Notes under the pieces: generated by a model
Told to the model about the DNA's origin: nothing
Database searches by the model: none
What the model saw: only the letters and a program-made list of their open reading frames with translations
Position numbers and translations under genes: made by a program
Virus record (IMG/VR): IMGVR_UViG_3300020202_000071
Coordinates: 1 to 64,000 of that record
Direction: 5' to 3' (one strand)
From: a virus
DNA length: 64,000 nt
Shown: positions 1 to 64,000 of the stretch, piece by piece
Position numbering within the stretch: position 1 is the first letter of the stretch
Layout: each line of letters opens with the position of its first letter

Positions 1-402
1 GTACCAGCCGTACCAGTCCACGCGCAGAACACGTCGACGACCATGATGGCGCTCGTCTCGTCCCCGCAGTTCACCAACCGGCTGCAGTACCTCGGCGCAC
101 AGGTGGCGAAGGAAGTGCTCGAAGAGGCGGCCTCCGCCAGCGCGAATGGCGTCATTCCGGCGTACACCGCGGCGTGTCATACCCGGCGTGTCGCGTTGGC
201 GCGCGCCTTTCTGATCGGTCCTGCCGGGTATGCGTCGATTTCCGCGGTCCTCATCGTCGGCGTCAACGTCTCCGGTGCCGTGATCGTCGGCACCGCCACT
301 GGTAGCGGGGCGACGGCCGACAGTTCGGCATCCGACGGAGCGATTCAACAGGCGTATCGCGTGATCTGGAACGCACTCGCTGGCTGCGCGACGAACGAAT
401 AG
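1..402 (+). CDS. Virion-region protein, 5' end outside window
   Basis: The frame is open from base 1 to the stop at 402, and no ribosome binding site precedes the first ATG (43), so the gene probably begins to the left of the window. The visible 133 residues are alanine-, glycine- and valine-rich, with a helical middle part and a hydrophobic stretch that reads AGYASISAVLIVGVNVSGAV. It sits just before the adaptor/nozzle tail genes, so a neck or head-completion role is an inference from position. I do not recognise the family. Confidence 0.6.
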   Translation, partial: VPAVPVHAQNTSTTMMALVSSPQFTNRLQYLGAQVAKEVLEEAASASANGVIPAYTAACHTRRVALARAFLIGPAGYASISAVLIVGVNVSGAVIVGTATGSGATADSSASDGAIQQAYRVIWNALAGCATNE

Positions 403-412
403 GGAGGATCTT

Positions 413-958
413 GTGACCACGCTCACGTCCGTGCTCGTCGTGTTCGCCGTCCTCACGGCGAGCTCGCTGTCCGCGCAGGACCTGCACCGCGTCGCCGAAC
501 CGCTGAAGCTCCCGCAGATCCTCTGCGAGGGCGAGGTCTGCTACGACACGTTCAGCGGCGAGCCGTTCGGGCCATTGCAAATCGACGACGACTCGCACGT
601 CGGCGCGCATCACGATCCGTGGTGGATGCAGGCCGGGTTTGTCGCCTGCGGGGCCGGCGTCGTCGCGGACATTGCCACCTCGCTCTACGCGTTCGGCAAG
701 CACGAAGGCATCATCGTCGAGGGCAACGGTCGCTACGCGGCGCTGCAGGACAAGCCGATTCCCTTCGCCATGAAGCGGCTCGCGTACGGGCTGGCGCAGT
801 GCGGTGGGCCGTACCTCCTGCACCGCCTCGATCTCGACGGGCGCGCGGGGGTGCTGATCCGCATCGCCAGTGGCTCCTTCCTCGGCGTGTCTACCGCGCT
901 CGTCTGGAAGCAGGCGTTCGACAACGAGGACGTTCGGCGCCTCGTGGAGAAGCGATGA
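413..958 (+). CDS. Exported hypothetical protein with signal peptide
   Basis: GTG start at 413, chosen because GGGAGG lies just upstream (402-407). 181 residues. The first 22 look like a Sec signal peptide (hydrophobic core SVLVVFAVLTA, cleavage after SLSA). Two further hydrophobic segments lie at about residues 68-90 and 143-163. The gene overlaps the next by ATGA, so the two are probably co-translated. An exported protein between neck and tail genes is odd for a virion protein. It may act in the envelope (superinfection exclusion, lysis timing), which is inference only. Confidence 0.75.
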   Translation: MTTLTSVLVVFAVLTASSLSAQDLHRVAEPLKLPQILCEGEVCYDTFSGEPFGPLQIDDDSHVGAHHDPWWMQAGFVACGAGVVADIATSLYAFGKHEGIIVEGNGRYAALQDKPIPFAMKRLAYGLAQCGGPYLLHRLDLDGRAGVLIRIASGSFLGVSTALVWKQAFDNEDVRRLVEKR

Positions 959-1203
959 TGACGCGCCTAAAAAATCTCGCCACCGGCGTCGTCGGCGCCG
1001 CCGGCCTGCTCGCGGCCGTCTGGCTCTACGGTCAATGGTCGCAGTTTCAAACGATGAAAGCCGTCCTCGTCGACATCGTCTGCATCGCGCCGGCGCTGCA
1101 GCAGAAGTACACCGTGCGCTGTCCCGCCACGATGAGTCCCGCGTCGGCGCCGACCAACGCGTCGCCCGCAGGGCCGCGGCCCGCCGCGCCGGTGCAGGAG
1201 TAA
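955..1203 (+). CDS. Small single-pass membrane protein
   Basis: 82 residues; the ATG overlaps the stop of the preceding gene by 4 bases. It starts MMTRLKNLATGVVGAAGLLA, a membrane anchor of about 20 residues after two basic residues. A short soluble part with two cysteines follows, then a proline/alanine-rich tail (PASAPTNASPAG). Coupling to the exported protein before it suggests the two work together at the membrane. Family unknown. Confidence 0.65.
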   Translation: MMTRLKNLATGVVGAAGLLAAVWLYGQWSQFQTMKAVLVDIVCIAPALQQKYTVRCPATMSPASAPTNASPAGPRPAAPVQE

Positions 1204-1212
1204 CCCCCCGTC

Positions 1213-2175
1213 ATGCAGCAGACCCGACGCGAGATCCTCGACGAGTTCTTGCGACACGCCGACGAGTACAACGACTCGGAAGCGCGCAATCTTGCGGAGC
1301 TGCTGCTGAATCGGGCGTATCTGAACGTCTGGCTCACGCACCCGTTCAACGATCACCGGTTGCCGAGCCCAATTCAGATCACCACGATCGCGAACACGCG
1401 GGACTACGTACTGCCGCAGTACTTCGGACGCCTCCCGTTGCGAGTCGAGTACCTGCGGAACCTGACGACGGAAGGGCGGTTGGAAATCTGGTCGGCGGAC
1501 AAGCTCGAGGAACGGCACCCAGAGGCGGGCACCGATCTGGAGAGCGCCGGCACGCCGCGCATCGCGGTGATTGGCGGTGTCGTCGGCGTGCGCGTGCAAC
1601 CGTCGTCCTCCGGCCAGGCACTCGAAGTCCTCAGCTCGGACAGTGGCGACACCGACATCCGCGTGTCGATCGAGGGCGTCGACAGCGACGGGCAGTGGAA
1701 CGAGACGCAGGTCACCCTCAGCGGCACGAACCCGGTCGCGATCGGCACCTGGAAGCCGCCGATTGTGAACTTCGCGAAGGCGTATCCGGCGGGCACGACG
1801 CCGGCGACGGAACTCACGTCGAGCCGCGGCACCGTCACGTTGCGCGTGGCCAGCGGGGGCGCGACGCTCGGCACGCTGCTCCCGGAAGAGAGCGCGCGCG
1901 AGTTCCCGTCACTCACGCTCTACCCCAAGCCGACGACGGCCGGCGAGATCATCGCCGTCCCGGCGATCCGTGCGCCGAAGAAGTTGTATCTCGACAGCGA
2001 CGAAGTCCCGCGCTTTTGGGGCTCGGCCATCCTTGAGGAAATGTGGCGGCTCTGGAAGATCGGCACTGGCGAACCGCCGGCCGCCGATCCGGGGCCCGAG
2101 GTCAAGCGCCTCGTGGCGCATGACAACTCGACCATCAGCGGGCGCATCCGCACCCGCCCGGCGATCCTGTCGTGA
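1213..2175 (+). CDS. Head-tail adaptor (tail tubular protein A-like)
   Basis: 320 residues. The N-terminal helical part (about 1-45, with ARNLAELLLNRAYLNVWL) leads into a beta-rich middle. The C-terminal part has the pattern seen in podoviral adaptor proteins: a LPEESAREFPSLTLYPKP strand region, then WGSAILEEMWRLWKIG and EVKRLVAHDN helices. In T7-like phages this protein forms the ring under the portal that receives the nozzle. Its position directly before the nozzle-like gene, with a 4-base GTGA overlap, fits. The assignment rests on position and pattern, not on a strong motif. Confidence 0.7.
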   Translation: MQQTRREILDEFLRHADEYNDSEARNLAELLLNRAYLNVWLTHPFNDHRLPSPIQITTIANTRDYVLPQYFGRLPLRVEYLRNLTTEGRLEIWSADKLEERHPEAGTDLESAGTPRIAVIGGVVGVRVQPSSSGQALEVLSSDSGDTDIRVSIEGVDSDGQWNETQVTLSGTNPVAIGTWKPPIVNFAKAYPAGTTPATELTSSRGTVTLRVASGGATLGTLLPEESAREFPSLTLYPKPTTAGEIIAVPAIRAPKKLYLDSDEVPRFWGSAILEEMWRLWKIGTGEPPAADPGPEVKRLVAHDNSTISGRIRTRPAILS

Positions 2176-4286
2176 GCTTTCACCGTCCGCAGCGGTCGAT
2201 CTGGGTCAACGACTTCACGGCGGGGTATCTCGATTCGCCGCAGAGCGATGCCATTCCGCCCGGCGCGACGCCAGACGCGAAGAACGCGTTTCTCTACGAC
2301 ATCAACCTCGACGCGCGCACCTGTTCGATGGGGCGCCGCAAGGGCACCCGACTGTGCAATGCCACCACGCTGTCGAGCGGCAAGCGCGTGGACGGGCTGT
2401 TCGACTATCGGCGTCCGGGTGCCAGCGCGACGCTGATCGCGATGTGCAACGGGCAATTGAGCAGTATCGACCCCGTGGCGGGCACGACGGCGAGTCTCGG
2501 CGCGTCCTTCGGCACGGCGGGGAACACCGCCCGCTTCGTGCCCTACAAGAGCAACGTCATCATCTATGACGGCTCGGCCCAGCGGCGCTGGGACGGGACG
2601 ACGCTCTACACCCTCGGCATGGCCACGCCCGGGACGATCACGAACATGGTCGCGGGTGCCGGCACGCTGACGGGGACGTACGAGGCGGTCTACACCTGGT
2701 ATGACTCGGTGCTCGATCGCGACAGTTCGATCTCGACCGCGACGGCCACGCTGGTCCTCGCGGGGCAGGGGCGCACGCACACGCGCCCGGGCAGCACCAT
2801 TCCCTCGTCAGCGACGCATTGGCGCGCGTGGGTGCGCCGCACCGACACGAACGAACTGAATTACTACCTCGCGGGGAGTCAGGTGGTCGGCACGGCGGCG
2901 TTGACGGAAACGCTGTCGGATGCGGCGCGCCGCTTACAGGACATCGCGGCCAAGCCCAACGTCAACGATCCGCCGCCCGGGAATTTCGCGGTACTGGCCG
3001 AGATTGATGGGTACGGCATCGGGGCCTTGGCGAACGCGACCGACTACTACGTCAGCAAGATCGGCGATCTTGAAAGCTGGCATCCGAAAGATAAGTTTCC
3101 GGTGTCGCGCGCGACGGGCGAAGCGCTGTCGTGGGCACGCGCCTTTGCCGGTCGCCGTTTGATCGGGACGCCGCACGGCACATGGGAGTTGCGCGGCGAT
3201 CGCGTCCCGTTCGCCGTGAAGAACGTGCACACGATGTACGGCAACGTCAGCCAAGACGCCGTGGTGGAAGTCGATAGTCTGCTGTACGGATGGGACCGCG
3301 TACGCGGGCCGTACGTGACGGACCTGTCGACGTGGCGACCGCTCGCCGATCACCGCATCGGCACGTTTGTCGACACGATCAACCGCGGCGCCCTGACCGA
3401 CATTCGCGCCGTCCATGATGAAGTCCGCAGTCTCGTGATCTGGGCGGTGCCGACCACGTCCACGCGCCGGCGGACGCTGCTGGCGTATCACACCTTGCTC
3501 GGGTGCTGGCTCCCGCCGATCACCGGACTCGAATACGGGTCGCTCTCGCCCTTCACGGACTCGAACAGCGCGCTCGGGCTCTACCTGGGCGACTACTGGG
3601 GCCGCATCTACGAGTTGTTCTCCGGATCGCGGGAAGGGGTGCCGAGCGGCACGGTCAGCGCCCCGATCACTGGCAGTTCGGCGTCGACCGCCACGTGCAG
3701 CAGCGCCACCTTCTACACGACGGGGAGCGGTCTTGCCGGCCTGCCGGTCGCGGCGGTCTCGCCGGCCGGCGTCTGGCAGTGGCGGCGCATCCAGTCGAAC
3801 ACGGCCACGCAGATCACGCTCGATACCACCAACGACGCGCCCTGGACCACGACGCCCGCGACCGATGGCACGTGGACCCTCGTCGTCGGCGGGATCGATT
3901 GGTTCTGGCGCACGCCGTGGCTGGACTTCGGCGCGCCACACAAGCAGAAGAAAGGCGGCTTCGTCTACGTTCAGTGCAGCGCGGAGCAGGCCAACCTCAC
4001 CCTCTCGTGCAAAGGCCGCTTCAACGAAGAAGATGGCACGATTCAGCCCGGCGACTACAACTTCGCGGTTCCGGTCGGATCGGCGCGATGGGGATCGGCG
4101 GTCTGGGGCACGTCATTGTGGGGCGGCCGCGCCAATCGCACGCTGCAAAAGCAGCGCATCAATCGGTCGTTCCTGTCGGCACAGCTGCATTTCTACAACG
4201 CGTACCCGGATCAGGAGATCAAGATCTTGATGTACGGCCTGCAGTGCGACGAGCAGCCGCGGCGCTCGGCGCGGAGTGTCCGGTAA
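2172..4286 (+). CDS. Tail nozzle protein (tail tubular protein B-like)
   Basis: 704 residues, GTG start overlapping the adaptor stop. The N-terminus has the features of podoviral nozzle/stabilisation proteins: a lead-in about what the tail is built on (VNDFTAGYLD), a short motif with GRRKGTRLC, then repeated beta-propeller-like blades (DGLFDYRR, LIAMCNGQLSSID, NVIIYDGSAQRRWDGTTLY). The middle part has a YYVSKIGDLESW block and later TPHGTWELRGD and GPYVTDLSTW blades. These proteins close the tail tube of short-tailed phages and bind the adaptor and fibres. The pattern is good, the length usual for the family. Confidence 0.8.
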   Translation: MSFHRPQRSIWVNDFTAGYLDSPQSDAIPPGATPDAKNAFLYDINLDARTCSMGRRKGTRLCNATTLSSGKRVDGLFDYRRPGASATLIAMCNGQLSSIDPVAGTTASLGASFGTAGNTARFVPYKSNVIIYDGSAQRRWDGTTLYTLGMATPGTITNMVAGAGTLTGTYEAVYTWYDSVLDRDSSISTATATLVLAGQGRTHTRPGSTIPSSATHWRAWVRRTDTNELNYYLAGSQVVGTAALTETLSDAARRLQDIAAKPNVNDPPPGNFAVLAEIDGYGIGALANATDYYVSKIGDLESWHPKDKFPVSRATGEALSWARAFAGRRLIGTPHGTWELRGDRVPFAVKNVHTMYGNVSQDAVVEVDSLLYGWDRVRGPYVTDLSTWRPLADHRIGTFVDTINRGALTDIRAVHDEVRSLVIWAVPTTSTRRRTLLAYHTLLGCWLPPITGLEYGSLSPFTDSNSALGLYLGDYWGRIYELFSGSREGVPSGTVSAPITGSSASTATCSSATFYTTGSGLAGLPVAAVSPAGVWQWRRIQSNTATQITLDTTNDAPWTTTPATDGTWTLVVGGIDWFWRTPWLDFGAPHKQKKGGFVYVQCSAEQANLTLSCKGRFNEEDGTIQPGDYNFAVPVGSARWGSAVWGTSLWGGRANRTLQKQRINRSFLSAQLHFYNAYPDQEIKILMYGLQCDEQPRRSARSVR

Positions 4287-4606
4287 TGGCGACCGATCGG
4301 GCGCTGACGAAGCCGGAAAGCCAAGCCTTTGACGCCGCCGAACGGGAAGGCTTCGGCGCGCCGTTCGCCGCGTACTCGCGGTGTTTCGAGGTGTCGTTTC
4401 CGAATAACACCGACACGATCGACGTGGCGCACGGGTTAGGTGCAGTGCCGGACGGTATGCTTAAATTGGTCGAGGTCGGCGGCACGGTGGAAGCGGTCAC
4501 GCCCCACCTGTGGTCGACCACGGTCGCGTATCTCAAAGCGAGCGCCGCCAACACCCGGGCCAGGGTGGTGTTCATCACCTTACGGGAGAGCATCCTCGAT
4601 GCGTAA
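4286..4606 (+). CDS. Small tail-associated beta protein
   Basis: 106 residues; ATG overlaps the nozzle stop (TAATG). After a short charged N-terminus it carries NNTDTIDVAHGLGAVPDGML, a beta segment with an aHGLG.vP motif like the small beta-sandwich proteins found beside podoviral nozzle genes and in fibre tips. A C-terminal strand (ARVVFITLRES) completes the fold. It is likely a fibre-attachment or tail-tip component, inferred from motif and neighbours. Confidence 0.65.
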   Translation: MATDRALTKPESQAFDAAEREGFGAPFAAYSRCFEVSFPNNTDTIDVAHGLGAVPDGMLKLVEVGGTVEAVTPHLWSTTVAYLKASAANTRARVVFITLRESILDA

Positions 4607-5246
4607 CCGATCCCTGCTGGCCCTTCTGCTCGCGATCCTTGTCGCGCCGTTGTCCGTGACAGCGCAGATCACGGTCCCGAACCCGACGTTCGTCGTCGAC
4701 ACCGTCATTGACCCCGATCAGGTCAACGCGAACTTCGCGAAGTTCGCCGATGCGCTGAATCGCACCGGCGGCACGATGACCGGCACGCTGACGATGCAGG
4801 CGCTGGTCGATCTCTCGCACGCCAGTGCGGGACAGATCAAGTTTCCGGCCTCGCAAAACGCGTCGGCCAACGCCAACACGCTCGACGACTACGAAGAGGG
4901 CCCGTGGACCCCGTCCGATGGCAGCGGGGCCGGGCTGACGCTGTCTTCCACGAGTGCGGCCTACGTCAAGATCGGCCAGCAGGTGACCGCATGGGCCGAG
5001 TTCACCTACCCCGTGACCGCGAACGGCAGCTCCGTGCGCATCAATGGCCTCCCGGCGCCGACCCATACGACGCCGACCAACGGGGGATCGTGCGCGCTCG
5101 GATTTACGGATGTGGGATTTATCGTCACGGCGCAAGCGGTCGGCTCGTCCATTTTTTTGTATGACACGTCTGGATCGAATCAGATCAACTCGGCGTTTTC
5201 CGGCAAGTCGTTTCGTCTGACCTGCACGTATCGCGCGAGCAGTTAG
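4599..5246 (+). CDS. Tail-fibre-like protein with Sec signal peptide
   Basis: Start taken at ATG 4599, which overlaps the preceding gene by 8 bases. It yields MRNRSLLALLLAILVAPLS and a cleavage site after SVTA, a textbook signal peptide. The mature part has two well-known phage fibre motifs: NRTGGTMTGTLTMQ at about residues 50-65, and LDDYEEGPWTP followed by a Y.KIGQQV strand at about 93-130. Total 215 residues. A fibre domain on an exported polypeptide is unusual, because virion fibres normally fold in the cytoplasm. It may be a surface-displayed receptor mask; that is speculation. Confidence 0.75.
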   Translation: MRNRSLLALLLAILVAPLSVTAQITVPNPTFVVDTVIDPDQVNANFAKFADALNRTGGTMTGTLTMQALVDLSHASAGQIKFPASQNASANANTLDDYEEGPWTPSDGSGAGLTLSSTSAAYVKIGQQVTAWAEFTYPVTANGSSVRINGLPAPTHTTPTNGGSCALGFTDVGFIVTAQAVGSSIFLYDTSGSNQINSAFSGKSFRLTCTYRASS

Positions 5247-5248
5247 CG

Positions 5249-5488
5249 ATGTTTCAGGCCGTCGTCCGATCGGTGCAGCGGCAGGGCGACAAGCTCTATG
5301 CCTTTGGCGTGGAGATTCTCGACGATCGCACCACGCCACCGACACGCGTGACACTCGAGACGTTTGTGGCCAAGAACAAAGGCGATCTGGCGAAGGATGT
5401 GCGGCGCGCGCTCGAGACGTTGAAAGAGAGCGACGAGGAAGCCGCGCTTGCGCAAGAACTCGTCGGCACCAAGATCGGTGAGCTCTGA
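5249..5488 (+). CDS. Small hypothetical virion-region protein
   Basis: 79 residues starting MFQAVVRSVQRQGDKLYAFG. The N-terminal half is predicted beta, the C-terminal half a charged helix (AKDVRRALETLKESDEEAAL). It lies 2 bases after the fibre-like gene and its stop overlaps the next start (TGATG), so it belongs to the tail operon. I do not recognise the family. Confidence 0.65.
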   Translation: MFQAVVRSVQRQGDKLYAFGVEILDDRTTPPTRVTLETFVAKNKGDLAKDVRRALETLKESDEEAALAQELVGTKIGEL

Positions 5489-6519
5489 TGGCGATCACGC
5501 GACGGCCCACTGGACTCGGCACGTTGTCTGCGAGTCCGACGTATCCGTCGTCCCACGGCGGGGCGACAGCAGGGAGTAGTGCCATGCCCGGATGGTTGAT
5601 TCCGTTATTGCTCGCGGCCGGTACCGGCGCGCAAGTCGGGTCGTCGATCCATCAGTCGAACAAGAACCGCGAGGCGCAGAAGGAGAGCGACAAAAACTCG
5701 CTCGAGATCGCGAAGATGGGCGATGAGCGCGAGCGCGCGCTGGCGCTCCTCGAGTTGCTCGCGAACGAGAACATGGCGAATCCGTACCGCCATCTGCTGT
5801 CGCAGGGCGGTGCCGCCGCGATGTTCGATCAAATGGCGCGCGAGACACCGGTCTCGTATCGCTTGCCTGAGAATTCACGGTACGCGCAGTATGTCAACGG
5901 CGTGACACGGGAAGGTGGGTACGAGCCATCGCCGGAACTCCGTCGGTCCGCAGAGCAGCTCCGCAACAACGTGCTCAGTGGACAGCATGTGGCGCCAAGC
6001 GCGACCGATCCCAACGCGCCCCGCTACGGCACCATCGACCTACTGACGCAGATCGGGCTCGGCGATCATCCGATCGCGCCGCACGGCGGACCGGTGGGTG
6101 GGGCGCGCCCGACGGCGCCGCCGTGGGGGACACCGAACACCGCCGTGCCACGCCCAGGCGGGTCGGTCCGCCACCCGGACGGCTACACGCGCGGCGGCGC
6201 TGGCGCGATGGCGCCTGGCGCGGAGCTCGGCCCGCTGTCATTTGAAGGGGCGGGCCACCGCACCATGCCGGTCGGCCGCGGCAGCGCGTATGCCCCGATG
6301 GGCGGCACGCTGCGCGACGAGACCACGGGCGAAGAGGCGACGACCGGCGACGCCGATCTCATGGCGCTGTTGGCGTCGCTCGACGCCCGCACGATGAGTC
6401 CGGCCGGCGCGCGTCCTGGACGTCCGGTCGCACGCGCGCCGATGCGACGGAAGCGGCGCCCGATGGCGGCGCGCGGCGGGCCGGCGGCCTCGTTCGGGAC
6501 GATGTCCTTCGCCGCGTAA
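5488..6519 (+). CDS. Internal virion protein candidate (343 aa)
   Basis: A hydrophobic segment at about residues 34-51 (PGWLIPLLLAAGTGAQVGSS) is followed by a long charged helix (about 52-100, EAQKESDKNSLEIAKMGDER) and then a low-complexity Pro/Gly/Ala-rich tail. Gene order after the nozzle, together with a membrane-active helix plus coiled coil, resembles T7 gp14-type ejection proteins that enter the cell envelope with the DNA. The role is inferred from order and shape. Confidence 0.6.
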   Translation: MAITRRPTGLGTLSASPTYPSSHGGATAGSSAMPGWLIPLLLAAGTGAQVGSSIHQSNKNREAQKESDKNSLEIAKMGDERERALALLELLANENMANPYRHLLSQGGAAAMFDQMARETPVSYRLPENSRYAQYVNGVTREGGYEPSPELRRSAEQLRNNVLSGQHVAPSATDPNAPRYGTIDLLTQIGLGDHPIAPHGGPVGGARPTAPPWGTPNTAVPRPGGSVRHPDGYTRGGAGAMAPGAELGPLSFEGAGHRTMPVGRGSAYAPMGGTLRDETTGEEATTGDADLMALLASLDARTMSPAGARPGRPVARAPMRRKRRPMAARGGPAASFGTMSFAA

Positions 6520-6540
6520 CCACCACAGTTCGTCACCCCG

Positions 6541-6556
6541 AGCCGGGCCAAAAGGC
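6541..6556 (+). promoter_or_regulatory. Conserved leader motif AGCCGGGCCAAAAGGCA, copy 1
   Basis: First of three near-identical motifs (others at 17457-17474 and 18195-18210). Each ends 6-8 bases before a start codon and is not found before most other genes. The AAAAGG part can pair with the 16S 3' end, so this may be a special ribosome binding site. It is preceded by TTCGTCACC, which also precedes copy 2. Confidence 0.5.
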
Positions 6557-6564
6557 ACGGGGGC

Positions 6565-9153
6565 ATGGCACTCGGCCAGTTCTCATGGGAATCGTTCAGT
6601 GACCGGGAGGACCCTCGGGCCGGATGGGGGCGGTCGCTCCGGCGTCCACAGGGGCGCAATCCCCTCCAACGCGTCCAGCAGGAGCGCGGGGATGCCCGCG
6701 ACGGCACGCTCCCCGGGCTCAGTTTTCAAGGCCTGCCGGATCTGACGGATTCGCCAGTCGGGTTCAAAACCCCACTGTCGGTGGAATCCGCGACTGCGCC
6801 CACCCCGAAACCGACGCCGCTGTCTTGGGACGACGCCATCAGTGCACCAAGCGCGCCAGGGGTATCGGTCTCCCGGCCATCCGGTCCATCGATGGCGGGA
6901 CCGGACGAGCCGGTGCAGGCCGGCACGAGACCCATTCCGACACGTCCGGCTGTGGCCACGCCCGGGGGGGCACAGCAGAAGTTTCAGCGCGTCCGCCAGT
7001 TCCAAGAGGCGGTGCAGCAACTGCGATCGACGACGGACCCCCGCCAGCAAGCCGTCGCCCGCGATCGCCTGTCGCGCGATCTGTTCGCGTCGCTCAAGGC
7101 GGACGGCCATCAGGTCAAGTGGAAAGGCGATCAGCTCGTCGTCGATGGCCGCGTGTACGACGTGGGCGTCGGCACGACGGACGCGCCGCCCGCGCCGGGC
7201 GCGTCGCCCGCCGGCGTCGCCAGTCAAACGGCGCGCATGACCACCGCCGCTGGTGGGCCGCCGACCACGCCGCCCGCGTACGGCAACGACATGCGCGGCG
7301 GGGCGATTCCGATCACGCCCCGTGACGCGGGCCAAGGCGATGACGTCCGGGCGCAGGCGGTGCCGGCGACGCGACCGACGCCGGCGCCGCGCGTCGATCC
7401 GAAGCGCACCGGCACGGTGGAAGAAGCCACCAACGCGCTGCAGACCGAAGCGCAGCGCATTCTCGGTCGACGCCTGACCCAAGAGGAACTGAACGCGATC
7501 GCCACGAAAGTCGGCTACACCGGAACCCAAGGCCAGCGACCAACGCCACAATTGCGGCCACCTGGCGAAGCCGGTCCGGAAGCGCAGGCCATCAGCTACA
7601 TCCAGCAGGAAGCGCAGCGGATGCTCGGCCGGCAGTTGTCGCCGCAGGAGATCCAGCAGTACGCCGCCTCGGTCGGCTACAACGGCGGCGGCACGGTCAC
7701 GGCGGAACAGGTCAACCTCGTGTTACAGCAGATCGCCGAACAGGCCCCGCTCAGCGGCGGCGGGCCTGGGCAGGTGACTGGCGACATGTACAACCGCGCG
7801 CTCGACCTGCTCGAGGCGATGTGGACCGATCCGGACGGCGGTTCTGGGGGAGCCCCCGGACCCGGCGGACCGACCACGCCGGGCGACCCGGCGGGCGATC
7901 CCAATCAACCACCGCTGCCCAACGTGCCGCGGCATCCCCAAGGCGAAATCATTCCGTTCTATCCGCCCCACGGGCCGAATTACGTCCCGGGTGACATTCC
8001 CACCGATGACCTCGAGGGGTTCTCGCTCGACGACATCCTGGGGCACATCGGCGGCGAGCATCTCGGGCCCGGCGACTTCGACACGCTGACGAGCGACTAC
8101 CTGCGTCGCCTGATGGCGGATCCGACGGCCGATCTCGGCGATCACGCAATCGACGGGCAGACCGGCGATCTCATTTCGAGCATCATGGCCGACCCGACGA
8201 AGTTCCTCGGCGACACCGAGACGAGCGACGCCACACGCGCGCTGGCGCTCAGCGTGCTGCAGAACCCCGAATCGCTCTCGCCGCACGTCGTCGAGATGTT
8301 GAAAGGCCGCACGGCCGACGAACTCGCGGAGGCCCAGGCGTTCGAAGACGAGGAACTCTCGCTCTTCGGGCATCAGAACGGCATCGCCGACTCGAACTGG
8401 CTCGCGAGCGAACGCGCCGCGACGAAACGTGATCGGCAGCGCGCCGTCACGGACAGCAATCGCAACATCGACATCGCGGCCGCCGAAACCAACATGGCGG
8501 ATCGTCGCGCCGCCGCGGACCTCGGTATGCGGCTCGGCGCCGAGGATCGCGCGATGGGTGAAGCGCGCACCGGCGCGCGCGAACGCGGTGCGACGTTGGG
8601 CGCGACGTGGGGCGCGGAACAGTTCCGTCGCGGAGAAGCGCGCACGGGCGCGAAGCAGCGCGTCGGCGAGATGGGCGCCAAGTGGGCGCGCGACCAGCGC
8701 GAGTTGTCGCTCGCCGAGCAACAGGAGCGCCGCGCGGCGGTGCAACTCGCCGCCGACACGTCGTTGCAATCGGCGGCGCTCCGCGGCGATCGTTACGCGC
8801 TGCGGGAACAGATCCACGCGAAGGCCGCGGAGCTCGGCCTCCAGGCCGACCAACTCCAGGTGCAATTCATCCTCGGGCAGATGAACGACCTGACGCAGCG
8901 CTACGGCATCGACGTCGGGGCGACGATCGATCGTGAGCGTCTGGCGCAGCAAAGCCTGGAGTTCAAAGAAGAGTTGATGTTCCGCTTCCAGGAACTGCGC
9001 GAACGGATGCGCGCGGAGATGGAACGCCTCGCGCAAGAGGACGCACAGTTCGGGCATGACCTGGCCTATCGCTACAAGGTGCTGGAGAAGGGGCAAGGGG
9101 GGATTCCGTACTACGGCGGCGGCGGTGGTGGCTCGTTCTGGTCGTGGAGGTAA
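6565..9153 (+). CDS. Large internal virion protein with repeats (862 aa)
   Basis: A disordered Pro/Gly/Thr-rich N-terminus (about 1-280) is followed by two homologous modules at about residues 287-325 and 342-390. They share the EAQR.LGR.L...E+......VGY pattern, an EF-hand-like or peptidoglycan-binding-like helical repeat. The C-terminal third is strongly helical with two repeats of GEARTGA+.R.GE.GA.W around residues 665-715 and a long coiled coil to about 840. The protein ends in a glycine run. Its place between other internal virion candidates suggests a DNA-ejection core protein (gp15-like). No enzyme motif was seen. Confidence 0.65.
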   Translation: MALGQFSWESFSDREDPRAGWGRSLRRPQGRNPLQRVQQERGDARDGTLPGLSFQGLPDLTDSPVGFKTPLSVESATAPTPKPTPLSWDDAISAPSAPGVSVSRPSGPSMAGPDEPVQAGTRPIPTRPAVATPGGAQQKFQRVRQFQEAVQQLRSTTDPRQQAVARDRLSRDLFASLKADGHQVKWKGDQLVVDGRVYDVGVGTTDAPPAPGASPAGVASQTARMTTAAGGPPTTPPAYGNDMRGGAIPITPRDAGQGDDVRAQAVPATRPTPAPRVDPKRTGTVEEATNALQTEAQRILGRRLTQEELNAIATKVGYTGTQGQRPTPQLRPPGEAGPEAQAISYIQQEAQRMLGRQLSPQEIQQYAASVGYNGGGTVTAEQVNLVLQQIAEQAPLSGGGPGQVTGDMYNRALDLLEAMWTDPDGGSGGAPGPGGPTTPGDPAGDPNQPPLPNVPRHPQGEIIPFYPPHGPNYVPGDIPTDDLEGFSLDDILGHIGGEHLGPGDFDTLTSDYLRRLMADPTADLGDHAIDGQTGDLISSIMADPTKFLGDTETSDATRALALSVLQNPESLSPHVVEMLKGRTADELAEAQAFEDEELSLFGHQNGIADSNWLASERAATKRDRQRAVTDSNRNIDIAAAETNMADRRAAADLGMRLGAEDRAMGEARTGARERGATLGATWGAEQFRRGEARTGAKQRVGEMGAKWARDQRELSLAEQQERRAAVQLAADTSLQSAALRGDRYALREQIHAKAAELGLQADQLQVQFILGQMNDLTQRYGIDVGATIDRERLAQQSLEFKEELMFRFQELRERMRAEMERLAQEDAQFGHDLAYRYKVLEKGQGGIPYYGGGGGGSFWSWR

Positions 9154-9156
9154 GCG

Positions 9157-10455
9157 ATGCCTGGCGCAGCAGACATCTTCGGCGTCATCGGGGGCGGGCT
9201 TGAAGGGTTCGCACGGGGTCTCTCCATTCAACGCGAGCTGGAAGCCGAAGAGCGGCGTCGTCTTGCAGAGGAAGCGCGGATCCGGCGACAGATGGAACTG
9301 GAGGATCGGAGAATCGCCCTCGCCGAGCAAACGCGACGTGATCGCAACAACGAGGTTGGTCTCGAGACGATGTCCCACGATCGCGCAGCGTGGGAACGCG
9401 AGCAGAAAATGCTCAGTGACCAGCGCGTGCAGCAGCAGTTGCAGGCGATTCAGGAGGAATGGCTCGCCTCGCTTCCGCCGGACTTGCGCGCGATGATGCG
9501 CGGCGAGCAACTCGGATTCAAGGGGGCGAAACGCGAGGACTTCCAGTCACCGGAACAACGCGAGGCGGAACGGACGCGCGCGGCGGCTCAGAAACGGGAG
9601 GAGGTGCAAGCCGAGCGCGACGCCGACTTCACAGACTTTCAGCGGCGTGAGCGATTCAAAAAAAGCCTTGGCGGCGATCTACCGATCACGCCGAAGGACG
9701 ATCCGGCGCTGCCGATGGGGGTTCGCGATTACCTCGACTCGTTACTGACCAAACATCAGGGAGCGTTTGAAAAGGCCGAGGGGGACTTCAATCAAACCTG
9801 GAACCAGTTGAAGGAAGATCACCCCAGACTCGATCCGGCCAAGGCGCGGGAGTACCTCAAGCATGTCTTTGGGTATGAGAAGCCTTCCGCAGCCTCCACG
9901 AAGCCGAACGCGCTGGACGTGTTTGGTCAGGTCGACCGTCCACCGATCAACGCACCGACATCTGGCCGCGCGCGCGGGTTTGGGGCGAGTCCACAAGTGG
10001 CGTTGCCTCGGGAGCGGAATCCCGACCCGCGCGGCTTACCGAGACCACGGTCGGGTAACGGTGACATTGCGCTTGGCCAAGACGGTCAAGCGAGGACATC
10101 AGAGGCGGCTGCGGTCATCACGCAGGCGCGCGATGCGCGTGCGGTCGAGGAACAGGAGCGCGCGCGCCGGCGCGGCTTGGATGTAGGCGATCTCCCCATC
10201 ACACCGCTGCCGCGCGAACTCCGGGATGGGCGTGGCAAGCCGGAAACGATGCCGGTGGAAGTGGTCAGCCAGTCGGTCGACGCGCCACCCGAACGATCGC
10301 CAGAAGCGGATGCGGATCGGCTTCGGCGTCTGGAGCAGCAGGCCCGCAGTCTGCTCTCTCGCCTCGCGAACACGGCGGACACGTCGCAGCAGGACGTGTT
10401 GTTCAAGGAACTGGAGCGCGTCAAGGCGTTGCTAGTTGCAGCCGGAGGGAAATAG
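9157..10455 (+). CDS. Coiled-coil virion protein (432 aa)
   Basis: After a short hydrophobic start (MPGAADIFGVIGGGLEGFAR) comes a long charged helix with EAEERRRLAEEARIRRQMEL and DRRIALAEQTRR, about residues 20-150. A proline-rich, less ordered region and a second helix near the end (LRRLEQQARSLLSRL) follow. It starts 3 bases after the preceding gene and overlaps the likely ribosome binding site of the polyvalent protein gene. It is probably a partner of the two ejection proteins around it. Function inferred only. Confidence 0.6.
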   Translation: MPGAADIFGVIGGGLEGFARGLSIQRELEAEERRRLAEEARIRRQMELEDRRIALAEQTRRDRNNEVGLETMSHDRAAWEREQKMLSDQRVQQQLQAIQEEWLASLPPDLRAMMRGEQLGFKGAKREDFQSPEQREAERTRAAAQKREEVQAERDADFTDFQRRERFKKSLGGDLPITPKDDPALPMGVRDYLDSLLTKHQGAFEKAEGDFNQTWNQLKEDHPRLDPAKAREYLKHVFGYEKPSAASTKPNALDVFGQVDRPPINAPTSGRARGFGASPQVALPRERNPDPRGLPRPRSGNGDIALGQDGQARTSEAAAVITQARDARAVEEQERARRRGLDVGDLPITPLPRELRDGRGKPETMPVEVVSQSVDAPPERSPEADADRLRRLEQQARSLLSRLANTADTSQQDVLFKELERVKALLVAAGGK

Positions 10456-10459
10456 TCGG

Positions 10460-13400
10460 GTGCCACAGCGTCCCGCCTCATTGCTCGCCGAGATTGACGC
10501 GGCACTGGCGTCGGCCTCTGCACGTCGTTCGTCTCCGACAGGCGCCAAGAGTCTGATCGCCGAGATCGACGCGGTGTTGGGGCAATCGCGCAGTACCCGA
10601 TCTGCGGTCACGGACCAGACGAATGTCGATGTGTCCGCGCTGCTCGCGGACATTGACGCGGCGCTCAACCAGTTCCAGTCACCACACCAAATGCCGCCGG
10701 CGATGACTCCATTGGCCAGTCACGCGCGCGAGGCGATGCCTTCCGCCTCGCTGCCGCCGATGCGGCCGATGTCGAGCCATGCGCCGGCGGCACCGTCGAC
10801 ACCGCTGATCGCCAGCAATCATGCGCAGCGCCCAATGCCGTCTGGTCCACCGCCTGGCCACGAGACGCGCCCAGGCGTGCAACCACAACCGCGGCGTCAG
10901 GGCGATGTCGTCCTCCCCGGCACGAGCGTGCCCCTCGAGGAGATCGAAGATGTTGTCGGCATGGTGCCCGCGGACCTGGCGGGCACGACGGCGCTCGAAC
11001 GGCAGACCATTCGATCATCGCCGTCGCGACATCGTCCGCCCGCGCCGCCCGTCGTCGACACCCCACCCCCGCCGGCGCCGGGACCGACAGAAGCGACCGC
11101 GCTCGAATCCGTGATCTCTGGTGTCGCACGAGCGGGACGAGAGTTCGGCGAGGTGCATCAGCAACTCGGTCGCGGTGGCTTGCAAGGACTGGGTGGCGTC
11201 GCGACTGGTCTCGGGCGCGCGATCGAATGGGCTGGAGGCACCGAACCCGCCACGCATCCGCACGCACAAACTGCGGAGCGCGTTGCGTCAGGCTTACAGC
11301 AGGTCGGCGAGTTGTTGAAGACGGCTGGCACCCCTCCCGATCCGGGACGCGTGCAGCGAGACATTGCCGAAGAACCCGCAGCGCTCTTGGACCCGCAGTG
11401 GTGGACCTACAACATCGGGTCGGCAGCCGGGAGTCAACTCGCGTTTCTGGGTCCAATGTTTGCGACCAAAGCCGTCGCCGGCGGCATCGGACGAATTGTG
11501 TCACTCGTGCCGAAGCTGAAAGAAGCGGCCGAGCTCACTGCGGGGATCGGCGCCGGTAGCGTCGTCGAAGCAGTTGTCGAAGGCGGGCTGGCGTACGACG
11601 ACGCGATCGAGAGCGGCGCGACGCCGGAAGACGCCGGCAAGGCCGCCGCCATCGTCGCGCGCGAAAACATCGATACGTTGCTCGGCACCAATGCCGCCGG
11701 CTATTTGATGCCACTCGTGACGGATGCGCGCCCGATTCTGCGCCTGATCGCCGGGGGATTCTCGGAAGGGGGTCAGGAATACCTTCAGGAAGTCATCGCT
11801 GGCACGGCGGCGCAGCAGGTCTACGATCCAGCACGCAATCCCTTTGCGGGTGCCGCCACAGCCGGCCTGATGGGTGCCGTCACCGGCGGCGCACAAGGCG
11901 CGATGATGGCCGCGCCGCAGCGTCCGGCTGTGGCCGCACCTGCCGACGCCGCTCCGGTCCAGACCGGTATGGCGGTTTCCAGTGACGGGGCAACGGTCGA
12001 CGGACCTGCTGTTCCTGATGTGCCGTTCGGTCTTGCGCCGGGAGGAACGCCGACGGCCACGCCGTCGCCCACCGTTGCCGCGCCACTGACGCGCACCGAC
12101 ACGATCGATGACATCGAAGTAACCGTTCCGGTAGATGCGCCGCCGATTATTCCCCCACCGACGAACATCGTCGCCACGCCATCGGACCTCGTCGCAGCTG
12201 ATGCCGTCGCCGTGCCTGACGCGACACGTGACGTCTCACCGGGGGCCGTGGACACCATGCCGCTGCCGTCCGCCCCGAGCGATCCGCTCCCCGGGGTGCG
12301 GTATCAGATGCCCGCGCGCGCCATCAGGATGGATCCAGAATCATTGCAATTCCGGGCGCAGGCGAATCGCGAGGGCCTCGACGCGACGCGCGCCATCACG
12401 GAGGCCTATGACCCCAAGAAAGGCGGCATTCTCGCCGTCTGGCGCGATCCGCAGACGGGCGAGACAAAGGTCGTCAACGGCCATCATCGACTCGCCGCCG
12501 CGCAACGCGACGATGCGTCCGTCGCTGTCGTGTACATCGATGCGCCGACGGCCGCTGAGGCCCGCACCCAAGGTGCGCTGCTGAACATCGACGAGGATCA
12601 CGCGGATCTGCGCGATGCGGTCCAGCTGTTTGTCGACGGAGGCTTCACCAAGGCCGACCTCGAGACGTTGGGGATTTCGCCGCGGTCTCGCGTGGCACGC
12701 GACGCAGAGGCGGTCGCGAGCTTGGCGCCTGGCATCCGTGCGGCGTGGCAGGCGGGCGAGGTTCCGGATGGCATCGCAGTAGCGCTCGGGCGCGCAGATC
12801 TCTCACCAGAGCAACAGGCGGTCGTCCAGAAGGTCTATCTCCAGCAACAGGCGAAAGGGCGTGAACTCCCCGCGACGCAAATCAGTATTCTGGCGCGGCG
12901 CGTCAAAGCGGCGCCGGAGACGCGCCAGACCAGCGATCAGGGGTCGATCTTTGATGTCCTTGGTGAGGAGCGCGGTCAGAATCTGTTTGTCGAGCGGGCA
13001 GCGCTCGAGGATTGGCTCGTGTCGCAACTCGGTCGCGACAAGCGCTTATTTGGCACAGTCAGTCGGCACGCCGACCGGCTCACGGAAGGCGGCACACAGG
13101 TCGATGTTGTGCAAGGCGAGCGGATTGCGGCAGAATCTGGTCAGGCTGCCGCCGTGGTGCGGCGCCTGGCGGACGTCGCCGGACCCGTCAGCCGCGCCTT
13201 GAACGAGGCGGCGACCCGTGTCGCGGCCGGAGAGAATCTTCATGCCGTCCGAACCGCGCTCCTCGATGTCGCCCGCACCGCTGCGCGCGCCGAACTCGGC
13301 ACCGCGGCCGCTGCTCACCCCGGCGCAAAAGGCACATCTGATGCGCGCGTATCCACGGCTCCGGAAGGCCGTGTCCTCCCGAACGACACCGACGGCTCAC

Positions 13401-16400
13401 CGCGTACCGCTGTCGTAGCACGGCGCGGTGGCGGTACCGCGCGCGCGATGCCGCCCGCCACTCTGCGGGTGACGATTCGCGAAACTACCTATCGCGATCG
13501 TCCTGGCTTCACGGTCAGCTGGAGAGACGGCGCGTTTCCGCAATCGGTCTTCGTCCCATCCCGGATTCAAGCCGACGCCATCAAGTCTGTCGTGCAGCAG
13601 GGCGGCGGTGTCGACGCGATTGATCGGATTGTCCGCGATGGCCCGCCGATCACGACGGACACGCTCCCCACGGGCGAACGGCAGCCGCGCCTCCCGGAAG
13701 CCGGCGAGGTGCGCGATCGCGAAGTGGTGACGCCGCCCGTGGCCGCGGTGCCCGAGCCTGAATTTCGTTTACGCGGTCAGTCCGCGCGCGCGCCCGCCAC
13801 GCAAGGTCGCCTGTTCGGCATGTCAACCGCCGCGACGTCCACGCCCATGGGTGGCGACGCCCTGCGACAAGTCAACGACTACACGTTCGAGCAACCGCCA
13901 TCGCACATTACTAATCGGTTTCGCGGTCGCGCGCCGATCTCCGAACATCAGGTCGTCAACACCTTACGGCGCATCTTCGCCGTCTCGCGCGAGAGCGGCG
14001 ATGTGCTGGATCGCTTGGCGGGATCGGAGCAGGTGCCACTCCCCACACGCCGCGGCCGCAGCACCATGATTCGTCGTGGTCGGGCCCTAGGCGTCTACAA
14101 CACCAAGACCGGCAGCATTCGACTCAAGCGGGACATAGATCTCTCCACGTTTGTGCACGAGCTCGGCCATCACATCGACTTCGCCTTGTTCGAACAGCAT
14201 GGTCGTCCGATGGGCCTGTTCAAAGACGAATTGCTCCGCATGGGCGAAGGCACCACGCCGCCCTCGATGCGCGGCGTCAAGAAGCATGAGTCCTATCAAC
14301 TCGCGGAAGGCGTCGCCGAGTTCTTCCGGATCTGGTTTCCTGATCCGGCGCGCGCCAAGACGGTCGCGCCGAAGTTCTCGGCGGCCTTAGACGAGGTCAT
14401 GCAGCGCGCTGAGGGGTTTGGCCAGCAGCTGGAAGACGCGCAATCCCTGGTGCAGCGGTATCTGTCGCAGGACTTGGCCACGCGCGGCGTCGCCCGCATC
14501 AGCATTCATCCGCGCTCGCTCGCGTCGGCCCCGATCGCGGCAGCCCGGCGCACCGTCCGCAACGTGCGCGAGGCGTATCGGGAGGGCGGATCACTCAGGG
14601 CCACGGCGAAACGCGTCGGGGCGTCTGTCCTCGATTCCCTCAACGTGCCGAAGTGGATGCGCGACCCGCACCAGCAGTGGCAGGCATTCCGGAAACAGTG
14701 GATTGATGATCTCGACGCGATCCAGCGGGCCGTCTTCGACATGGCGGGCGATGACCTGAGCGCGGCCGATCACGCGTACGTGCTGGCGCGCATCGCGCGC
14801 GGCACCGCTGGCAAGGCCCAAGGGTTTCTCGAGCACGGCGTCCGGGATCTCGATGGGCAGTTTCTCGGGCCCTCACTCCGCGCCGCATTGGCACCCGTCA
14901 TGGACCGGCTGACGCGGGACGAAGGAGCGCCATACACGCGGCCCGATTTGGCGTCGTATCTCGTGGCGCTCCGCGCGCGCGAGCTGCACACCCGCACGAC
15001 CAACCCACGCGATCCAGGCATGAAGCTCGCGGAGGCCGAGCTGATCATTCGTGCCACGGAAGGTGATGCGCGCTTCGAGCAATTTGCGGCCGCGCGCGAT
15101 GCCGTATATGCCTACCAACGGTCGCTCTTGGCGTACGCCAGGCAGGCCGGGGCGTTCAGCGAGGCGCAGATTACGGCGATCCAGAAGGCTGGCGAGTTCT
15201 ATGTGCCGCTCCAGCGAGTGCTGGAAGAGGTCGAAGAGGCGGGCGGCGGAAGCGCCAAGCGCATTGCGGATCGCGTGAGCCCCATCAAGAGCCAGAAGGG
15301 CTCTGGTCGCGACATCATCGATCCCTTTGAATCGATCGTGAAGAACACGGCGACCATCGTCGACATGGTCGAAAAGAACCGCGCGATGATCGCGCTGACG
15401 TCACTCGCCGACGAGACGACCGGATCGGCCCTATGGCTGGAACGGGTGCCACCCGATCAACTGCCCACGACGTTCAGACTTGACCAGCTCCAAGAGGTTG
15501 TCGTCGACAAGCTTGTGGCCGCCGGCACGGACGTTCCCGAGGGCATCGACTGGTCGGACATGGTGACGGTATTTACACCCACGCTGTGGGGCGATCCGAA
15601 GCACCGGATCGTCACGGTCATCAAGAATGGCAAGCGGCAGTTCTATCAAGTGCAGGACGAAGCGCTCTACCAGGCGATCACCGCAATCGGCCCGGCCGCC
15701 GCAACGGAGTTGATGCACTGGATGGCCAAGCCGACGGCGGTCCTCCGGGCGGGTGCGACGTTGACGCCTGGCTTCATCATTCGCAACCTGCTGCGAGACA
15801 CCGTGGGCGCGATGCTGCAGTCGCGGCACGGATTTATCCCGGTCATCGACACGCTCGGCGGGTGGGTGTCCATGTTCCGGCGCGACGCGGACTGGCAGTT
15901 ATATCAAGCCGCCGGCGTGCAACAAGCGGCACTCCTGGGACAGGACCGCGATCGCGTGGCGTCCGTGCTCGATGAACTCGGCGACAAAGGCTGGCGGCGC
16001 CGGATCAAAACCGCGCTGCATCCGCTCGATGCGCTGCGACGGGTCTCCGAACAGATCGAAAACGCCACGCGCGTCGGCGAGTTCAAGTTGGCGCTTCGCA
16101 ATCCCGGCGCGGACCGACGGGTCGGGGTTCTCGGGATCGCGCAACGCATGGCCGATACCGCGCGCGGCCGGAATACGCCGATCACCGAGCGGCACCAACT
16201 CGCGCGCGCGACCCTCGCAGCGCGTGACGTGACCGTGGACTTTTCGCGCGGGGGGACGAGCGCGAAAGAGGTCTCGCAGTTCAAAGCCTTCTTCAACGCC
16301 CGCACGCAGGGCTTTGCACGAATTGCCGAGACCGTTCACCGCGACCCGACTGGCGCGGCGATCACGGTGGCGGGACTCTCAGCGCTGTCCCTCGCACTGT

Positions 16401-17347
16401 GGATGTTGAACAAGGACGATGAGGACTACCAGACCCTCACGCATCGCGAGCGCATGGACTACTGGTGGTACAAGTTGCCAGGGAACGACCGGTGGCTCCG
16501 GATCCCCAAACCGCACGAGTGGGGCGCGATCCCGAACGTCGTCGAGGGCGCGCTCAACCAGGTCTACCACGAACAGCCGGATGAAATCCGCCGCATGATG
16601 CCCATTCTCCAAGGGATTTCGTGGACGGAACTCGCCACGGCGTTCACGTTTACGTTTGTGCTGCCCGCATTGGAAGCTGCCAGTAACTACGACACGTACC
16701 GTCGCCGACCGATCGTGAGCCCGTTCGACGAGATGAACCTCTTGCCTGAGGATCAGTACTCCGAGTTGACGTCCGAAACGATGAAACTCGTTGGGAAGGC
16801 ACTCGGCGTGTCGCCCGCCAAACTGGAACATCTGGTTGTTGGGTATACCGCGTCGGCTGGGCGGGCGGCCCTAGATCTGACCGATCCGATTGCACGACTG
16901 ATCACCGGGAGGCCGGCCAGGTCGCCAGTAAAGTGGCGATCGGAGCAATGGCCCGGCCTGGGCGTGGTGCTCAGGGACGCCTCGCCCACCAGTTACGCGC
17001 AGCCACTTCAAGACTTCTATCAGGAGCGAGCCGAACTGCAGCGGGCTCGTGGGACTCAGCGCGCGCGGCAACGCGCCGGGGATGCGGCGGGCATCGCCGA
17101 GATCAACGAACGGTACGGTGCCAGGTTCACCCCGGAGCACGTCGCGCGCATCCAAGCCGCCGATGACGCCATTACGGAACTGCGCGGGATGCGAGATCAG
17201 GTTGACGCATCCGCAGACCTGACACCAGCCGAGCGGAAGCGCGCTCGTGAGGTGATTCACCGTGCGATGGTGCGATGGGCGGCCACCGCGACATGGTCGC
17301 CGACGATGAAAACGCACGTCCTGCCGCGAGCGGCCAGCGGTCAGTAA
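10460..17347 (+). CDS. Giant polyvalent protein: ParB-like, HELGH peptidase and LPD38-like domains
   Basis: 2295 residues. I use GTG 10460, preceded by GGAGGG, rather than the TTG at 10436. Residues 1-70 hold three copies of an LxAEIDAaL repeat. A Pro-rich linker and a small hydrophobic, membrane-active-looking region (about 230-480) follow. A ParB/Srx-like domain at about 610-720 has the VNGHHRLAAAQR motif. A zincin-type peptidase lies at about 1232-1242 (FVHELGHHIDF). A long helical region and a C-terminal domain at about 1950-2150 (WMLNKDDEDYQ, WWYKLP, PKPHEWG) resemble the large polyvalent-associated domain LPD38. Such multi-enzyme proteins are packaged and ejected with DNA to counter host defences. 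The role is inferred from family knowledge; catalytic activity was not tested. Confidence 0.85.
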   Translation: MPQRPASLLAEIDAALASASARRSSPTGAKSLIAEIDAVLGQSRSTRSAVTDQTNVDVSALLADIDAALNQFQSPHQMPPAMTPLASHAREAMPSASLPPMRPMSSHAPAAPSTPLIASNHAQRPMPSGPPPGHETRPGVQPQPRRQGDVVLPGTSVPLEEIEDVVGMVPADLAGTTALERQTIRSSPSRHRPPAPPVVDTPPPPAPGPTEATALESVISGVARAGREFGEVHQQLGRGGLQGLGGVATGLGRAIEWAGGTEPATHPHAQTAERVASGLQQVGELLKTAGTPPDPGRVQRDIAEEPAALLDPQWWTYNIGSAAGSQLAFLGPMFATKAVAGGIGRIVSLVPKLKEAAELTAGIGAGSVVEAVVEGGLAYDDAIESGATPEDAGKAAAIVARENIDTLLGTNAAGYLMPLVTDARPILRLIAGGFSEGGQEYLQEVIAGTAAQQVYDPARNPFAGAATAGLMGAVTGGAQGAMMAAPQRPAVAAPADAAPVQTGMAVSSDGATVDGPAVPDVPFGLAPGGTPTATPSPTVAAPLTRTDTIDDIEVTVPVDAPPIIPPPTNIVATPSDLVAADAVAVPDATRDVSPGAVDTMPLPSAPSDPLPGVRYQMPARAIRMDPESLQFRAQANREGLDATRAITEAYDPKKGGILAVWRDPQTGETKVVNGHHRLAAAQRDDASVAVVYIDAPTAAEARTQGALLNIDEDHADLRDAVQLFVDGGFTKADLETLGISPRSRVARDAEAVASLAPGIRAAWQAGEVPDGIAVALGRADLSPEQQAVVQKVYLQQQAKGRELPATQISILARRVKAAPETRQTSDQGSIFDVLGEERGQNLFVERAALEDWLVSQLGRDKRLFGTVSRHADRLTEGGTQVDVVQGERIAAESGQAAAVVRRLADVAGPVSRALNEAATRVAAGENLHAVRTALLDVARTAARAELGTAAAAHPGAKGTSDARVSTAPEGRVLPNDTDGSPRTAVVARRGGGTARAMPPATLRVTIRETTYRDRPGFTVSWRDGAFPQSVFVPSRIQADAIKSVVQQGGGVDAIDRIVRDGPPITTDTLPTGERQPRLPEAGEVRDREVVTPPVAAVPEPEFRLRGQSARAPATQGRLFGMSTAATSTPMGGDALRQVNDYTFEQPPSHITNRFRGRAPISEHQVVNTLRRIFAVSRESGDVLDRLAGSEQVPLPTRRGRSTMIRRGRALGVYNTKTGSIRLKRDIDLSTFVHELGHHIDFALFEQHGRPMGLFKDELLRMGEGTTPPSMRGVKKHESYQLAEGVAEFFRIWFPDPARAKTVAPKFSAALDEVMQRAEGFGQQLEDAQSLVQRYLSQDLATRGVARISIHPRSLASAPIAAARRTVRNVREAYREGGSLRATAKRVGASVLDSLNVPKWMRDPHQQWQAFRKQWIDDLDAIQRAVFDMAGDDLSAADHAYVLARIARGTAGKAQGFLEHGVRDLDGQFLGPSLRAALAPVMDRLTRDEGAPYTRPDLASYLVALRARELHTRTTNPRDPGMKLAEAELIIRATEGDARFEQFAAARDAVYAYQRSLLAYARQAGAFSEAQITAIQKAGEFYVPLQRVLEEVEEAGGGSAKRIADRVSPIKSQKGSGRDIIDPFESIVKNTATIVDMVEKNRAMIALTSLADETTGSALWLERVPPDQLPTTFRLDQLQEVVVDKLVAAGTDVPEGIDWSDMVTVFTPTLWGDPKHRIVTVIKNGKRQFYQVQDEALYQAITAIGPAAATELMHWMAKPTAVLRAGATLTPGFIIRNLLRDTVGAMLQSRHGFIPVIDTLGGWVSMFRRDADWQLYQAAGVQQAALLGQDRDRVASVLDELGDKGWRRRIKTALHPLDALRRVSEQIENATRVGEFKLALRNPGADRRVGVLGIAQRMADTARGRNTPITERHQLARATLAARDVTVDFSRGGTSAKEVSQFKAFFNARTQGFARIAETVHRDPTGAAITVAGLSALSLALWMLNKDDEDYQTLTHRERMDYWWYKLPGNDRWLRIPKPHEWGAIPNVVEGALNQVYHEQPDEIRRMMPILQGISWTELATAFTFTFVLPALEAASNYDTYRRRPIVSPFDEMNLLPEDQYSELTSETMKLVGKALGVSPAKLEHLVVGYTASAGRAALDLTDPIARLITGRPARSPVKWRSEQWPGLGVVLRDASPTSYAQPLQDFYQERAELQRARGTQRARQRAGDAAGIAEINERYGARFTPEHVARIQAADDAITELRGMRDQVDASADLTPAERKRAREVIHRAMVRWAATATWSPTMKTHVLPRAASGQ

Positions 17348-17456
17348 CGGCTAGACTCGGTCCGGGCAGGAATGGTACAGGTAGCGCAGCGCGCGCTCGG
17401 CAAACCTGGGCTGCGACGGTTCCAGCGCGCACAGTAGATTCGTCACCACCGATGCC

Positions 17457-17474
17457 AGCCGGGCCAAGAAGGCA
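17457..17474 (+). promoter_or_regulatory. Conserved leader motif, copy 2
   Basis: AGCCGGGCCAAGAAGGCA, 7 bases before the start at 17482. As at copy 1, TTCGTCACC occurs shortly upstream (17439-17447). The rest of the 134-base gap after the polyvalent gene shows nothing else that I can name. Confidence 0.5.
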
Positions 17475-17481
17475 GGCACCG

Positions 17482-17718
17482 ATGTCCGGGGAGACCCCAC
17501 GCGGCCAGAACACCTGGGCGCGCAAGTTTTTCGATCTCGTCCTACCGATCATCGCCGCGGGCATCATCTCGTGGACGACATCGGTGCTGACGCTTCAGAC
17601 GAAAACCGCGATTCTGGAAGAACGCCAGAATCAGAACTTCCTCGAGCTTCAACGCACCATCAGCTCGATGCGCGAGGACGTGCGCGAGATCCGCGCCGAA
17701 TTGCTACGCCGGCCATGA
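17482..17718 (+). CDS. Membrane protein with coiled coil (spanin/holin candidate)
   Basis: 78 residues. An N-terminal transmembrane segment at about 17-37 (FDLVLPIIAAGIISWTTSVL) is followed by a charged coiled coil to the C-terminus (ILEERQNQNFLELQ, MREDVREIRAELL). Its stop overlaps the lysozyme start (ATGA). One TM plus a long helix directly before the endolysin matches inner-membrane spanin or holin-accessory proteins. No partner outer-membrane spanin is obvious nearby. Confidence 0.65.
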   Translation: MSGETPRGQNTWARKFFDLVLPIIAAGIISWTTSVLTLQTKTAILEERQNQNFLELQRTISSMREDVREIRAELLRRP

Positions 17719-18179
17719 CGGATCGCGATCTCAACGACATGCTCGCCCAGTTGATCGACCACGAGAGCGAACGGCTCGTGGTCTACGACGACGCCACCGG
17801 GAAACCCCTGAAACAGGGCGACACGCTGAAAGGGCATCCGACGATTGGCATCGGCCGCAACCTCGCGGGCAAAGGGCTCACGCGCGAGGAGTCGCGGTAT
17901 CTGTGTCGCAACGACATCGACGAGTGCGTCCGGGACTTGGTGACGTTCCCGTGGTTCCTCGATCTGAATGTCGTGCGGCAGCGCGCATTCGTGGATCTGC
18001 GGTTCAACCTGGGGCCGGGCACGTTCCGGCAGTTCAAAGGCATGTTCGCCGCACTCAACGACCGGGATTACGACGCGGCCGCCGATCACTTGAAAGCGAG
18101 CCTCTGGTATCGGCAGGTGGGACGTCGGGGGCCTCGGATCGTGCACATGGTGCGGACGGGAACCGACCCGACGACGTAG
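17715..18179 (+). CDS. Endolysin, T4-lysozyme (GH24) family
   Basis: 154 residues. The T4-lysozyme catalytic triad can be read directly: Glu17 in DHESERL, Asp26 in VVYDDATG and Thr43 in HPTIGIG, matching T4 Glu11, Asp20 and Thr26 with an 11-residue insertion between Asp and Thr. The C-terminal helices (RQRAFVDLRFNLG) also fit. It cleaves the beta-1,4 bond between N-acetylmuramic acid and N-acetylglucosamine. There is no signal peptide, so it needs a holin; TM candidates lie at 17482 and 19966. Confidence 0.9.
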   Translation: MTDRDLNDMLAQLIDHESERLVVYDDATGKPLKQGDTLKGHPTIGIGRNLAGKGLTREESRYLCRNDIDECVRDLVTFPWFLDLNVVRQRAFVDLRFNLGPGTFRQFKGMFAALNDRDYDAAADHLKASLWYRQVGRRGPRIVHMVRTGTDPTT

Positions 18180-18194
18180 ACGACAACCGCTCAG

Positions 18195-18210
18195 AGCCGG
18201 GCCAAAGGCA
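18195..18210 (+). promoter_or_regulatory. Conserved leader motif, copy 3
   Basis: AGCCGGGCCAAAGGCA ends 6 bases before the ATG at 18217. It has one A fewer than copy 1. Three copies before three unlinked genes suggest a functional leader rather than chance. Confidence 0.5.
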
Positions 18211-18216
18211 TGAGCG

Positions 18217-19962
18217 ATGGAGCATCTCCAGGCGATCGACGACAACGAGAAGAACGCGACAGCCGGCGCGGTCGTACCCATCCTGATCGCCCATCTCTGG
18301 GCCAGTGTCCGTGGCGCGTTGGTGCACGCGGGATGCCTCTACGGCCAGTTACGGCAGCGCGGCGCCGACGCGGCCGCAGCCGAAACCACGCTGATCGGCG
18401 TCGTGCGGAAGTGGATGAAGCGCGAACCGATCGCGATTGTGAGCATTCGCGGCATCGGTGACGACGAAATTCTGGCGCTCGCGGATCACGCCGGTCGGAT
18501 CCCCGACAGCGATCACGGTGGCCTGTTCGATTTCGGCGTGCAGTTCGGCCAGCACGTGGAAGCGGGCGCATCGCGCGAGGAGGCGTATCACGCCGCCGGC
18601 GCATGGCTCGTGCAGTGGTACGGCGGGGAGAATCCCTGGCCCGCGCCGGAACCTGTTCCGACCCCAACGCCCGTCCCGACGCCAACGCCCACACCGGCCC
18701 CAACGCCTGTTCCCACGCCCACGCCGCCACTACCGGGAACGGAACTGCCGGCGTTGCGCGCGCGTGACCGCTGGTTCGCGCAGCACAGCAAGACCGACGC
18801 CTTTGATTACCGTGAAGCGACGGCCTTCATGCTCTTCGCGCGGTTCCTGCGCGGCGAAGACATCACCGACCGACTGCGCTACTGGCAGCGCTTCAAGATC
18901 AACAGCCTGCGCGTGATCGGCATGGTGCGTCACCCGTTCTGGGTCGAGCACGGGTGGAACCTGCATCCCGACGTGCCGCACTACTACGACGGCTGGCGGC
19001 CATTCCTGACGCTCTTGGAGCGGCACGGCTTCTATTGCCGCCTGTCGCTGTTTGCCGATCGGGACCATCTGCGCCATCTCGATCTCGCGGCCCACGCGGC
19101 GCGCATGGGGCAAGTGCTACACGGGTGCCGGAACGTGATTATCGAAATCACGAACGAGCCCACCATGAACGGCTTTCAGGAGCCGAGCGAATTGCAGCTC
19201 CGCGTCGCGGGAAGTCCCGATCCAATCGAGGAAGCGATGACGGCGCACGCTGAGGCACAGGCGACGGCGCGTCTCCGGTTGGCCACGACGTTCTTGGAAC
19301 ACGGCGGCCCGGCGCTGCTCGCGCTTGGACCCGAGCACGGCGCGCGCGGTCACCTGCTTACGTACATGCTGCCGCCGGCGACCTATCTCCCGTTCCACGC
19401 GGAGCGCGTGACCTGGGAGGACGGCTGGGCGTGGGTCCGCAGGATGGGCGAATACGGGCCGATTCAGAATCCGCTCGGCTGGCCGGCGCTCTCCGGTGAA
19501 CCGATCAACGCCGGCACGCGGCCGGCGAATCCGAGCGATGCGGAACCGTCGACGGCGATCTGGTACGCGTATGGCGCCCTGTCGCGGATCGTCCCCGAGC
19601 GCGGCTACCTCCCGTGTTTCCACTTCGACCGCGGACTGTTTGCCGATCTCCCGGACGCGCCCGCCGAAGCGTGCCTCGCCGCGTTCATGCAGGGGTGCGA
19701 TGACGTGCCGATCCGCGCGCGCGAGCACGGCTGGACAAACGGGCATCACGGAACGTCGCCGTTCCGCGACTACTTCCAAGAGTCCGATCCGCTCAACGAC
19801 CGACCGGTGCGCATCTACGGCCGCGGCACCGGAAAGGACTACATCGGGATCGCCTTGCGGGCACCGCGCGACTGGCGCTGGCCAGACCTGCGGTTTCCGA
19901 TTCGCAAAGTGCGTGAGATCCACGATCGCGGCTGGAGCGCGCAACTCTGGCAGGGAGTCTGA
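18217..19962 (+). CDS. Glycoside-hydrolase-like protein (clan GH-A type) with Pro/Thr linker
   Basis: 581 residues. The N-terminal domain (about 1-145) is of unknown type. Residues 146-173 are a PTPTP/VPTPTP linker of the kind that joins enzyme modules. The rest looks like a TIM-barrel glycosidase: strands with FLRVIG-like segments and the clan GH-A acid/base motif IITNEP at about residue 313 (read as EITNEPTMNG). A possible nucleophile lies in ALSGEPINAG at about 427. It could degrade capsule or cell wall, during adsorption or lysis. No signal peptide. The barrel call is moderate because I judge it from motifs only. Confidence 0.65.
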   Translation: MEHLQAIDDNEKNATAGAVVPILIAHLWASVRGALVHAGCLYGQLRQRGADAAAAETTLIGVVRKWMKREPIAIVSIRGIGDDEILALADHAGRIPDSDHGGLFDFGVQFGQHVEAGASREEAYHAAGAWLVQWYGGENPWPAPEPVPTPTPVPTPTPTPAPTPVPTPTPPLPGTELPALRARDRWFAQHSKTDAFDYREATAFMLFARFLRGEDITDRLRYWQRFKINSLRVIGMVRHPFWVEHGWNLHPDVPHYYDGWRPFLTLLERHGFYCRLSLFADRDHLRHLDLAAHAARMGQVLHGCRNVIIEITNEPTMNGFQEPSELQLRVAGSPDPIEEAMTAHAEAQATARLRLATTFLEHGGPALLALGPEHGARGHLLTYMLPPATYLPFHAERVTWEDGWAWVRRMGEYGPIQNPLGWPALSGEPINAGTRPANPSDAEPSTAIWYAYGALSRIVPERGYLPCFHFDRGLFADLPDAPAEACLAAFMQGCDDVPIRAREHGWTNGHHGTSPFRDYFQESDPLNDRPVRIYGRGTGKDYIGIALRAPRDWRWPDLRFPIRKVREIHDRGWSAQLWQGV

Positions 19963-19965
19963 GAC

Positions 19966-20148
19966 ATGAAAGCCAAACACTACGCGCTGTTGGGGGTCTG
20001 CCTCGCCTCGATCGCGACCATGGTGAGCTCGCTGCCTGATTGGAATGAAGCGATGAAGCCGTCTTTTGTCGGCGGCGTGCTCGGCGTCATCGGGACACAA
20101 CTGGCGGCTCTGTATACCGAGCGGCCCAATGAACGGCGGCCGCGATGA
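19966..20148 (+). CDS. Small two-TM membrane protein, holin candidate
   Basis: 60 residues with two hydrophobic segments (about 5-24, HYALLGVCLASIATMVSSL, and 33-51, SFVGGVLGVIGTQLAALY) and a charged C-terminus, the class II holin plan. It follows the lytic genes and is chained by ATGA to the next small gene. Confidence 0.65.
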   Translation: MKAKHYALLGVCLASIATMVSSLPDWNEAMKPSFVGGVLGVIGTQLAALYTERPNERRPR

Positions 20149-20306
20149 GCAAGTGGTCGAAGTTTTGGAAGGGCGTCAAGGTCGCGGTCGGTCTCCTCGC
20201 GAAAGCTCAAGACAAGGGCCTCGTCAAGATCAAGGAGTTGCCGAAGATTGAGGCCGGCGTCGCGATCGTCGACGACGCGGTTGAGGACGCGAAGAAGCGA
20301 CCGTGA
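20145..20306 (+). CDS. Small lysine-rich amphipathic protein
   Basis: 53 residues, MSKWSKFWKGVKVAVGLLAK then a charged C-terminal part. The ATG overlaps the holin candidate stop and its own stop overlaps the next GTG. The N-terminus could form a cationic amphipathic helix able to touch membranes. Family unknown. It is too short for most gene callers but fully embedded in the overlap chain. Confidence 0.6.
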   Translation: MSKWSKFWKGVKVAVGLLAKAQDKGLVKIKELPKIEAGVAIVDDAVEDAKKRP

Positions 20307-20527
20307 TCAACCGCCGCGGATTTCTGCTGTCGCCGCTCGCGGCCATCCGCGTCCCGCCGCCGCCGGTGACGCTCATCGGCCATCTGACGCTGGCCGCGCG
20401 GCCAGGTGAAGGCTACTTCGCGATCGGCCAGCATGCCGCGTTGATGGTGAAGACGGACGACACAGCCACGATTCGAGCCTTGGAGGCGATCTGCGATCGC
20501 GACGTGACGGTGACGGTAACGGGATGA
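20303..20527 (+). CDS. Small protein with twin-arginine-like N-terminus
   Basis: 74 residues from GTG 20303. The N-terminus MINRRGFLLSPLAAI has the R-R-x-F-L core of a Tat signal followed by a short hydrophobic run, and proline-rich residues (RVPPPPV) come next. The remainder is a small beta/alpha domain. Two other genes (49998, 50802) have the same type of N-terminus. Function unknown. Confidence 0.6.
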   Translation: MINRRGFLLSPLAAIRVPPPPVTLIGHLTLAARPGEGYFAIGQHAALMVKTDDTATIRALEAICDRDVTVTVTG

Positions 20528-20546
20528 ACGAAAGGCGGGTACGGCG

Positions 20547-21125
20547 ATGTCCTTTGTACGTGATGACGATCCTCCGGTGGCGGTGAGCGTGGCACTCGCG
20601 ATCGCGATCACGTGCGGCGGGGCGATCGCGTGCCTGACCGGCTGCGCGCCGACGGTCGTCCGTCGATCGCTGCAGATTCCGCACTTCGAATCCGGGTATG
20701 AGCCGACCGCCGGGGATGAGATGGGCTCAGCCTACCTGCAGCTGCACGATCGCCTGACGCAGTGGGGCATCGCGATCCATGAGCAGCCGCTGCGCCAGTT
20801 CGGCCTCGCGGATCTGCGCCGGGGCGTGATTCTGATCCGCGAGGGCCTGCCGATCAACGCGCGGTTCGAGGTGCTCGCGCACGAAGCGGCGCATCTGTTC
20901 CAGCCGCCCGCGCTCGAGGACAGTTCCACCGCCCAAGTGTTCGCGGAGCTCGTCGCCGTCGAGATCGCCAAGTTCTACGGGCATGACGGGTACGTGGACA
21001 TCTCCGCGCGCTACCTGGCGATGCACAAGCATGCGTTCGCGAGCGTGAAGTACCTCGAGCGCGACGTGGCCTACGCGGTGAAAGTGCTGACCGGGCAACG
21101 GCCGCTGCCGCGGCGCGTGCCCTAG
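20547..21125 (+). CDS. Lipoprotein-like HEAAH metallopeptidase candidate
   Basis: 192 residues. A hydrophobic segment at about 11-30 ends in a lipobox-like LTGC (Cys33), so the protein may be lipidated or membrane anchored. The soluble part carries HEAAHLF at 112-118, an HEXXH zinc-binding motif, with a downstream glutamate-rich helix (AELVAVEIAKFYG) able to supply the third ligand. It follows the lysis genes and may trim the envelope or host proteins. Activity is unproven. Confidence 0.65.
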   Translation: MSFVRDDDPPVAVSVALAIAITCGGAIACLTGCAPTVVRRSLQIPHFESGYEPTAGDEMGSAYLQLHDRLTQWGIAIHEQPLRQFGLADLRRGVILIREGLPINARFEVLAHEAAHLFQPPALEDSSTAQVFAELVAVEIAKFYGHDGYVDISARYLAMHKHAFASVKYLERDVAYAVKVLTGQRPLPRRVP

Positions 21126-21364
21126 CTGGCGACGAGTTCGGCGCGCCGGACGCGGATCGGCGTGCCGAGCGGTCGGCCGCGGTGATCGGTGGGCTGTTCC
21201 CACACCCCCCGATCGCCGACGGACGCGAGGGCGATTGCGGTGTCCCGTTCCGTGATCGGCGCGCGCAGCAAGCGGCCCGATGTCGCGTCGTAGAGACACC
21301 ACTGGCCGTCCGGCGCCACGCGGCGCAGGATCACATCGCCGGTGCGGGGCGCGTCGTGCGTCAT
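21122..21364 (-). CDS. Small hypothetical protein
   Basis: 80 residues if the internal ATG at 21364 is used (an upstream ATG at 21400 adds 12 residues). It has a DGQWCLYDATSGR strand pattern and RDTAIALA helix, reminiscent of short single-domain phage proteins that bind small ligands or DNA. The stop overlaps that of the convergent lipoprotein-like gene. Family unknown. Confidence 0.5.
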   Translation of the reverse strand: MTHDAPRTGDVILRRVAPDGQWCLYDATSGRLLRAPITERDTAIALASVGDRGVWEQPTDHRGRPLGTPIRVRRAELVAS

Positions 21365-21433
21365 CCAGGAGCCCTTTTGAGAGGGACGCGTCATTGTCAC
21401 AGGTGAGTACGGAGCGCGGCAAGCTCAGGCGCG

Positions 21434-21439
21434 TATAGT
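21434..21439 (+). promoter_or_regulatory. Extended -10 like TATAGT before 21447
   Basis: TATAGT lies exactly 7 bases before ATG 21447, the same spacing as at the cro-like gene. No convincing -35 is visible. A transcript starting here would be leaderless. The call depends on the neighbouring pattern. Confidence 0.4.
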
Positions 21440-21446
21440 GATCGCG

Positions 21447-21677
21447 ATGGGGGAACAACCACCGGATCCGTGGCCCGCGCTCATGAAGTTCTCGACGCTC
21501 GCGCGGTACCTCGATTACGCGGGTAAGCACGCGCCAGATGCGGCGCGGAAGTTTGTCATCCGCCGACGCATTCCGAAGTTTTGGCGCGATGGCGCCTGGC
21601 TGGTGAAACGCGCCGATGTCGACGCGTCACTCAAGGGTCGTGTCTTTGAATCACGGCCCTCGGACCGACGAAAGTAA
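21447..21677 (+). CDS. Excisionase-like helix-turn-helix protein, copy A
   Basis: 76 residues from ATG 21447. The core LARYLDYAGKHAPDAARKFV ... PKFWRDGAWLVKRADVDA is a small winged-helix DNA-binding fold of the excisionase/AlpA type: helix, turn, then a strand with the W-R-G/D-GAWL motif. A second gene at 28422 shares about 60 percent of this core. Position beside attP and the integrase makes this copy the better candidate for the recombination directionality factor. Confidence 0.65.
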   Translation: MGEQPPDPWPALMKFSTLARYLDYAGKHAPDAARKFVIRRRIPKFWRDGAWLVKRADVDASLKGRVFESRPSDRRK

Positions 21678-21683
21678 TAGACG

Positions 21684-22022
21684 ATGTTCGGTGGACGCTT
21701 TCCCAACGGCTTCGGGTTACTCGCGTCGGCGCACCTGGCCCTGCAACGGGGCGAGCCGCCGCAGCGCGTGCGTCGACCGCCCGCGATCGCCGTCGTCGAA
21801 TGCCCTGGCTGCGGCTGGTCCGAGTGGGACGGCGCGTCGGAACATCCATGGCGCGGCGTCCGGTTCGCGCGCCCAATGTGTTACGGCCAAGCCGTGTCAG
21901 AAACGTGTCACGAATCACGGCTACAGGGGGGCACGTCAGGGCGGCCAGATGTGGCAGAACTCGTAGAACTGGCCGAAAACTCGCAGGAACCGCCCGATCG
22001 CGTCATCAGCACACAGCCTTAG
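21684..22022 (+). CDS. Hypothetical cysteine-containing protein overlapping attP
   Basis: 112 residues. A CPGC pair at about residues 40-43 and a later Cys pair could bind zinc. Its stop codon (22020-22022) lies inside the tRNA-derived attachment sequence, so integration would alter or fuse its 3' end. Family unknown. Confidence 0.5.
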   Translation: MFGGRFPNGFGLLASAHLALQRGEPPQRVRRPPAIAVVECPGCGWSEWDGASEHPWRGVRFARPMCYGQAVSETCHESRLQGGTSGRPDVAELVELAENSQEPPDRVISTQP

Positions 22023-22057
22023 AAGGCCGGTGCTCTATCCAACTGAGCTACGGGCGC
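22018..22057 (-). other. Putative attP: 5' half of a tRNA-Arg(UCU)
   Basis: Read on the minus strand, the segment starts GCGCCCGTAGCTCAGTTGGA and continues through the anticodon loop with anticodon TCT (22021-22023). After position 40 it stops matching any tRNA: the base-pair partner of CCGGC is absent. This is the 5' half of a tRNA-Arg, the classic core shared by phage and host at a tRNA attachment site. The last codon of int is in it. Confidence 0.7.
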
Positions 22058-23211
22058 ATACGGAATTTACGGGCTTTTTTGCGTGTTTTCGGCGTCGCCC
22101 GCGATCGACGTGTCACTGACGTGTCACCGAAGTCGTCCGTGAACACCGTGCGATCCATGCCAAGGTACTCCATCATCTGATCGAGCGACGTCCACCCGCC
22201 GATCATCTGGACTGTGCGGATGTCGATCTGAAACTCACGCAGCATCCGCGTGGCGCCGCTCGCCCGCGTCGCCGTGTGCCAGACGATGCCGCCATTCCTG
22301 ATGCCCCACGGCACGTCGGCGGCCTTCGCGGCCTGCTGCACCCGCCGGAGGAACCGTCGGCGCGGCACGGCCGGATCCTCGGCCTTCGCAAACGCCTCCT
22401 GCCAGTCTGGGAAGAAATAGCCGGTGTGCGTCTTCGGCCAGCGCCGCTTGAGGACTGCGGCCGCGCGCGTCTGCAAGGGCGTCGGGCCGGTGAGCGGGAT
22501 CTGATGCGGGCCCGTCTTCGTCAGGAGCGCCAGACGATCACCGCGGTGACTCGCGCGTTGCAGGTTGATCAGCGGTTCTTGGCGCAGCAGCGTGCCGACA
22601 CCGACGACGTAGAGATCGTGGATCTCACGATCGAGCCGCTTGAGTGCGGCGAGGAACGGACGTTCTTCCTCGCGCGTGAGCGTGCGCTTGGCCGGCAGCT
22701 TGTCGCGTTTGCGTTTCACGGTGCCGAGAGCGTGTGCCTTGATCCACTCACCGACCGCCGACTTGAGAATGGACTTCATTACGGCGAGCTCGGTGCCGAC
22801 CGTCGTGACCGTGACGCCGTCCGCTAGGCGATCAGTCTCGTACTCGGACCAGCGCGCCGGCGTGATGTCGACGAGACTGATGTCGCCGAACGCGTCGATC
22901 AGGCGCTGAATGCGGAGCGCCTCCTGCACCTTCCCGCGATGTTTCGGCGTCTCGTGCGTGAGATACCACTGCGCCTGCGCGCGAAAGGTGCGACCGCCGC
23001 TGACTTGCGGGAGATCGAAACGCTGGCGAGCAGCATCACCGAGCATAGCGTCGTACGCGAGTTGCGCGAGGCGGCGGTTCTCTTTGGTTTGCTCAGGGTC
23101 GGCCGCCTTGACGAGGATCTTGGTGGACACGCGGGTGCGCCCTCGCTGGCCTTTTCGCTTCGGCAGGTTCAGCCAGTAATACTGGCTATCGGGACGCGTG
23201 ACGACGCCCAT
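22048..23211 (-). CDS. int: Tyrosine-family integrase
   Basis: 387 residues from ATG 23211; a TTG at 23232 would add 7. Tyrosine-recombinase residues can be picked out: Arg210 (LLRQEP), Lys232 (LLTKTGP), His312 and Arg316 (WHTATRASG), Trp340 (IGGW) and the nucleophile Tyr349 (MMEYLG). His and Arg in box II are one residue further apart than the usual H-x-x-R. A SAM-like core-binding domain precedes it. The stop TAG is bases 8-10 of the tRNA fragment. It should catalyse integration at tRNA-Arg. Confidence 0.85.
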   Translation of the reverse strand: MGVVTRPDSQYYWLNLPKRKGQRGRTRVSTKILVKAADPEQTKENRRLAQLAYDAMLGDAARQRFDLPQVSGGRTFRAQAQWYLTHETPKHRGKVQEALRIQRLIDAFGDISLVDITPARWSEYETDRLADGVTVTTVGTELAVMKSILKSAVGEWIKAHALGTVKRKRDKLPAKRTLTREEERPFLAALKRLDREIHDLYVVGVGTLLRQEPLINLQRASHRGDRLALLTKTGPHQIPLTGPTPLQTRAAAVLKRRWPKTHTGYFFPDWQEAFAKAEDPAVPRRRFLRRVQQAAKAADVPWGIRNGGIVWHTATRASGATRMLREFQIDIRTVQMIGGWTSLDQMMEYLGMDRTVFTDDFGDTSVTRRSRATPKTRKKARKFRMRP

Positions 23212-23261
23212 CGCTACGAGTTGGCCCTGCAACGGTTCGCCACGCCATCAAGGAGGTTGGC

Positions 23262-23432
23262 ATGACGGAACACCTGAAACGCCCTGATGTGGCCCGAGAA
23301 GACACCGAGCGGCTGCGTGACCGTCTGGTAGCCGAGCCAGACCGCGTTCGCGAGCCGGTCGTCGATTGGCCGGAGTTGTATCGGCGTCTGTGGCAGGTGA
23401 AGCTCCGATACTTTCACCCAGACAACCGCTGA
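23262..23432 (+). CDS. Small hypothetical protein divergent from int
   Basis: 56 residues, preceded by an excellent Shine-Dalgarno AGGAGGT (23251-23257). The protein is highly charged: MTEHLKRPDVARE, then DRLVAEPDRVREP and a C-terminal WQVKLRYFHPDNR. It lies between int and the hicB-like gene. Its charge suggests a nucleic-acid or protein-binding role. Family unknown. Confidence 0.55.
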   Translation: MTEHLKRPDVAREDTERLRDRLVAEPDRVREPVVDWPELYRRLWQVKLRYFHPDNR

Positions 23433-23485
23433 GTCCTTGGAGCGGTCGCGGTCGACGGCGCGCTGGCGTCGTGGTGCCGACGCCC

Positions 23486-23491
23486 TATACT
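23486..23491 (+). promoter_or_regulatory. Putative -10 box for the hicB-like gene
   Basis: TATACT, 44 bases before the start at 23536. The -35 position (about 23463-23468) is weak. AGGAGAGG stands between promoter and start. Confidence 0.4.
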
Positions 23492-23535
23492 GTCCGTAGG
23501 CTCTCCCCGAGCGCGTTGCAGGAGAGGTGTGAACC

Positions 23536-23973
23536 ATGGCAGGATACGCAGGCAACCCGACGTTCCCTATGGCCAAACAGCTCAACGTTAGCTTCAACCT
23601 CGACGGTGTCATCCGTGAGGACAAGGACACGAATTGCTTCGTGTCGTACTGCCCCGCGCTTGATCTGTACTCGGCCGGGCGCACCCGCCCAGAGGCCAGG
23701 GCCGCGCTGCAGAGCGCGATCGACCTGTTCGTCCGCCTCGGGTACGAACGCAACATCCTTGGCCGGTTGCTCCACGACAAGGGCTTCGAGCCATTACCCG
23801 TTGGGGCACTGCTGCCTGAACTCGGTGCCGATGCCCGCAACACGATCGTGATCACCGAGGACGCCCGCTTCGAGACGTACGACGACACGTTCAAGGTGAC
23901 CGTCCCACTCAACCTCATCGCGGCTGCGGCCGCCGGTTCGACGCAGGTGCCGACATCGTGTCGCCCGCAGTAA
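23536..23973 (+). CDS. HicB-like antitoxin
   Basis: 145 residues. The segment LNVSFNLDGVIREDKDTNCF ... SYCPALDLYSAGRTRPEARA has the degenerate RNase H-like HicB fold: a strand, a W/Y-x-x-P-A-x-D-L turn, then the helix ARAALQSAIDLFVRLGYE. HicB antitoxins neutralise HicA mRNA interferases and bind their own operator. The C-terminal part is probably DNA or toxin contact. It overlaps the following gene by 16 bases, as usual for a pair. Order here is B then A. Confidence 0.65.
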   Translation: MAGYAGNPTFPMAKQLNVSFNLDGVIREDKDTNCFVSYCPALDLYSAGRTRPEARAALQSAIDLFVRLGYERNILGRLLHDKGFEPLPVGALLPELGADARNTIVITEDARFETYDDTFKVTVPLNLIAAAAAGSTQVPTSCRPQ

Positions 23974-24227
23974 CGCCGCTCGCGCCCAGCGCGATCAAAC
24001 AACTGCTCGAGGATCACGGCTACGAACTGGTCGGCGCCGACGACTACAACTGGGCCTTTGCGAAGAGCGTCACCGAGGAGCCGGTCTTTGTGCCGCATAA
24101 GATCGACCTCGTGCCGCTCGAAATCGCGTTCCACGTGGCGAAGCGCGTCGGTTTCAACGAGTACCTCACGGCGGTAACCAATGCCGCCGCGCCAGGCTCC
24201 ACGTCCAGCAGGGCGCCAGACGCGTAA
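23958..24227 (+). CDS. HicA-like protein, catalytic histidine apparently lost
   Basis: 89 residues from GTG 23958. The layout IKQLLEDHGYEL ... VFVPHKIDLVPLEIAF and HVAKRVGFNEY matches the HicA dsRBD-like fold. The catalytic G-S-H-H region, however, reads GADDYNWAF, so the essential His is missing. It may be a defective toxin or a repurposed RNA-binding partner of the HicB-like protein. Its start is inside the antitoxin gene. Confidence 0.55.
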   Translation: MSPAVTPLAPSAIKQLLEDHGYELVGADDYNWAFAKSVTEEPVFVPHKIDLVPLEIAFHVAKRVGFNEYLTAVTNAAAPGSTSSRAPDA

Positions 24228-24241
24228 GCGCGCCGACGCGG

Positions 24242-24514
24242 TCACAACTCTTCCGCCACGCGCCAGCCGCGCACTTCGTACTCGCGCATCGACGCGCGCG
24301 CGAGATCATGCACGGCAGCACCGTCCCGCACAATCTGTGACCAGTGCAGATCCCATGACCCATCGTGCCTTGTGATGTAGATCACGAGCTCCACGCCGAT
24401 CGGCGCGATCCGCGTCCGCGCCTCGACCTTCCGGGTGTCCTTCACCAGCGTCCAGAGCACGAACTCTTCGCGGTGCGTCGTGTTCGGTGGGGGATCAACG
24501 AGGCGGATCGTCAT
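24242..24514 (-). CDS. Hypothetical protein
   Basis: 90 residues. A beta-hairpin-rich pattern (REEFVLWTLVKDTRKV, ELVIYITRHDGSWDLHWSQI) is followed by a helix (DLARASMREYEVRGW). The ATG overlaps the stop of the upstream minus gene (ATGA). It is the last gene of a minus-strand run of accessory genes. Family unknown. Confidence 0.6.
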   Translation of the reverse strand: MTIRLVDPPPNTTHREEFVLWTLVKDTRKVEARTRIAPIGVELVIYITRHDGSWDLHWSQIVRDGAAVHDLARASMREYEVRGWRVAEEL

Positions 24515-24783
24515 TGGTGGATGTGAAAGGTCACCGGACAGATCGATCGTCCGCCGACCATTACCGGCGTGCCGCGGGTTGTTATGACCACACGAAGTGT
24601 CGTGCCGTCCTGAAGTGTCAGGGTGTCGGCCTCATTGGTGTCGGTCTGGTGGCTGAGCGCGTCCGATGTGGGGTTCATCGCCTCGATGCTGCCCTCGCGT
24701 GCGTCGTGCGCGAGAAACACCATTCCTTCAAAGAGGACATCGGTCGACGACCCTCGGAAGATGCGTCCAAATTGTTTCGCCAT
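24511..24783 (-). CDS. Hypothetical protein
   Basis: 90 residues: LFEGMVFLAHDAREGSIEAM, a long loop, then strands DTLTLQDGTTLRVVITT and RSICPVTFHIHQ. Appears to be a small all-beta protein. Chained by ATGA to the gene at 24242 and separated by 11 bases from the gene at 24795. Family unknown. Confidence 0.6.
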   Translation of the reverse strand: MAKQFGRIFRGSSTDVLFEGMVFLAHDAREGSIEAMNPTSDALSHQTDTNEADTLTLQDGTTLRVVITTRGTPVMVGGRSICPVTFHIHQ

Positions 24784-24794
24784 ACGTCCTGCCC

Positions 24795-25223
24795 CTACCG
24801 CGGGGTCCGCTTCGCTTCTTTAGCGAGCGCGGCATCGGCCTCTGCGAGCAGGGCATCAATGTCGGCCAGTGAACGACTCGGCGGCTTCAGGTCAAGGTCC
24901 GACACGCGACGCCGTCGTGCCGCGGAATTCGCCTCTATCCTCGCTGCGGCCTCTGTCGCCGCTTCGGCTCGCGCCGCTTCGGAGATCCAGACACCCAGTT
25001 CGTGGCCGGCAACTGGAATGAACGATCCCCACTGCGAGCGACCCGTCCAGCGATCGATCCGGATGTACGCGGCGTGGTCGCCACCTGGATCACGCCACTC
25101 GTAGCGCGGAAAGGCCGCGTGGCACAGCACGGCGGCGACGATCAGGGCGATGCCGAGCCACCAATCACGACGCGTGATGTGAGCATCACCTGATCGAAAC
25201 CGTCCCGCCGTACTGGTTATCAT
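24795..25223 (-). CDS. Single-pass membrane protein
   Basis: 142 residues. One TM at about 20-38 (RRDWWLGIALIVAAVLCHA) after a short basic N-terminus, then a soluble part. The C-terminal helix includes SLADIDALLAEADAAL, which resembles the LxAEIDAaL repeats at the N-terminus of the 10460 polyvalent protein. That similarity may be coincidence. Part of the minus-strand accessory run. Confidence 0.6.
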   Translation of the reverse strand: MITSTAGRFRSGDAHITRRDWWLGIALIVAAVLCHAAFPRYEWRDPGGDHAAYIRIDRWTGRSQWGSFIPVAGHELGVWISEAARAEAATEAAARIEANSAARRRRVSDLDLKPPSRSLADIDALLAEADAALAKEAKRTPR

Positions 25224-25229
25224 CGATTT

Positions 25230-25676
25230 TCACCGTCGCGGTCGCTGCGTTTCTTCCGTAGACCCGCTGGCACCGACGGTGTTTGCCGACGTCATCACCA
25301 ATGCATAAAACCCTATCGAGGCTGCGATGGCCAGCGCCGGGAAGCAGTCAAACCAAATCGCCTCAAAATTGAGTGAGGGCCCCCACCAGTTCCACGACTG
25401 CACCCACGGCCACAAGTCTGCGTATTGGCGTTCGGCCACCCACTGCTCGCCGTTATGGCTAATCCATGGGTAGAGGCTGACGAACCATAAGCCCCAGCTC
25501 GCAAACCACCACACCTTGAACACGGTTGTGTGTCGCCTCTCGCGGCCGATTGCAGCAAAGCCGCAATAGGCCAACAACAAAGGACCGGCGTCTCGCCAAA
25601 TAAACGAGTCGGACAGCACGGGAATCGTTAGTAACAGGACGTGTGAACAGTGTAGCCAACGATGCGCGACGTGCAT
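25230..25676 (-). CDS. Multi-TM membrane protein
   Basis: 148 residues from ATG 25676; an upstream ATG at 25736 would lengthen it and overlap the next gene more. Hydrophobic segments can be seen at about 10-30, 38-50, 57-75 and 115-135, with a tryptophan-rich loop (WVQSWNWWGPSLNFEAIWFD). Start uncertain because it overlaps the end of the gene at 25628. Function unknown; a candidate lysogenic-conversion or exclusion protein. Confidence 0.5.
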   Translation of the reverse strand: MHVAHRWLHCSHVLLLTIPVLSDSFIWRDAGPLLLAYCGFAAIGRERRHTTVFKVWWFASWGLWFVSLYPWISHNGEQWVAERQYADLWPWVQSWNWWGPSLNFEAIWFDCFPALAIAASIGFYALVMTSANTVGASGSTEETQRPRR

Positions 25677-26143
25677 CGCAGCGTGGACTGGTATCGCTGC
25701 GTCTGTGCTGCCAACGCCCCGTAGAGCGCGAGCCATTGGTCCTGCGTCCGCTGCTTGGCGGCCAAGTCTTCAATGCGAAGTCGGAGAAGTTCAATCGCGA
25801 ACTCGACATCCAGTTCGCGATTAGGCACGCCACTCGGCCGCACGAACCCGACCTGCTGATTCTTCCCGTGCTCAGGGCAAATCCGTAGTGGAGGAGCCTC
25901 GGCCTCAGCGCCGCTCACCCATCGGGCGAGAACGGGCTTGAGCGGCTCGCACGTCTTAAACCTCCCAGGCACGAGATACTCCAGCGTGACGGGCATCGGC
26001 CCCCACGCGCGGCCGTCTTCATAAAGCGTGGCACCGGGCGGGTCTGAGACGTACGTCACCTTGACCTTTGTGTCGGCCACGAGAGACGCACCAGCAAATC
26101 CGGTGAACGCAGCAACGAGCAGCACATGAATAAATTGACTCAT
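25628..26143 (-). CDS. Exported protein with PEGA-like segment
   Basis: 171 residues. A signal peptide at 1-23 (IHVLLVAAFTGFAGASLVAD) is followed by YVSDPPGATLYEDG ... PMPVTLEY, the pattern of PEGA-type beta domains that occur on bacterial surface proteins. The C-terminal half is helical and Gln/Arg-rich. It belongs to the minus accessory run. A cell-surface role in lysogens is inferred. Confidence 0.6.
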   Translation of the reverse strand: MSQFIHVLLVAAFTGFAGASLVADTKVKVTYVSDPPGATLYEDGRAWGPMPVTLEYLVPGRFKTCEPLKPVLARWVSGAEAEAPPLRICPEHGKNQQVGFVRPSGVPNRELDVEFAIELLRLRIEDLAAKQRTQDQWLALYGALAAQTQRYQSTLRCTSRIVGYTVHTSCY

Positions 26144-26214
26144 GACTCACTTCGCGAAAGCGTTCGTTGCCTGTGCGATGAGGAGAATCGGTCACCGTGG
26201 ACTCAGCGTTGGCG

Positions 26215-26745
26215 TCATTGCCGATTCCCGTTGAATGGGCCGCTCAGTGTCAGCACACCGACCCCAGTTCTGGTACCAGCAATAAAAACATTCCACGTTT
26301 CAGATGATGTGCCGCTTGCAGAGTTGCCGGTCACAGTCGCTGTGATCGAGCGTGAGATCATTTCGAGATCGCGCCGCGCACCATTCGGGCACGTGGCACC
26401 GGTGATGATTCCAACATCGCAGCGCGTCCAGTTCAGCGTCACTGACGAAGCCCCGGCCGTGCCGTTGTAGTCGCACGTCAAGCCAGAACTGGAATTAGTA
26501 GCGCGAGCGCTGAGAGTGCCGCCGCTCTGTGTCACGCTCATCGTGCCGGCCTCGACTGCGCCAATCGTTGCTTGTAGCAATGGGCCGACGCATTCGCCGC
26601 CAGCCACGGTTGCGAGGCGAGCGCTGTAGCTCCAGAGACCAGCGATCTGCACAAACGATGGAGCAGATGGCCCCGTTGGTGAGTTCTTGCCGCAGCTCAC
26701 GGAGCCTACGAGAGTCGCAATCAGTAATAGGACACGTGTGGTCAC
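26215..26745 (-). CDS. Putative lipoprotein
   Basis: 176 residues. MTTRVLLLIATLVGSVSCGK has a lipobox (VSVSC) with Cys18; the mature part begins CGKNSPTGPSAP. The rest is a small beta-rich domain (AGLWSYSARLAT, ITATVTGNSASGTSSETWNV) with four Cys. This kind of lipoprotein is, in my recollection, frequent in Acidobacteriota, which is the best host hint here. As a moron gene it would be expressed in the lysogen and placed in the envelope. Confidence 0.65.
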   Translation of the reverse strand: MTTRVLLLIATLVGSVSCGKNSPTGPSAPSFVQIAGLWSYSARLATVAGGECVGPLLQATIGAVEAGTMSVTQSGGTLSARATNSSSGLTCDYNGTAGASSVTLNWTRCDVGIITGATCPNGARRDLEMISRSITATVTGNSASGTSSETWNVFIAGTRTGVGVLTLSGPFNGNRQ

Positions 26746-26889
26746 TTGTCGCTCTCCTGAAAAACACCGCCGGGGGGTGACGTGCTCGGTGCGACTGTTG
26801 TTTCCGCGTGATGCGTTTACCTGTTTCTGTGTTTCACCGTGACGACCCTTCGTTACGGTCCTCTTCCTTCAAGATCGGCCACGGCGTCA

Positions 26890-27327
26890 TCAACCAACTT
26901 TTCGATCACGTCGACGTACGCGGGTCTGCGTCGTCTCAGGAGCTCCAGATTGGCTGCGAATCTCGTGCTCGGCGATGAGCTCAATGAGTCGGTTGGCGAT
27001 ACGGCGGCTTTCGAGAACGAATTCCCGGTAGTGCGGTTCGAAACGATCACTTTCAAGGCCGGCCGACGCTGGGACATCGGAGCCTCCTTCCTTCGAAGCG
27101 GTCTGTTGTGCGCGAAGTTGATAACCGTCGATGCCGCCGAGAATCTCATCGGTCGAGCAATTCAGCGCCGTCGCGAGCTTGATCAGCGTCCGCATGTTGA
27201 GCGTCTTCCTGCGGTTGTTTTCCCAATCCCAGATCCGCTGAGGCTTCATCTTCATCGCCTCCGCGAGATCGGTCTGGGAGAGCTTTGCTCGCTCTCGGAG
27301 GCGCTTGATGTTCTCCCCGAGGGCCAT
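26890..27327 (-). CDS. Phage repressor, XRE-family (CI-like)
   Basis: 145 residues from ATG 27327, chosen because a promoter places the transcript start next to it. HTH_3 domain at about 1-60: IKRLRERAKLSQTDLAEAMK, then WDWENNRRKTLNMRTLIKLA and ALNCSTDEILGG. The C-terminal half is helical (RIANRLIELIAEHE). Divergent from the cro-like gene across a shared operator region, as in lambdoid immunity regions. No protease/LexA-type core seen, so induction may be by an antirepressor. A possible frameshift lies near the 3' end (see findings). Confidence 0.8.
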   Translation of the reverse strand: MALGENIKRLRERAKLSQTDLAEAMKMKPQRIWDWENNRRKTLNMRTLIKLATALNCSTDEILGGIDGYQLRAQQTASKEGGSDVPASAGLESDRFEPHYREFVLESRRIANRLIELIAEHEIRSQSGAPETTQTRVRRRDRKVG

Positions 27328-27337
27328 CGCGGCGCCC

Positions 27338-27367
27338 AGCATAGGCGCACGTTCTGAAACGTGTAAA
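27338..27367 (-). promoter_or_regulatory. Repressor promoter
   Basis: On the minus strand: -35 TTTACA (27362-27367), 18-base spacer, -10 TATGCT (27338-27343). The expected start falls 3-4 bases before ATG 27327, so the repressor transcript is leaderless or nearly so. The -35 overlaps operator half-site GTGTAAA, which would allow autoregulation. Confidence 0.55.
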
Positions 27368-27420
27368 GCAGTAAATGGTTGAGCCGTCACGACTTACGCC
27401 AAAAGGAGTAAATTTACACC
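27361..27420 (+). promoter_or_regulatory. Operator region with GTAAA/TTTAC half-sites
   Basis: Half-sites: GTGTAAA at 27361-27367, GTAAATG at 27371-27377, a perfect palindrome GTAAATTTAC at 27408-27417 with TTTACAC at 27413-27419. The region separates the divergent repressor and cro-like genes and its sites overlap or adjoin both -35 boxes. Binding by the two HTH proteins is inferred. Confidence 0.5.
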
Positions 27421-27427
27421 AATAGGG

Positions 27428-27457
27428 TTGACAACGTTACGCCGCTAGGCGTATTGT
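27428..27457 (+). promoter_or_regulatory. Promoter of the cro-like gene
   Basis: Consensus -35 TTGACA (27428-27433), 18-base spacer, -10 TATTGT (27452-27457). The start codon is 8 bases after the -10, so the mRNA should begin at or next to the A of ATG 27465, a leaderless message like lambda cI from PRM. No Shine-Dalgarno is present. Confidence 0.6.
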
Positions 27458-27464
27458 TCTGCCC

Positions 27465-27725
27465 ATGCCGTTGACGGATGCGCAGATTGAGGAACTGGCC
27501 AATACGCCCGTCGGGTCGACGGGTAACCGCCTCGCGCGGGCGATCGAGATGCTCGGTGTCCGGCAGATCGATGTCGCCGAAGCGACTGGGCTCGCGCAGC
27601 CATACATCTCGGATGTCGTCCGTGGTCGTCACGAGACGATCACCGTTGAAAACGCGCACAAGTTCGCGCGGTTCACGGGCGCCGACATCAAGATTCTGTT
27701 CCCCGAGAAAGCGGTGGCGGCCTAG
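27465..27725 (+). CDS. Cro-like XRE-family regulator
   Basis: 86 residues. An HTH domain at about 20-75: LARAIEMLGVRQIDVAEATG, then YISDVVRGRHETITVENAHK. Small size, divergent orientation to the repressor and shared operators identify it as the Cro/early-switch counterpart. It probably represses the repressor gene and opens the early rightward operon. Stop overlaps that of the convergent gene at 27722. Confidence 0.7.
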   Translation: MPLTDAQIEELANTPVGSTGNRLARAIEMLGVRQIDVAEATGLAQPYISDVVRGRHETITVENAHKFARFTGADIKILFPEKAVAA

Positions 27726-28012
27726 TCATGGCTCTCCATCTCTCGCAACAGTCGCAGATCATCCGCCAGCGCCGCGCTCGCTCGACGCAGTCGCACCTGC
27801 AGGCGCCCCAATTGGCGAATGCGTCGCCGCACCCGCGTCACGGCGATCGCGGTGATGTCGGCCCGCGGTGGACTCCCACTGCTCATGTCCTGAATCAGCG
27901 TCCACAACTGCCGCAGGTGCGGCGGGAGGTTGGGCTCGCCCTCGGCGATCGTCGTCGGCGCGCGGAGGGCGGGCGATGAAGGCGCGGGTCTTGGCCATGC
28001 GTGGGATGTCAT
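27722..28012 (-). CDS. Hypothetical basic protein (minus strand)
   Basis: 96 residues from ATG 28012. The C-terminal two-thirds look genuine (EGEPNLPPHLRQLWTLIQDM, then an Arg-rich helix LGRLQVRLRRASAALADDLR). It would converge with the cro-like gene and overlap the next plus gene by about 37 bases, so the start could be further in. Kept because no better plus-strand frame covers 27726-27975. Confidence 0.4.
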   Translation of the reverse strand: MTSHAWPRPAPSSPALRAPTTIAEGEPNLPPHLRQLWTLIQDMSSGSPPRADITAIAVTRVRRRIRQLGRLQVRLRRASAALADDLRLLREMESHD

Positions 28013-28425
28013 CGCCGATGAGTCTGCCGAGCGGACCCGTACCAACGCACGTCCATTCGGTCGCGACCAGTACCAAAACCGTTGGTACTCGCCTCGAGCT
28101 GACAGAGGCCGTGTGCGACGCGATCGCCGCCCTGGACTGGAAAGACGGCTTCGTGGCGGCCGCGCAAAAACTCGATCCGTCCGTGTGGTCGAAGCAGAAG
28201 ACGCGGAAAGACGGCTACGGCATTCGCCTCGACAAGCTCGAACAGCTCCCCCCGGAGTTTCTCCCGGAACTCGTGCGCGCCCTCGCCGCGCGCGCGGGTC
28301 TGCGTGTCGTGGAAGCCGATCGCAAGCGTCGTGCGCTCGCGCGGGCGATGCCGCTGTTGATGGAACTGTTTCAGGAACTCGCCGACGAGGCGCCTGACGA
28401 CGTCCGTGAGCGGAGGCGCGCATGA
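27976..28425 (+). CDS. Putative early regulatory protein
   Basis: 149 residues, ATG 27976. The part AVCDAIAALDWKDGFVAAAQ ... VWSKQKTRKDGYGIRLDKLE, then LPPEFLPELVRALAARAGL, has the layout of phage regulatory proteins that combine a helical N-terminus with a P-x-x-F helix. I cannot place it in a named family; CII/CP76-type is one possibility. The stop overlaps the excisionase-like copy B (ATGA), so they are likely co-translated. Confidence 0.6.
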   Translation: MKARVLAMRGMSSPMSLPSGPVPTHVHSVATSTKTVGTRLELTEAVCDAIAALDWKDGFVAAAQKLDPSVWSKQKTRKDGYGIRLDKLEQLPPEFLPELVRALAARAGLRVVEADRKRRALARAMPLLMELFQELADEAPDDVRERRRA

Positions 28426-28712
28426 CACGCCGGGCATCAACGGCTCGCGTGTCGCCCGTGCGCAGATCCCTGCAGACACCGGCACCGCCGACTGCGGCAC
28501 CGGTGGATCTCAGCACCGCGGTCTATCTGAAATTTTCGCAACTGGCGACGTACCTCGGCTACTTCGGCAAGCGCGGGCGCAACGCCGCGCGTGAGTTTGT
28601 CGAGCGCCGCCAACTGCCCAAGTTCTGGCGCGGCGGGGCGTGGTTGGTGAAACGCGCCGATGTCGACGCCGCCCTTGAAGGCCGCGTCAGTTTCCGGGGG
28701 CACGGGCGATGA
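28422..28712 (+). CDS. Excisionase-like helix-turn-helix protein, copy B
   Basis: 96 residues. After a 30-residue unstructured N-terminus comes the same core as copy A at 21447: LKFSQLATYLGYFGKRGRNA, then REFVERRQLPKFWRGGAWLV and KRADVDAALEGRV. It is part of the early operon, chained to the regulator before it and to the membrane protein after it. May be a DNA-binding accessory for replication or early control rather than excision. Confidence 0.65.
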   Translation: MTRRASTARVSPVRRSLQTPAPPTAAPVDLSTAVYLKFSQLATYLGYFGKRGRNAAREFVERRQLPKFWRGGAWLVKRADVDAALEGRVSFRGHGR

Positions 28713-28876
28713 CAGTGCTCGGGCGGTTCTGGCTCCTGGTGATGTTGCCGTTCTGGCTGCTGTTCATGGCGCTGTTCGGCGTGTGCACCTGGTCCCCGGT
28801 GTGGGCGATCCGACAGGGCGTGGCGGACTGGCACGCCGAGTGGCGCTATCAAACGCAGTTTCGCCGGGTGCGATGA
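28709..28876 (+). CDS. Small membrane protein
   Basis: 55 residues, ATG overlapping the previous stop by 4. One long hydrophobic stretch (WLLVMLPFWLLFMALFGV) near the N-terminus, then a Trp/Arg-rich tail. The next gene starts within its stop (ATGA). Too short for standard callers but in the overlap chain. Function unknown. Confidence 0.55.
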   Translation: MTVLGRFWLLVMLPFWLLFMALFGVCTWSPVWAIRQGVADWHAEWRYQTQFRRVR

Positions 28877-29235
28877 CCGTGATCGTCGTCTGGCCGGATG
28901 ACTGCAGTGCACGCGTCAGCGTGGAGCTCGCCGCCGCGATGGTCGCGCGGCGTCCCGACCTCCGCGTGCACACCGAATGGTGCGACGCCTATGTGATGCC
29001 CCCGCCGCGGCTCGTGCCGAAAACGGTCGCGCGGCGCGGGCCGAGCCAACTGACGCCAGAGGAGCGACGTCGCGTCGTCGCCGACATCAAGGCTCTCGGG
29101 TACGTCGCGGCGAGCAAGCGGTGGGGCATGAGTATGTCGAGCGTGCAGCGGTTGATGCGGCAAGAGGGCGAACGCGTCATGGAGCACGGACGTGAGGCGT
29201 GGTGGCGTTCGCGCTACGGACTCGATGCGAAGTGA
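28873..29235 (+). CDS. Helix-turn-helix DNA-binding protein
   Basis: 120 residues from ATG 28873. The C-terminal half has a Hin/resolvase-type HTH: SQLTPEERRRVVADIKALGY, then VAASKRWGMSMSSVQRLMRQ. The N-terminus (DDCSARVSVELAAAMVARRP) may be a small beta/alpha unit. Likely a transcription regulator of the early operon. Confidence 0.65.
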   Translation: MTVIVVWPDDCSARVSVELAAAMVARRPDLRVHTEWCDAYVMPPPRLVPKTVARRGPSQLTPEERRRVVADIKALGYVAASKRWGMSMSSVQRLMRQEGERVMEHGREAWWRSRYGLDAK

Positions 29236-29245
29236 GGAAATCACG

Positions 29246-29575
29246 ATGGAACAGACCGTCACCGCACCGTCGCCGAACGACTCGCGCGATTACCTCGCCG
29301 AGGCGCACGCGATCCTCAAAGGCGAGACGCTCTTGATGCCGACGCGTGAGCACTTGCTCGTGCTGCAGCAGGCGATCAACGAGACCGCACTGCTGTCCGG
29401 ACTGCTGAACCGCGTCGTCTGCGGCCTGCTGATCGACAGCGATCGGAGCGAAGTCTGCATCCCGGCGGGGCTCGTGTCGGAGGTCGAACGTCGCCGCCTC
29501 GATCTCGCCCTCACCAAAAAGAACGGTCACATCATCGCGACGCTGATCGCGCCCCATCGCGGGCCGACCAACTAG
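29246..29575 (+). CDS. Hypothetical helical protein
   Basis: 109 residues; ATG 29246 has GAGG at a proper distance. Two longer helices, RDYLAEAHAILKGETLLM ... LLVLQQAINETALLSGL, and a C-terminal VERRRLDLALTKKNGHI. Precedes the GroES-like gene by 10 bases. Family unknown. Confidence 0.6.
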   Translation: MEQTVTAPSPNDSRDYLAEAHAILKGETLLMPTREHLLVLQQAINETALLSGLLNRVVCGLLIDSDRSEVCIPAGLVSEVERRRLDLALTKKNGHIIATLIAPHRGPTN

Positions 29576-29585
29576 GAGGGGACCC

Positions 29586-30272
29586 TTGTCGTTTCGTTTG
29601 TTTCCGCATCTGCAGCAGTGTGTCGGGCGGCATCCGTCGCACGTCAACGGCGTGTATCCGAAGAATGACTCGGCGTATCTGCTGCCGCTCGAAGCGGCGG
29701 ACCGCAGTGCGGGCGGGATCATCATCGCCGAAGCGCACCGCGAGCAATCGCAGAAGGCCATCGTGCTCGCCGTGGGCAACGGACTCTGGCACGACGAGCA
29801 GATGAAGCTCTATCCCGTCGAGTGCGCGGTGGGGGATCTCGTCTACCTCGCGAGCAAATACGCCGGCGTGCTGGTCGACGTCGGGGGCGGTCTGGACGTG
29901 ATCGCGATGCGGCCCATCGAGCAGATCGGGCGTAAGCCGCACGGCACCTTCCAGTTGGTCGAACACGTCATCGGCCAGGGCACGTCCCGCGAGAAGGCGA
30001 TCTATCACGAGGTCGGCGAGACCTGCGACCACTGCCCGAAGCCCACCAGCACGCTCATCGAAGAAGAGCGCGCGCGGCTGGTCGCGGCGCGCAATGCCGA
30101 CACCGCCGCCCCGTCCGAGGACAGCACCGCGGGCGAGATCGAGCACGAGTCGGCGCCGTTGTCGCCGGCGTCGGAGCACGCACCATCGCGCGCGGCAGGA
30201 GCAGAGCCGCTATCTCGCGGCACTCCATCTCTATGGAGCCGTCAAGCCGCTCGGCGGCTTGGCTTGGCATGA
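29586..30272 (+). CDS. GroES (Cpn10)-like co-chaperonin with C-terminal extension
   Basis: 228 residues from TTG 29586, chosen for AGGAGGG at 29574-29580. Residues about 25-112 follow the GroES fold: LLPLEAADRSAGGIIIAEAH, QKAIVLAVGNGL, VGDLVYLASKYAGVLVDVGG and IAMRPIEQIG. The tail (about 113-228) is acidic and Pro/Ala/Ser-rich with one CDHC pair. Phages such as T4 replace GroES to fold capsid; a host GroEL partner is expected. The mobile loop seems to be GGIIIAEAHREQ. Start codon strength is low. Confidence 0.75.
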   Translation: MSFRLFPHLQQCVGRHPSHVNGVYPKNDSAYLLPLEAADRSAGGIIIAEAHREQSQKAIVLAVGNGLWHDEQMKLYPVECAVGDLVYLASKYAGVLVDVGGGLDVIAMRPIEQIGRKPHGTFQLVEHVIGQGTSREKAIYHEVGETCDHCPKPTSTLIEEERARLVAARNADTAAPSEDSTAGEIEHESAPLSPASEHAPSRAAGAEPLSRGTPSLWSRQAARRLGLA

Positions 30273-30357
30273 GTTGTCGGGCGAGCAGCGCGCGTCGTTC
30301 TACGCGCTCATCGACACGGCGATCGCGGCAACCGATCTCACACCGGAGGTGAAGTAG
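30094..30357 (+). CDS. Small ORF overlapping the GroES-like gene in another frame
   Basis: 87 residues. The N-terminal half is Arg/Pro-rich and probably reads in the wrong frame of the GroES-like gene, but the C-terminal part looks like a real protein: SRYLAALHLYGAVKPLGGLA, then ELSGEQRASFYALIDTAIAA. No better start exists than ATG 30094. It may be the end of the GroES-like protein after a frameshift. Confidence 0.35.
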   Translation: MPTPPPRPRTAPRARSSTSRRRCRRRRSTHHRARQEQSRYLAALHLYGAVKPLGGLAWHELSGEQRASFYALIDTAIAATDLTPEVK

Positions 30358-30359
30358 CC

Positions 30360-31535
30360 ATGGCCGTCGTCGATGCCGACATCGTTGAAGAACAGGTCGC
30401 CCCGCTCCTCCCGATGCAGGGCGGCGGCGCCGTGGATATTCAGGTCTCCACGGCCAAGCGTTTCCCGCGGTCGATCGAGGCGTTCATTCGCCGCGCGACC
30501 GAGATGGCGACGCTCACGCCAGAGATCGCCGCGAGCTGCGTCTACGCCCTGCCCCGCGATGGGAAGGTGATAGAGGGCCCTTCGGCGCGCCTGGCGGAAA
30601 TCGTCGCCAATGCGTGGGGCAACCTGCGCATCCAGGCTGGCGCCGACGCCGACACGGACACCGACAGTCATTTCATTGTCGGCTACGGCGAGGCCTGGGA
30701 CGTGGAGGCGAACGTCGCCATCCGGTTCGAAGTCCGGCGCCGCATCACCAACCGCGAAGGGCGTCGCTACAACGACGACATGGTCGTCGTGACGGGCAAC
30801 GCGGCCGCGTCGATCGCGCTGCGCAACGCCGTCTTCAAGGCCGTGCCGTCGTCGTTCTGGCGGCCCATCTACTTGAAGTGCCGACAGGTCATTGCGGGGA
30901 AGGCCGAGACGTTCGCGAAACGCCGCGACGAGATGCTCAAAGCCTTCAACGTGATGGGCGTCACCAACGACAGGCTGTATGGCGCGATCGGCGTGAAGGG
31001 CCTGGCCGACATCACGCTCGATCACATGGTGCAGTTGACGGGCTTTTACAACGCACTCAAGGAAGGCGAAATCTCGATCGAAGACGCGTTCCCGGAAGGA
31101 GGCGGACTCGGCAAAGCCCCGATCGCGATGCCGCAACGCAAGACGGAGGCGCAGACAAGCGCCGCGCCGACGAGCAACGGCACCACGACGACTGAGGCGG
31201 CCGCCGCGACGCCGAGCACTACGCCCGCCGACGCCGAAGGCGTCACGATCGTCTCCGTCGAGGCGATTGAGTTCGTGAAGACGCGTGGCAAATCCGACGA
31301 GGAGCTCGCCAAGGCCGGCGAGAAGCGCCTGTTCTGGTGGCTCATCACTACCAGCGACGGCAAAAAGTTCTACACGATCAGCGACGACATTCGGCAGTCG
31401 TGCGAACGGCTCAAAGCGGCCGCGCGCCACGTCGAGATGGAGTCCATGGCCGATGGGAGCCACCAGTTCCCAAAGGTCGTGACCGTCACACCGCTTGGCG
31501 TGGGCACGCTCCACGTCGGAGTGGCGCAGTCATGA
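30360..31535 (+). CDS. Single-strand-annealing protein candidate
   Basis: 391 residues, ATG 30360. N-terminal two-thirds: RFPRSIEAFIRRATEMATLT, IEGPSARLAEIVANAWGNLR, NDDMVVVTGNAAASIALRNA, SSFWRPIYLKCRQVIAG. This core is, as I recall, a widespread phage family found beside RecB-like exonucleases. It fits a recombination-annealing role (RecT/Erf type) but the exact function is not established. C-terminus has a Thr-rich linker and a second small domain. It overlaps the nuclease gene after it by ATGA. Confidence 0.6.
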   Translation: MAVVDADIVEEQVAPLLPMQGGGAVDIQVSTAKRFPRSIEAFIRRATEMATLTPEIAASCVYALPRDGKVIEGPSARLAEIVANAWGNLRIQAGADADTDTDSHFIVGYGEAWDVEANVAIRFEVRRRITNREGRRYNDDMVVVTGNAAASIALRNAVFKAVPSSFWRPIYLKCRQVIAGKAETFAKRRDEMLKAFNVMGVTNDRLYGAIGVKGLADITLDHMVQLTGFYNALKEGEISIEDAFPEGGGLGKAPIAMPQRKTEAQTSAAPTSNGTTTTEAAAATPSTTPADAEGVTIVSVEAIEFVKTRGKSDEELAKAGEKRLFWWLITTSDGKKFYTISDDIRQSCERLKAAARHVEMESMADGSHQFPKVVTVTPLGVGTLHVGVAQS

Positions 31536-32182
31536 TCGCCGCGCTGCACACGAGCGGGCTCGCGTTCGACGAGGCGACGCACACCTACCGCGTCGACGGG
31601 CGTGAGATTCCGTCCGTGACCCAGGTGCTCGCCGACAACCGGCTGCGGCCGGACTTCTCGCGCGTGCCGCCAGACGTGCTCGATCGCGCGCGTCAGCGTG
31701 GGACAGCCGTGCACCTGGCGACGCATTACCACGACGAGGGCTCACTGGATCCGACAACGGTCGATGCGGTCGTCGTCCCGTACCTCGACGCCTGGCTGCA
31801 GTTTCTCCACGAGCGCCGCGTGCGCATCCTGGAACTCGAGAAGCGCTATGCGCATTCGACGCTCGGCTACGCCGGGATGATCGACCGGATCGCGCTGGTC
31901 GACGTCGGCGGCCGCGAGCGGCGCTGCGTCCTCGACATCAAGACGGGCGATCCGAGCGGCGCGGAGTATCAGACCGCCGCCTACGCCGAGCTCTATCGCG
32001 ACGCCGGCCACGTGTCGTCGTTGCCACCTGAACGCTGGTCGGTGCAACTGCACCCGGACCGGCCGATTCCCTACACCGTGACGCCGTATCGCGAGTTGCG
32101 CGACTGGCGCATTTTCCGCGCCGCGCTGGATCTCACTCACGCGCGCGCCGCACAGGGGCAGTCCTGGAGAGAGGCCGCATGA
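31532..32182 (+). CDS. PD-(D/E)XK (RecB/Cas4-like) exonuclease
   Basis: 216 residues. Catalytic motifs can be read: GYAGMIDRIALV (Asp about 118), LDIKTGD (Asp and Lys about 134-136) and the downstream EYQTAAYAEL motif, all as in PDDEXK_1 nucleases. It likely produces 3' single strands for the annealing protein encoded just upstream. Overlaps both neighbours by 4 bases. Confidence 0.75.
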   Translation: MIAALHTSGLAFDEATHTYRVDGREIPSVTQVLADNRLRPDFSRVPPDVLDRARQRGTAVHLATHYHDEGSLDPTTVDAVVVPYLDAWLQFLHERRVRILELEKRYAHSTLGYAGMIDRIALVDVGGRERRCVLDIKTGDPSGAEYQTAAYAELYRDAGHVSSLPPERWSVQLHPDRPIPYTVTPYRELRDWRIFRAALDLTHARAAQGQSWREAA

Positions 32183-33072
32183 ACGCCACCGACTACGCCG
32201 ATCCCGTGATGCTGCCGGCCGATCCCGTGGCACCGCCACCGATCGCCGATCCCGTCGCCGCCGATCCGGTCGCGGCGCCGGGCGCCGTGACACCAGAAGT
32301 CCTCGATCCGGAGCCGCCGCTCGGCGAGCAGGCCCTGGCACGTCAGGCCGATTCGCTGGTCACCCGGGCGAAGGCCCTCCAGATCATCGATGCCGAGTCC
32401 TTCGAACTGGCCGGCGCGTTCCTGCAGGACCTCAAGGATCAGCAGCGGCGCATCGAAGAATTCTTCGAGCCGGATGTCCAGCGGGCGCATGCCGCGTGGA
32501 AGGGCCTGACCGAGAAGCGCGCGAGCTTCGTCACCCCGCTCAAGGAAGCCATCACCATCATCAGCGCCCGCTACGCGCAGTTTGCGCGCGAGGCCAAGGC
32601 CAAGGCCGACGCTGAGCGCCGGCAACGTGAAGAGGACGCTCGTAAGGCGGAACAGGAGCGGCTCGCCGAAGAAGCGCGCGCCCGTGAGGACGAGGCGCGG
32701 AAGCTCGCGGAGCAGGCGCTCGCGGCACCCTCGCGCGACGAAGCGCAGATCATCGAACAGCAGGCCGAGCAGCTGGCGCAGGAAGCGACGCAGTTGCGCG
32801 TCGATGCCGCGACGGTGCAGGCCCCGGTGATGCACGTGGCGCCGGTCGTCTCGCCGCCGAAAGGCACGAGCGTCAAGGCGAACTGGACGTTCCGCGTCGA
32901 CGACAAGCTCGCGCTGGTGAAGGCGATTGCCGCCGGCCAGGTCAGCGTTGAGGCGATCGTGCCGAACGACACCTACCTCCGCGCGCGCGCGAAGGCCGAC
33001 AAGGACACCGTGAAGATCCCCGGCGTCACGTTCTACGACGCCGGCAGCGTTGCGGTGCGGCGAGGCCGGTGA
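32179..33072 (+). CDS. Coiled-coil protein of the recombination module
   Basis: 297 residues. Asp/Pro/Val-rich N-terminus with DPV repeats, then IDAESFELAGAFLQDLKDQQ and FVTPLKEAITIISARYAQ. A long Glu/Ala/Arg coiled coil (about 135-215) and a C-terminal domain (SVKANWTFRVDDKLALVKAI, IPGVTFYDAGSVAVRRG) follow. Proteins of this type sit next to exonuclease/annealing genes in many phages; their job is not established. Overlaps the nuclease by ATGA. Confidence 0.6.
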   Translation: MNATDYADPVMLPADPVAPPPIADPVAADPVAAPGAVTPEVLDPEPPLGEQALARQADSLVTRAKALQIIDAESFELAGAFLQDLKDQQRRIEEFFEPDVQRAHAAWKGLTEKRASFVTPLKEAITIISARYAQFAREAKAKADAERRQREEDARKAEQERLAEEARAREDEARKLAEQALAAPSRDEAQIIEQQAEQLAQEATQLRVDAATVQAPVMHVAPVVSPPKGTSVKANWTFRVDDKLALVKAIAAGQVSVEAIVPNDTYLRARAKADKDTVKIPGVTFYDAGSVAVRRGR

Positions 33073-33314
33073 TGGCGCAGGACCCGCTTCGACCGACCGA
33101 GCAGACCGCGGCGCATCTCTACGTCGCGCAGAAGGTGCGAGGGCGCCTGGTGTGGGACGCCGTCTATTGCCGCCGTCACTTCGAGGAGTGGCGCCAGCGC
33201 GGCACCTTCGATGTGCTGTGGCGCGATCGGCGTGTCGTGAACGTGGTCGTTCTCCCGTGGCCGCACGAGCCTCGATGCGGCGTGTGTGCCGAAGCCGCGG
33301 AGAAGTCGGCGTAG
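33072..33314 (+). CDS. Small hypothetical protein
   Basis: 80 residues, ATG 33072 at the last base of the preceding stop. Contains a CRRHFEEWRQRG segment and a CGVC pair near the end (EPRCGVCAEA), possible zinc ligands together. Followed after 2 bases by the HNH-like gene. Family unknown. Confidence 0.55.
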   Translation: MAQDPLRPTEQTAAHLYVAQKVRGRLVWDAVYCRRHFEEWRQRGTFDVLWRDRRVVNVVVLPWPHEPRCGVCAEAAEKSA

Positions 33315-33316
33315 CC

Positions 33317-33754
33317 ATGCCGATCGACTACTCCGTCCTCGCATCCGTCGGTGGCATCGGGAAGGGCACGCCACGCGGACTCCGCGCGCACAGTCGCAAG
33401 GCGGCTGAGAAGGCGAAACTCGCGAAAGCGTACGCCGAGGTCGACGCGCGGGATCAGGGCTACTGCGTCGTCACAGGTGCCTACACGACGCCCGGCGCGA
33501 TCGATCCCAAGAAGCGACGCGAGCATCACCACTTGTCCGGTCGTCGCGTACGGCCGTCGTGGAAGTTCGACAGCCGCCGAATCATCACGGTGAGTGCCTT
33601 TGCGCACAGCCTGTTGACAAGTGAAGCGTTGCAACTCGAAGGGGATGACGCGACGAAGCGCATCGTTGCCCATTGGAACAGACGCCTCGTCAAGCCGGGA
33701 AAAGAACCGTTCCAGTTGCGGAGTAAGCGCTGGTCAGCGAACGAGAACGAGTAA
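33317..33754 (+). CDS. HNH-type nuclease-like protein
   Basis: 145 residues. After a basic N-terminus comes a CVVTG turn, REHHHLSGRRVRPSW and RRIITVSAFAHSLLTSEAL. The H-H-H-L and downstream His/Asn residues fit a degenerate HNH beta-beta-alpha metal site like NinG/RecBCD-associated phage nucleases. It may act in recombination with the exonuclease upstream. The catalytic set is not complete enough to be sure. Confidence 0.55.
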   Translation: MPIDYSVLASVGGIGKGTPRGLRAHSRKAAEKAKLAKAYAEVDARDQGYCVVTGAYTTPGAIDPKKRREHHHLSGRRVRPSWKFDSRRIITVSAFAHSLLTSEALQLEGDDATKRIVAHWNRRLVKPGKEPFQLRSKRWSANENE

Positions 33755-33761
33755 CGAGAGC

Positions 33762-34223
33762 TTGCGCGGGCCGGGGTGGGTCGGCGGTTCTGAGGTTCCG
33801 TTTCCGACTGTCGATGCGAGATCGACACCCGCGCAAATAGTTGTTCAGTGCAGCAGCACGGAAGGACGTGCAGCGGGACTAGCTCCGCGCCAACTCCCGC
33901 CGAGTGCGCACCGGAGATCGGGTAGGCAGCCGGTGAACTTCAAGCCCGGCCTGCACTGAACAGCAAATGTGAAGGAGCGAGATACACCACGAGCGGGGCG
34001 CACTAAACGCTGAGTCATGCCCAGGGGCCGTCAGTCCGTGTCGCAAACGGCCCCCTCTGATCGCGCAAGTCGTTGCGGACAGCGCGCGATCACAACGGAG
34101 TGGACACGGAGCGGAAGCCCTGATTGCCGAGAGCCGAAGAGCGCAACCTCTGAACGCTCAAACGTGGAACGTCGCACGGATCGCGCCAAGACGTGACTTA
34201 CGCCGGAGGGAGAGCAATCCGGC
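33762..34223 (+). ncRNA. Structured non-coding region, possible large RNA
   Basis: No ORF covers 33755-34270 (516 bases). It holds a series of perfect stems in one direction: 33762-33770 with 33828-33836 (9 bp) enclosing a 7-bp hairpin 33809-33815/33821-33827; 33842-33853 with 33951-33962 (12 bp, 14 with a G-U); 34024-34031/34047-34054 (8 bp); 34058-34066/34084-34092 (9 bp); 34202-34207/34218-34223 (6 bp). No U-tract follows. The GIY-YIG gene begins 48 bases downstream. A large phage RNA or a degenerate intron are possibilities; I see no group I core motif. Confidence 0.45.
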
Positions 34224-34270
34224 ACTCAGCGTACGGCGATTAGATTCGCGTTTGTTTCGGACGAGGTGAC

Positions 34271-34639
34271 ATGGCGAAGACGAGACCTAGCCAATTGATT
34301 CTGGCGACCGCGACCAGACGGGGTCGCGGCTGGCTGGTGATTAACACGGCGGCGACGCACCTTATGCCGCCGACGCCGGTGGTCTACGCCATCTACCAGT
34401 ACGGCGAACTGCTCTACATCGGCCAGACCGTGAATCTTCGTCGGCGGTTTCTGACTTATCGCGATCGATACGAATGCTCTTACTCAAAGGTGTGCGTGGT
34501 GCCAGATAAGGGCGAGCGCTTGGCGCTTGAGCGCAAACTCATCCGGCGCGTTCGCCCCGTTCAGAATCACGTTTTTACCGGGCGCCCAAGTCGTCGCCAT
34601 GGCACGCACGTTTGCGCACTGTCATACCTCCATGCCTAA
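34271..34639 (+). CDS. GIY-YIG endonuclease (possible homing endonuclease)
   Basis: 122 residues, ATG 34271 preceded by GAGGTGAC. The complete GIY-YIG site is visible: Y-A-I-Y at about 37, YIGQTVNLRRRF at about 48 with the catalytic Arg, LALERKLIRRVRP with Glu, and QNHVF with Asn. No DNA-binding tail. It is a stand-alone nuclease inserted between the structured region and the replication gene and overlaps the latter by 8 bases. Confidence 0.75.
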   Translation: MAKTRPSQLILATATRRGRGWLVINTAATHLMPPTPVVYAIYQYGELLYIGQTVNLRRRFLTYRDRYECSYSKVCVVPDKGERLALERKLIRRVRPVQNHVFTGRPSRRHGTHVCALSYLHA

Positions 34640-35222
34640 CGAGTTGCCTTACTGCCCCTTGTTTGTGGGCGATTTAATGGCCGCTGTCAGCACGTGGCCA
34701 CCCGACCGCGTCGGCGCCTACATGCTCGCGCTCCTGTACCAGTGGGAGAACGGCGGACTGCCGGCGGATGACGAAAGCGAACTCGCGCGGATCCTTCACG
34801 CCTCGCGTTCTGTGGCGCGACGGCTCTGGCTCGAGATTCGATCGAAGTTTGTCAAGTACACGGACGGCCTGTGGTGGAACCCGAAAATGGAAGAGGTTCG
34901 CATTGAGGCTCGACGCCAGCATAAAGCCGCGTCGGAGCGTGGCCGAAAGGGTGCGGCGAAGCGGTGGGGGAAAGGTGCTCAAGTAGATGCTCAAGCATCG
35001 CTTAAGCAAAGCCTGGGCAATGCCAACCAGATCCAATCCATAGAAGAACCCCCCCAACCCCCCGCTGGCGCGGGGGGCTCAAATCGACCGCGTCGACGTC
35101 GCAAGACGGACCCGCATCCAGAAGACCTCGCGGACATCAAGCGCAATCACGAGTTGATGCGCCTGATGCGCGACGAAAAGCTTTCACGGCCAGAAGCGCT
35201 CAAGCGCTTGGGGATTCACTAA
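34632..35222 (+). CDS. Replication initiator-like protein (DUF1376 type)
   Basis: 196 residues from ATG 34632. The N-terminus LPYCPLFVGDLMAAVSTWPP ... VGAYMLALLYQWENGGLPAD, then a W..N.K.EE.R helix and GRKGAAKRWG, matches the DUF1376 proteins that open the replication module of many phages, often thought to act like lambda O/helicase loaders. The C-terminal part is basic with a short conserved helix (HELMRLMRDEKLSRPEALKR). Predicted origin sequence not found. Confidence 0.7.
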   Translation: MPNELPYCPLFVGDLMAAVSTWPPDRVGAYMLALLYQWENGGLPADDESELARILHASRSVARRLWLEIRSKFVKYTDGLWWNPKMEEVRIEARRQHKAASERGRKGAAKRWGKGAQVDAQASLKQSLGNANQIQSIEEPPQPPAGAGGSNRPRRRRKTDPHPEDLADIKRNHELMRLMRDEKLSRPEALKRLGIH

Positions 35223-35539
35223 TGCCTTGGCAGATCGCACGCCTCACCGATCACTGCGGCGCCGGCTGTCCGTCACCCACCATCGCGAAGGGGCAGCCGG
35301 TGTACGTCACCACGTTGGGTCAGAAGCGGTGCGAAGCGTGCGGGACGCGAGCGTTCGGACCGCCGCCGGCGGATCTCCTGCGCGAGCTCCAACCAGAGCC
35401 GTCTGCGCAACGGGAGTCGGGACCGGAATCCGTGTCCGCGATTGCGATGCGGCGATCGCTCGACGAGATCGCCGAGAAGGCGCAGCAACAGACCGGATGG
35501 TCCGGTCGCGATCGGCAGCTGCCGGAAGGGGATCGCTGA
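35222..35539 (+). CDS. Small zinc-ribbon-like protein
   Basis: 105 residues; ATG overlaps the preceding stop by one base (TAATG). Four cysteines in two pairs, DHCGAGCPS and RCEACG, can bind zinc. C-terminal helix (AMRRSLDEIAEKAQQQ). Overlaps the next gene by TGATG. Function unknown. Confidence 0.6.
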   Translation: MPWQIARLTDHCGAGCPSPTIAKGQPVYVTTLGQKRCEACGTRAFGPPPADLLRELQPEPSAQRESGPESVSAIAMRRSLDEIAEKAQQQTGWSGRDRQLPEGDR

Positions 35540-35910
35540 TGGCGATGCCGGAAACGCAGCTCGGGATCGACTGGACACGCGACACGAACGCGCCCGTCAG
35601 CGGCCGCACACCCGCAGCGCGCCACGCGAGCAGCACGGGCGCCATGGCGATCGCCCCGAAGGCGGGCACCTTGCGGGCACGGATGCTCGCGGCCTTCCGG
35701 CAGCACGGGAAGCTGACGATCGCGGAATGCGCCGTTATCACCGGCATCAAGGAAACCACGGTCTGCGCCCGGTGGAAGGAACTCGAGACGGCGGGCTGGA
35801 TTGTCGGCACGGCCACGTTTCAGACCTATCGCGCGAGCGGTCGCGTGGTGCGGCGGGAATGGCACGAATTGACGGCACGCGGGCGCGAGATCGCGGAGTC
35901 GCTCCGCTGA
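35539..35910 (+). CDS. Winged-helix DNA-binding protein
   Basis: 123 residues. A MarR/phage-type wHTH at about 45-110: LRARMLAAFRQHGKLTIAEC, ITGIKETTVCARWKELETAG, and a wing with RREWHELTARG. Likely a regulator or replication accessory. In an unbroken chain of one-base and four-base overlaps with both neighbours. Confidence 0.65.
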   Translation: MAMPETQLGIDWTRDTNAPVSGRTPAARHASSTGAMAIAPKAGTLRARMLAAFRQHGKLTIAECAVITGIKETTVCARWKELETAGWIVGTATFQTYRASGRVVRREWHELTARGREIAESLR

Positions 35911-36248
35911 TGGCTCGCGCAAGTCTTCCGCTCGATCGTCAGTGTCAGTTGCTCGGACTCCCGCGTCCGGTTGCCGAGCATCGGTTCCACCCGACGCGCC
36001 GTTGGCGGTTCGATTGGGCGTTCGTGGACGAGCGGATCGCGATCGAGATCGAAGGCGGCGTCTTCCTCGCCGACGGAGGGCGGCATTCACGCGGCGCCGG
36101 ATTTCGGAACGACACCGAGAAGTACGCCGAAGCCGCAATTGCCGGCTGGCGAATCATCCGCGTGCTCCCGGAGCACGTGACCCAAGGGCAAGCCGTCGAA
36201 TGGATTCGACGCGCATTGAAAGGACCGATCGATGTTTCTGACCGCTGA
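35910..36248 (+). CDS. PD-(D/E)XK endonuclease (Vsr/resolvase-like)
   Basis: 112 residues. FHPTRRWRFDWAFVDERIAI then EIEGGVF, with Asp, then Glu-x-Glu, is a PD-(D/E)XK metal site; GRHSRGAGF, EKYAEAAIAGWRIIRVLPEH completes the Vsr-like fold. I recall very similar proteins from Burkholderia and Pseudomonas phages at this genomic place, where they may resolve branched DNA. Function otherwise inferred. Confidence 0.65.
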   Translation: MARASLPLDRQCQLLGLPRPVAEHRFHPTRRWRFDWAFVDERIAIEIEGGVFLADGGRHSRGAGFRNDTEKYAEAAIAGWRIIRVLPEHVTQGQAVEWIRRALKGPIDVSDR

Positions 36249-36861
36249 CATTCCAGCCCTGTTCAAGAAGGGCACGTTGAAGTTGGTCCCGAACGAAGAC
36301 GGCGATGGCATTCGTCGCGTTGCGGAGGCCATGCTCGTGATCGAGCCGTTCCCGGTGAAGCTCGCACGCGAGATGGGCGACGAGATCGCCAATCACCTGT
36401 TCGACGACGACGACACGATCCGGATGGAGCTCGAATCGATCGATCTGCGCGTCAGGGCTGGTCTGCAGAACGTCACGGTGCGGCCGGACGAAGCACTGGA
36501 ACCAATCGCCATCCTGACGCCGGTCTCAATCAAGGACGTCAGCGCCACCGTGATCGACGACAAGAAGACGCAGCGGCGCTGGCTGTCGTTCTCGTTCGTG
36601 CTGGTGTTCTCGCTCGAGACGCGCGAGGCGCGGAACTTCGTGTTGGATCAGTTCGGCCGCACGTTGTTGTGGTCCTTCGAGGCGATGCAGCGCGATCTCT
36701 TGCGCCAAGCCGACCTTCACGAGACGGCGGCCCGGCTCGGCGAGCACGGCTCCGCAACGCTGGAGACACCTGACGGCGAGCGTATCTCGTTCGACGAGCA
36801 CACCAGCAAGAAGCACCGGCAGATCGCGCGCAACTTGCGCGACGCAGCGAAGGCGCACTGA
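36232..36861 (+). CDS. Hypothetical protein (209 aa)
   Basis: Begins MFLTADIPALFKKGTLKLVP, with a beta-rich N-terminal half (IRRVAEAMLVIEPFPVKLAR, VTVRPDEALEPIAILTP) and a helical second half (FVLDQFGRTLLWSFEAMQRD, SKKHRQIARNLRDAA). It overlaps the endonuclease by 17 bases. Family unknown; location suggests a replication or recombination accessory. Confidence 0.6.
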   Translation: MFLTADIPALFKKGTLKLVPNEDGDGIRRVAEAMLVIEPFPVKLAREMGDEIANHLFDDDDTIRMELESIDLRVRAGLQNVTVRPDEALEPIAILTPVSIKDVSATVIDDKKTQRRWLSFSFVLVFSLETREARNFVLDQFGRTLLWSFEAMQRDLLRQADLHETAARLGEHGSATLETPDGERISFDEHTSKKHRQIARNLRDAAKAH

Positions 36862-36864
36862 CCA

Positions 36865-37086
36865 GTGATCACCGTCCCGGTCTTCCCCTCGTCGCGGCAT
36901 GGCGTCATGGCGATGCAACCGATGCAGATCCCCGCGTGCTGGTCCGTCTGGATCTGTCGTGGCATTCGGTATTCCTGGACGGCGAGTCGGCAGTTGCAGG
37001 CGAGGGATGAAGACGGACGCACGTGGCGCTTTGACGAAACGCGTCAGGCGTGGATGCGGGTGATCGATCGGGAGAAGGTCGCGTGA
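36865..37086 (+). CDS. Small hypothetical protein
   Basis: 73 residues from GTG 36865; ATG 36907 is an alternative. Contains ACWSVWICRGIRYSWTASRQ, then ARDEDGRTWRFDETRQAW, a beta-rich region. Its stop overlaps the methyltransferase start (GTGA). Family unknown. Confidence 0.5.
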   Translation: MITVPVFPSSRHGVMAMQPMQIPACWSVWICRGIRYSWTASRQLQARDEDGRTWRFDETRQAWMRVIDREKVA

Positions 37087-38501
37087 TCTTGCACGGCGAT
37101 TGCCTCACCGTGCTCCGGACGCTCGACGTCGACTCGATCGACGCCTGCGTCACCGATCCGCCCTACGGGATCGGGTTCATGTCGAAATCATGGGACACGT
37201 TCTCGCCAGCGGCGGCGGCCGCGCGGATCATGGAGAACGACGAGATCGATTCGGACAATCCGAACCTCCGCGGGCGAACGCGCGGCGTCGCCTCTTCACC
37301 GTCAGCCATCGAATACGACCGCTCGGTCGAAGGTCAACGTGGGTTTCAGGCGTTCTGTGAGTCGTGGGGCCGTGAAGTCTTTCGAGTCCTAAAACCGGGA
37401 GCGTATCTGCTGGTCTGCGGTGCGCCGCGCAGCTATCACCGGATGGCCTGCGGCATCGAAGATGCCGGCTTCGAGGTGCGCGACTGCTTCGCGTGGTTGT
37501 TTGGGCAAGGCTATCCGAAAAGCGTGGACATCGCCCGGGCGATCGACATGGCGCTCTGTACCGAGGATGGCCGTCATTGCATGCGGCGAGTGCCGCCGTC
37601 GTTGAAGTTCCAGCCAGGAGATCACGTCTGCGCTGAGACGGAACTCGGGAAGCAATGGGCGGGGTGGGGCTCTGGCCTGAAACCGTCGAACGAGCCAATT
37701 TTAGTGGCGCGCAAGCCGCTTGTCGGCACGCTCGCCGAAAACGTCCTGAAGTTTGGCGCGGGGGCGCTGAACATCGCAGCATGCCGTCTTGACAGCACTG
37801 TTGACGACTGGTCACGCGAAAAGTTGGCGCGTCACAAGGCTGCGCGAAACGAACCATCAGGCACGCGGCGCTATATCGAGAAGGGCTCAACCGATTTCGG
37901 CATGCTGCCGGGACCGCGCGGTGGTGACGAATTGGGCCGATGGCCTGCGAATGTGCTGCTGGATCAGATTGCGGCCGACTTGCTCGACGCCCAGAGTGGC
38001 GAGCTCACGAGCGGTGCCAACCCGAGGCGCCGGTCATCGGACAAGTTCCGCGACATCTTCGGCGCGTTTCATGGGCAGGCGGAATGCACGCCGGCTCGTG
38101 GCGCTGATGCTGGCGGTGCTTCGCGCTTCTACTACGTCGCGAAACCGTCACGCGAAGAACGCGATCTCGGCTGCCACGACCTGATCGCGCGGCCACGGGA
38201 CGAGAGCCGCAAAGAGGGGAATCCCGGCGGCGACAACCCGCGCAACCGAGGACTTCAGCCACGCGGCAACTTCCATCCCACCGTCAAGCCGGTGGAACTC
38301 ATGCGCTGGTTGGTGCGACTCGTGACGCCGCCGGGCGGGCTGGTGCTCGATCCGTTCACCGGCAGCGGGACGACGGGCATGGCGTGCGTCTATGAGCAGC
38401 GCCGGTTCATTGGCATCGAACGCGAGGCGGATTACATCGCGATCGCGGAGCGCCGCATTCGATCCGTCGCGCCGTTGTTCGTAGATGAGGCGTCTGCATG
38501 A
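37083..38501 (+). CDS. DNA methyltransferase, beta-type N6-adenine/N4-cytosine
   Basis: 472 residues from GTG 37083. Motif IV DPPYG at about residue 25 and motif I DPFTGSGTTGMAC at about 422, with a large target-recognition region between, give the beta-class order. FHPTVKPVELMRWLVRLVTP precedes motif I. It probably modifies phage DNA against host restriction. No restriction enzyme gene is nearby, so it looks like an orphan. Sequence specificity cannot be read from the sequence. Confidence 0.85.
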   Translation: MILHGDCLTVLRTLDVDSIDACVTDPPYGIGFMSKSWDTFSPAAAAARIMENDEIDSDNPNLRGRTRGVASSPSAIEYDRSVEGQRGFQAFCESWGREVFRVLKPGAYLLVCGAPRSYHRMACGIEDAGFEVRDCFAWLFGQGYPKSVDIARAIDMALCTEDGRHCMRRVPPSLKFQPGDHVCAETELGKQWAGWGSGLKPSNEPILVARKPLVGTLAENVLKFGAGALNIAACRLDSTVDDWSREKLARHKAARNEPSGTRRYIEKGSTDFGMLPGPRGGDELGRWPANVLLDQIAADLLDAQSGELTSGANPRRRSSDKFRDIFGAFHGQAECTPARGADAGGASRFYYVAKPSREERDLGCHDLIARPRDESRKEGNPGGDNPRNRGLQPRGNFHPTVKPVELMRWLVRLVTPPGGLVLDPFTGSGTTGMACVYEQRRFIGIEREADYIAIAERRIRSVAPLFVDEASA

Positions 38502-38794
38502 CGGCGCGCAGAGGCTTCGCGATCGGCGATCCCCGCGCCACGGCGGCCGCCAAGAAGGGCGAAGCGGCCTCACGCGAGACACGGCGTCAGCGGATGTGGC
38601 GGCGCTTCATGAACGCCGCTGGCCGGTGTGAGTCGAAGTTCGACGCGTTCATCCTGGGCTGGAAGGCGCATCGCGAGTTTTCGAGCCGTCGCCGGACGCA
38701 GGGCGCGCCGCAGGATGACGGGCACCCGCCGATGTTGCCAGCGGATCGGCCCCCAGGGAACTGGCAGACGCGATCCGAGTGGGAATTGGACTGA
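38498..38794 (+). CDS. Small basic hypothetical protein
   Basis: 98 residues, starting MTARRGFAIGDPRATAAAKK. Arg/Lys-rich N-terminus (ETRRQRMWRRFMNAAGRC) could contact nucleic acid; the C-terminus is Pro/Gly-rich and ends WQTRSEWELD. Overlaps the methyltransferase by ATGA. Family unknown. Confidence 0.55.
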   Translation: MTARRGFAIGDPRATAAAKKGEAASRETRRQRMWRRFMNAAGRCESKFDAFILGWKAHREFSSRRRTQGAPQDDGHPPMLPADRPPGNWQTRSEWELD

Positions 38795-39003
38795 TGGAAG
38801 CGATGCTGATCGCTGGCGTCCTCGCGTTGATCGTCGTGGCGGCGGCCGCGGGCTTCGAAGTCGGCCGCTGGTATGGCCAAGCCTTCGCCTATCGCTTGCA
38901 TCGGCATGACGTGAATCTCGATCGCTGGTATGCGGAGGAACCCAAGATCCGCACACTTGCCCTGGCGCACCAGGACCAACAGCAGGAGGTAACCGGTGGG
39001 TAA
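38794..39003 (+). CDS. Small single-TM membrane protein
   Basis: 69 residues from ATG 38794 (TGATG with the previous stop). TM at about 4-25 (AMLIAGVLALIVVAAAAGFE), then EVGRWYGQAFAYRL and a charged C-terminus. The next gene starts inside its end. Function unknown. Confidence 0.6.
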   Translation: MEAMLIAGVLALIVVAAAAGFEVGRWYGQAFAYRLHRHDVNLDRWYAEEPKIRTLALAHQDQQQEVTGG

Positions 39004-39943
39004 GGACACGGCCATCGAGTGGGCCACGCACACCTTCAATCCATGGATCGGCTGCACGAAGATCGCGCCGGAGTGTGCACGATGCTACGCGCACGATGAG
39101 ACGTTCGTCCGCGTGCAGCGATCGCGCGGCCGCGAACTCTGGGGACCGACGGCGGATCGTCACGTCACGTCCGCCGGGAACTGGCGCGCGGTCCTCGCGT
39201 GGAACCGCATGGCCCACGCGGAAGGCACACGCGGGCGTGTGTTCTGCGCGTCACTCGCCGACGTCGCCGAGGATCGCCCGGATCTCGTCGAACCCCGCGC
39301 GCGTCTGTGCGATCTGATTCGACGAACCGACGCGCTGGACTGGCTCCTGCTCACCAAACGGCTCGAAGATCTCGTCCGGTTGTTCCCGGCCGATGTGCTC
39401 CAACGCGCATGGGTTGGCACGACGGCTGGCACCGTCGATCGGATGCGCGAGGAAGCCCCGCGGCTCGCAGAAATCGACTGCCGTGTCCGCTTCATCAGCG
39501 TCGAACCGATGCTCGAGGATGTCGCCGCCGATCTGCGCGACGCGCTTGTCGCGATCGGCGATCACGTACCTCGTTGGGTTGTAGCGGGTGGCGAGTCTGC
39601 GAAGCCCGGTGACAAGCCGGCCCGTCCGATGCATCCCGATTGGACGCGCGGAGTCCGCAACGTCTGCGTGTCCCTCGGCGTGCCGTTCCTGTTCAAACAG
39701 TGGGGCGACTGGCAGGACGGTAGCGTGATCGAGCCAGGGAAACCACCAGTCGGAGAAATCGTGCTGCTGGACGGCCGGCATGGCAAGACGCCGGAGGACC
39801 TCGGTTTCACCGGTATTGCGCGAGCAATGGAGTGGGGCCGGTTGCGCCCAACGATGATGGCACGCGTCGGCAAGAAAGCCGCCGGCCGAATGCTCGACGG
39901 TCGCGAGTGGAACGAATTCCCCACGGTTGAGGCGACCGTATGA
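38996..39943 (+). CDS. Phage Gp37/Gp68-family (DUF5131) protein
   Basis: 315 residues from GTG 38996. The N-terminus TFNPWIGCTKIAPECARCYA has the cysteine spacing typical of this phage family, and later parts (ALDWLLLTKRLEDL, VRFISVEPMLE, WVVAGGESAKPG, FLFKQWGDW) match its conserved blocks. The fold is related to radical-SAM-type barrels, but the function is not established. In an overlap chain with both neighbours. Confidence 0.8.
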   Translation: MGKDTAIEWATHTFNPWIGCTKIAPECARCYAHDETFVRVQRSRGRELWGPTADRHVTSAGNWRAVLAWNRMAHAEGTRGRVFCASLADVAEDRPDLVEPRARLCDLIRRTDALDWLLLTKRLEDLVRLFPADVLQRAWVGTTAGTVDRMREEAPRLAEIDCRVRFISVEPMLEDVAADLRDALVAIGDHVPRWVVAGGESAKPGDKPARPMHPDWTRGVRNVCVSLGVPFLFKQWGDWQDGSVIEPGKPPVGEIVLLDGRHGKTPEDLGFTGIARAMEWGRLRPTMMARVGKKAAGRMLDGREWNEFPTVEATV

Positions 39944-40185
39944 AGGAGCTTTGCCTATGCGGTTGCCTCGGGCTGGCCGATCCAATTCTCATCACGCTCG
40001 ACAACTGGTGCCCGAACTGTGGCCATGGCCACGTCGATCTTCCTGGCGATGACAGTACGTGTCGGTGCATCAGTTGTGGCGAGCCGCTACCGCGTTCCGT
40101 CGCACTGAAGACGCCGCCGACGCGCGTTCAGATTCGTCGCAAGGCCGGCGCGCGGCACAAAAAATCTGTCGAGGCGACGGTATGA
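39940..40185 (+). CDS. Zinc-ribbon protein
   Basis: 81 residues. Two CxxC pairs, NWCPNCGHG and CRCISCGEP, plus a CLCGC at the N-terminus, predict a zinc ribbon. The C-terminus is Lys/Arg-rich. Overlaps the previous gene by 4 bases and the next by 4. A single-strand-DNA or protein-binding role is likely but unproven. Confidence 0.65.
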   Translation: MKELCLCGCLGLADPILITLDNWCPNCGHGHVDLPGDDSTCRCISCGEPLPRSVALKTPPTRVQIRRKAGARHKKSVEATV

Positions 40186-40379
40186 GCGACGCACTGAAAT
40201 TGCTGGAGCCGCCCGCGTTCATTGGCATCTCGCAACTCCGCGTGACCAACGCCGCGCAGTTGCACGAGTTGACGCGCCCCGAGATCGTCATGGTGCAGAG
40301 CCAGCCCGTCGCCGTGCTCGTGCCTTATGACCTCTTTATGGCCGCGCAAGCACTCATCCGGAGGGTGAGTCAGTCATGA
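40182..40379 (+). CDS. Phd/YefM-like antitoxin-type protein, no toxin beside it
   Basis: 65 residues. ISQLRVTNAAQLHELTRPEI and the strand-helix unit QPVAVLVPYDLFMAAQALI resemble the Phd/YefM DNA-binding antitoxin fold. No toxin gene follows. It might neutralise a host toxin or regulate transcription. Weak call because of size. Confidence 0.5.
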   Translation: MSDALKLLEPPAFIGISQLRVTNAAQLHELTRPEIVMVQSQPVAVLVPYDLFMAAQALIRRVSQS

Positions 40380-40419
40380 CCCGGATCGCGTTCACCTACG
40401 TTGAGGAAGGAACTGAAGA

Positions 40420-40962
40420 GTGAAGACGCTGAAGCTCGCCGAGAACCTGAACCTCCCCGCGGACGAAGCCGTCACCCAGAAGTTCGGCACCGCCTACGTA
40501 ACGGAACTCCGCGAGCGGATCATCGCCAATAGCGTTGAGGATGAGCGCGGCTGCTGGCTCTGGCAGAAGAGCAAGAAGAACGGCTACGGGCAAACCAGCG
40601 TTCATCGCATGTCGACGTACACGCATCACCTCGCGTACGAACTGTTCATCGGGCCCATTCCACCCGGGCGCTTTGTGTGCCATCGCTGCGACGTCAGCGC
40701 GTGCAACAACCCGGCGCATCTCTTCCTGGGAACGCAGGCTGAGAACCTCGCCGACATGCGCGCGAAGGGCCGCGGCTCGAAGCCGCCAGTCGCTCAGGGC
40801 GAGACGCATCACGCTACGCCGCTCACCGACAAGCAGGTCGTGGAAATCAGACGGCTTGCGGCGGAAGGCAAAAAGCAACGGGACATCGCGGCGCAGTTCG
40901 GGTGCTGCCAGGCAACGGTGTCGTCGATCGTTCGAGGTCAGTATCGGAGGAGCGCGCGATGA
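40420..40962 (+). CDS. HNH endonuclease carrying the ATPase N-terminus
   Basis: 180 residues from GTG 40420. Residues 1-23 (KLAENLNLPADEAVTQKFG) duplicate the first 23 of the following ATPase (LELAPGLNLPADEAIAQKFG). Residues about 75-115 are an HNH domain: FVCHRCDVSACNNPAHLFLG. The C-terminus has a helix-turn-helix (EIRRLAAEGKKQRDIAAQFG). It looks like a homing endonuclease that arrived attached to the 5' end of its target gene. Stop overlaps the ATPase start. Confidence 0.8.
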   Translation: MKTLKLAENLNLPADEAVTQKFGTAYVTELRERIIANSVEDERGCWLWQKSKKNGYGQTSVHRMSTYTHHLAYELFIGPIPPGRFVCHRCDVSACNNPAHLFLGTQAENLADMRAKGRGSKPPVAQGETHHATPLTDKQVVEIRRLAAEGKKQRDIAAQFGCCQATVSSIVRGQYRRSAR

Positions 40963-42710
40963 AGAAGATGCTGGAGCTCGCACCGGGCCTGAATCTGCCG
41001 GCTGACGAGGCGATCGCGCAGAAGTTCGGATTCATCGGCCGATCTGGGTCAGGTAAGAGCTATGCGGCGATGAAGCTCGCCGAGCTCTTTCTGTCAATCG
41101 GCGCGCAGGTTATCGCGTTGGACTGGGTGGGACTTTGGTGGTCGCTGCGCCTGGCGGCCAATGGCAAGGCACCCGGCTTCGAGCACGTCTACATCTTTGG
41201 CGGCGAGCACGCCGACGTGCCACTCGAGCCGACGTCAGGCGCGCTCATGGCGGACCTCGTCGTCGATAAGCACATCTCCGTCGTGCTCGACGTGATGCAC
41301 TTCCGCAAAGCCGAGCGCACGCGGTTCGCGACCGCATTCGCGGAGCAGTTCTTTCACCGGAAGAAGACGGCGCGCACGGCGTGCCACCTCTTCATCGAAG
41401 AGGCGCAGGCGTATCTCCCGCAAATGGTCCGCGGCGAGGAAGCGCGCATGGTCGGCGTGTTCGAGGACATCGGGAAGGTCGGGCGCAATTACGGCATCGG
41501 CAATTCGCTGATCTCGCAGCGGCCGCAGGCCATCAACAAGGACGTGCTGAACCAGATCGAGGTCCTGCTGGCGTTTCAGACCAACGGCCCGCAGGAGCGC
41601 AAGGCGATCGCAGGCTGGACCGCTGAGAACACGACCGCCGGCGCCGCGATGATGCAGGCGCTGCCGACGCTGCCCGTCGGCCACGCGCTCGTCTGGTCGC
41701 CGCAGTGGCTCCGCATCGCCGAGCGCGTGCACATCCTGCCGCGGCAGACCTACAACGCCAGCGCGACGCCGACCGGCAAGGCGAAGCAGATCGCCCCGCA
41801 GACCCTCGCGCCGGCGGAACTCGAATCCCTGGGCGATGCCATCAAGGCGACGGTCGAACGGTCGAAGGCCGATGACCCGCGCGAGCTCCGGAAGCAGATC
41901 GCCGAGTTGAAGAAGCAGCTCGCGACGCCCGCCACACCGACCGCGGCGCCGGCGGCCCCGAAGGTGATCGAAAAGCCCGTCGTCACCGACAAGCAGATCG
42001 CGGCGGTGCAGAAGCTGGTCGATCAGTTGGACGCCCTGGCGTCGAAGGCCGATGACCTCAGCGATCGCTGTGTCTCGGCCGCCGCGGCGTTGCGCGCGGA
42101 CTTGGCGAAGGCGATTCAGCAACCGCCCCCGAAGCCGCAGCCGAGCACCGCAGGCCGGCTGGTGGAGCCGACGATCACGCGGATGCACGCGACGCCACTG
42201 CAGCCGATCGTGAAGCGCGCGGCACCGAGCGATGGGAATGGCGTGGCGCTCGGGAAGGCCGAACGCGCCATCCTGACGGTCCTCGCGCAGCATCCTGACG
42301 GCTGCGAGAAAGGCAAACTGACGTTGCTCGCGGGCTATCGCTACTCTGGTGGCTTCCGCAACAGCCTCGGTGCCCTGCGCACCGCCGGCTACATCGTGGG
42401 CAGCAATGAGAGCACGATGCGCATCACCGATGCTGGTGTCGCCGCGCTCGGCGAGTTCGACCCGCTGCCCACCGGTGACGCGCTGCGCGATTACTGGTTG
42501 TCGCATCCCTCTTTTGGAAAAGCCGAGCGGGCGATTCTGGCCGCACTGTTCGAGCATCCCGACGGACTGGATGCGCCGGCGTTGTGTCAGCGCACGGGCT
42601 ACGAATACAGCGGCGGCTTTCGAAACTCACTCGGCGCCCTCCGCACCGCCGGCCTGCTCGTTGGCGCAAACACTGGCGTCATGAAGGCCAGTGACGTGTT
42701 GCTCGAGTAG
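40959..42710 (+). CDS. HerA/FtsK-like DNA-translocating ATPase with two C-terminal wHTH repeats
   Basis: 583 residues. Walker A GRSGSGKS at 27-34, Walker B LFIEEAQAYLP at about 145, ISQRPQAINK sensor-like segment near 190. A linker coiled coil (about 310-410) follows. Residues about 431-500 and 519-583 are two repeats of a small winged helix (KAERAIL..L..HPDG, Y.YSGGFRNSLGALRTAG). Such ATPases translocate or unwind DNA; here it may serve replication or phage segregation. The C-terminal repeats probably bind DNA. Confidence 0.75.
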   Translation: MKKMLELAPGLNLPADEAIAQKFGFIGRSGSGKSYAAMKLAELFLSIGAQVIALDWVGLWWSLRLAANGKAPGFEHVYIFGGEHADVPLEPTSGALMADLVVDKHISVVLDVMHFRKAERTRFATAFAEQFFHRKKTARTACHLFIEEAQAYLPQMVRGEEARMVGVFEDIGKVGRNYGIGNSLISQRPQAINKDVLNQIEVLLAFQTNGPQERKAIAGWTAENTTAGAAMMQALPTLPVGHALVWSPQWLRIAERVHILPRQTYNASATPTGKAKQIAPQTLAPAELESLGDAIKATVERSKADDPRELRKQIAELKKQLATPATPTAAPAAPKVIEKPVVTDKQIAAVQKLVDQLDALASKADDLSDRCVSAAAALRADLAKAIQQPPPKPQPSTAGRLVEPTITRMHATPLQPIVKRAAPSDGNGVALGKAERAILTVLAQHPDGCEKGKLTLLAGYRYSGGFRNSLGALRTAGYIVGSNESTMRITDAGVAALGEFDPLPTGDALRDYWLSHPSFGKAERAILAALFEHPDGLDAPALCQRTGYEYSGGFRNSLGALRTAGLLVGANTGVMKASDVLLE

Positions 42711-42720
42711 GTCGAGTCCG

Positions 42721-42981
42721 ATGAGCGCCGAGACCAGTGTGATCGGTTCATATGCCCGCGCCTTCGAGCGCTTCCTTGACGCGCTGGAACGCCGCTACAA
42801 GCGCCGCCAGAAGGCCAGCGAGCGCGCCTTGGCATCTGTGCTCGCTATCGACAAGGCGGACCCGCAGTACGTCCGCGTGGTGCGGAGCTACGAGGTCACG
42901 CACGCCCGCGCCAAAGAGGCGCGGTTGGTGCTCAACGCGGCGCTGAAGGCATTCGACGACGCAGAAAAGGAAGCTCGATGA
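42721..42981 (+). CDS. Helical hypothetical protein
   Basis: 86 residues, almost entirely helical: YARAFERFLDALERRYKRRQ, KASERALASVLAIDKADP, THARAKEARLVLNAALKAFD. ATG 42721 is chosen as the first with a reasonable spacing. Overlaps the next gene by ATGA. Family unknown. Confidence 0.6.
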   Translation: MSAETSVIGSYARAFERFLDALERRYKRRQKASERALASVLAIDKADPQYVRVVRSYEVTHARAKEARLVLNAALKAFDDAEKEAR

Positions 42982-43316
42982 GCGCCGAGCCCTCCTTCCG
43001 TCAAATCATTCTCGCTGCTGGTCGCGGGCACATTCAATACCGAATCAACGCGGTCCCTGGCGGCCAGTATCGTCTCGGTTATCGCGTCACGCCGCACTTT
43101 GCGGTCACGCAGGTCGCGGGCCAGTGGTGGCCGACGCATCTCCCGAGCGGGCGGTGTCTCGGCGGCTTGTCGTGGAAGACGAAAGCGGAGGCCACGCGGA
43201 TGCTGCAGCAGCTCGAGACGGTCGCGGACTGGTCGCGCGTGCGGAAGGGAACGAAAGCGTTGGCGCAGAAGGTGCGCGCCGTGACGGGTGGACAGCCCAT
43301 GCGGAGGATCGGATGA
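42978..43316 (+). CDS. Small hypothetical protein
   Basis: 112 residues, begins MSAEPSFRQIILAAGRGHIQ. A beta-meander (YRINAVPGGQYRLGYRVTPH, AGQWWPTHLPSGRCLGGLSW) then a helix (ATRMLQQLETVADWSRVRKG). The same MSAE start occurs in the genes at 42721 and 43313, perhaps from a shared leader. Family unknown. Confidence 0.6.
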   Translation: MSAEPSFRQIILAAGRGHIQYRINAVPGGQYRLGYRVTPHFAVTQVAGQWWPTHLPSGRCLGGLSWKTKAEATRMLQQLETVADWSRVRKGTKALAQKVRAVTGGQPMRRIG

Positions 43317-43636
43317 GCGCCGAGACCCATGCCACGCGATTAGACGAGATGGCACGCGAGTACCGCGACACGGCGAATCGCTGCATCCTGCCGAGCGCGG
43401 CGCGGTCGTACGAAAACGACGCGCGGTCTTGTGAGGCCGGTGCCGCCGCGTTACGGCGTGGCACCTGTGTCTGGCAACAAGACGAGGATGGGGCCTGGAG
43501 TACGGCCTGCGGGAAGCGCTGGGAGTTCACCTGGTATGAGCATCGGCCGTCGGCGCATGACATGCGGTTTTGTCATCACTGCGGGCAGACGCTCGGGGAA
43601 CGAGGCTATGTCGAACCAGCGAACGATGAGTCCTGA
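43313..43636 (+). CDS. Zinc-ribbon hypothetical protein
   Basis: 107 residues from ATG 43313. Helical N-terminus (THATRLDEMAREYRDTANRC), then CEAGAAALRRGTC, a later STACGKRW and CHHCGQTLG. The cysteines could form one or two zinc sites. The AGAAALRRGTC block returns in the next protein, suggesting duplication. Confidence 0.6.
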   Translation: MSAETHATRLDEMAREYRDTANRCILPSAARSYENDARSCEAGAAALRRGTCVWQQDEDGAWSTACGKRWEFTWYEHRPSAHDMRFCHHCGQTLGERGYVEPANDES

Positions 43637-43907
43637 ACAGCACGGGGCGATCTTGGCCTCACGCGCGGAACACGCGCGGGCGGTCGGCATGCGCGAACTG
43701 GCTGAGTCACTAGACGCGGGCGCCGCCGCCCTCCGACGGGGGACGTGTGAGAGCTGCCGGTACTTCAGTGAGTTCTACGGGCGGCTCTGTCATCACATTG
43801 ATGTGAATCGCAACGGAGCAAGGTTTCAGCCGCCTCCAGGGTTCGGCTGCACGCTCTACCGCGGGAAGACCGACGACGAGACAGAACAACAAGCTTCTGG
43901 TGGTTGA
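43608..43907 (+). CDS. Zinc-binding hypothetical protein, relative of its neighbour
   Basis: 99 residues. Helix AILASRAEHARAVGMRELAE, then DAGAAALRRGTCESCRYFSE and GRLCHHIDVN with GFGCTLYRG. The AAALRRGTC segment is shared with the gene at 43313. The Cys/His set could bind zinc. It overlaps the previous gene by 29 bases. Confidence 0.6.
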   Translation: MSNQRTMSPEQHGAILASRAEHARAVGMRELAESLDAGAAALRRGTCESCRYFSEFYGRLCHHIDVNRNGARFQPPPGFGCTLYRGKTDDETEQQASGG

Positions 43908-43917
43908 TCGAGGTTGG

Positions 43918-44040
43918 ATGGGTGGGACGTTCAGGACGATCGCCAGTCGCGTGCGACCGGGCCGCGTCCTGACTTCGCGGGGCCTCTCGATGCTGAGGCT
44001 GAGATCGCAGGAAGCGACGAGCCTGTGGAACGCGGCGTAG
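43918..44040 (+). CDS. Possible small basic protein
   Basis: 40 residues, MGGTFRTIASRVRPGRVLTS then an Arg-rich remainder. Preceded by GAGG at 43911-43914. Nothing else covers 43908-44077, so I keep it as low confidence; a TTG ORF in another frame at 43914 is less likely. Confidence 0.3.
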   Translation: MGGTFRTIASRVRPGRVLTSRGLSMLRLRSQEATSLWNAA

Positions 44041-44052
44041 ATCAACCACCGG

Positions 44053-44080
44053 GGGCCTTCGCTGATTGGAGAGAGAGATG
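44053..44080 (+). repeat. 28-base leader repeat, copy 1
   Basis: GGGCCTTCGCTGATTGGAGA continues into GAGAGATG. A second copy lies at 44251-44279, differing by one inserted T and one T/G change. Both end in the start codon of a small gene, so they look like duplicated ribosome-binding regions (GGAGAGAG). Confidence 0.6.
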
Positions 44081-44251
44081 GGTAAACGGAAAGGCGACGA
44101 CGTGGAGTTGGCGCGACTGCTCGCCGCGGAAAGCAAGTTACAGCGCACACATGATGTGCTCGGCACGCTGATCGCGTGGATGGCGCAGTCGGCCAACAGC
44201 CCGATCCGTCGCGAGGAAGCGCAGGAATTGCTGCGGAAGCTGGGCGTGTAG
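44078..44251 (+). CDS. Small helical protein
   Basis: 57 residues, ATG 44078 at the end of leader copy 1. LARLLAAESKLQRTHDVLGT, then EEAQELLRKLG; amphipathic helices. Its stop overlaps the first base of leader copy 2. Function unknown. Confidence 0.6.
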   Translation: MGKRKGDDVELARLLAAESKLQRTHDVLGTLIAWMAQSANSPIRREEAQELLRKLGV

Positions 44252-44279
44252 GGCCTTTCGCTGATGGGAGAGAGAGATG
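44251..44279 (+). repeat. 29-base leader repeat, copy 2
   Basis: GGGCCTTTCGCTGATGGGAG continues AGAGAGATG. The start codon is that of the gene at 44277. See copy 1. Confidence 0.6.
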
Positions 44280-44456
44280 AACGCGACTGAGGACGTGAAA
44301 GCGCTAGCAGCGGCGGTTGAGAAGATGTCACCCCGTGAGCTGTTTCTGCTCGCGGCGGGACTCTGCGAGCGCGGCCAGCACGACACGGCAGAGACGATCG
44401 CAGAGCGCGGCGTGCAACTACTGCAGCTCCGGCGCTTACTCGGTAAGTCCAAGTAG
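44277..44456 (+). CDS. Small helical protein
   Basis: 59 residues: DVKALAAAVEKMSPRELFLL, AGLCERGQHDTAETIAERGV. The C-terminus is rich in Leu/Arg. Directly followed without a base gap by the VRR-NUC-like gene. Function unknown. Confidence 0.6.
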   Translation: MNATEDVKALAAAVEKMSPRELFLLAAGLCERGQHDTAETIAERGVQLLQLRRLLGKSK

Positions 44457-44717
44457 ATGCCCCGCTACGCCTCCAAGGTAGACGCCACGGCTGCGAGTCT
44501 GGTGAAGCACGCCAAGTCCGTCGGGGCGGACTATCTGCCCTTGAACGGGGTAATCGATGGGGTGCTGCATTTCCGGGGCCGGGTCTGGTTGATCGACTGG
44601 AAGTCGCCGGGTGGGGACTTGACGCCGGCGCAGTCGAAGCTGGTGGCGCGCGGCTGGCCGATTCGCTTTATTTCGACCACGGCGCAACTCAACACGCTGT
44701 TGGGGATCGGCGCATGA
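44457..44717 (+). CDS. VRR-NUC/PD-(D/E)XK-like small nuclease
   Basis: 86 residues. A Asp in GVIDGVLHFRGRVW then LIDWKSPGGDLTPAQSKL: Asp, Lys and downstream Gln match VRR-NUC metal sites, often Holliday-junction resolvase-like in phages. It starts right after the TAG of the gene before. Confidence 0.65.
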   Translation: MPRYASKVDATAASLVKHAKSVGADYLPLNGVIDGVLHFRGRVWLIDWKSPGGDLTPAQSKLVARGWPIRFISTTAQLNTLLGIGA

Positions 44718-44917
44718 CGGTGACCTGGTGGACGCAGCAGCGGAGGGACACGATGAGAACCGCCCGCGCTGTTGAATCAGGTCGAAGTGGCATGACTCGC
44801 CAAGACGATCCCGTGGTGGACAGCGGTAGCGGAGCTGCGATGCCGATCACGACTACAGAAAACACCGCCGCAATGCACGGCAGTGTCGGGACGGGGCGAT
44901 CGGAGACGAGCGAATGA
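44714..44917 (+). CDS. Hypothetical protein
   Basis: 67 residues. ATGA overlap with the nuclease before it and with the next gene. Thr/Ser/Gly-rich (TTTENTAAMHGSVGTGRS), probably unstructured. Retained for its place in the overlap chain. Confidence 0.45.
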   Translation: MTVTWWTQQRRDTMRTARAVESGRSGMTRQDDPVVDSGSGAAMPITTTENTAAMHGSVGTGRSETSE

Positions 44918-45081
44918 GAGACGAGACCCCGGAAGAAGTGGCGGCGCGCTGGTTGTTCGGCGCAGCCTATGCGGCTAGCGGTCTGAGTAGTCGCGACTGG
45001 TGGCGGCATCTCCAAGGGTCCGCATCAGCGCGCCTCGTGCATGAGTTTGTGGCCGCGATGCGCACTGCCCTCGCCCGATGA
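44914..45081 (+). CDS. Small helical protein
   Basis: 55 residues: MRDETPEEVAARWLFGAAYA, then SSRDWWRHLQGSASARL and a helix to the end. In the ATGA chain. Family unknown. Confidence 0.55.
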   Translation: MRDETPEEVAARWLFGAAYAASGLSSRDWWRHLQGSASARLVHEFVAAMRTALAR

Positions 45082-45275
45082 TCCGCTCCCTCTGGCGCTA
45101 TCTGACGCACGGGCTGTGTCGGCATCAGCCGATGCATGACCGGACGAAACAGGTTCCCCATTGGACCTGTTTCAAGTGTGGGGCGAGCTGGCCGAAGGTG
45201 CGGTATGGGCCGAAGCCGACGAAGAAGCCCGCCAAGGCGCGACGGGCAGCGGTGTTACGGATGGTGTCCCGATGA
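45078..45275 (+). CDS. Small CxxC protein
   Basis: 65 residues. HWTCFKCGASW is a zinc-ribbon half; earlier Cys and His (CRHQPMH) may complete the site. The C-terminus is Lys/Arg/Pro-rich. In the overlap chain. Confidence 0.55.
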   Translation: MIRSLWRYLTHGLCRHQPMHDRTKQVPHWTCFKCGASWPKVRYGPKPTKKPAKARRAAVLRMVSR

Positions 45276-45370
45276 GCGGCGAGGGAGGGAGAGAAGAACC
45301 AATGCCAAAGCCTTTGGAAACGTGTTCGTCATCTGGGCGCGTTCACCGGGCCTCACTAACCGCGTGTTGA
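45272..45370 (+). CDS. Possible very small protein
   Basis: 32 residues beginning MSGEGGREEPMPKPLETCSS. ATGA overlap with the gene before it. Low confidence, kept because the region to 45401 has no other gene. Confidence 0.3.
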   Translation: MSGEGGREEPMPKPLETCSSSGRVHRASLTAC

Positions 45371-45401
45371 ACCAGCCTTCTACCGTATGGGGGAGTGTGA
45401 G

Positions 45402-45596
45402 ATGGAAAGCTTCACGATGAAGTCACGCGATGGGCGACGTTCTGCATCAGCGGTCCACCTTCGGAACGTCGGGTCCGCTTGGTGGGAAGTGGCGCTGACA
45501 AAGTCCACCCGTACACGGAGTGAGACACGCTCACAGCGCACCAAAACCAAGCGCGATGCCGTCCGGCTCGCGAAGGATTGGATCAGCCCGCAATGA
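45402..45596 (+). CDS. Small basic hypothetical protein
   Basis: 64 residues from ATG 45402 (GGGGAG upstream). A beta-rich core MKSRDGRRSASAVHLRNVGS then WWEVALTKSTRT and a basic helix TKRDAVRLAKDW. Overlaps the next by ATGA. Could bind DNA or RNA; not proven. Confidence 0.5.
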   Translation: MESFTMKSRDGRRSASAVHLRNVGSAWWEVALTKSTRTRSETRSQRTKTKRDAVRLAKDWISPQ

Positions 45597-45835
45597 TCGC
45601 GCGCGGCAAGTTTTCGCGAGGACAGCGCGTGCGGTTGTCGGCCGAAGGCCAGCGCAGCGGCATTGCCCCGAGATCGGCTCGCGCTGGCACAGTGGTCGGA
45701 TTTGGACGCGCGCCGAACGCGCACGTTGTGTGGATCGTGCGCGATGGCTGCAAAGCGAGCGAGGCGTACCACATGGACTTTTGGGAAGGTGAACCCGAAA
45801 TGGCTCACCAAGCCGATCCAGTGGAGCATCCCTAG
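45593..45835 (+). CDS. Small KOW/SH3-like protein
   Basis: 80 residues. GKFSRGQRVRLSAEGQRSG, then AGTVVGFGRAPNAHVVWIVR shows the small beta-barrel pattern of KOW/SH3-like modules. ATG overlaps the previous stop. Function unknown. Confidence 0.55.
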   Translation: MIARGKFSRGQRVRLSAEGQRSGIAPRSARAGTVVGFGRAPNAHVVWIVRDGCKASEAYHMDFWEGEPEMAHQADPVEHP

Positions 45836-46888
45836 GTGACTGACATGCGGCAACACGACCACCCAGACCCCTCGCACTCCAGCCCTGCGCCCCTGGAGGG
45901 GCTGATCGCGGAGTTACAGGGGCGCGCGCCCTATTCCGATGTCGCTCGACGCGCGGGAGAACTGGAACAGGCGGGATTGCGCTGCCCGAAGTGTGGAGCC
46001 CCCAACCAAGGAAAGGATACCTATTGTGCCGCGTGTGAAAACGAAGTCCTCAAAACCATCGAGCCCGCCAGTGGAGATGTATCGCTGCCAGTTCTGCGAA
46101 CGGGAGAGCCCCGCGTCGAAATGGAAGGCGCGGATGGACAACTGCCCGAGATGCGGCCTGAAATACGACCCGATACTGGCGCAGGAGATGGACGACTAAT
46201 CGGAGAGATTGAGCGCCTTCAGGAGATCGCGCGTCTCACCGCCGCCCTCGAGACGGCCCTTGCTGCGCGGCCGCAGGACAGGTGGGTCGGTGGTGCACCG
46301 ATGGCGCAGTACGCCGTGCTGGGCATCGGTGCTGAGGCGTGGGTGGAATTGGAGCAGGTTGAAGCCGACGCGCAGAAATACGGCACCACCGATAGCACGC
46401 ACGTCTCGTTGAGATGGGCGACGCTGCGGGTTGTGATGCGCGTGCTGCGCGTCATTCGGCTGGAGGACTTCCGCGATCTCCGCGCCGACAACGAACGACT
46501 CACCGCCGCCCTGGAGACAGCGCAGCGGGAGAACGAAAAGCTACGCGGCGCGCGGCGGATTCACGAACTCGACAACCACCATAACGCCGCGCTGTGCCCG
46601 TATTGCAATCCCGACCTCGAAAAGATGCGAGCGGCGCAGCGGGAGACGGTGATCTGCGCCGCAGTGCGACTGGCGGACGGCTACATCGTGCGCGGGCATC
46701 GGCACCCGGACGCCATGCAGTCGGCGCGCGGCATCCCGCGATATGCAGCGACGCGCATCACGCAGGAGATGCAGGGTTTCATCACCTCGCGCAACCGCTT
46801 CGTGTCGCGCGAGGAAGCGGCGGACCTGTGGCGCGCGGATCATCCCGCGTTCACGGCGGACACGCTGTTCAGTGAGGACGTGTACTGA
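45836..46888 (+). CDS. Hypothetical protein with zinc ribbon and coiled coil
   Basis: 350 residues from GTG 45836 (ATG 45845 is an alternative). A zinc ribbon at about 50-72 (CPKCGAPNQGKDTYCAAC), a middle part of doubtful frame, then a coiled coil (IERLQEIARLTAALETALAA) and a C-terminal domain with CPYCNPDLEKM. Within 46026-46199 another frame encodes a better zinc-ribbon protein, so this ORF may join two genes across an alternative-frame segment. Function unknown. Confidence 0.5.
   Translation: MTDMRQHDHPDPSHSSPAPLEGLIAELQGRAPYSDVARRAGELEQAGLRCPKCGAPNQGKDTYCAACENEVLKTIEPASGDVSLPVLRTGEPRVEMEGADGQLPEMRPEIRPDTGAGDGRLIGEIERLQEIARLTAALETALAARPQDRWVGGAPMAQYAVLGIGAEAWVELEQVEADAQKYGTTDSTHVSLRWATLRVVMRVLRVIRLEDFRDLRADNERLTAALETAQRENEKLRGARRIHELDNHHNAALCPYCNPDLEKMRAAQRETVICAAVRLADGYIVRGHRHPDAMQSARGIPRYAATRITQEMQGFITSRNRFVSREEAADLWRADHPAFTADTLFSEDVY
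46026..46199 (+). CDS. Zinc-ribbon protein in a second reading frame
   Basis: 57 residues from GTG 46026. MPRVKTKSSKPSSPPVEMYR, then CQFCERESPASKW ... NCPRCGLKYDP, a clean zinc ribbon. Third-position bases in this frame are high-GC, unlike the 45836 frame here. Ends EMDD and stop; the 45836 ORF reads through. Confidence 0.5.
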   Translation: MPRVKTKSSKPSSPPVEMYRCQFCERESPASKWKARMDNCPRCGLKYDPILAQEMDD

Positions 46889-47565
46889 TGACGCGCTACG
46901 ACCTGATCACGAACTACCGCGCCGGGGCGTCCATCGAAGAAATGGAGCCGAGTGACGACGGCGAATGGGTGCGCTACGAAGACGTTGAAGCCGATCTCAC
47001 CCGTCTCCGCACCGAACTGGACGCGATCTCCGCACTGGTATCTCCGCATGTGGACGCCGATCCGACCGATACGGTCGTGGACCGCGTGCGGTTACTGCGG
47101 GAGTTGCACGAGGACGTGCTCGACGATGCGCGTACCAATCGGGGCAACGTGATCCGCTTGGAAGATATGTTGACGGTCGAGCGGCAGGAACTCACCCGTC
47201 TCCGCACCGAACTCGAACAGGTAAAGGCCGCCGCGGACGCCGAGATCGCGGCGGAAAAGGACCGCAACGCCAAAGTCCGCGTGAAGATCGCAGCGGCCTT
47301 ACAGGTGCGCATTGGCGAACAGGAATGGGACGCCGCCGAGCGTCTCCGCAGCGAACGGGAGGCGTTGATCGGGTATGTGCAACACAAGCCGGAGTGCGAG
47401 ATGACGCCCGGAGGCCCGCACAAGATGACCGGCGGGCGAGGGCTTTGGTGGAGCATCAACGGCACCGTCCGCGAGCAGCGCGATCCAAACGGCCCAGAAA
47501 TCGTGCGGCGAGCCGTCTGCACCTGCGGGCTGGATCGCCTCACCACGGGACAGGAGACGCCATGA
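46888..47565 (+). CDS. Coiled-coil protein with C-terminal cysteine motif
   Basis: 225 residues; TGATG with the previous stop. LTRLRTELDAISALV and LTRLRTELEQVKAAADAEIA are repeated coiled-coil segments. The C-terminus has HKPEC ... CTCGLDRL, as in small phage zinc-binding tails. Last plus gene before a convergent minus operon. Function unknown. Confidence 0.6.
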   Translation: MTRYDLITNYRAGASIEEMEPSDDGEWVRYEDVEADLTRLRTELDAISALVSPHVDADPTDTVVDRVRLLRELHEDVLDDARTNRGNVIRLEDMLTVERQELTRLRTELEQVKAAADAEIAAEKDRNAKVRVKIAAALQVRIGEQEWDAAERLRSEREALIGYVQHKPECEMTPGGPHKMTGGRGLWWSINGTVREQRDPNGPEIVRRAVCTCGLDRLTTGQETP

Positions 47566-47570
47566 GCGCG

Positions 47571-47828
47571 TCACTCGGAGGGCGGATGCTGATCGCGGCG
47601 TTTGGCCCACCGGGCCTGGACGAGGGCTCTGGCACGCGCGGAGCGTTCCGCGGGCGTGAGCTGCGCATGGCTACGGCGCCCGCCGGCGGCGCGGGCGTCG
47701 AGATGGTCGAGGGCGATGGTCAGGAGATCGATCGCCGCGGATGGCAGCGATCGATTGTGGGACCGGGCATAGGCGCGGAGGCGGGCCACCAGATCAGCCG
47801 GGACGCCGCGGAGCATGAGGGACGGCAT
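47571..47828 (-). CDS. Ribbon-helix-helix (FitA-like) DNA-binding protein
   Basis: 85 residues. MPSLMLRGVPADLVARLRAY, then SHNRSLPSAAIDLLTIALDH is a ribbon-helix-helix DNA-binding domain as in FitA/VapB antitoxins. The Arg-rich tail could be the toxin- or DNA-contact part, but no toxin gene lies next to it. Starts right after the stop of the upstream gene. Confidence 0.65.
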   Translation of the reverse strand: MPSLMLRGVPADLVARLRAYARSHNRSLPSAAIDLLTIALDHLDARAAGGRRSHAQLTPAERSARARALVQARWAKRRDQHPPSE

Positions 47829-48044
47829 CTACAGCACGCCTTCGGCGCGGAGATGCTGCTCGGCGAGGACGCGGAGGCCGCTCTCGCGATGCCTGGCGTC
47901 GGCGGTCTGGCCGATCAGGACGGGGCGCTGCTCAGCGGCCGGGATGGTGCTGCGGAGGGTCAGGTAGACCGGGGCGCTGGCGTTGGTCAGGTCGGCGTCG
48001 ATGTCGCAGGTCAGGCCGTCGATGTCCATCTGGTAGGTCGTCAT
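47829..48044 (-). CDS. Small hypothetical protein
   Basis: 71 residues. MTTYQMDIDGLTCDIDADLT, then VYLTLRSTIPAAEQRPVLIG and a helix. Forms a minus-strand pair with the ribbon-helix-helix gene, stop and ATG abutting. A promoter is at 48114-48143. Possibly a toxin-like or regulatory partner; nothing recognisable. Confidence 0.55.
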   Translation of the reverse strand: MTTYQMDIDGLTCDIDADLTNASAPVYLTLRSTIPAAEQRPVLIGQTADARHRESGLRVLAEQHLRAEGVL

Positions 48045-48113
48045 GGTCTCGTCTCAGCTCTCTGCCCCATCTCGGGGCCGGCGTCGATGCTGTCCATCAG
48101 CACCGTATGAGAG

Positions 48114-48143
48114 AGTATACGGACTAGCGCGAACAATGTTCAA
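48114..48143 (-). promoter_or_regulatory. Promoter of the minus operon
   Basis: On the minus strand: -35 TTGAAC (48138-48143), 18-base spacer, -10 TATACT (48114-48119). The transcript would have a leader of about 60 bases before ATG 48044. The divergent stretch 48144-48277 shows no clear plus promoter. Confidence 0.5.
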
Positions 48144-48277
48144 GCGAAACCATAGGCGAAACGCACGATTTTACAAGTGGTAACGCAGTGGACCCCGGAG
48201 ACCCCATGAGCGAGTGGCAACCGCGTGAGAGGGACTGACGTGCCCAACATGACATCCAGCATGCCGTTGTGGACCCC

Positions 48278-48382
48278 ATGAAGCCTGAGACCTTGATCGC
48301 GATGGCGTTGACGGAAGCGTTGGATCAGCAGCGCACGCCGGGTAAGGGGCTAGCCTCAGCCGTGCCTTCTTTGCGAGACTGA
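48278..48382 (+). CDS. Possible small protein
   Basis: 34 residues, MKPETLIAMALTEALDQQRT then a Gly/Ala/Ser tail. Precedes the metallopeptidase gene by 3 bases. Low confidence; upstream GTGGACCCC occurs twice (48190 and 48268 region). Confidence 0.35.
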   Translation: MKPETLIAMALTEALDQQRTPGKGLASAVPSLRD

Positions 48383-48385
48383 GCC

Positions 48386-48934
48386 GTGGAGCAGTTTGCC
48401 GACAGCTACCGCCTCGCGAAAGAGCCGCAGGCGCTGGTCGAGCGGTTACGGCTGCTGCCCGAGTTCGCGCACCTGCGCGGATCTCGGATCGTGTGCGTGT
48501 TCTCGGAACGCGTGCCGATGCTCCGCGGGTTCCCGTGCGCGGCCTTCATTGGCGAGCCGCGCGTCCAGGGCGCGTTTCGGCCGTTGTTTGACTGGATGGT
48601 CGCGCAGCTCTGTCGCCCGCTGTTGGGCGCGGAGGACCCGGAGTTTCTCGTGATCGTCGACGCCGCGCTGTGGCCCTCGCTCGAGAAGGTCCAGCGCGAA
48701 CGCCTCGTCTATCACGAGCTCTGTCATCTGAAAGCCAAAGAGAACCCCGAAACTGGCGAGCCACGGCTACACGAAGACGGCCGCCCGCAGCTTCAGGTGG
48801 TGCCCCACGATGTCGAAATCTTCGAAGCCGAAGTCGCCCGCTACGGGCCGGAAGTCTGCGACCTCGACGCGCTCTGCACGGCGATCGTCGAGGGGCAAAA
48901 GCGCGCCCGCAAGCGCGCCGGCGCCGTCGCCTGA
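48386..48934 (+). CDS. Phage metallopeptidase-domain protein
   Basis: 182 residues from GTG 48386. YHELCH at 109-114 and H-D at 141-142 (PHDVEIFEAE) match the HExxH..H/D pattern of the phage metallopeptidase family that is often just upstream of terminase genes. The role in packaging or maturation is not established. Overlaps the small-terminase gene by about 125 bases if that start is right. Confidence 0.7.
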   Translation: MEQFADSYRLAKEPQALVERLRLLPEFAHLRGSRIVCVFSERVPMLRGFPCAAFIGEPRVQGAFRPLFDWMVAQLCRPLLGAEDPEFLVIVDAALWPSLEKVQRERLVYHELCHLKAKENPETGEPRLHEDGRPQLQVVPHDVEIFEAEVARYGPEVCDLDALCTAIVEGQKRARKRAGAVA

Positions 48935-49391
48935 CGTCCTCCCGGCGGAACTGATTGGTACACAAAGCGATACAGCGCAGGGTGTCGTCGGATTTGAGCC
49001 GTCGCACCAGCAGTTCCGGTATCTCTTGGAGCTCGAAGAGGCGCTTGAGCAGCGTCGCCCGGTCACCGACAGCGCCATCTGTAAGGCAATGAAAATGAGC
49101 CGGTTGACGCTCTGGGAGTGGAAGCAGGACCCGGGCTTTCGCGCCTGGCTGCGGGCGAAGCTCGATCAGACGAGCGATGAGCACTGGCCGCTGATCCTGC
49201 GGCGGCACGAGCTGCTGGCGATCCAGGGCAGCGTGAAGAGTGCGGAGTTCATCGGGAGGGTGCGGTCGCTCGGGCAGCGGGGCGGCGGGTTCAACGGCGA
49301 CGAGACGGTGATCAACGGGGATGTCGTCGCGAACTACAGCGTCAATTTGCTGGTGCCGCGGCCGCCGGCGCTCGAAGGGGCGACGTCATGA
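48810..49391 (+). CDS. terS: Terminase small subunit candidate
   Basis: 193 residues from ATG 48810, whose first 40 residues are Ser/Lys/Ala-rich and overlap the preceding gene; the true start may be later. A helix-turn-helix is clear: SAICKAMKMSRLTLWEWKQD, then PGFRAWLRAKLD. The C-terminal part is glycine-rich. The gene is followed, after small genes, by the large terminase. It would recognise packaging sites. Moderate certainty. Confidence 0.65.
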   Translation: MSKSSKPKSPATGRKSATSTRSARRSSRGKSAPASAPAPSPDVLPAELIGTQSDTAQGVVGFEPSHQQFRYLLELEEALEQRRPVTDSAICKAMKMSRLTLWEWKQDPGFRAWLRAKLDQTSDEHWPLILRRHELLAIQGSVKSAEFIGRVRSLGQRGGGFNGDETVINGDVVANYSVNLLVPRPPALEGATS

Positions 49392-49789
49392 TCGGTGCGT
49401 CCATCGAATTGCCGACCGTGCGCATCATTCCCGCGACCCGCACGCCGCTGACGGGCGTCTACGTGGAGTATCACGGCGAACCGCAGCGCCAGGCACGCAT
49501 TGAACGGGCGGTGGTGCCGGAGGACTTCATCATTCGCCTGCCGGATGACTGGCTATGCCTCGACGACCTGCAGGCGATTGCCGACTACGTCGCGATCACG
49601 GAAGGGCGGCCGATCGCGGCGATGACGATGCGACACGAGTTGCGCCGGAACGTGCTAATCCTTTACGAGCAGGACAAGCGCGCGTGCGGGCGCAGCCTGT
49701 CGGGATGTGTGAGCGGTGAGTTGCCGCTGCTGTCCGACGCGACCTACGCGCCGCGCGTCATCACCGTGCGATTGGAGCAGCGATCGTGA
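49388..49789 (+). CDS. Hypothetical protein
   Basis: 133 residues: IELPTVRIIPATRTPLTGVY, then an AVVPEDFIIRLPDDWLCLDD segment and a helix (YVAITEGRPIAAMTMRH). Between small and large terminase genes, in an ATGA chain. Family unknown. Confidence 0.6.
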   Translation: MIGASIELPTVRIIPATRTPLTGVYVEYHGEPQRQARIERAVVPEDFIIRLPDDWLCLDDLQAIADYVAITEGRPIAAMTMRHELRRNVLILYEQDKRACGRSLSGCVSGELPLLSDATYAPRVITVRLEQRS

Positions 49790-50004
49790 AGCTCGAAAAT
49801 GAAGCGCTGATCGCCAGCGGCGCGCTTCTGACCTGCGACGGGTGCGGCAGCAACGACGAGGTCATCCTGAAACGCCGATCGGACCGCGAGGGCTGGTTCT
49901 GCACGCTCTGCCGGCGTGCGGACATTCGGCGCCAGTACGCTCAGGTAGAGCAGACGTTGCTCGGCGCGGCGGTCGGCATCCTGCGGAGGCTCTTTCGATG
50001 CTGA
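49786..50004 (+). CDS. Small zinc-ribbon protein
   Basis: 72 residues from GTG 49786. TCDGCG and CTLCRRAD form a zinc ribbon. Ends in a hydrophobic helix (GAAVGILRRLFRC). Overlaps the next gene by 7 bases. Confidence 0.6.
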   Translation: MKLENEALIASGALLTCDGCGSNDEVILKRRSDREGWFCTLCRRADIRRQYAQVEQTLLGAAVGILRRLFRC

Positions 50005-50471
50005 CGACACGTCGAGGATTCTTTGGGCTCATCGCCACGCTCGTTTCGTGGCCCCTGACCAAGCTCCGAGCCCACGCGAACGCTGTAAACGGCCTCCGCA
50101 CAAGCGAAGAGACGGGCGAAAGGCTTATTGACGGCACAACCGTCCTTGGCCGTGTGCACCGCGCGAGCGATGGCACCCCACTGCTCATCATCGACACGTT
50201 CGCGCCCACGGGGGCGGTCTACAGTGGCTCGTTAATCGTCGGCGGTGACGTCGTCAGAACGGTCAACAACCTGACCGAGTCGATGGCGGCCGCGCGCGAG
50301 GACGACGGCGACGACCTCGTGGACCGTGCGCAGTTCATTGCCGGCTTGCGGTTTGTTGCCTGGCGCACGCTGCATCACGTGTTGCCGCTCGAGGAGCGTC
50401 GCGCGATCGCGCGTCAGGCGAGCACAGCGCCGCGGCAGATGCCGTGGGTGACGGCGCGGGGCGAGTCATGA
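49998..50471 (+). CDS. Protein with Tat-like signal, unknown function
   Basis: 157 residues from ATG 49998. The N-terminus MLTTRRGFFGLIATLVSWPL has the twin-arginine core (T-R-R-x-F-F) and a hydrophobic run. A mature helix/beta domain follows (DGTTVLGRVHRASDGTPLLI). It sits in the packaging region, where exported proteins are unexpected. Same type of N-terminus as the genes at 20303 and 50802. Confidence 0.65.
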   Translation: MLTTRRGFFGLIATLVSWPLTKLRAHANAVNGLRTSEETGERLIDGTTVLGRVHRASDGTPLLIIDTFAPTGAVYSGSLIVGGDVVRTVNNLTESMAAAREDDGDDLVDRAQFIAGLRFVAWRTLHHVLPLEERRAIARQASTAPRQMPWVTARGES

Positions 50472-50797
50472 GCGCGCTCGCCACACTGCACTTCGAAGAT
50501 TGGCCGGATTCGAGCACGATGATCGTTGTGCGGCCGGCGCCGTCCGGCGTGACTTACGCGAATCAGACAGACGGCATCATGTGCCAGCACCGCGACGTCG
50601 AGGGATACGTCGAATCGGTGCTGCCGCTGCCGCGTGATGTTAAAACCTGCTGGTGCGGGCCTGATGCGGGTTGCCCGGAGACACTAATTCACCACCTGCG
50701 CTGCTACGGCTACGAACTGGACGGCGCCGATCGCGGTGAAGAGGGTTGGGTCAAGACGCGCTGCGGCGCGATCGTCTTGACGCCGAACTGCGATTGA
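50468..50797 (+). CDS. Hypothetical protein (DUF6210-like?)
   Basis: 109 residues. VVRPAPSGVTYANQTDGIMC, then VEGYVESVLPLP resembles the DUF6210 pattern as I remember it. Six cysteines, including CWCGPDAGC, probably bind a metal. Overlaps the preceding gene by 4 bases. Confidence 0.5.
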   Translation: MSALATLHFEDWPDSSTMIVVRPAPSGVTYANQTDGIMCQHRDVEGYVESVLPLPRDVKTCWCGPDAGCPETLIHHLRCYGYELDGADRGEEGWVKTRCGAIVLTPNCD

Positions 50798-50801
50798 CGC
50801 C

Positions 50802-51119
50802 ATGAAGCGCCGCACCTTCCTCGAACTGTTGACCGCCGCGGTCACGAGTGCGTTCGCCGGGCCGCTCCTGCCGTCGCTGACGTTGACGCCAGGGATCAAG
50901 TCTCGCGGACTCGATGAGCCGATGCCGGAGCCGACCGGCGGCGAGTACCTCTACATGAGCGGCAGCGACGCGTACCGCGTGTATTTCACCGACAACACGT
51001 CGGTCGATGTGCCAGGCATCGAGATTGCGCGGGCACGCCGGCACGGGGACGCCAGTCAAGTCCGCGCAATGCTGCATCGCCTCTGGCGTGAGCAGCGGCA
51101 GGCGAGGTTGGCGTTGTGA
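50802..51119 (+). CDS. Small protein with Tat-like signal
   Basis: 105 residues. MKRRTFLELLTAAVTSAFAG has R-R-x-F-L followed by a hydrophobic core and an A-F-A-G cleavage region. Mature part: YLYMSGSDAYRVYFTDNTSV, a small beta domain, then a helix. Third such N-terminus in the window. Confidence 0.6.
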   Translation: MKRRTFLELLTAAVTSAFAGPLLPSLTLTPGIKSRGLDEPMPEPTGGEYLYMSGSDAYRVYFTDNTSVDVPGIEIARARRHGDASQVRAMLHRLWREQRQARLAL

Positions 51120-51349
51120 CCGCGCGGTGCTCCGTCTGCGGCCACGTGGCGCGTCTGCCAATCTTGCAAGTCTCCGCGCTCGGGGCGTGCATCCTCTGCC
51201 CTGATCAGCAGATCGCGATCGAAGAGTGCTTGCAACGTCGTCCGCCGGGTCGTCCGTGGTGGGCGTTCTGGCGTCGCCGTGTGCCGATGGAGGTGTACCT
51301 CGATGCACTGTTCGAGGCATTGCCGTGGCGGTTCACAGAAGTCTCATGA
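51116..51349 (+). CDS. Small zinc-ribbon protein
   Basis: 77 residues from GTG 51116. CSVCGHVARLPILQVS and CILCPDQQ give two CxxC pairs. The C-terminus is Trp/Arg-rich (PWWAFWRRRVP). Overlaps both neighbours by a few bases. Confidence 0.6.
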   Translation: MTARCSVCGHVARLPILQVSALGACILCPDQQIAIEECLQRRPPGRPWWAFWRRRVPMEVYLDALFEALPWRFTEVS

Positions 51350-51786
51350 CCGTCCGCGAGTGGTTCCGCGAGCTGCGGCGATCGCAGCCCCCGTCCGTCG
51401 AACTCCGCGAGTTCTGCGAGTCCCTTGTACGGGACGATGTCGATCGCCACGCGCGTGAAGCGCTCTTCCTCCAGGTGCTCATCGCCGCTGGATTGATGGA
51501 CGATCCGCCTGGCGCGTTGACGTGGCACCGACTGCTCGCCGGCAGCAGCATCATGACCGGCGCCTTGCAGCACGGCCGCGATGGCGAACCGCGCCTCGTG
51601 CTGCCGCCGCGGCCGCGCCTAGTGCCCGATGCGGACTACCCGCTCGTCGGGGTGTGGGTTACGGACCCTGATGAGCCGACGCTGCGTGACTTCGCCTCGG
51701 CAGCCGACTACGGCGTGCGCGATGCCTACGTGGCCTACTTGCACTTTCGTCCAGGAGTTTCGGGAGATCCGACCCCGGATTCGTGA
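51346..51786 (+). CDS. Hypothetical protein
   Basis: 146 residues from ATG 51346. A helical first half (VREWFRELRRSQPPSVELRE, EALFLQVLIAAGLMDD) then a beta part with PLVGVWVTDPDEP. It ends where the terminase starts (GTGA). Family unknown. Confidence 0.6.
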   Translation: MTVREWFRELRRSQPPSVELREFCESLVRDDVDRHAREALFLQVLIAAGLMDDPPGALTWHRLLAGSSIMTGALQHGRDGEPRLVLPPRPRLVPDADYPLVGVWVTDPDEPTLRDFASAADYGVRDAYVAYLHFRPGVSGDPTPDS

Positions 51787-54350
51787 GCGGCAAGCGCGCA
51801 AAGCACGCGCGTCGGCTCGCCGCCCTCCGCAAAGGCTTCCTCTGGGGCTATCTCCACCCCTCTGGCTCGTGCCTGCACGAGCCGCCCTGTACGCCCTCTC
51901 GTGAACGCTGTCAGCCCCAACCCAAACAGGCGATCGCCCACGCGTCGACCGCAGAGGTCCTGTTCTACGGAGGCGCCGTCGGTGGAGGAAAAAGCGAATT
52001 CGGCCTGATCGAGGCGATCACGATCTGCCTCGAACACAAGAACGTCAAGGTCGCGTTCTTCCGCCGCAAGCTGCGCGAGCTTGAGCAGGAAATCATCGGG
52101 CGCTTCCTGCTGCTGGTGCCCGATTACATCGCCACCTACAACGCCAGTACGCACGTCGCGAAGTTCTGGCAGGGCTCCGAGCTCTGGTTCTGCCACTGCC
52201 AGCACGAGAAGGACGTCTACACCTACCAGTCGGCGCAGTGGGTGGCGCTCTTCATCGACGAGAGCACGCACTTCACCGAGTTCATCGTCCGGTATCTGAT
52301 CACGCGCGTCCGCTCGGCACGTATCGGGATGCGGAAGCGCATCCGCCTGATGTCCAACCCGGGCGGCGTCGGTCACGGCTTTCACAAACGCTGGTTTATC
52401 CGTCCGGTGCCCGACGAGCTCGGCACGCGTCCCGCGCCGGCGCCGTTTGCGATCTGGCGTCCGCTGCCGCTGCCGAACGACCCGACCCCACCGGAGCATG
52501 TGCCGACGCGCCAGTTCATCCCGGCCTGGTTCCACGACAACGTGGCGCTCGCGAGCGCGGACCCCGCCTATCTCGCCAAGGTCTGGGCGCTCGGGGGTGA
52601 CAAGGCGAAGCAGCTCGCCGAGGGTGATTGGGACGCCAACGACTCGATGATTGTCGGCTCGACGTGGCGTGAGAAGCGGCTCGTGCAAGCGAGCGATCAC
52701 GCGCTCCTGGCCCTCGGGCTGAAGGTCGGCCAGATCATCCCCTGGCACATCATCCCGAACCCGCAGTGGAAGCCACCGAAGGGGGCGACGATCTGGGGGA
52801 GCGTCGATTACGGCTACGGCGCCCCGTGGGCGTTCCACCTACACGCGGGCTTACCGGGCGGCCATATCCGCACGTTCTTCGAGTTCTACATGCCGAAGAA
52901 GCGTGACGTCGAGCAGGCGCGCATGATCGCCAAAGTGCTGCGCGAGAACCACTGGCAACCCGAGTGGATCGTGATGGATCCGTCGATGTGGAACTCACGC
53001 GCCGAACAGGGGCTCGCGAAGTCGATCGCCGAAGTCTACGCCGACGAGATCCAGTCGATCTGCCAGCTGCGCAAGGGTGCCGCCGGTCGATCAGCCCGCG
53101 TGTCGCGCCCGCAACGGTGGCTTGCCGCGTTGCAGCCGGCCGCCGATGGTCTGCCGAATTGGACCGTCACGACTGCCTGTCCGGATCTCATTCGCACCGT
53201 ACCCGACGTGCCCTGGGATCCGGAGGACCCGGAGGTCGAGGACGATTCGAGCGAGAACCACTGCATCGCCGCCGGCACCCTCATCGACACGAGTGAAGGT
53301 CCGAAGCCGATCGAGCAGATCATCGCCGGCGATCTCGTCCTGACGCGCAAAGGCTACCGCCCGGTGCTACGGGCCTGGCTCACGAATCCTGATGCCGAAG
53401 TCCTTGAGGTGACATGTTCGGACGGTCGCGCGTTGCGAGCGACGGCGAATCATCGCGTCTTTGAAAAGAATCAAGGATTCATTGAATTTGGAGAATTAGC
53501 CGAAGGCTTCATACTGCATAATCACTCAGAGATTTCGCGATGGTTGAAGGTCCGATCGTTATTTCAGACACCGCGCAGGAATGGCGTGAAGTGGTCTATT
53601 ACAAGTGCGGTCGCTACTTTGCGCGCCGCGGCTACGGTCGGTTGCACCGGCGCGTCTGGCGCGATGTCTACGGGCGCATCCCCTACGGCTGTCACATCCA
53701 CCACAAGGACAACAACCCGGCGAACAACCATCCGTCGAATCTCGAACTCCTCCATCGCAAGCAGCATTTGTCGATGCACAGCCGCAATCCGACGGAGCGG
53801 CAGCGCGCCGCGCGCCGCGAAAACCTGCGATACGCCTCGGAGATCCGCATGGCAAGACCGAGCATCATCGTGGCGTGCTCGCATTGCGGCGAGCCTGCAG
53901 CAGTGGCTGAAGGGCAACTACGCGTTCGCAACTACTGCTCACGGCAGTGCCGGTGGAACGCCTTCGATAAACGCCAACGCGATGCGCAGCCCGCGCGTGA
54001 GGTCATCTGCGCCGGCTGTGGGAAAGCTTTCCAGACCAAACGGCGCGGCAAACGCTTCTGCGGGGACGTCGCGTGTTATTACCGTGCGGCCAAGCGGGCG
54101 AACAGCGGTGTACGACCTGACGGTCGCTGACGCGCACGAGTTCTTCGCCAACGGCATCCTCGTTCACAACTGCTACGAAGGGGTCGGGCGCTTCTTTGAG
54201 GCGCGGCCGTTCGTGCCGGCGCCGGCCCCGTTCGATCCGTATGAGGGTCTCGACCCGATTTCGCGTGCGCATCACGAGGCGCTCGAGAAGAAACATCGCA
54301 GCCGGGTCGGCGGGGCGATGGGGATCGGCAACCTGGCGAATCAGGGGTGA
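51783..54350 (+). CDS. terL: Terminase large subunit interrupted by an intein
   Basis: 855 codons including a 303-residue intein; the joined protein would be 552 residues. ATPase: Walker A FYGGAVGGGKSEF at about 59-72, Walker B WVALFIDEST near 156, coupling motif SNPGG near 195. Nuclease (RNase H-like): GSVDYGYGAPW near 341, IVMDP near 397 and, after the intein, CYEGVGRF where the third acidic motif (HxxDAxRY-like) should be. It cuts concatemers and pumps DNA into proheads. The intein is between SENH and CYEG, next to the active site. Confidence 0.9.
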   Translation: MSGKRAKHARRLAALRKGFLWGYLHPSGSCLHEPPCTPSRERCQPQPKQAIAHASTAEVLFYGGAVGGGKSEFGLIEAITICLEHKNVKVAFFRRKLRELEQEIIGRFLLLVPDYIATYNASTHVAKFWQGSELWFCHCQHEKDVYTYQSAQWVALFIDESTHFTEFIVRYLITRVRSARIGMRKRIRLMSNPGGVGHGFHKRWFIRPVPDELGTRPAPAPFAIWRPLPLPNDPTPPEHVPTRQFIPAWFHDNVALASADPAYLAKVWALGGDKAKQLAEGDWDANDSMIVGSTWREKRLVQASDHALLALGLKVGQIIPWHIIPNPQWKPPKGATIWGSVDYGYGAPWAFHLHAGLPGGHIRTFFEFYMPKKRDVEQARMIAKVLRENHWQPEWIVMDPSMWNSRAEQGLAKSIAEVYADEIQSICQLRKGAAGRSARVSRPQRWLAALQPAADGLPNWTVTTACPDLIRTVPDVPWDPEDPEVEDDSSENHCIAAGTLIDTSEGPKPIEQIIAGDLVLTRKGYRPVLRAWLTNPDAEVLEVTCSDGRALRATANHRVFEKNQGFIEFGELAEGFILHNHSEISRWLKVRSLFQTPRRNGVKWSITSAVATLRAAATVGCTGASGAMSTGASPTAVTSTTRTTTRRTTIRRISNSSIASSICRCTAAIRRSGSAPRAAKTCDTPRRSAWQDRASSWRARIAASLQQWLKGNYAFATTAHGSAGGTPSINANAMRSPRVRSSAPAVGKLSRPNGAANASAGTSRVITVRPSGRTAVYDLTVADAHEFFANGILVHNCYEGVGRFFEARPFVPAPAPFDPYEGLDPISRAHHEALEKKHRSRVGGAMGIGNLANQG
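53262..54170 (+). mobile_element. Intein in the terminase
   Basis: Cys1 at 53262 begins block A (CIAAGTLIDTSEGPKPIEQI); block B is ALRATANHRVF; the C-terminal blocks F/G are AVYDLTVADAHEFFANGILV then HN followed by Cys+1 (54171). All residues for self-splicing are present. The middle third, in the terminase frame, is low-complexity and has no endonuclease motif; that stretch encodes an HNH gene in another frame. Local base composition around 53460-53560 is AT-richer than its surroundings, a sign of transfer. Confidence 0.85.
53540..54130 (+). CDS. HNH homing endonuclease nested out of frame in the intein
   Basis: 196 residues from ATG 53540, frame +2 relative to the terminase. A full HNH motif, CHIHHKDNNPANNHPSNLEL, is at about residues 51-70, followed by LHRKQHLSMH. 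The C-terminal half has two zinc-ribbon-like units (CSHCGEPAAV ... CSRQC; CAGCGKAFQ ... CGDVACYY). The frame has stops upstream, so the gene is free-standing inside the intein. No good ribosome binding site is seen, so expression may depend on re-initiation. Confidence 0.8.
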   Translation: MVEGPIVISDTAQEWREVVYYKCGRYFARRGYGRLHRRVWRDVYGRIPYGCHIHHKDNNPANNHPSNLELLHRKQHLSMHSRNPTERQRAARRENLRYASEIRMARPSIIVACSHCGEPAAVAEGQLRVRNYCSRQCRWNAFDKRQRDAQPAREVICAGCGKAFQTKRRGKRFCGDVACYYRAAKRANSGVRPDGR

Positions 54351-54440
54351 CAAGGGGGGGTGACAATCCGCTGGCTGACCCGTCGAGCTACTACCCCTTG
54401 TATTCAATCCCGGCTGTTTTGCTACTCTGCCGTGGGGGGA

Positions 54441-54513
54441 GCGAGCCGGGACATTCCCCGAGGCGACCGTGCTAGCACACGGAGAATCGACGGACTTCCG
54501 GCTCGCGCCTTTT
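54441..54513 (+). terminator. Possible terminator/attenuator before the portal operon
   Basis: A 9-bp inverted repeat GCGAGCCGG (54441-54449) and CCGGCTCGC (54498-54506), with a GTGCTAGCAC palindrome between, is followed by GCCTTTT. It lies in the 186-base gap between terminase and the gene at 54537. Loop is long, so confidence is modest. Confidence 0.35.
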
Positions 54514-54536
54514 GCCCGATCTCACCCGGACAACCT

Positions 54537-55010
54537 ATGGGCCTAGCCGAACGCGTCAGCCGTCGCAGCGTCGTGAAGACCGCCGAAGCCGCGGCGATGA
54601 CAGTCAATCAGTGCGTCGCCGCAGTCAACGAGCAGGCGACGCACGTCGCCGCCGTCGAACGCGAGATCAAGGACGTGCGGTCGACGATCGATGCGCTTCG
54701 CGCGCGCCTCGAAAGGCACCAGAAGGACGCCACCGAGCGGATGGACGGCCAGGGCGGGATGCTGCTCGTCAATGAGAAGGCGATCGCTGACGTCAAGAAA
54801 CGCATCGTGCCGATTGAGCGCGCGCTGTTTGGCGGGTCCGAAGCCGAGCGTGAGCTGCTCGATACGCACACGGCGCTCATGGATCGGTTCTATCGGCAGT
54901 GCCGAATGTTCGACGCGGCGATGGACGACCTGCGCCACGGGCGCATCGTGCTGTCGAACGTCGGCTTCTTCGGCCGGCTACGGTTCCTGCTCACCGGGAG
55001 GGCTTCGTAA
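54537..55010 (+). CDS. Coiled-coil protein of the head region
   Basis: 157 residues from ATG 54537 (an ORF start upstream at 54360 is in the leader). Helices TAEAAAMTVNQCVAAVNEQA, VEREIKDVRSTIDALRARLE, KAIADVKKRIVPIERAL and a C-terminal basic segment with FFGRLRFLLTG. Likely a scaffold or packaging accessory; function unknown. Confidence 0.6.
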   Translation: MGLAERVSRRSVVKTAEAAAMTVNQCVAAVNEQATHVAAVEREIKDVRSTIDALRARLERHQKDATERMDGQGGMLLVNEKAIADVKKRIVPIERALFGGSEAERELLDTHTALMDRFYRQCRMFDAAMDDLRHGRIVLSNVGFFGRLRFLLTGRAS

Positions 55011-55181
55011 GTGGAGAAGATCACGATCCCCGCCGGCACGGTCGTCAAGATCAACGGTATTCCGCTCGAACTGACGTCGGATACCGAGATGCTCACGCAC
55101 CGCGCCAACGCCGAACTGATTCGGCCATGGTTTGGTGAGCCGAAGGACGAGACGCCGCGCATCCAGCGGCAGGGCGACTGA
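55011..55181 (+). CDS. Small beta protein
   Basis: 56 residues from GTG 55011, directly after the previous stop. MEKITIPAGTVVKINGIPLE looks like a small beta domain. The next gene begins at its stop. Common small partner in phage head regions; family unknown. Confidence 0.55.
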   Translation: MEKITIPAGTVVKINGIPLELTSDTEMLTHRANAELIRPWFGEPKDETPRIQRQGD

Positions 55182-55487
55182 ATGTTCACGCGCCTGCGCC
55201 TCGCGTTCCGTGCCCTGTTCGGGATCGCCGATCCCGCACCGGTGCCGTGTGCGCGCTGCGTGGAACTCGCCCAGGAACGCGACTACTGGAAAGCGCGTGA
55301 AGAGCGCACCGCCGATCGACTGCTCGAGCGCCAAGGTATTGCGCCCGTCGCGCAAACGCCGGCGCCGCCGCCCATCAATCCGATGGCGCTCGCCATGCAC
55401 GCCATGACCATCACCGAGATCGACAGCACGAAAACCAAGTCACCGCAGCCGGGCCGGGATGCGATGACCCGTGGAGCCGCGCACTGA
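55182..55487 (+). CDS. Small hypothetical protein
   Basis: 101 residues: MFTRLRLAFRALFGIADPAP, CARCVELAQERDYWKAREER then a Pro-rich tail. CARC could bind metal; the coiled coil may dimerise. Overlaps the portal start. Confidence 0.55.
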   Translation: MFTRLRLAFRALFGIADPAPVPCARCVELAQERDYWKAREERTADRLLERQGIAPVAQTPAPPPINPMALAMHAMTITEIDSTKTKSPQPGRDAMTRGAAH

Positions 55488-57891
55488 CCCCGCTGCGGCA
55501 CAGGCTGCCGCTCCCGGCCAGGCGACGCCCGAGCGCAAGATCGATTACGTCGGCCAGGGCAAAGCGCTGATCGAGAAGTGCATCGCCGAAGCGGCGTCGA
55601 ATCACGCGCGCCTGCTGCGCGACCGCGCCGACATCCTCAATCAGAAATTCGACCGCGGCGGCCGCGCCAATCAGTGGTGCGTCTGGGACCAAGGCACGGG
55701 ACGCTACGTCGAACGTGGCACCGATCCCGAGCAAGGCGGCCTGCCGGAATATATTCCGCGCCCCGTCACCAATGTCTTCAACGTCGTGATCGATGGGATC
55801 TGCGCGATCCTCGATCAGTCCGAACCCGCGCAAGTCTTCGGCCCGAACACGGACGCGGACAGCGACAAAGCGGCCGCGGAAGTCGCGGCCGATGCCGTGC
55901 CGGTGCTGCGGGAGGAATGCGGATACGACTCCGAAGGCCACCGCCACGAGTTGAACCGCTTGTCGACGCTCATCGACAAGTGCCTCTACCTCCTCTACTA
56001 CGACAACGACCCCAAGCACGGCATGGGCGAGGTCGAGTTGTTCTCGTGCGGCCAGTGCGGCGAGGTGGTTGAGCCGATGGAAGTCGAGGACGCCGGCGGG
56101 AAGTGCCCCCATTGCGAGTACGCGGAGACGGAGCACTTCGAGCTCGTCACCGACCCGACGACGGCCCTGCCGATCACGATCCCGATGCCAAAGGGCCGGA
56201 TTCGTGGCGAGATCATCCCGAGCTACGAGTTCACGCTGCCGTCCTCATGTCGGCGGCCGAACGCGAAAGCCGCGCCGTGGATCCTGACGCACTCGCGGAT
56301 GGCGCCGCAGGACGTCGCGCGCATGTGGCCCGCGGCCGCCGCGATCGCCGACGACAAGTCGAAGTGGGCCTCGGGCTCTCTGACGCGGGCCTACGCCGAT
56401 CAAATGCGGGCGCTCTCGAGCCCCGCGACCGGTGAGACCGGGAGTCGCACGGGATCGCAGGAAGTGGATGGGCCCGTCGTGTATCGCCTGATGCACGACC
56501 CGATCGAGGATCGCGACTTTTACTTCCCGAAGGGTTTTTTCGGCGTGCTGATCGGTGGCGAGCTCGTGGAGAAAGGGCCGCTGCCGTTCGAGGACGGCAA
56601 CGGCACGCCGGTCAAGCACGGCATCGTGCGCACGTATGTGGACGGCACGGGCTCGCAGTTCGGCCACCCGCCGGGCGATGACTTGGTGCCGCTGCAGCAG
56701 TCGCGCAATCTCGTCGAGTCGATGATCCAGTTGATCATCATGCACGACGCGGCGCCGACGAAGTACCTGCCGGAAACCGTCACGCTGGTCGATCAGCCGA
56801 CCGGCGTCCCGGGCGAATGGGTGCGCTACCGCTCGCTGGATGGGCAGAAGCCCACCGAGAGCCGCGGCATGAATCCGCCCGAGTCGCTGTTCAACTACCT
56901 CGATCGCATCGACGCAAAGTTCCAAGAGGTCAGCCGGCTCAATTCCGTGCTCTCCGGGCAACGGCCGTCTGGCGATCCGACGCTCGGCGAAGTCCAGATC
57001 CTCGAAGAGCGCGGCATGGCCGCGTTCAGAGCCCCGCTCGACTGCCTGATCCAGTTCGAGAAGGATCTGTCGTTCCTGCTGTTGACGATTGCGCGGCAGT
57101 GCGCGTGGTCGCCGCGCTTCCGCCGCATCCGCGGCGAGGACAAGCAGTGGGAGATCAAGCAATTCGCGAGCGCGGACCTCTCGGGCGAGATCGACATCAC
57201 GGTCGCGCGCGCGTCGGCATGGCCGAAATCGCCGCTGATGCAGCAGCTCCGCATCAAGGAAGCGCTGTCCGGTGGCGTGCTGCCGCCGCCGATGCAAGAC
57301 CCCGAGTTGCAGGGCCAGTTGCTCGTCGACATGGACCTGGCGCACCTGAAGAAGTCGTGGGACGTCGATCGCCGGCAGATCGCGCGCGAGCTCGATGTGT
57401 GGCGCCACGCGCACACGCCCGACGAGATCATGGCCGCCGCGCCGGATCCACACATCATCGAGATCTCCCTGCATCTCTATCTGAAAAAGAACTTCCTGAA
57501 AACCGAGGAAGCGGAAGAGATCCGGCTGGCGAATCCGCCGGTCTATCAGGCGATGGTGCAGCAGGTGCTCGGGCTCGAGCAGCACATGCAGATGAAGGCG
57601 ATGCAGGCGGCCGCGATCCAAGCGGGCCCGCAAACGCCGGCCGCACCCGGTGGCGAGGGCGCGCTCGACGCCGCGCTGGAAGCCGGCGCTGTCGCACCCG
57701 CCGAGGAACCGCAGCCCGAAGCGTTGGCCGCGGCAATGGAATCAGGCGCGTTGATGCCCGCGGGCGCGGGCGAGGCGATGGCCGCCGCGGCGGCGGCTGG
57801 CCCGTCGATGGACGACCTGTTGGAAGCGAAGTTGTTACTCCCGGTGACGCCGGACGAGGGCGCCGCGCATGCAGGCGTGCCCCCGCTGTAA
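55471..57891 (+). CDS. Portal protein (podovirus type)
   Basis: 806 residues from GTG 55471. Typical portal layout: N-terminal clip/wing helices with QGKALIEKCIAEAA, then PRPVTNVFNVVIDGICAILD, and a zinc-ribbon insertion at about 193-216 (CGQCGEVVEP ... CPHC). The long stem helices VPLQQSRNLVESMIQLII, RLNSVLSGQRPSGDPTLGEV (a portal-like Q-G-R-x-S segment) and a C-terminal Ala/Glu-rich barrel. It forms the dodecamer through which terminase pumps DNA. Length and order match. Confidence 0.8.
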   Translation: MEPRTDPAAAQAAAPGQATPERKIDYVGQGKALIEKCIAEAASNHARLLRDRADILNQKFDRGGRANQWCVWDQGTGRYVERGTDPEQGGLPEYIPRPVTNVFNVVIDGICAILDQSEPAQVFGPNTDADSDKAAAEVAADAVPVLREECGYDSEGHRHELNRLSTLIDKCLYLLYYDNDPKHGMGEVELFSCGQCGEVVEPMEVEDAGGKCPHCEYAETEHFELVTDPTTALPITIPMPKGRIRGEIIPSYEFTLPSSCRRPNAKAAPWILTHSRMAPQDVARMWPAAAAIADDKSKWASGSLTRAYADQMRALSSPATGETGSRTGSQEVDGPVVYRLMHDPIEDRDFYFPKGFFGVLIGGELVEKGPLPFEDGNGTPVKHGIVRTYVDGTGSQFGHPPGDDLVPLQQSRNLVESMIQLIIMHDAAPTKYLPETVTLVDQPTGVPGEWVRYRSLDGQKPTESRGMNPPESLFNYLDRIDAKFQEVSRLNSVLSGQRPSGDPTLGEVQILEERGMAAFRAPLDCLIQFEKDLSFLLLTIARQCAWSPRFRRIRGEDKQWEIKQFASADLSGEIDITVARASAWPKSPLMQQLRIKEALSGGVLPPPMQDPELQGQLLVDMDLAHLKKSWDVDRRQIARELDVWRHAHTPDEIMAAAPDPHIIEISLHLYLKKNFLKTEEAEEIRLANPPVYQAMVQQVLGLEQHMQMKAMQAAAIQAGPQTPAAPGGEGALDAALEAGAVAPAEEPQPEALAAAMESGALMPAGAGEAMAAAAAAGPSMDDLLEAKLLLPVTPDEGAAHAGVPPL

Positions 57892-58084
57892 GACGCCGAT
57901 GATCGAAACGATCACGACCGGCGCCAGCGCCCGGTATGTCGCATGGAGTTGTCCGGGCTGCCGGTATCGGCCGCCCGGGGAGCAGTTGGTGGGCTCGGCG
58001 CCGCGGGGCGTCCTCTGGCCCGGCTCCGTCACCGACGGTGCCGAGACCACCACTGATCACGACGACGAGGTGTCGGTGAGGTAG
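57869..58084 (+). CDS. Small zinc-ribbon protein
   Basis: 71 residues overlapping the portal 3' end by 23 bases. MQACPRCKTPMIETITTGAS and SCPGCRYRP give two CxxC pairs. Family unknown; position suggests a head-assembly helper. Confidence 0.6.
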   Translation: MQACPRCKTPMIETITTGASARYVAWSCPGCRYRPPGEQLVGSAPRGVLWPGSVTDGAETTTDHDDEVSVR

Positions 58085-58207
58085 TCGGCCGCTGGGAGCG
58101 CAGGCGACCCCGACCTGCGAGGGCGATGGGCCTCACCACACATTGACTCCGGCATCGTGCCGCGTCGATGTGCGATGCGCAAGCTGAGCGGGGAGAGAAA
58201 AGGTTGA

Positions 58208-58279
58208 CGCAGGGGCGCGTGGGCGCGGTTGGGACTCATACCCCCGACGGTCCGAGTTCGACTCTCGGCCCTGCAACCA
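58208..58279 (+). tRNA. Initiator-like tRNA-Met(CAU), unusual arms
   Basis: 72 bases ending in encoded ACCA. Acceptor: GCAGGG pairs with CCCTGC, with a C1-A72 mismatch. D arm is tiny: CGCG-TGGG-CGCG. Anticodon stem TTGGG/CCCGA encloses a 9-base loop (ACTCATACC) containing CAT. T arm CCGAG-TTCGACT-CTCGG is canonical. The C1-A72 mismatch and three G-C pairs in the anticodon stem are initiator features. The oversized loop and small D arm may mean a non-functional or specialised tRNA. Confidence 0.6.
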
Positions 58280-58307
58280 AGATGCGCGGATAAGCGCGCA
58301 GCACGGT

Positions 58308-58360
58308 CTGAACGGCAACGGGAATGATCACCCGGCGGTAGTCCACCGCGCGCCGTTCAG
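58308..58360 (+). other. RNA hairpin downstream of the tRNA
   Basis: CTGAACGGC (58308-58316) pairs with GCCGTTCAG (58352-58360), 9 bp, with an inner GCGG/CCGC stem. Not followed by a T tract. Together with the tRNA and the terminator it fills the 392-base gap 58085-58476. Confidence 0.5.
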
Positions 58361-58386
58361 CATTCACAAGGACAAGCGGGATTCAA

Positions 58387-58447
58387 GGACGGGATCTCAC
58401 GCGACGCCGCGCGATACGCGGTGCGTGAGCCCGTCCTTTTCGTTTTT
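58387..58447 (+). terminator. Rho-independent terminator
   Basis: GGACGGG (58387-58393) with CCCGTCC (58430-58436), inside it CTCACGC/GCGTGAG and CCGCG/CGCGG stems, then TTTTCGTTTTT. A strong terminator after portal, zinc-ribbon and tRNA genes and just before the scaffold gene. Confidence 0.8.
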
Positions 58448-58476
58448 CGCCTGTCCGTTTCGACAAGGAGAGCGCA

Positions 58477-59535
58477 ATGCACCTGTTCAAACGGTTCATC
58501 GCCACGCCACTTCTGGCTCCAGAAGACGGCGCGATGGCCGGTGGTGCGGATCCTGGTGCCGAGGGAACCGCAGACGCTGGCTTTGACGGCGGCGACGGCG
58601 GCGACGGCAACGACGCGGACGGCTTCGACGACGGCGCCAGCGATGGCGACGGCACGCAAGCTCGCGGCGACGACGACGAAGACCTGGACCTGATCGCCGG
58701 ACCCGAAGAAGACGACGACGCGGTAGGCCGTCCTGCCGAGGAGCGACTTCGCAATGTGCTGAAAAAGTTTCGCAAAGCGAGACGACAGCTGGCGAAGTTC
58801 AAGCCCTTGGCCGACCGCCTCAAAGGCGTCGATGTCGATGAAGTCCTGCAGGGCCACAGGCAGTTTCTGACGCTGCGCGAGCGGTTGGCGACCAACAAGC
58901 GCCTGCAGCGGCTGTTGATCGAGGACGGCGCGGACGGTGCCGCGGACGACCAGAGCGACGACGCTCCGGCCGGACGCGGTGCCGATCGTGGCCGGGCCGT
59001 CGAGGAGTTCGATGAATCGACGCTGCCGTTCGACCCGAACGCCAGTCCGTCGAATCGGTATTTCGCCGACTTCTTCAAGCGTCACCACGCCACGGCGCGC
59101 GAGCAAGAGCGCATGGTGCGAACGCTGAGCAAGCGGATCGAGCAGTTGGAAGGTGGCCTTCAGCAACGGGATCAGCGCGTCATCAGCGAGCGCTGGCAGA
59201 ACGAGCTGAATGCCGCGCTCAGCCAGATCAAGGGTCCCGACCGGGTGATGGTGAAGAACCAGCAGACGGTGCTCAAGGACCTCGTGACGGCGGCGTTCCG
59301 ACTCGCGCCGAAGGGCACCGATCCGAAGAAGGTCATCGCGCACTACTCGGGGCTTCTCGGGATCAAGCCGACGCAGGGCCAGTTGTCCGCCGCGCAAGCC
59401 AAGCAGCGAGCAGCTATTCGCAACGCCAGTTTGCCGCGCACGGGCGGCGGCGCCGGCGTCCCCACTCCTGCGCGCGGCAAGAAAGAGTCGATCGCAGATG
59501 TGACGCGCCGGATTCGCCAGTCGCTCAGCGGCTAG
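58477..59535 (+). CDS. Scaffolding protein
   Basis: 352 residues with AGGAG before the ATG. Strongly acidic, Gly/Asp-rich N-terminal region (about 20-85), then helices EERLRNVLKKFRKARRQLAK, a second charged helix MVRTLSKRIEQLEGGL and a basic C-terminal tail (IADVTRRIRQSLSG). Acidic N-terminus, coiled coil and basic tail directly before the major capsid gene is the usual scaffold plan. Confidence 0.8.
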   Translation: MHLFKRFIATPLLAPEDGAMAGGADPGAEGTADAGFDGGDGGDGNDADGFDDGASDGDGTQARGDDDEDLDLIAGPEEDDDAVGRPAEERLRNVLKKFRKARRQLAKFKPLADRLKGVDVDEVLQGHRQFLTLRERLATNKRLQRLLIEDGADGAADDQSDDAPAGRGADRGRAVEEFDESTLPFDPNASPSNRYFADFFKRHHATAREQERMVRTLSKRIEQLEGGLQQRDQRVISERWQNELNAALSQIKGPDRVMVKNQQTVLKDLVTAAFRLAPKGTDPKKVIAHYSGLLGIKPTQGQLSAAQAKQRAAIRNASLPRTGGGAGVPTPARGKKESIADVTRRIRQSLSG

Positions 59536-59543
59536 GAGTGACC

Positions 59544-60890
59544 ATGAAGCGATCCCTGTTTCATGCGTGCTCGGACCTCGCCTTCGACGGTCTCCACGAC
59601 CGTCAGTGGATGCCCGGGTCCGACACCACGCAGTGGGACCCGTTGTTCAAAGACGACTACGGGCCCGCGATCGTCAGCCAGGTCAACGAAGAGAACCTGA
59701 TGACGAAGTGGATGGAAACCGAAATCGCCGACGACTCGTGGGTCGGGCGACAGAAGGTGGTCCCCATCAAGATCGGCCGCAACCGGTCGATCGGCTCGAT
59801 CCCGTCGCGGGGCCGCCTGCCGCAGGCCGGCCGCAGCGTGTTCGAGGACTTCCAGATTCCGATGAAGAACACGTACGGCCGCGTGGGCTTCGAGCGGAAC
59901 GTCATTGCGCAGTCGCGCAACAAGAAGGGGTCGTGGCAGCAGGTGATCCCCGCCGAAATGGAGGGGCTGACCGAAGCCATGGCCTTCCACCGCAACCGCG
60001 TGATCTGGGGCTACGGCTCCGGCATTCTCGCGCTGGTCAACGGCGCGCAGAGCGCCGACACGACGATCGAAGTCGACAGCCCGGGCAACGTGTCCGGATC
60101 CTCGGGAGGCGCGCGCTACCTCGATGGCGACAGCACGTCGGGCATGTACGTCGCGTTCCTGGATTCAAGCAACAACATCCAGGCGACGGCGACGATCAAC
60201 AGCGTCGCCGCGGCGCTGACCTCCGTCACGGTGGACTCGGCGATCACGGTCGACGACAACGCGAAGATCGTCATCGCGCAGTCGGCGACGCAGACGTCGC
60301 ACAATCAGGAGCCCGAGGGTCTGCTCGCGGGCATCGACGACGGCACGTACGTCGCGACCTACCACGGCCTGAGCCGCACCACCTACCCGATCCTCAACTC
60401 GCACGTGACGACCGGCGTCGGCGCGCTCTCGCTGGATGCGATTCAGCAGATGTGCGACGCGGTCCACATCAAGACCGGCAAGACGTTCGACATGTTCGCG
60501 TGCGAGCACGCGGTGCGTCGCGCGTATCTGGTCCTGCTCGAGACGGATCGGCGCTACACCGGGGCGGATCTCGCGCGCCCGGATGGCGGCACCGCCGCGG
60601 CGAAGAAGCCGGGCGGCCGCACCATCACCTACGGCGACATTCCGATGTTCGTCGATCGTGATGCGCCCTACCGGATGCTGTTCGGCGTCAACAAGGCCTC
60701 GTGGACGCGCTACGTCGAAAACGAGGGTGAGTGGGCCGCGCAGGAGGGCTCGGTGCTCAAGTGGGTCCAGGACTACGACGAGTACACCGCCTTCTACTTC
60801 ATCCAGGACAACTTCCATTGCCAGCGGCCGAACGTGAACGCGCGCATGGAAGGCATCGATGTCACGCAGCTGGCGGTGAAGGCGGCCTAA
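59544..60890 (+). CDS. Major capsid protein
   Basis: 448 residues from ATG 59544 (AGGAG just upstream; GTG 59538 is less likely). Patterns of HK97-fold capsids of this phage group: E-loop-like IGSIPSRGRLPQAGRSVFED, P-domain helix TEAMAFHRNRVIWG, A-domain strands with FDMFACEHAVRRAYLVLLET, and C-terminal EYTAFYFIQDNFHCQRPNVN. Placed after the scaffold. It builds the icosahedral shell. Confidence 0.85.
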   Translation: MKRSLFHACSDLAFDGLHDRQWMPGSDTTQWDPLFKDDYGPAIVSQVNEENLMTKWMETEIADDSWVGRQKVVPIKIGRNRSIGSIPSRGRLPQAGRSVFEDFQIPMKNTYGRVGFERNVIAQSRNKKGSWQQVIPAEMEGLTEAMAFHRNRVIWGYGSGILALVNGAQSADTTIEVDSPGNVSGSSGGARYLDGDSTSGMYVAFLDSSNNIQATATINSVAAALTSVTVDSAITVDDNAKIVIAQSATQTSHNQEPEGLLAGIDDGTYVATYHGLSRTTYPILNSHVTTGVGALSLDAIQQMCDAVHIKTGKTFDMFACEHAVRRAYLVLLETDRRYTGADLARPDGGTAAAKKPGGRTITYGDIPMFVDRDAPYRMLFGVNKASWTRYVENEGEWAAQEGSVLKWVQDYDEYTAFYFIQDNFHCQRPNVNARMEGIDVTQLAVKAA

Positions 60891-60927
60891 TCGCCGTCTG
60901 ACGCCAGCGCACGCGGCGTTTGCGCAC

Positions 60928-60964
60928 GACCCGGGTGAGCGGTCCTCGCCGACTCACTCGGGTC
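60928..60964 (+). other. Stem-loop between capsid and next gene
   Basis: GACCCGGGTGAG (60928-60939) pairs with CTCACTCGGGTC (60953-60964), 12 bp with one G-T. Loop of 13 with an inner CGG/CCG. No T tract, so an RNA-processing or mRNA-stabilising element that tunes capsid expression is more likely than a terminator. Confidence 0.55.
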
Positions 60965-60994
60965 CGTAGCCCGCGACACACACAAGGAGAAGTG

Positions 60995-61750
60995 ATGGGC
61001 ATCCCGTACAACCCGCCGCAGATCGATCGGAGCAAGGTCCGCTCGCTGCTGCCGGCGCATCGCCAAAAGCAGGAACTGAAGCCGGACACGCTCGTGACGT
61101 GCCTGAATCGCGGCCCGCGCCGCCTCGTCGACATGTTCGACGCCGAGGAATACGTCATCGAGCCGTACATGCTGTTCGAAGTCACCTTCGCGTGTGCGAA
61201 GCACTTTCAGAACCGCCTGATTGTGCCCGGCACGCGCAACCCAAATCCGGCCGATACCGAGCTGCCGCAGTCGGTCAGTTGGATCGCGATTCTCGGCGTC
61301 GACCCGCCGCAGGCCTGCGAGCCGTTCGATCCGGCCCTGCTCGAGCGGTTTGGCGAAAAGGTCGAAGGCCTCAATCGCGACGCCCTGCCGAGTGCCGATC
61401 GCGACGTGCAAATTGCGTCGACGGCGGACCTGCGACGGCTCCTGCCCGGTGCCGGTGCGGCCTCCAGTGTCGCGGCGCTCGCGATGGCCGCGGGTCACGA
61501 CGTGGCCGCCGGCGCGGGCGGTGGTGGCGGGCTCGGGCTGCAGCAGCAGATTGTCGGCGGGTCCGACGAGAAGCGCGAAGCGGCGCTCGCACCGGTCGAG
61601 ACCAGCGACGCCTCTGCGGCGGTCGCCGAAGCCATCGCATCAGGGACGTGGGCACCACCGGACGAAAGCCAGATCGTCGATCGCAGTGCGCCGACACCCG
61701 AGGAAGTCGTCGCGCGCGCGACCGGGACGCGCGGCGGACGCCGCCGGTAA
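60995..61750 (+). CDS. Head-region structural protein candidate
   Basis: 251 residues from ATG 60995 with AAGGAG upstream. A beta-rich N-terminal half (VTCLNRGPRRLVDMFDAEEY, MLFEVTFACAKHFQNRLIVP) and Ala/Gly-rich low-complexity second half. Directly after the capsid, so a minor head or neck protein is likely. Family unknown. Confidence 0.6.
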   Translation: MGIPYNPPQIDRSKVRSLLPAHRQKQELKPDTLVTCLNRGPRRLVDMFDAEEYVIEPYMLFEVTFACAKHFQNRLIVPGTRNPNPADTELPQSVSWIAILGVDPPQACEPFDPALLERFGEKVEGLNRDALPSADRDVQIASTADLRRLLPGAGAASSVAALAMAAGHDVAAGAGGGGGLGLQQQIVGGSDEKREAALAPVETSDASAAVAEAIASGTWAPPDESQIVDRSAPTPEEVVARATGTRGGRRR

Positions 61751-61758
61751 GTGTCGCC

Positions 61759-62259
61759 ATGCCGCACGTGCCGCTGCCCGTCCACCTGCGTCTCGAGCCG
61801 TGGTGTCACCACGTGCAGGACTACGTGATGCGCCACGACCCGGATCTGCGGATCCGCCAGTCGATTGAGCATCCGGGGTTCTACGTGCTCGAGCGCCGGT
61901 GCCGCCGATCGCCGGCGAGTGAGGCGGGCCTCGGGAACCACACCGATGCGCACGTGCAGAAGCGAGACGGGTACATCCACGTCTCGCTCGTGCACTGGCA
62001 GTGGTTGACCCGTCCCTGGAACATCGTGCGCGCCTTGCAGGAGGAGGGACAGGACCTCTTCGCGAAGGGCGGGCATCAGTTCGCGGACGAACTCGAATAC
62101 GAGGAAGCGTGGGCGAAGGAAACGCGGCGCCGCCGGCGGCTCGGGCTCTACCGAGACATCGCGGCGGACGCGTATCCCGTGCTCAATCGCCTCGGCAACA
62201 AAGACGGAACAGAGCGCACGCGGATTTCTGCGCCGGGCCCCGTCTCCACCGCCGCGTAA
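61759..62259 (+). CDS. Head-completion/neck protein candidate
   Basis: 166 residues from ATG 61759. HLRLEPWCHHVQDYVMRHDP, then YIHVSLVHWQWLTRPWNIVR and RRRRLGLYRDIAADAYP. A compact beta/alpha protein with many His/Trp. Position suggests a neck or connector role. Not recognised. Confidence 0.6.
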   Translation: MPHVPLPVHLRLEPWCHHVQDYVMRHDPDLRIRQSIEHPGFYVLERRCRRSPASEAGLGNHTDAHVQKRDGYIHVSLVHWQWLTRPWNIVRALQEEGQDLFAKGGHQFADELEYEEAWAKETRRRRRLGLYRDIAADAYPVLNRLGNKDGTERTRISAPGPVSTAA

Positions 62260-62277
62260 GCCAGAGGGAGATCCTCA

Positions 62278-63474
62278 ATGTCCACGAGACTCGAACATCG
62301 CGTGCTGGCAAAGACGGCCAGCTTCACGATTCCCGGCGATCGCTCGTATGCGCCAGGCACCGTGATCACCAACCGCGGCGCCACGGGCAGCGTCACGGCG
62401 ACGCTCCCGACGCCGGGCAGTGGCCTGAAAGGGCACTGGTACATCTTCTGGTTGCACGCCAACCAGTCGTTCATCGTGGCCGCGCCGAGCACGAACACGC
62501 TCGTGACGATCGGCGATGCGACGGCCGACAACGTCGGATTCCAGATCTCGAACAAGAAAGTTGGGCGCGCGATCTATGCCGAGTGCGATGGCACGTCCTG
62601 GTTCGCCTGCCCGTTCGGGAGCGCCGATGGCTTCTGCATTGACGGCACGGAGGTCAGCCCTGCGGCGTCGCTGACGCTGCCGACCGTCAACGGCGCGGTG
62701 CTCAATGCGACGGGCGACGAGCTCGACGTGCTCGACGATGTCACGGCGGGGACCTTCGCTGCCAGCAAGGGGATGGTGCTCGACGCGAGCGGCCACGGCG
62801 TGATGCCCGACAACGGCATCCTCGCGCTGTCGCGGGGCACGGCGGCGGCCGCCGGATCAGGCGCGTCCGACGCCACGGCACTGACCGATCAGATCGCGAT
62901 CGTGACCGGGGCGGACAACGCGAAGGGCGTCGCCTTGCCGGCGGCCGCGACGACGACCGGTCCGTTCCTGGTCATCAACGACGCGGCGGCGCGGCTGCTC
63001 GTCTATCCCGTCAACGGCGGCAACGACAACATCAACGGCTTGGCCGAAGATGCGGCGTTCACGCTGGCGGGCGGTGAGTGGGCGCTGTTCATTCCGACGT
63101 CGGCCACGCAGTGGTACACCGCGACGCGTGGCGCGCAGGCGGAACCCTCGCCGCGGGCACGCACGACGGTCGCCAACGCGGGCACGGTCGCGGCGGCCGA
63201 TCTCCGCGGGCGCGTGCTGTTCCAGGACGCGTCGGGCGGCAACGTCACGATGACGACGCGCACGGGCACGCAGATCGCCGCCGATCTGCCCGAAATGCGT
63301 GTCGGCGATTCAATCCTGTTCCATGTCGCCTCGAATCACGCGACCAACACGTCCACGATCAGCGGCGGCACGGATGTGACGCTCGTCGGCAGCGGCGCCG
63401 TGACGAACACGGGCGGCAGTTTCCTGCTGATCAAGACCGCGGCGACGACGTTCGACCTCGTGCGGGTCGGGTAA
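62278..63474 (+). CDS. Head-fibre or decoration protein candidate
   Basis: 398 residues. Nearly all beta: FTIPGDRSYAPGTVITNRGA, LKGHWYIFWLHANQSFIVAA, and later FIPTSATQWYTATRGAQA. The C-terminal part has repeated TV/GGT-type strands. Such beta proteins after the capsid are often head fibres or decoration. Preceded by GGGAGATCCT, the same leader as the next gene. Confidence 0.6.
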   Translation: MSTRLEHRVLAKTASFTIPGDRSYAPGTVITNRGATGSVTATLPTPGSGLKGHWYIFWLHANQSFIVAAPSTNTLVTIGDATADNVGFQISNKKVGRAIYAECDGTSWFACPFGSADGFCIDGTEVSPAASLTLPTVNGAVLNATGDELDVLDDVTAGTFAASKGMVLDASGHGVMPDNGILALSRGTAAAAGSGASDATALTDQIAIVTGADNAKGVALPAAATTTGPFLVINDAAARLLVYPVNGGNDNINGLAEDAAFTLAGGEWALFIPTSATQWYTATRGAQAEPSPRARTTVANAGTVAAADLRGRVLFQDASGGNVTMTTRTGTQIAADLPEMRVGDSILFHVASNHATNTSTISGGTDVTLVGSGAVTNTGGSFLLIKTAATTFDLVRVG

Positions 63475-63510
63475 CGCGACCACGTATCACAACCAAGGGA
63501 GATCCTGATC

Positions 63511-64000
63511 ATGAGCCAGCGCACCAACGAAGACCTGATCCGACACCTGATGGCACTCGGCATGGCGACCGGCACCGTCGGCGCTCTCGCCCCGGACGTG
63601 ATTGCCGACCTCGCGACAGTCGTCGGCGGCACCACACAGAACGAAGACAACACGCTCAACAGCGTGGCGCTCGATGACGAGTGGCTCTCGCAGCGGAAGC
63701 GCGGGGCCATCATCGTCGCCTGGGGCACGACGGCCGCCAACGGCAACACGAAGGACATCAAGCTGTTCCTCGGAGCCTCGGCGATCCTGACGCTCGCCGA
63801 TCAGACCAACAACGCCAAGGACTTCGCGTTCATCGCGTTCCTGTTCTCGGACGGCGTCGACTCGCAGCGCGGGTTCGGCATCGCCCTGATGGACGGCGCC
63901 GTCGTGGCGGGGTCGTCGATCAACTTCACGGCGACCGAAGACGCGAACGTCGCGAAGACGATCAAGACGACCGGCAACAACAATTCCGCGGCGGCGTCCG
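63511..64000 (+). CDS. Structural protein, 3' end outside window
   Basis: 163 residues visible, starting MSQRTNEDLIRHLMALGMAT, then a beta-rich part (DIKLFLGASAILTLADQTNN, FAFIAFLFSDGVDSQRGF). It has GGGAGATCCT upstream like the gene before it. The frame is open at the right edge. Likely a head or neck protein. Confidence 0.6.
   Translation, partial: MSQRTNEDLIRHLMALGMATGTVGALAPDVIADLATVVGGTTQNEDNTLNSVALDDEWLSQRKRGAIIVAWGTTAANGNTKDIKLFLGASAILTLADQTNNAKDFAFIAFLFSDGVDSQRGFGIALMDGAVVAGSSINFTATEDANVAKTIKTTGNNNSAAAS

What the first reader, a model, noticed from the sequence alone, without database searches (positions are those of the whole stretch)
53262..54170. Intein in the terminase with the homing endonuclease in a different reading frame
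The terminase large subunit contains complete N- and C-terminal intein splicing blocks in one frame, but the endonuclease that would normally lie between them is encoded by a separate, complete HNH gene in frame +2 (53540-54130). The terminase frame stays open through about 590 out-of-frame bases, so the intein linker is an alternative-frame translation of the endonuclease. That would be an overlapping-gene form of a mobile intein; I do not recall one described like this. Two compensating sequencing frameshifts are the alternative.
Basis: partly seen in the sequence, partly recalled or inferred. Interest (0 to 1): 0.9.

Follow-up and report, generated by a model that had tools for sequence, protein, structure and literature searches.

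The report
Terminase intein hiding an out-of-frame endonuclease
A phage DNA-packaging gene carries a self-splicing insert (intein) whose middle is also read in a second frame as a complete DNA-cutting enzyme gene; the same two-layer layout recurs in dozens of distantly related phages, so it is a real, selected way to build a mobile intein and not a sequencing error.

Summary
The terminase large subunit (TerL) ORF 51783-54350 holds a complete intein at 53262-54170. A separate HNH gene (53540-54130) lies in the -1 (=+2) frame inside it, and the terminase frame stays open throughout. The compensating-indel alternative is rejected: 82 further loci, in 37 other clusters (60% protein identity), show this out-of-frame layout (34 clusters in the same frame, 3 in the other) inside TerL, including four GenBank phage records. 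Open intein frames number 39 of 46 cluster groups, against 4.4 expected by chance (P about 5e-60). Free-standing relatives of the HNH have about 2.8 stops per 100 codons in that frame; nested ones have none. Substitutions concentrate at HNH third positions. AlphaFold gives a confident HNH protein in one frame and, in the other, a Hint fold with a disordered linker.

Most likely mechanism: a mini-intein in TerL captured a neighbouring free-standing HNH homing gene out of frame. The HNH keeps its own start and stop codons and is translated internally; its DNA, read in the intein frame, is a spliced-out spacer. Splicing, HNH expression and homing are inferred, not shown.

Nearest precedents are the 2025 ShiLan out-of-frame HNH (no intein) and split inteins with an endonuclease gene between the halves. 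One directly relevant preprint could not be read, so priority is uncertain.

The parts
51783..54350 (+). terminase large subunit (TerL) ORF with intein, 855 aa, GTG start
   Evidence: PHROG terminase large subunit 1.8e-34; Pfam Terminase_6N
53262..54170 (+). complete intein, 303 codons, Cys1 to Asn303, next residue Cys
   Evidence: Pfam/TIGR intein domains; precise empty site in L010, L012, L013; Foldseek to gp41-1 intein 6qaz, target TM 0.87
53262..53518 (+). N-terminal splicing block (Cys1; TxxH at 53442-53453)
   Evidence: own HMM 5e-31; Thr and His invariant in 38 inteins; pLDDT about 98
53519..54083 (+). linker of the intein frame, out-of-frame reading of the HNH gene
   Evidence: no stop; pLDDT 40-60 over most of it; codon log-odds -0.86 in this frame
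54084..54170 (+). C-terminal splicing block ending His-Asn, followed by Cys at 54171-54173
   Evidence: own HMM 9e-18; TIGR01443
53540..54130 (+). nested HNH endonuclease gene, 196 aa, ATG start, TGA stop at 54128-54130 inside the C-terminal splicing block, frame = intein frame -1
   Evidence: Pfam HNH_3 4e-13; PHROG 1e-24; pLDDT 92.4; coding-like codon usage
53642..53767 (+). HNH_3 catalytic motif (residues 35-76 of the HNH protein)
   Evidence: His54, His55, Asp57, Asn67, His76 invariant in 44 aligned proteins
53876..53950 (+). zinc-finger-like CxxC...CxxxC 1 of HNH protein (C113, C116, C133, C137)
   Evidence: sequence; C113 invariant, the others nearly invariant
54008..54076 (+). second zinc-finger-like motif of HNH protein (C157, C160, C174, C179)
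   Evidence: sequence; weak double-zinc-ribbon-like matches below cut-off

Best explanation
It is a mobile intein in the conserved nuclease motif of TerL whose homing endonuclease is not an in-frame domain but a complete, separately translated gene overlapping the intein in the -1 frame. Ribosomes read the TerL frame through the whole insert; the two splicing blocks fold into a Hint domain and excise themselves together with a disordered linker that is the HNH gene read out of frame. Other ribosomes start inside the insert, at ATG 53540, and make a free HNH protein that would cut intein-less TerL genes and copy the whole insert into them. It probably arose when a free-standing HNH gene of the kind found next to TerL entered a mini-intein. 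The frame with few stop codons was kept open by selection. Shown here: anatomy, recurrence, selection for an open intein frame, selection on the HNH protein, the precise empty site. Inferred: splicing, internal initiation, cutting and homing.
For: Same layout in 82 other loci, 37 other clusters: 34 clusters in the same -1 frame, 3 in the +1 frame, and only one in-frame HNH, outside TerL. All sampled exteins look like TerL: 33 of 38 match the main TerL PHROG and further TerL PHROGs are common. Open intein frame in 39 of 46 groups versus 4.4 expected, P about 5e-60. Free-standing relatives have 2.8 stops per 100 codons in the +1 frame and none of 7 is open, nested ones have 0.0. HNH-frame third positions vary most, e.g. 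3, 1, 23 substitutions for L084/L087 with HNH 98% and linker 86% identical. The HNH stop codon lies inside the C splicing block in 37 of 38 clusters. Catalytic intein residues are conserved. Structure predictions agree with both roles. Start codons near the HNH start in 36 of 38 clusters, ATG 4.1% versus 0.7% inside the gene, SD-like match of 4 or more bases in 54% versus 24% of controls. The same HNH family stands free directly downstream of intein-less TerL in L021, L023, L039, L056, L085, and mini-inteins without any HNH occupy TerL in L144, L145 and Mic1.
Against: No splicing, expression, cutting or homing data exist here. The window's HNH start has only a weak 3-base SD-like match. One nested cluster (L116) has no ATG, GTG or TTG near the domain start. 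The open frame of this copy alone is not significant. Clusters are related, so the P value overstates independence, and the HNH tree is poorly resolved.
Confidence: 0.83

Rival explanations
1. Two compensating sequencing or assembly indels moved an in-frame HNH domain out of frame.
For: A single uncultivated contig could in principle carry such errors.
Against: The same or the other out-of-frame offset appears in 82 other loci from independent assemblies and in four GenBank phage records (L014 Tetrasphaera phage TJE1, L015, L019, L022), and no TerL intein with an in-frame HNH was found. The HNH ends with its own stop codon inside the splicing block in 37 of 38 clusters, which an in-frame domain could not have.
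Confidence: 0.01
2. The HNH is made by -1 programmed ribosomal frameshifting from the TerL/intein frame, giving an N-intein-HNH fusion, not by internal initiation.
For: The HNH lies in the -1 frame in 34 of 37 nested cluster representatives, the direction of most known programmed shifts.
Against: Only 1 of 35 clusters has an in-frame X_XXY_YYZ slippery heptamer in the usable interval; ATG is enriched in the HNH frame at the domain start; three clusters use the opposite offset. The -1 preference is explained by stop density: HNH coding sequence has about a third as many stops in that partner frame.
Confidence: 0.06
3. The HNH is a decaying passenger and the intein is fixed and immobile.
For: Homing endonucleases commonly decay after fixation; the L001 group shows nearly equal substitution at the three codon positions; Brochothrix phage BL3 carries only an HNH remnant.
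Against: HNH catalytic residues, zinc ligands and coding signal are intact in the window, and third-position bias is seen in most close pairs.
Confidence: 0.08
4. The insert is removed at RNA level (group I or II intron with an HNH ORF), and the intein likeness is misleading.
For: Phage group I introns often carry HNH ORFs.
Against: No Rfam family at gathering threshold in the window; the host frame is selectively kept open; complete intein blocks with catalytic residues and a Hint fold.
Confidence: 0.01

Closest known systems
ShiLan domain (Arsenault, Gosselin and Gogarten 2025, PMC11855218)
   Same: HNH gene hidden out of frame in an insertion that keeps the host frame open. I checked it: its HNH ORF lies at the same relative offset (host frame -1) and free-standing relatives occur beside uninvaded genes.
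   Different: DNA methylase host; no intein splicing domain found by its authors, who predict that the insert stays in the protein. Its HNH matches this family's model only weakly (about 4e-08).
Actinobacteriophage inteins, 'non-canonical architecture' (Gosselin, Arsenault and Gogarten, bioRxiv 2025.01.02.630785)
   Same: From the title, and from its citation in PMC11855218 for overlapping reading frames, it may already describe out-of-frame endonucleases in inteins.
   Different: Could not be read; overlap with this finding unknown. Concerns phages of Actinobacteria.
Split inteins with a free endonuclease gene between the halves ('fractured genes', Dassa et al. 2009; gp41-1, NrdJ-1)
   Same: Endonuclease is a separate gene associated with the intein; the best structural match of this intein is gp41-1. 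Split three-ORF relatives with this same HNH family exist in TerL.
   Different: Here the intein is one continuous chain and the gene overlaps it. The description of the 2009 paper is from general knowledge (paper not held).
Classical inteins with an in-frame HNH domain, e.g. CL131 dCTP deaminase (PMC6293099)
   Same: Hint splicing domain plus HNH_3 nuclease; that intein is reported to self-excise in E. coli.
   Different: There the HNH is in the intein frame (L020).
Free-standing HNH homing endonucleases and I-HmuI
   Same: HNH_3 core with zinc-finger-like DNA-binding modules; I-HmuI is the top though weak structural match (E 0.07, probability 0.89).
   Different: I-HmuI is encoded in a group I intron; the present gene is nested in an intein.

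Membership tests
intein | N- and C-terminal splicing blocks in one frame with extein | tested here: met
intein | catalytic residues: Cys1, block B TxxH, penultimate His, terminal Asn, +1 Cys/Ser/Thr | tested here: met
   all present in the window; Thr, His and Asn invariant, Cys1 and +1 Cys nearly invariant over 38 inteins
intein | precise insertion into a conserved host-protein site | tested here: met
   empty sites SENH|AYE
intein | Hint fold | tested here: met
   predicted, pLDDT about 98 in both blocks; gp41-1 target TM 0.87
intein | protein splicing activity | not testable with these tools
   needs expression
canonical large intein with in-frame homing endonuclease | endonuclease domain in the intein frame between the blocks | tested here: not met
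   HNH is in frame -1
HNH homing endonuclease | H-N-H motif with conserved catalytic residues | tested here: met
   HNH_3 4e-13, invariant residues
HNH homing endonuclease | site-specific cutting of the empty allele and homing | not testable with these tools
   only the patchy distribution and the empty sites are seen
overlapping gene pair (both frames maintained) | intein frame kept free of stops beyond chance | tested here: met
   39 of 46 versus 4.4 expected; free-standing control
overlapping gene pair (both frames maintained) | nested frame under protein-level selection | tested here: met
   third-position substitution bias among relatives; codon usage in the window
split intein / fractured gene | intein halves on separate ORFs | tested here: not met
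   one continuous 855-codon ORF in the window; split relatives exist elsewhere
ShiLan-type hidden HNH insertion | out-of-frame HNH in an open host frame, without a splicing element | tested here: not met
   first half met, but a splicing element is present here
group I or II intron | catalytic RNA core | tested here: not met
   no Rfam match at gathering threshold

The most novel reading that the evidence does not exclude
A large, so far undescribed class of mobile inteins in TerL of phages of bacteria and archaea, in which the homing endonuclease is a complete overlapping gene with its own start and stop, in two alternative frames. It would link mini-inteins, neighbouring free-standing HNH genes and split three-ORF inteins as stages by which an intein gains and separates an endonuclease without ever making an in-frame fusion.
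Probability: 0.5. Interest if true: 0.85.

Novelty: new variant of a known kind. Interest (0 to 1): 0.72.

Why it matters
Inteins are thought to become mobile by gaining an endonuclease domain fused in frame. An overlapping gene needs no fusion and no co-folding: only a stop-free partner frame, which HNH coding sequence offers cheaply. It makes the origin of mobile inteins testable, because free-standing, nested and split forms of one HNH family exist at one site of one gene. It also gives a large set of selected overlapping genes and explains TerL genes annotated as truncated, with an HNH gene or a hint fragment beside them.

Tried and rejected
Compensating indels: rejected by recurrence. Chance open frame: cannot be rejected for the window alone (P 0.37) but is rejected for the set. 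Programmed -1 frameshift: slippery heptamer in only 1 of 35 clusters. Group I/II intron: no Rfam match. Sigma-70-like promoter inside the insert: none found. An intein-first scan of viral contigs with an N-block alignment failed because no stretch was conserved enough; replaced by tblastn of three N-blocks against phage records, 15 of which were read. A single-protein scan with the Highwayman HNH gave only one further locus. A tree of 64 HNH proteins was too weakly resolved to order the gains, though it needs several changes of state. Literature: the two most relevant further papers were not held, nor Gorbalenya 1998 on non-canonical inteins.

Full report
What is there. The window belongs to an uncultivated virus record of 65,753 bases. 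TerL is encoded at 51783-54350. Residues 494-796 form an intein (53262-54170): Cys1, TxxH, His-Asn end, Cys next. Pfam, TIGRFAM and a home-made profile agree. Three relatives with 58-68% identical TerL lack it and read SENH|AYE where the window reads SENH|C...N|CYE, so the insertion is exact and the +1 residue differs, as an intein requires. Between the blocks lies a 196-codon HNH gene, 53540-54130, in the frame one base before the intein frame. It opens with ATG, has HNH_3 and two zinc-finger-like motifs, and ends with TGA inside the C-terminal splicing block.

Which frame codes. In the overlap the HNH frame has the phage's codon usage (log-odds 0.00 per codon) and the intein frame does not (-0.86), while in the N-terminal block the intein frame does (0.03). 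AlphaFold2 gives the HNH mean pLDDT 92. In the intein frame residues 1-92 and 270-304 score about 98 and the linker mostly 40-60. The intein model matches the gp41-1 intein (target TM 0.87). The best match of the HNH model is I-HmuI, at weak significance.

Is it an artefact? HNH relatives were collected without regard to frame from viral contigs, species genomes and phage records and classified by profiles for the intein blocks and the HNH. Of 140 rows in 60 clusters, 84 rows (the window counted twice) show both intein blocks in one ORF that runs through an out-of-frame HNH: 73 at offset -1 like the window, 11 at the other offset. One has the HNH in frame, in a dCTP deaminase. Twenty-two have the halves on separate ORFs or a broken frame, 27 have no intein detected. 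The clusters with nested copies number 38 including the window. GenBank examples are Tetrasphaera phage TJE1, Rhodobacteraceae phage LS06-2018-MD07, Acinetobacter phage Highwayman and a fecal phage scaffold. Genome records carrying nested copies include Bacteroidota, Gemmatimonadota, Pseudomonadota and Patescibacteria. All sampled exteins look like TerL.

Is the open frame selected? Shuffling synonymous codons of each HNH predicts 107 stops in the intein frame of 38 clusters; none is seen. The third frame has 602 against 607. Since nested copies are defined by openness, broken same-offset copies were added: 39 of 46 groups are open, 4.4 expected, P about 5e-60. Shared ancestry makes this P too small, but the free-standing relatives are a clean control: 2.8 stops per 100 codons in the +1 frame and none of seven open. 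The window alone would not pass (P 0.37).

Is the HNH selected? Among close relatives substitutions gather at HNH third positions (offset -1 pairs, pooled: 4667, 3620, 8151; pairs are not independent), and the linker diverges faster than the HNH in essentially every pair. The intein linker therefore seems constrained mainly to contain no stop. The L001 group lacks the bias and may be decaying or doubly constrained.

How the HNH is made (inferred). A start codon lies near the HNH start in 36 of 38 clusters; ATG is 5.5 times as frequent there as inside the gene, and slippery heptamers are practically absent. SD-like matches of at least 4 bases precede 54% of these starts and 24% of control starts. 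The window's own SD-like match is weak. Internal initiation is the best reading; leaderless or structure-driven initiation, as proposed for ShiLan, remains possible.

Why this frame (inference). HNH coding sequence has about one third as many stops in the +1 partner frame as in the +2 one, so the frame seen in most clusters is the cheapest to keep open. The ShiLan HNH, in another gene and without an intein, has the same offset.

Origin (inference). Members of this HNH family stand directly downstream of intein-less TerL genes in L021, L023, L039, L056 and L085. Mini-inteins without HNH occupy TerL in L144, L145 and Mic1. Three-ORF forms, N-half / HNH / C-half, occur in Vibrio phages, Lactobacillus phage CL2, Brochothrix phage BL3 and many contigs. 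Capture of a neighbouring HNH by a mini-intein, with nested and split forms as outcomes, fits all of this; the direction of change is not resolved by the tree.

Comparison with what is known. Out-of-frame HNH insertions in an open host frame were described for phage methylases in 2025, where the authors found no splicing element (PMC11855218). In-frame HNH inteins are known, and one from CL131 is reported to excise (PMC6293099). Split inteins with endonuclease genes between the halves are known (Dassa et al. 2009, from general knowledge; not held). Ten literature searches (the cap) found no description of an intact intein with a nested out-of-frame endonuclease, but the preprint bioRxiv 2025.01.02.630785 is not held, and its title and the way it is cited make earlier description quite possible. 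I therefore rate this a new variant of a known kind.

Limits. Nothing experimental was available. Splicing, expression, cutting and homing are inferred from conserved anatomy. The sampling ranks HNH proteins by similarity to the window's, so proportions among all TerL inteins are not estimated; a small intein-first sample of phage records gave nested, split and mini forms in TerL but no in-frame HNH of this family.

Noticed in passing
L147 (Lactobacillus phage CL2, KR905067) 455-1951, 1955-2587, 2487-2771: TerL annotated as ending at 1954, followed by an HNH gene and an unannotated ORF with the C-terminal splicing block: probably a split-intein TerL that needs trans-splicing.
   Followed up: partly
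L016-L018 (Vibrio phages 1.245.O and 1.238.A): TerL is annotated in two pieces, the second as a 'hedgehog/hint domain protein', with an unannotated HNH gene between them: same split architecture.
   Followed up: partly
L148 (Brochothrix phage BL3, HM144386) 709-2298 and 2311-2604: gp2 and gp3 carry the two intein halves with an HNH remnant overlapping the junction, a possible decay stage.
   Followed up: partly
L061 3491-3498, L034 3588: Split forms in which the ATG of the C-half ORF overlaps the stop codon of the HNH gene, as in translational coupling.
   Followed up: no
L159 8510-9100 (Mycobacterium phage ShiLan, JN020143): The published hidden HNH in the methylase has the same relative frame (host frame -1) as most nested intein HNH genes, and its HNH weakly matches the same profile (about 4e-08).
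   Followed up: yes
L074 338-3640 and other offset -1 and offset +1 loci in A3: Among the 38 TerL inteins one member also matches LAGLIDADG_3 and one matches Hom_end in Pfam; which loci these are was not resolved.
   Followed up: no
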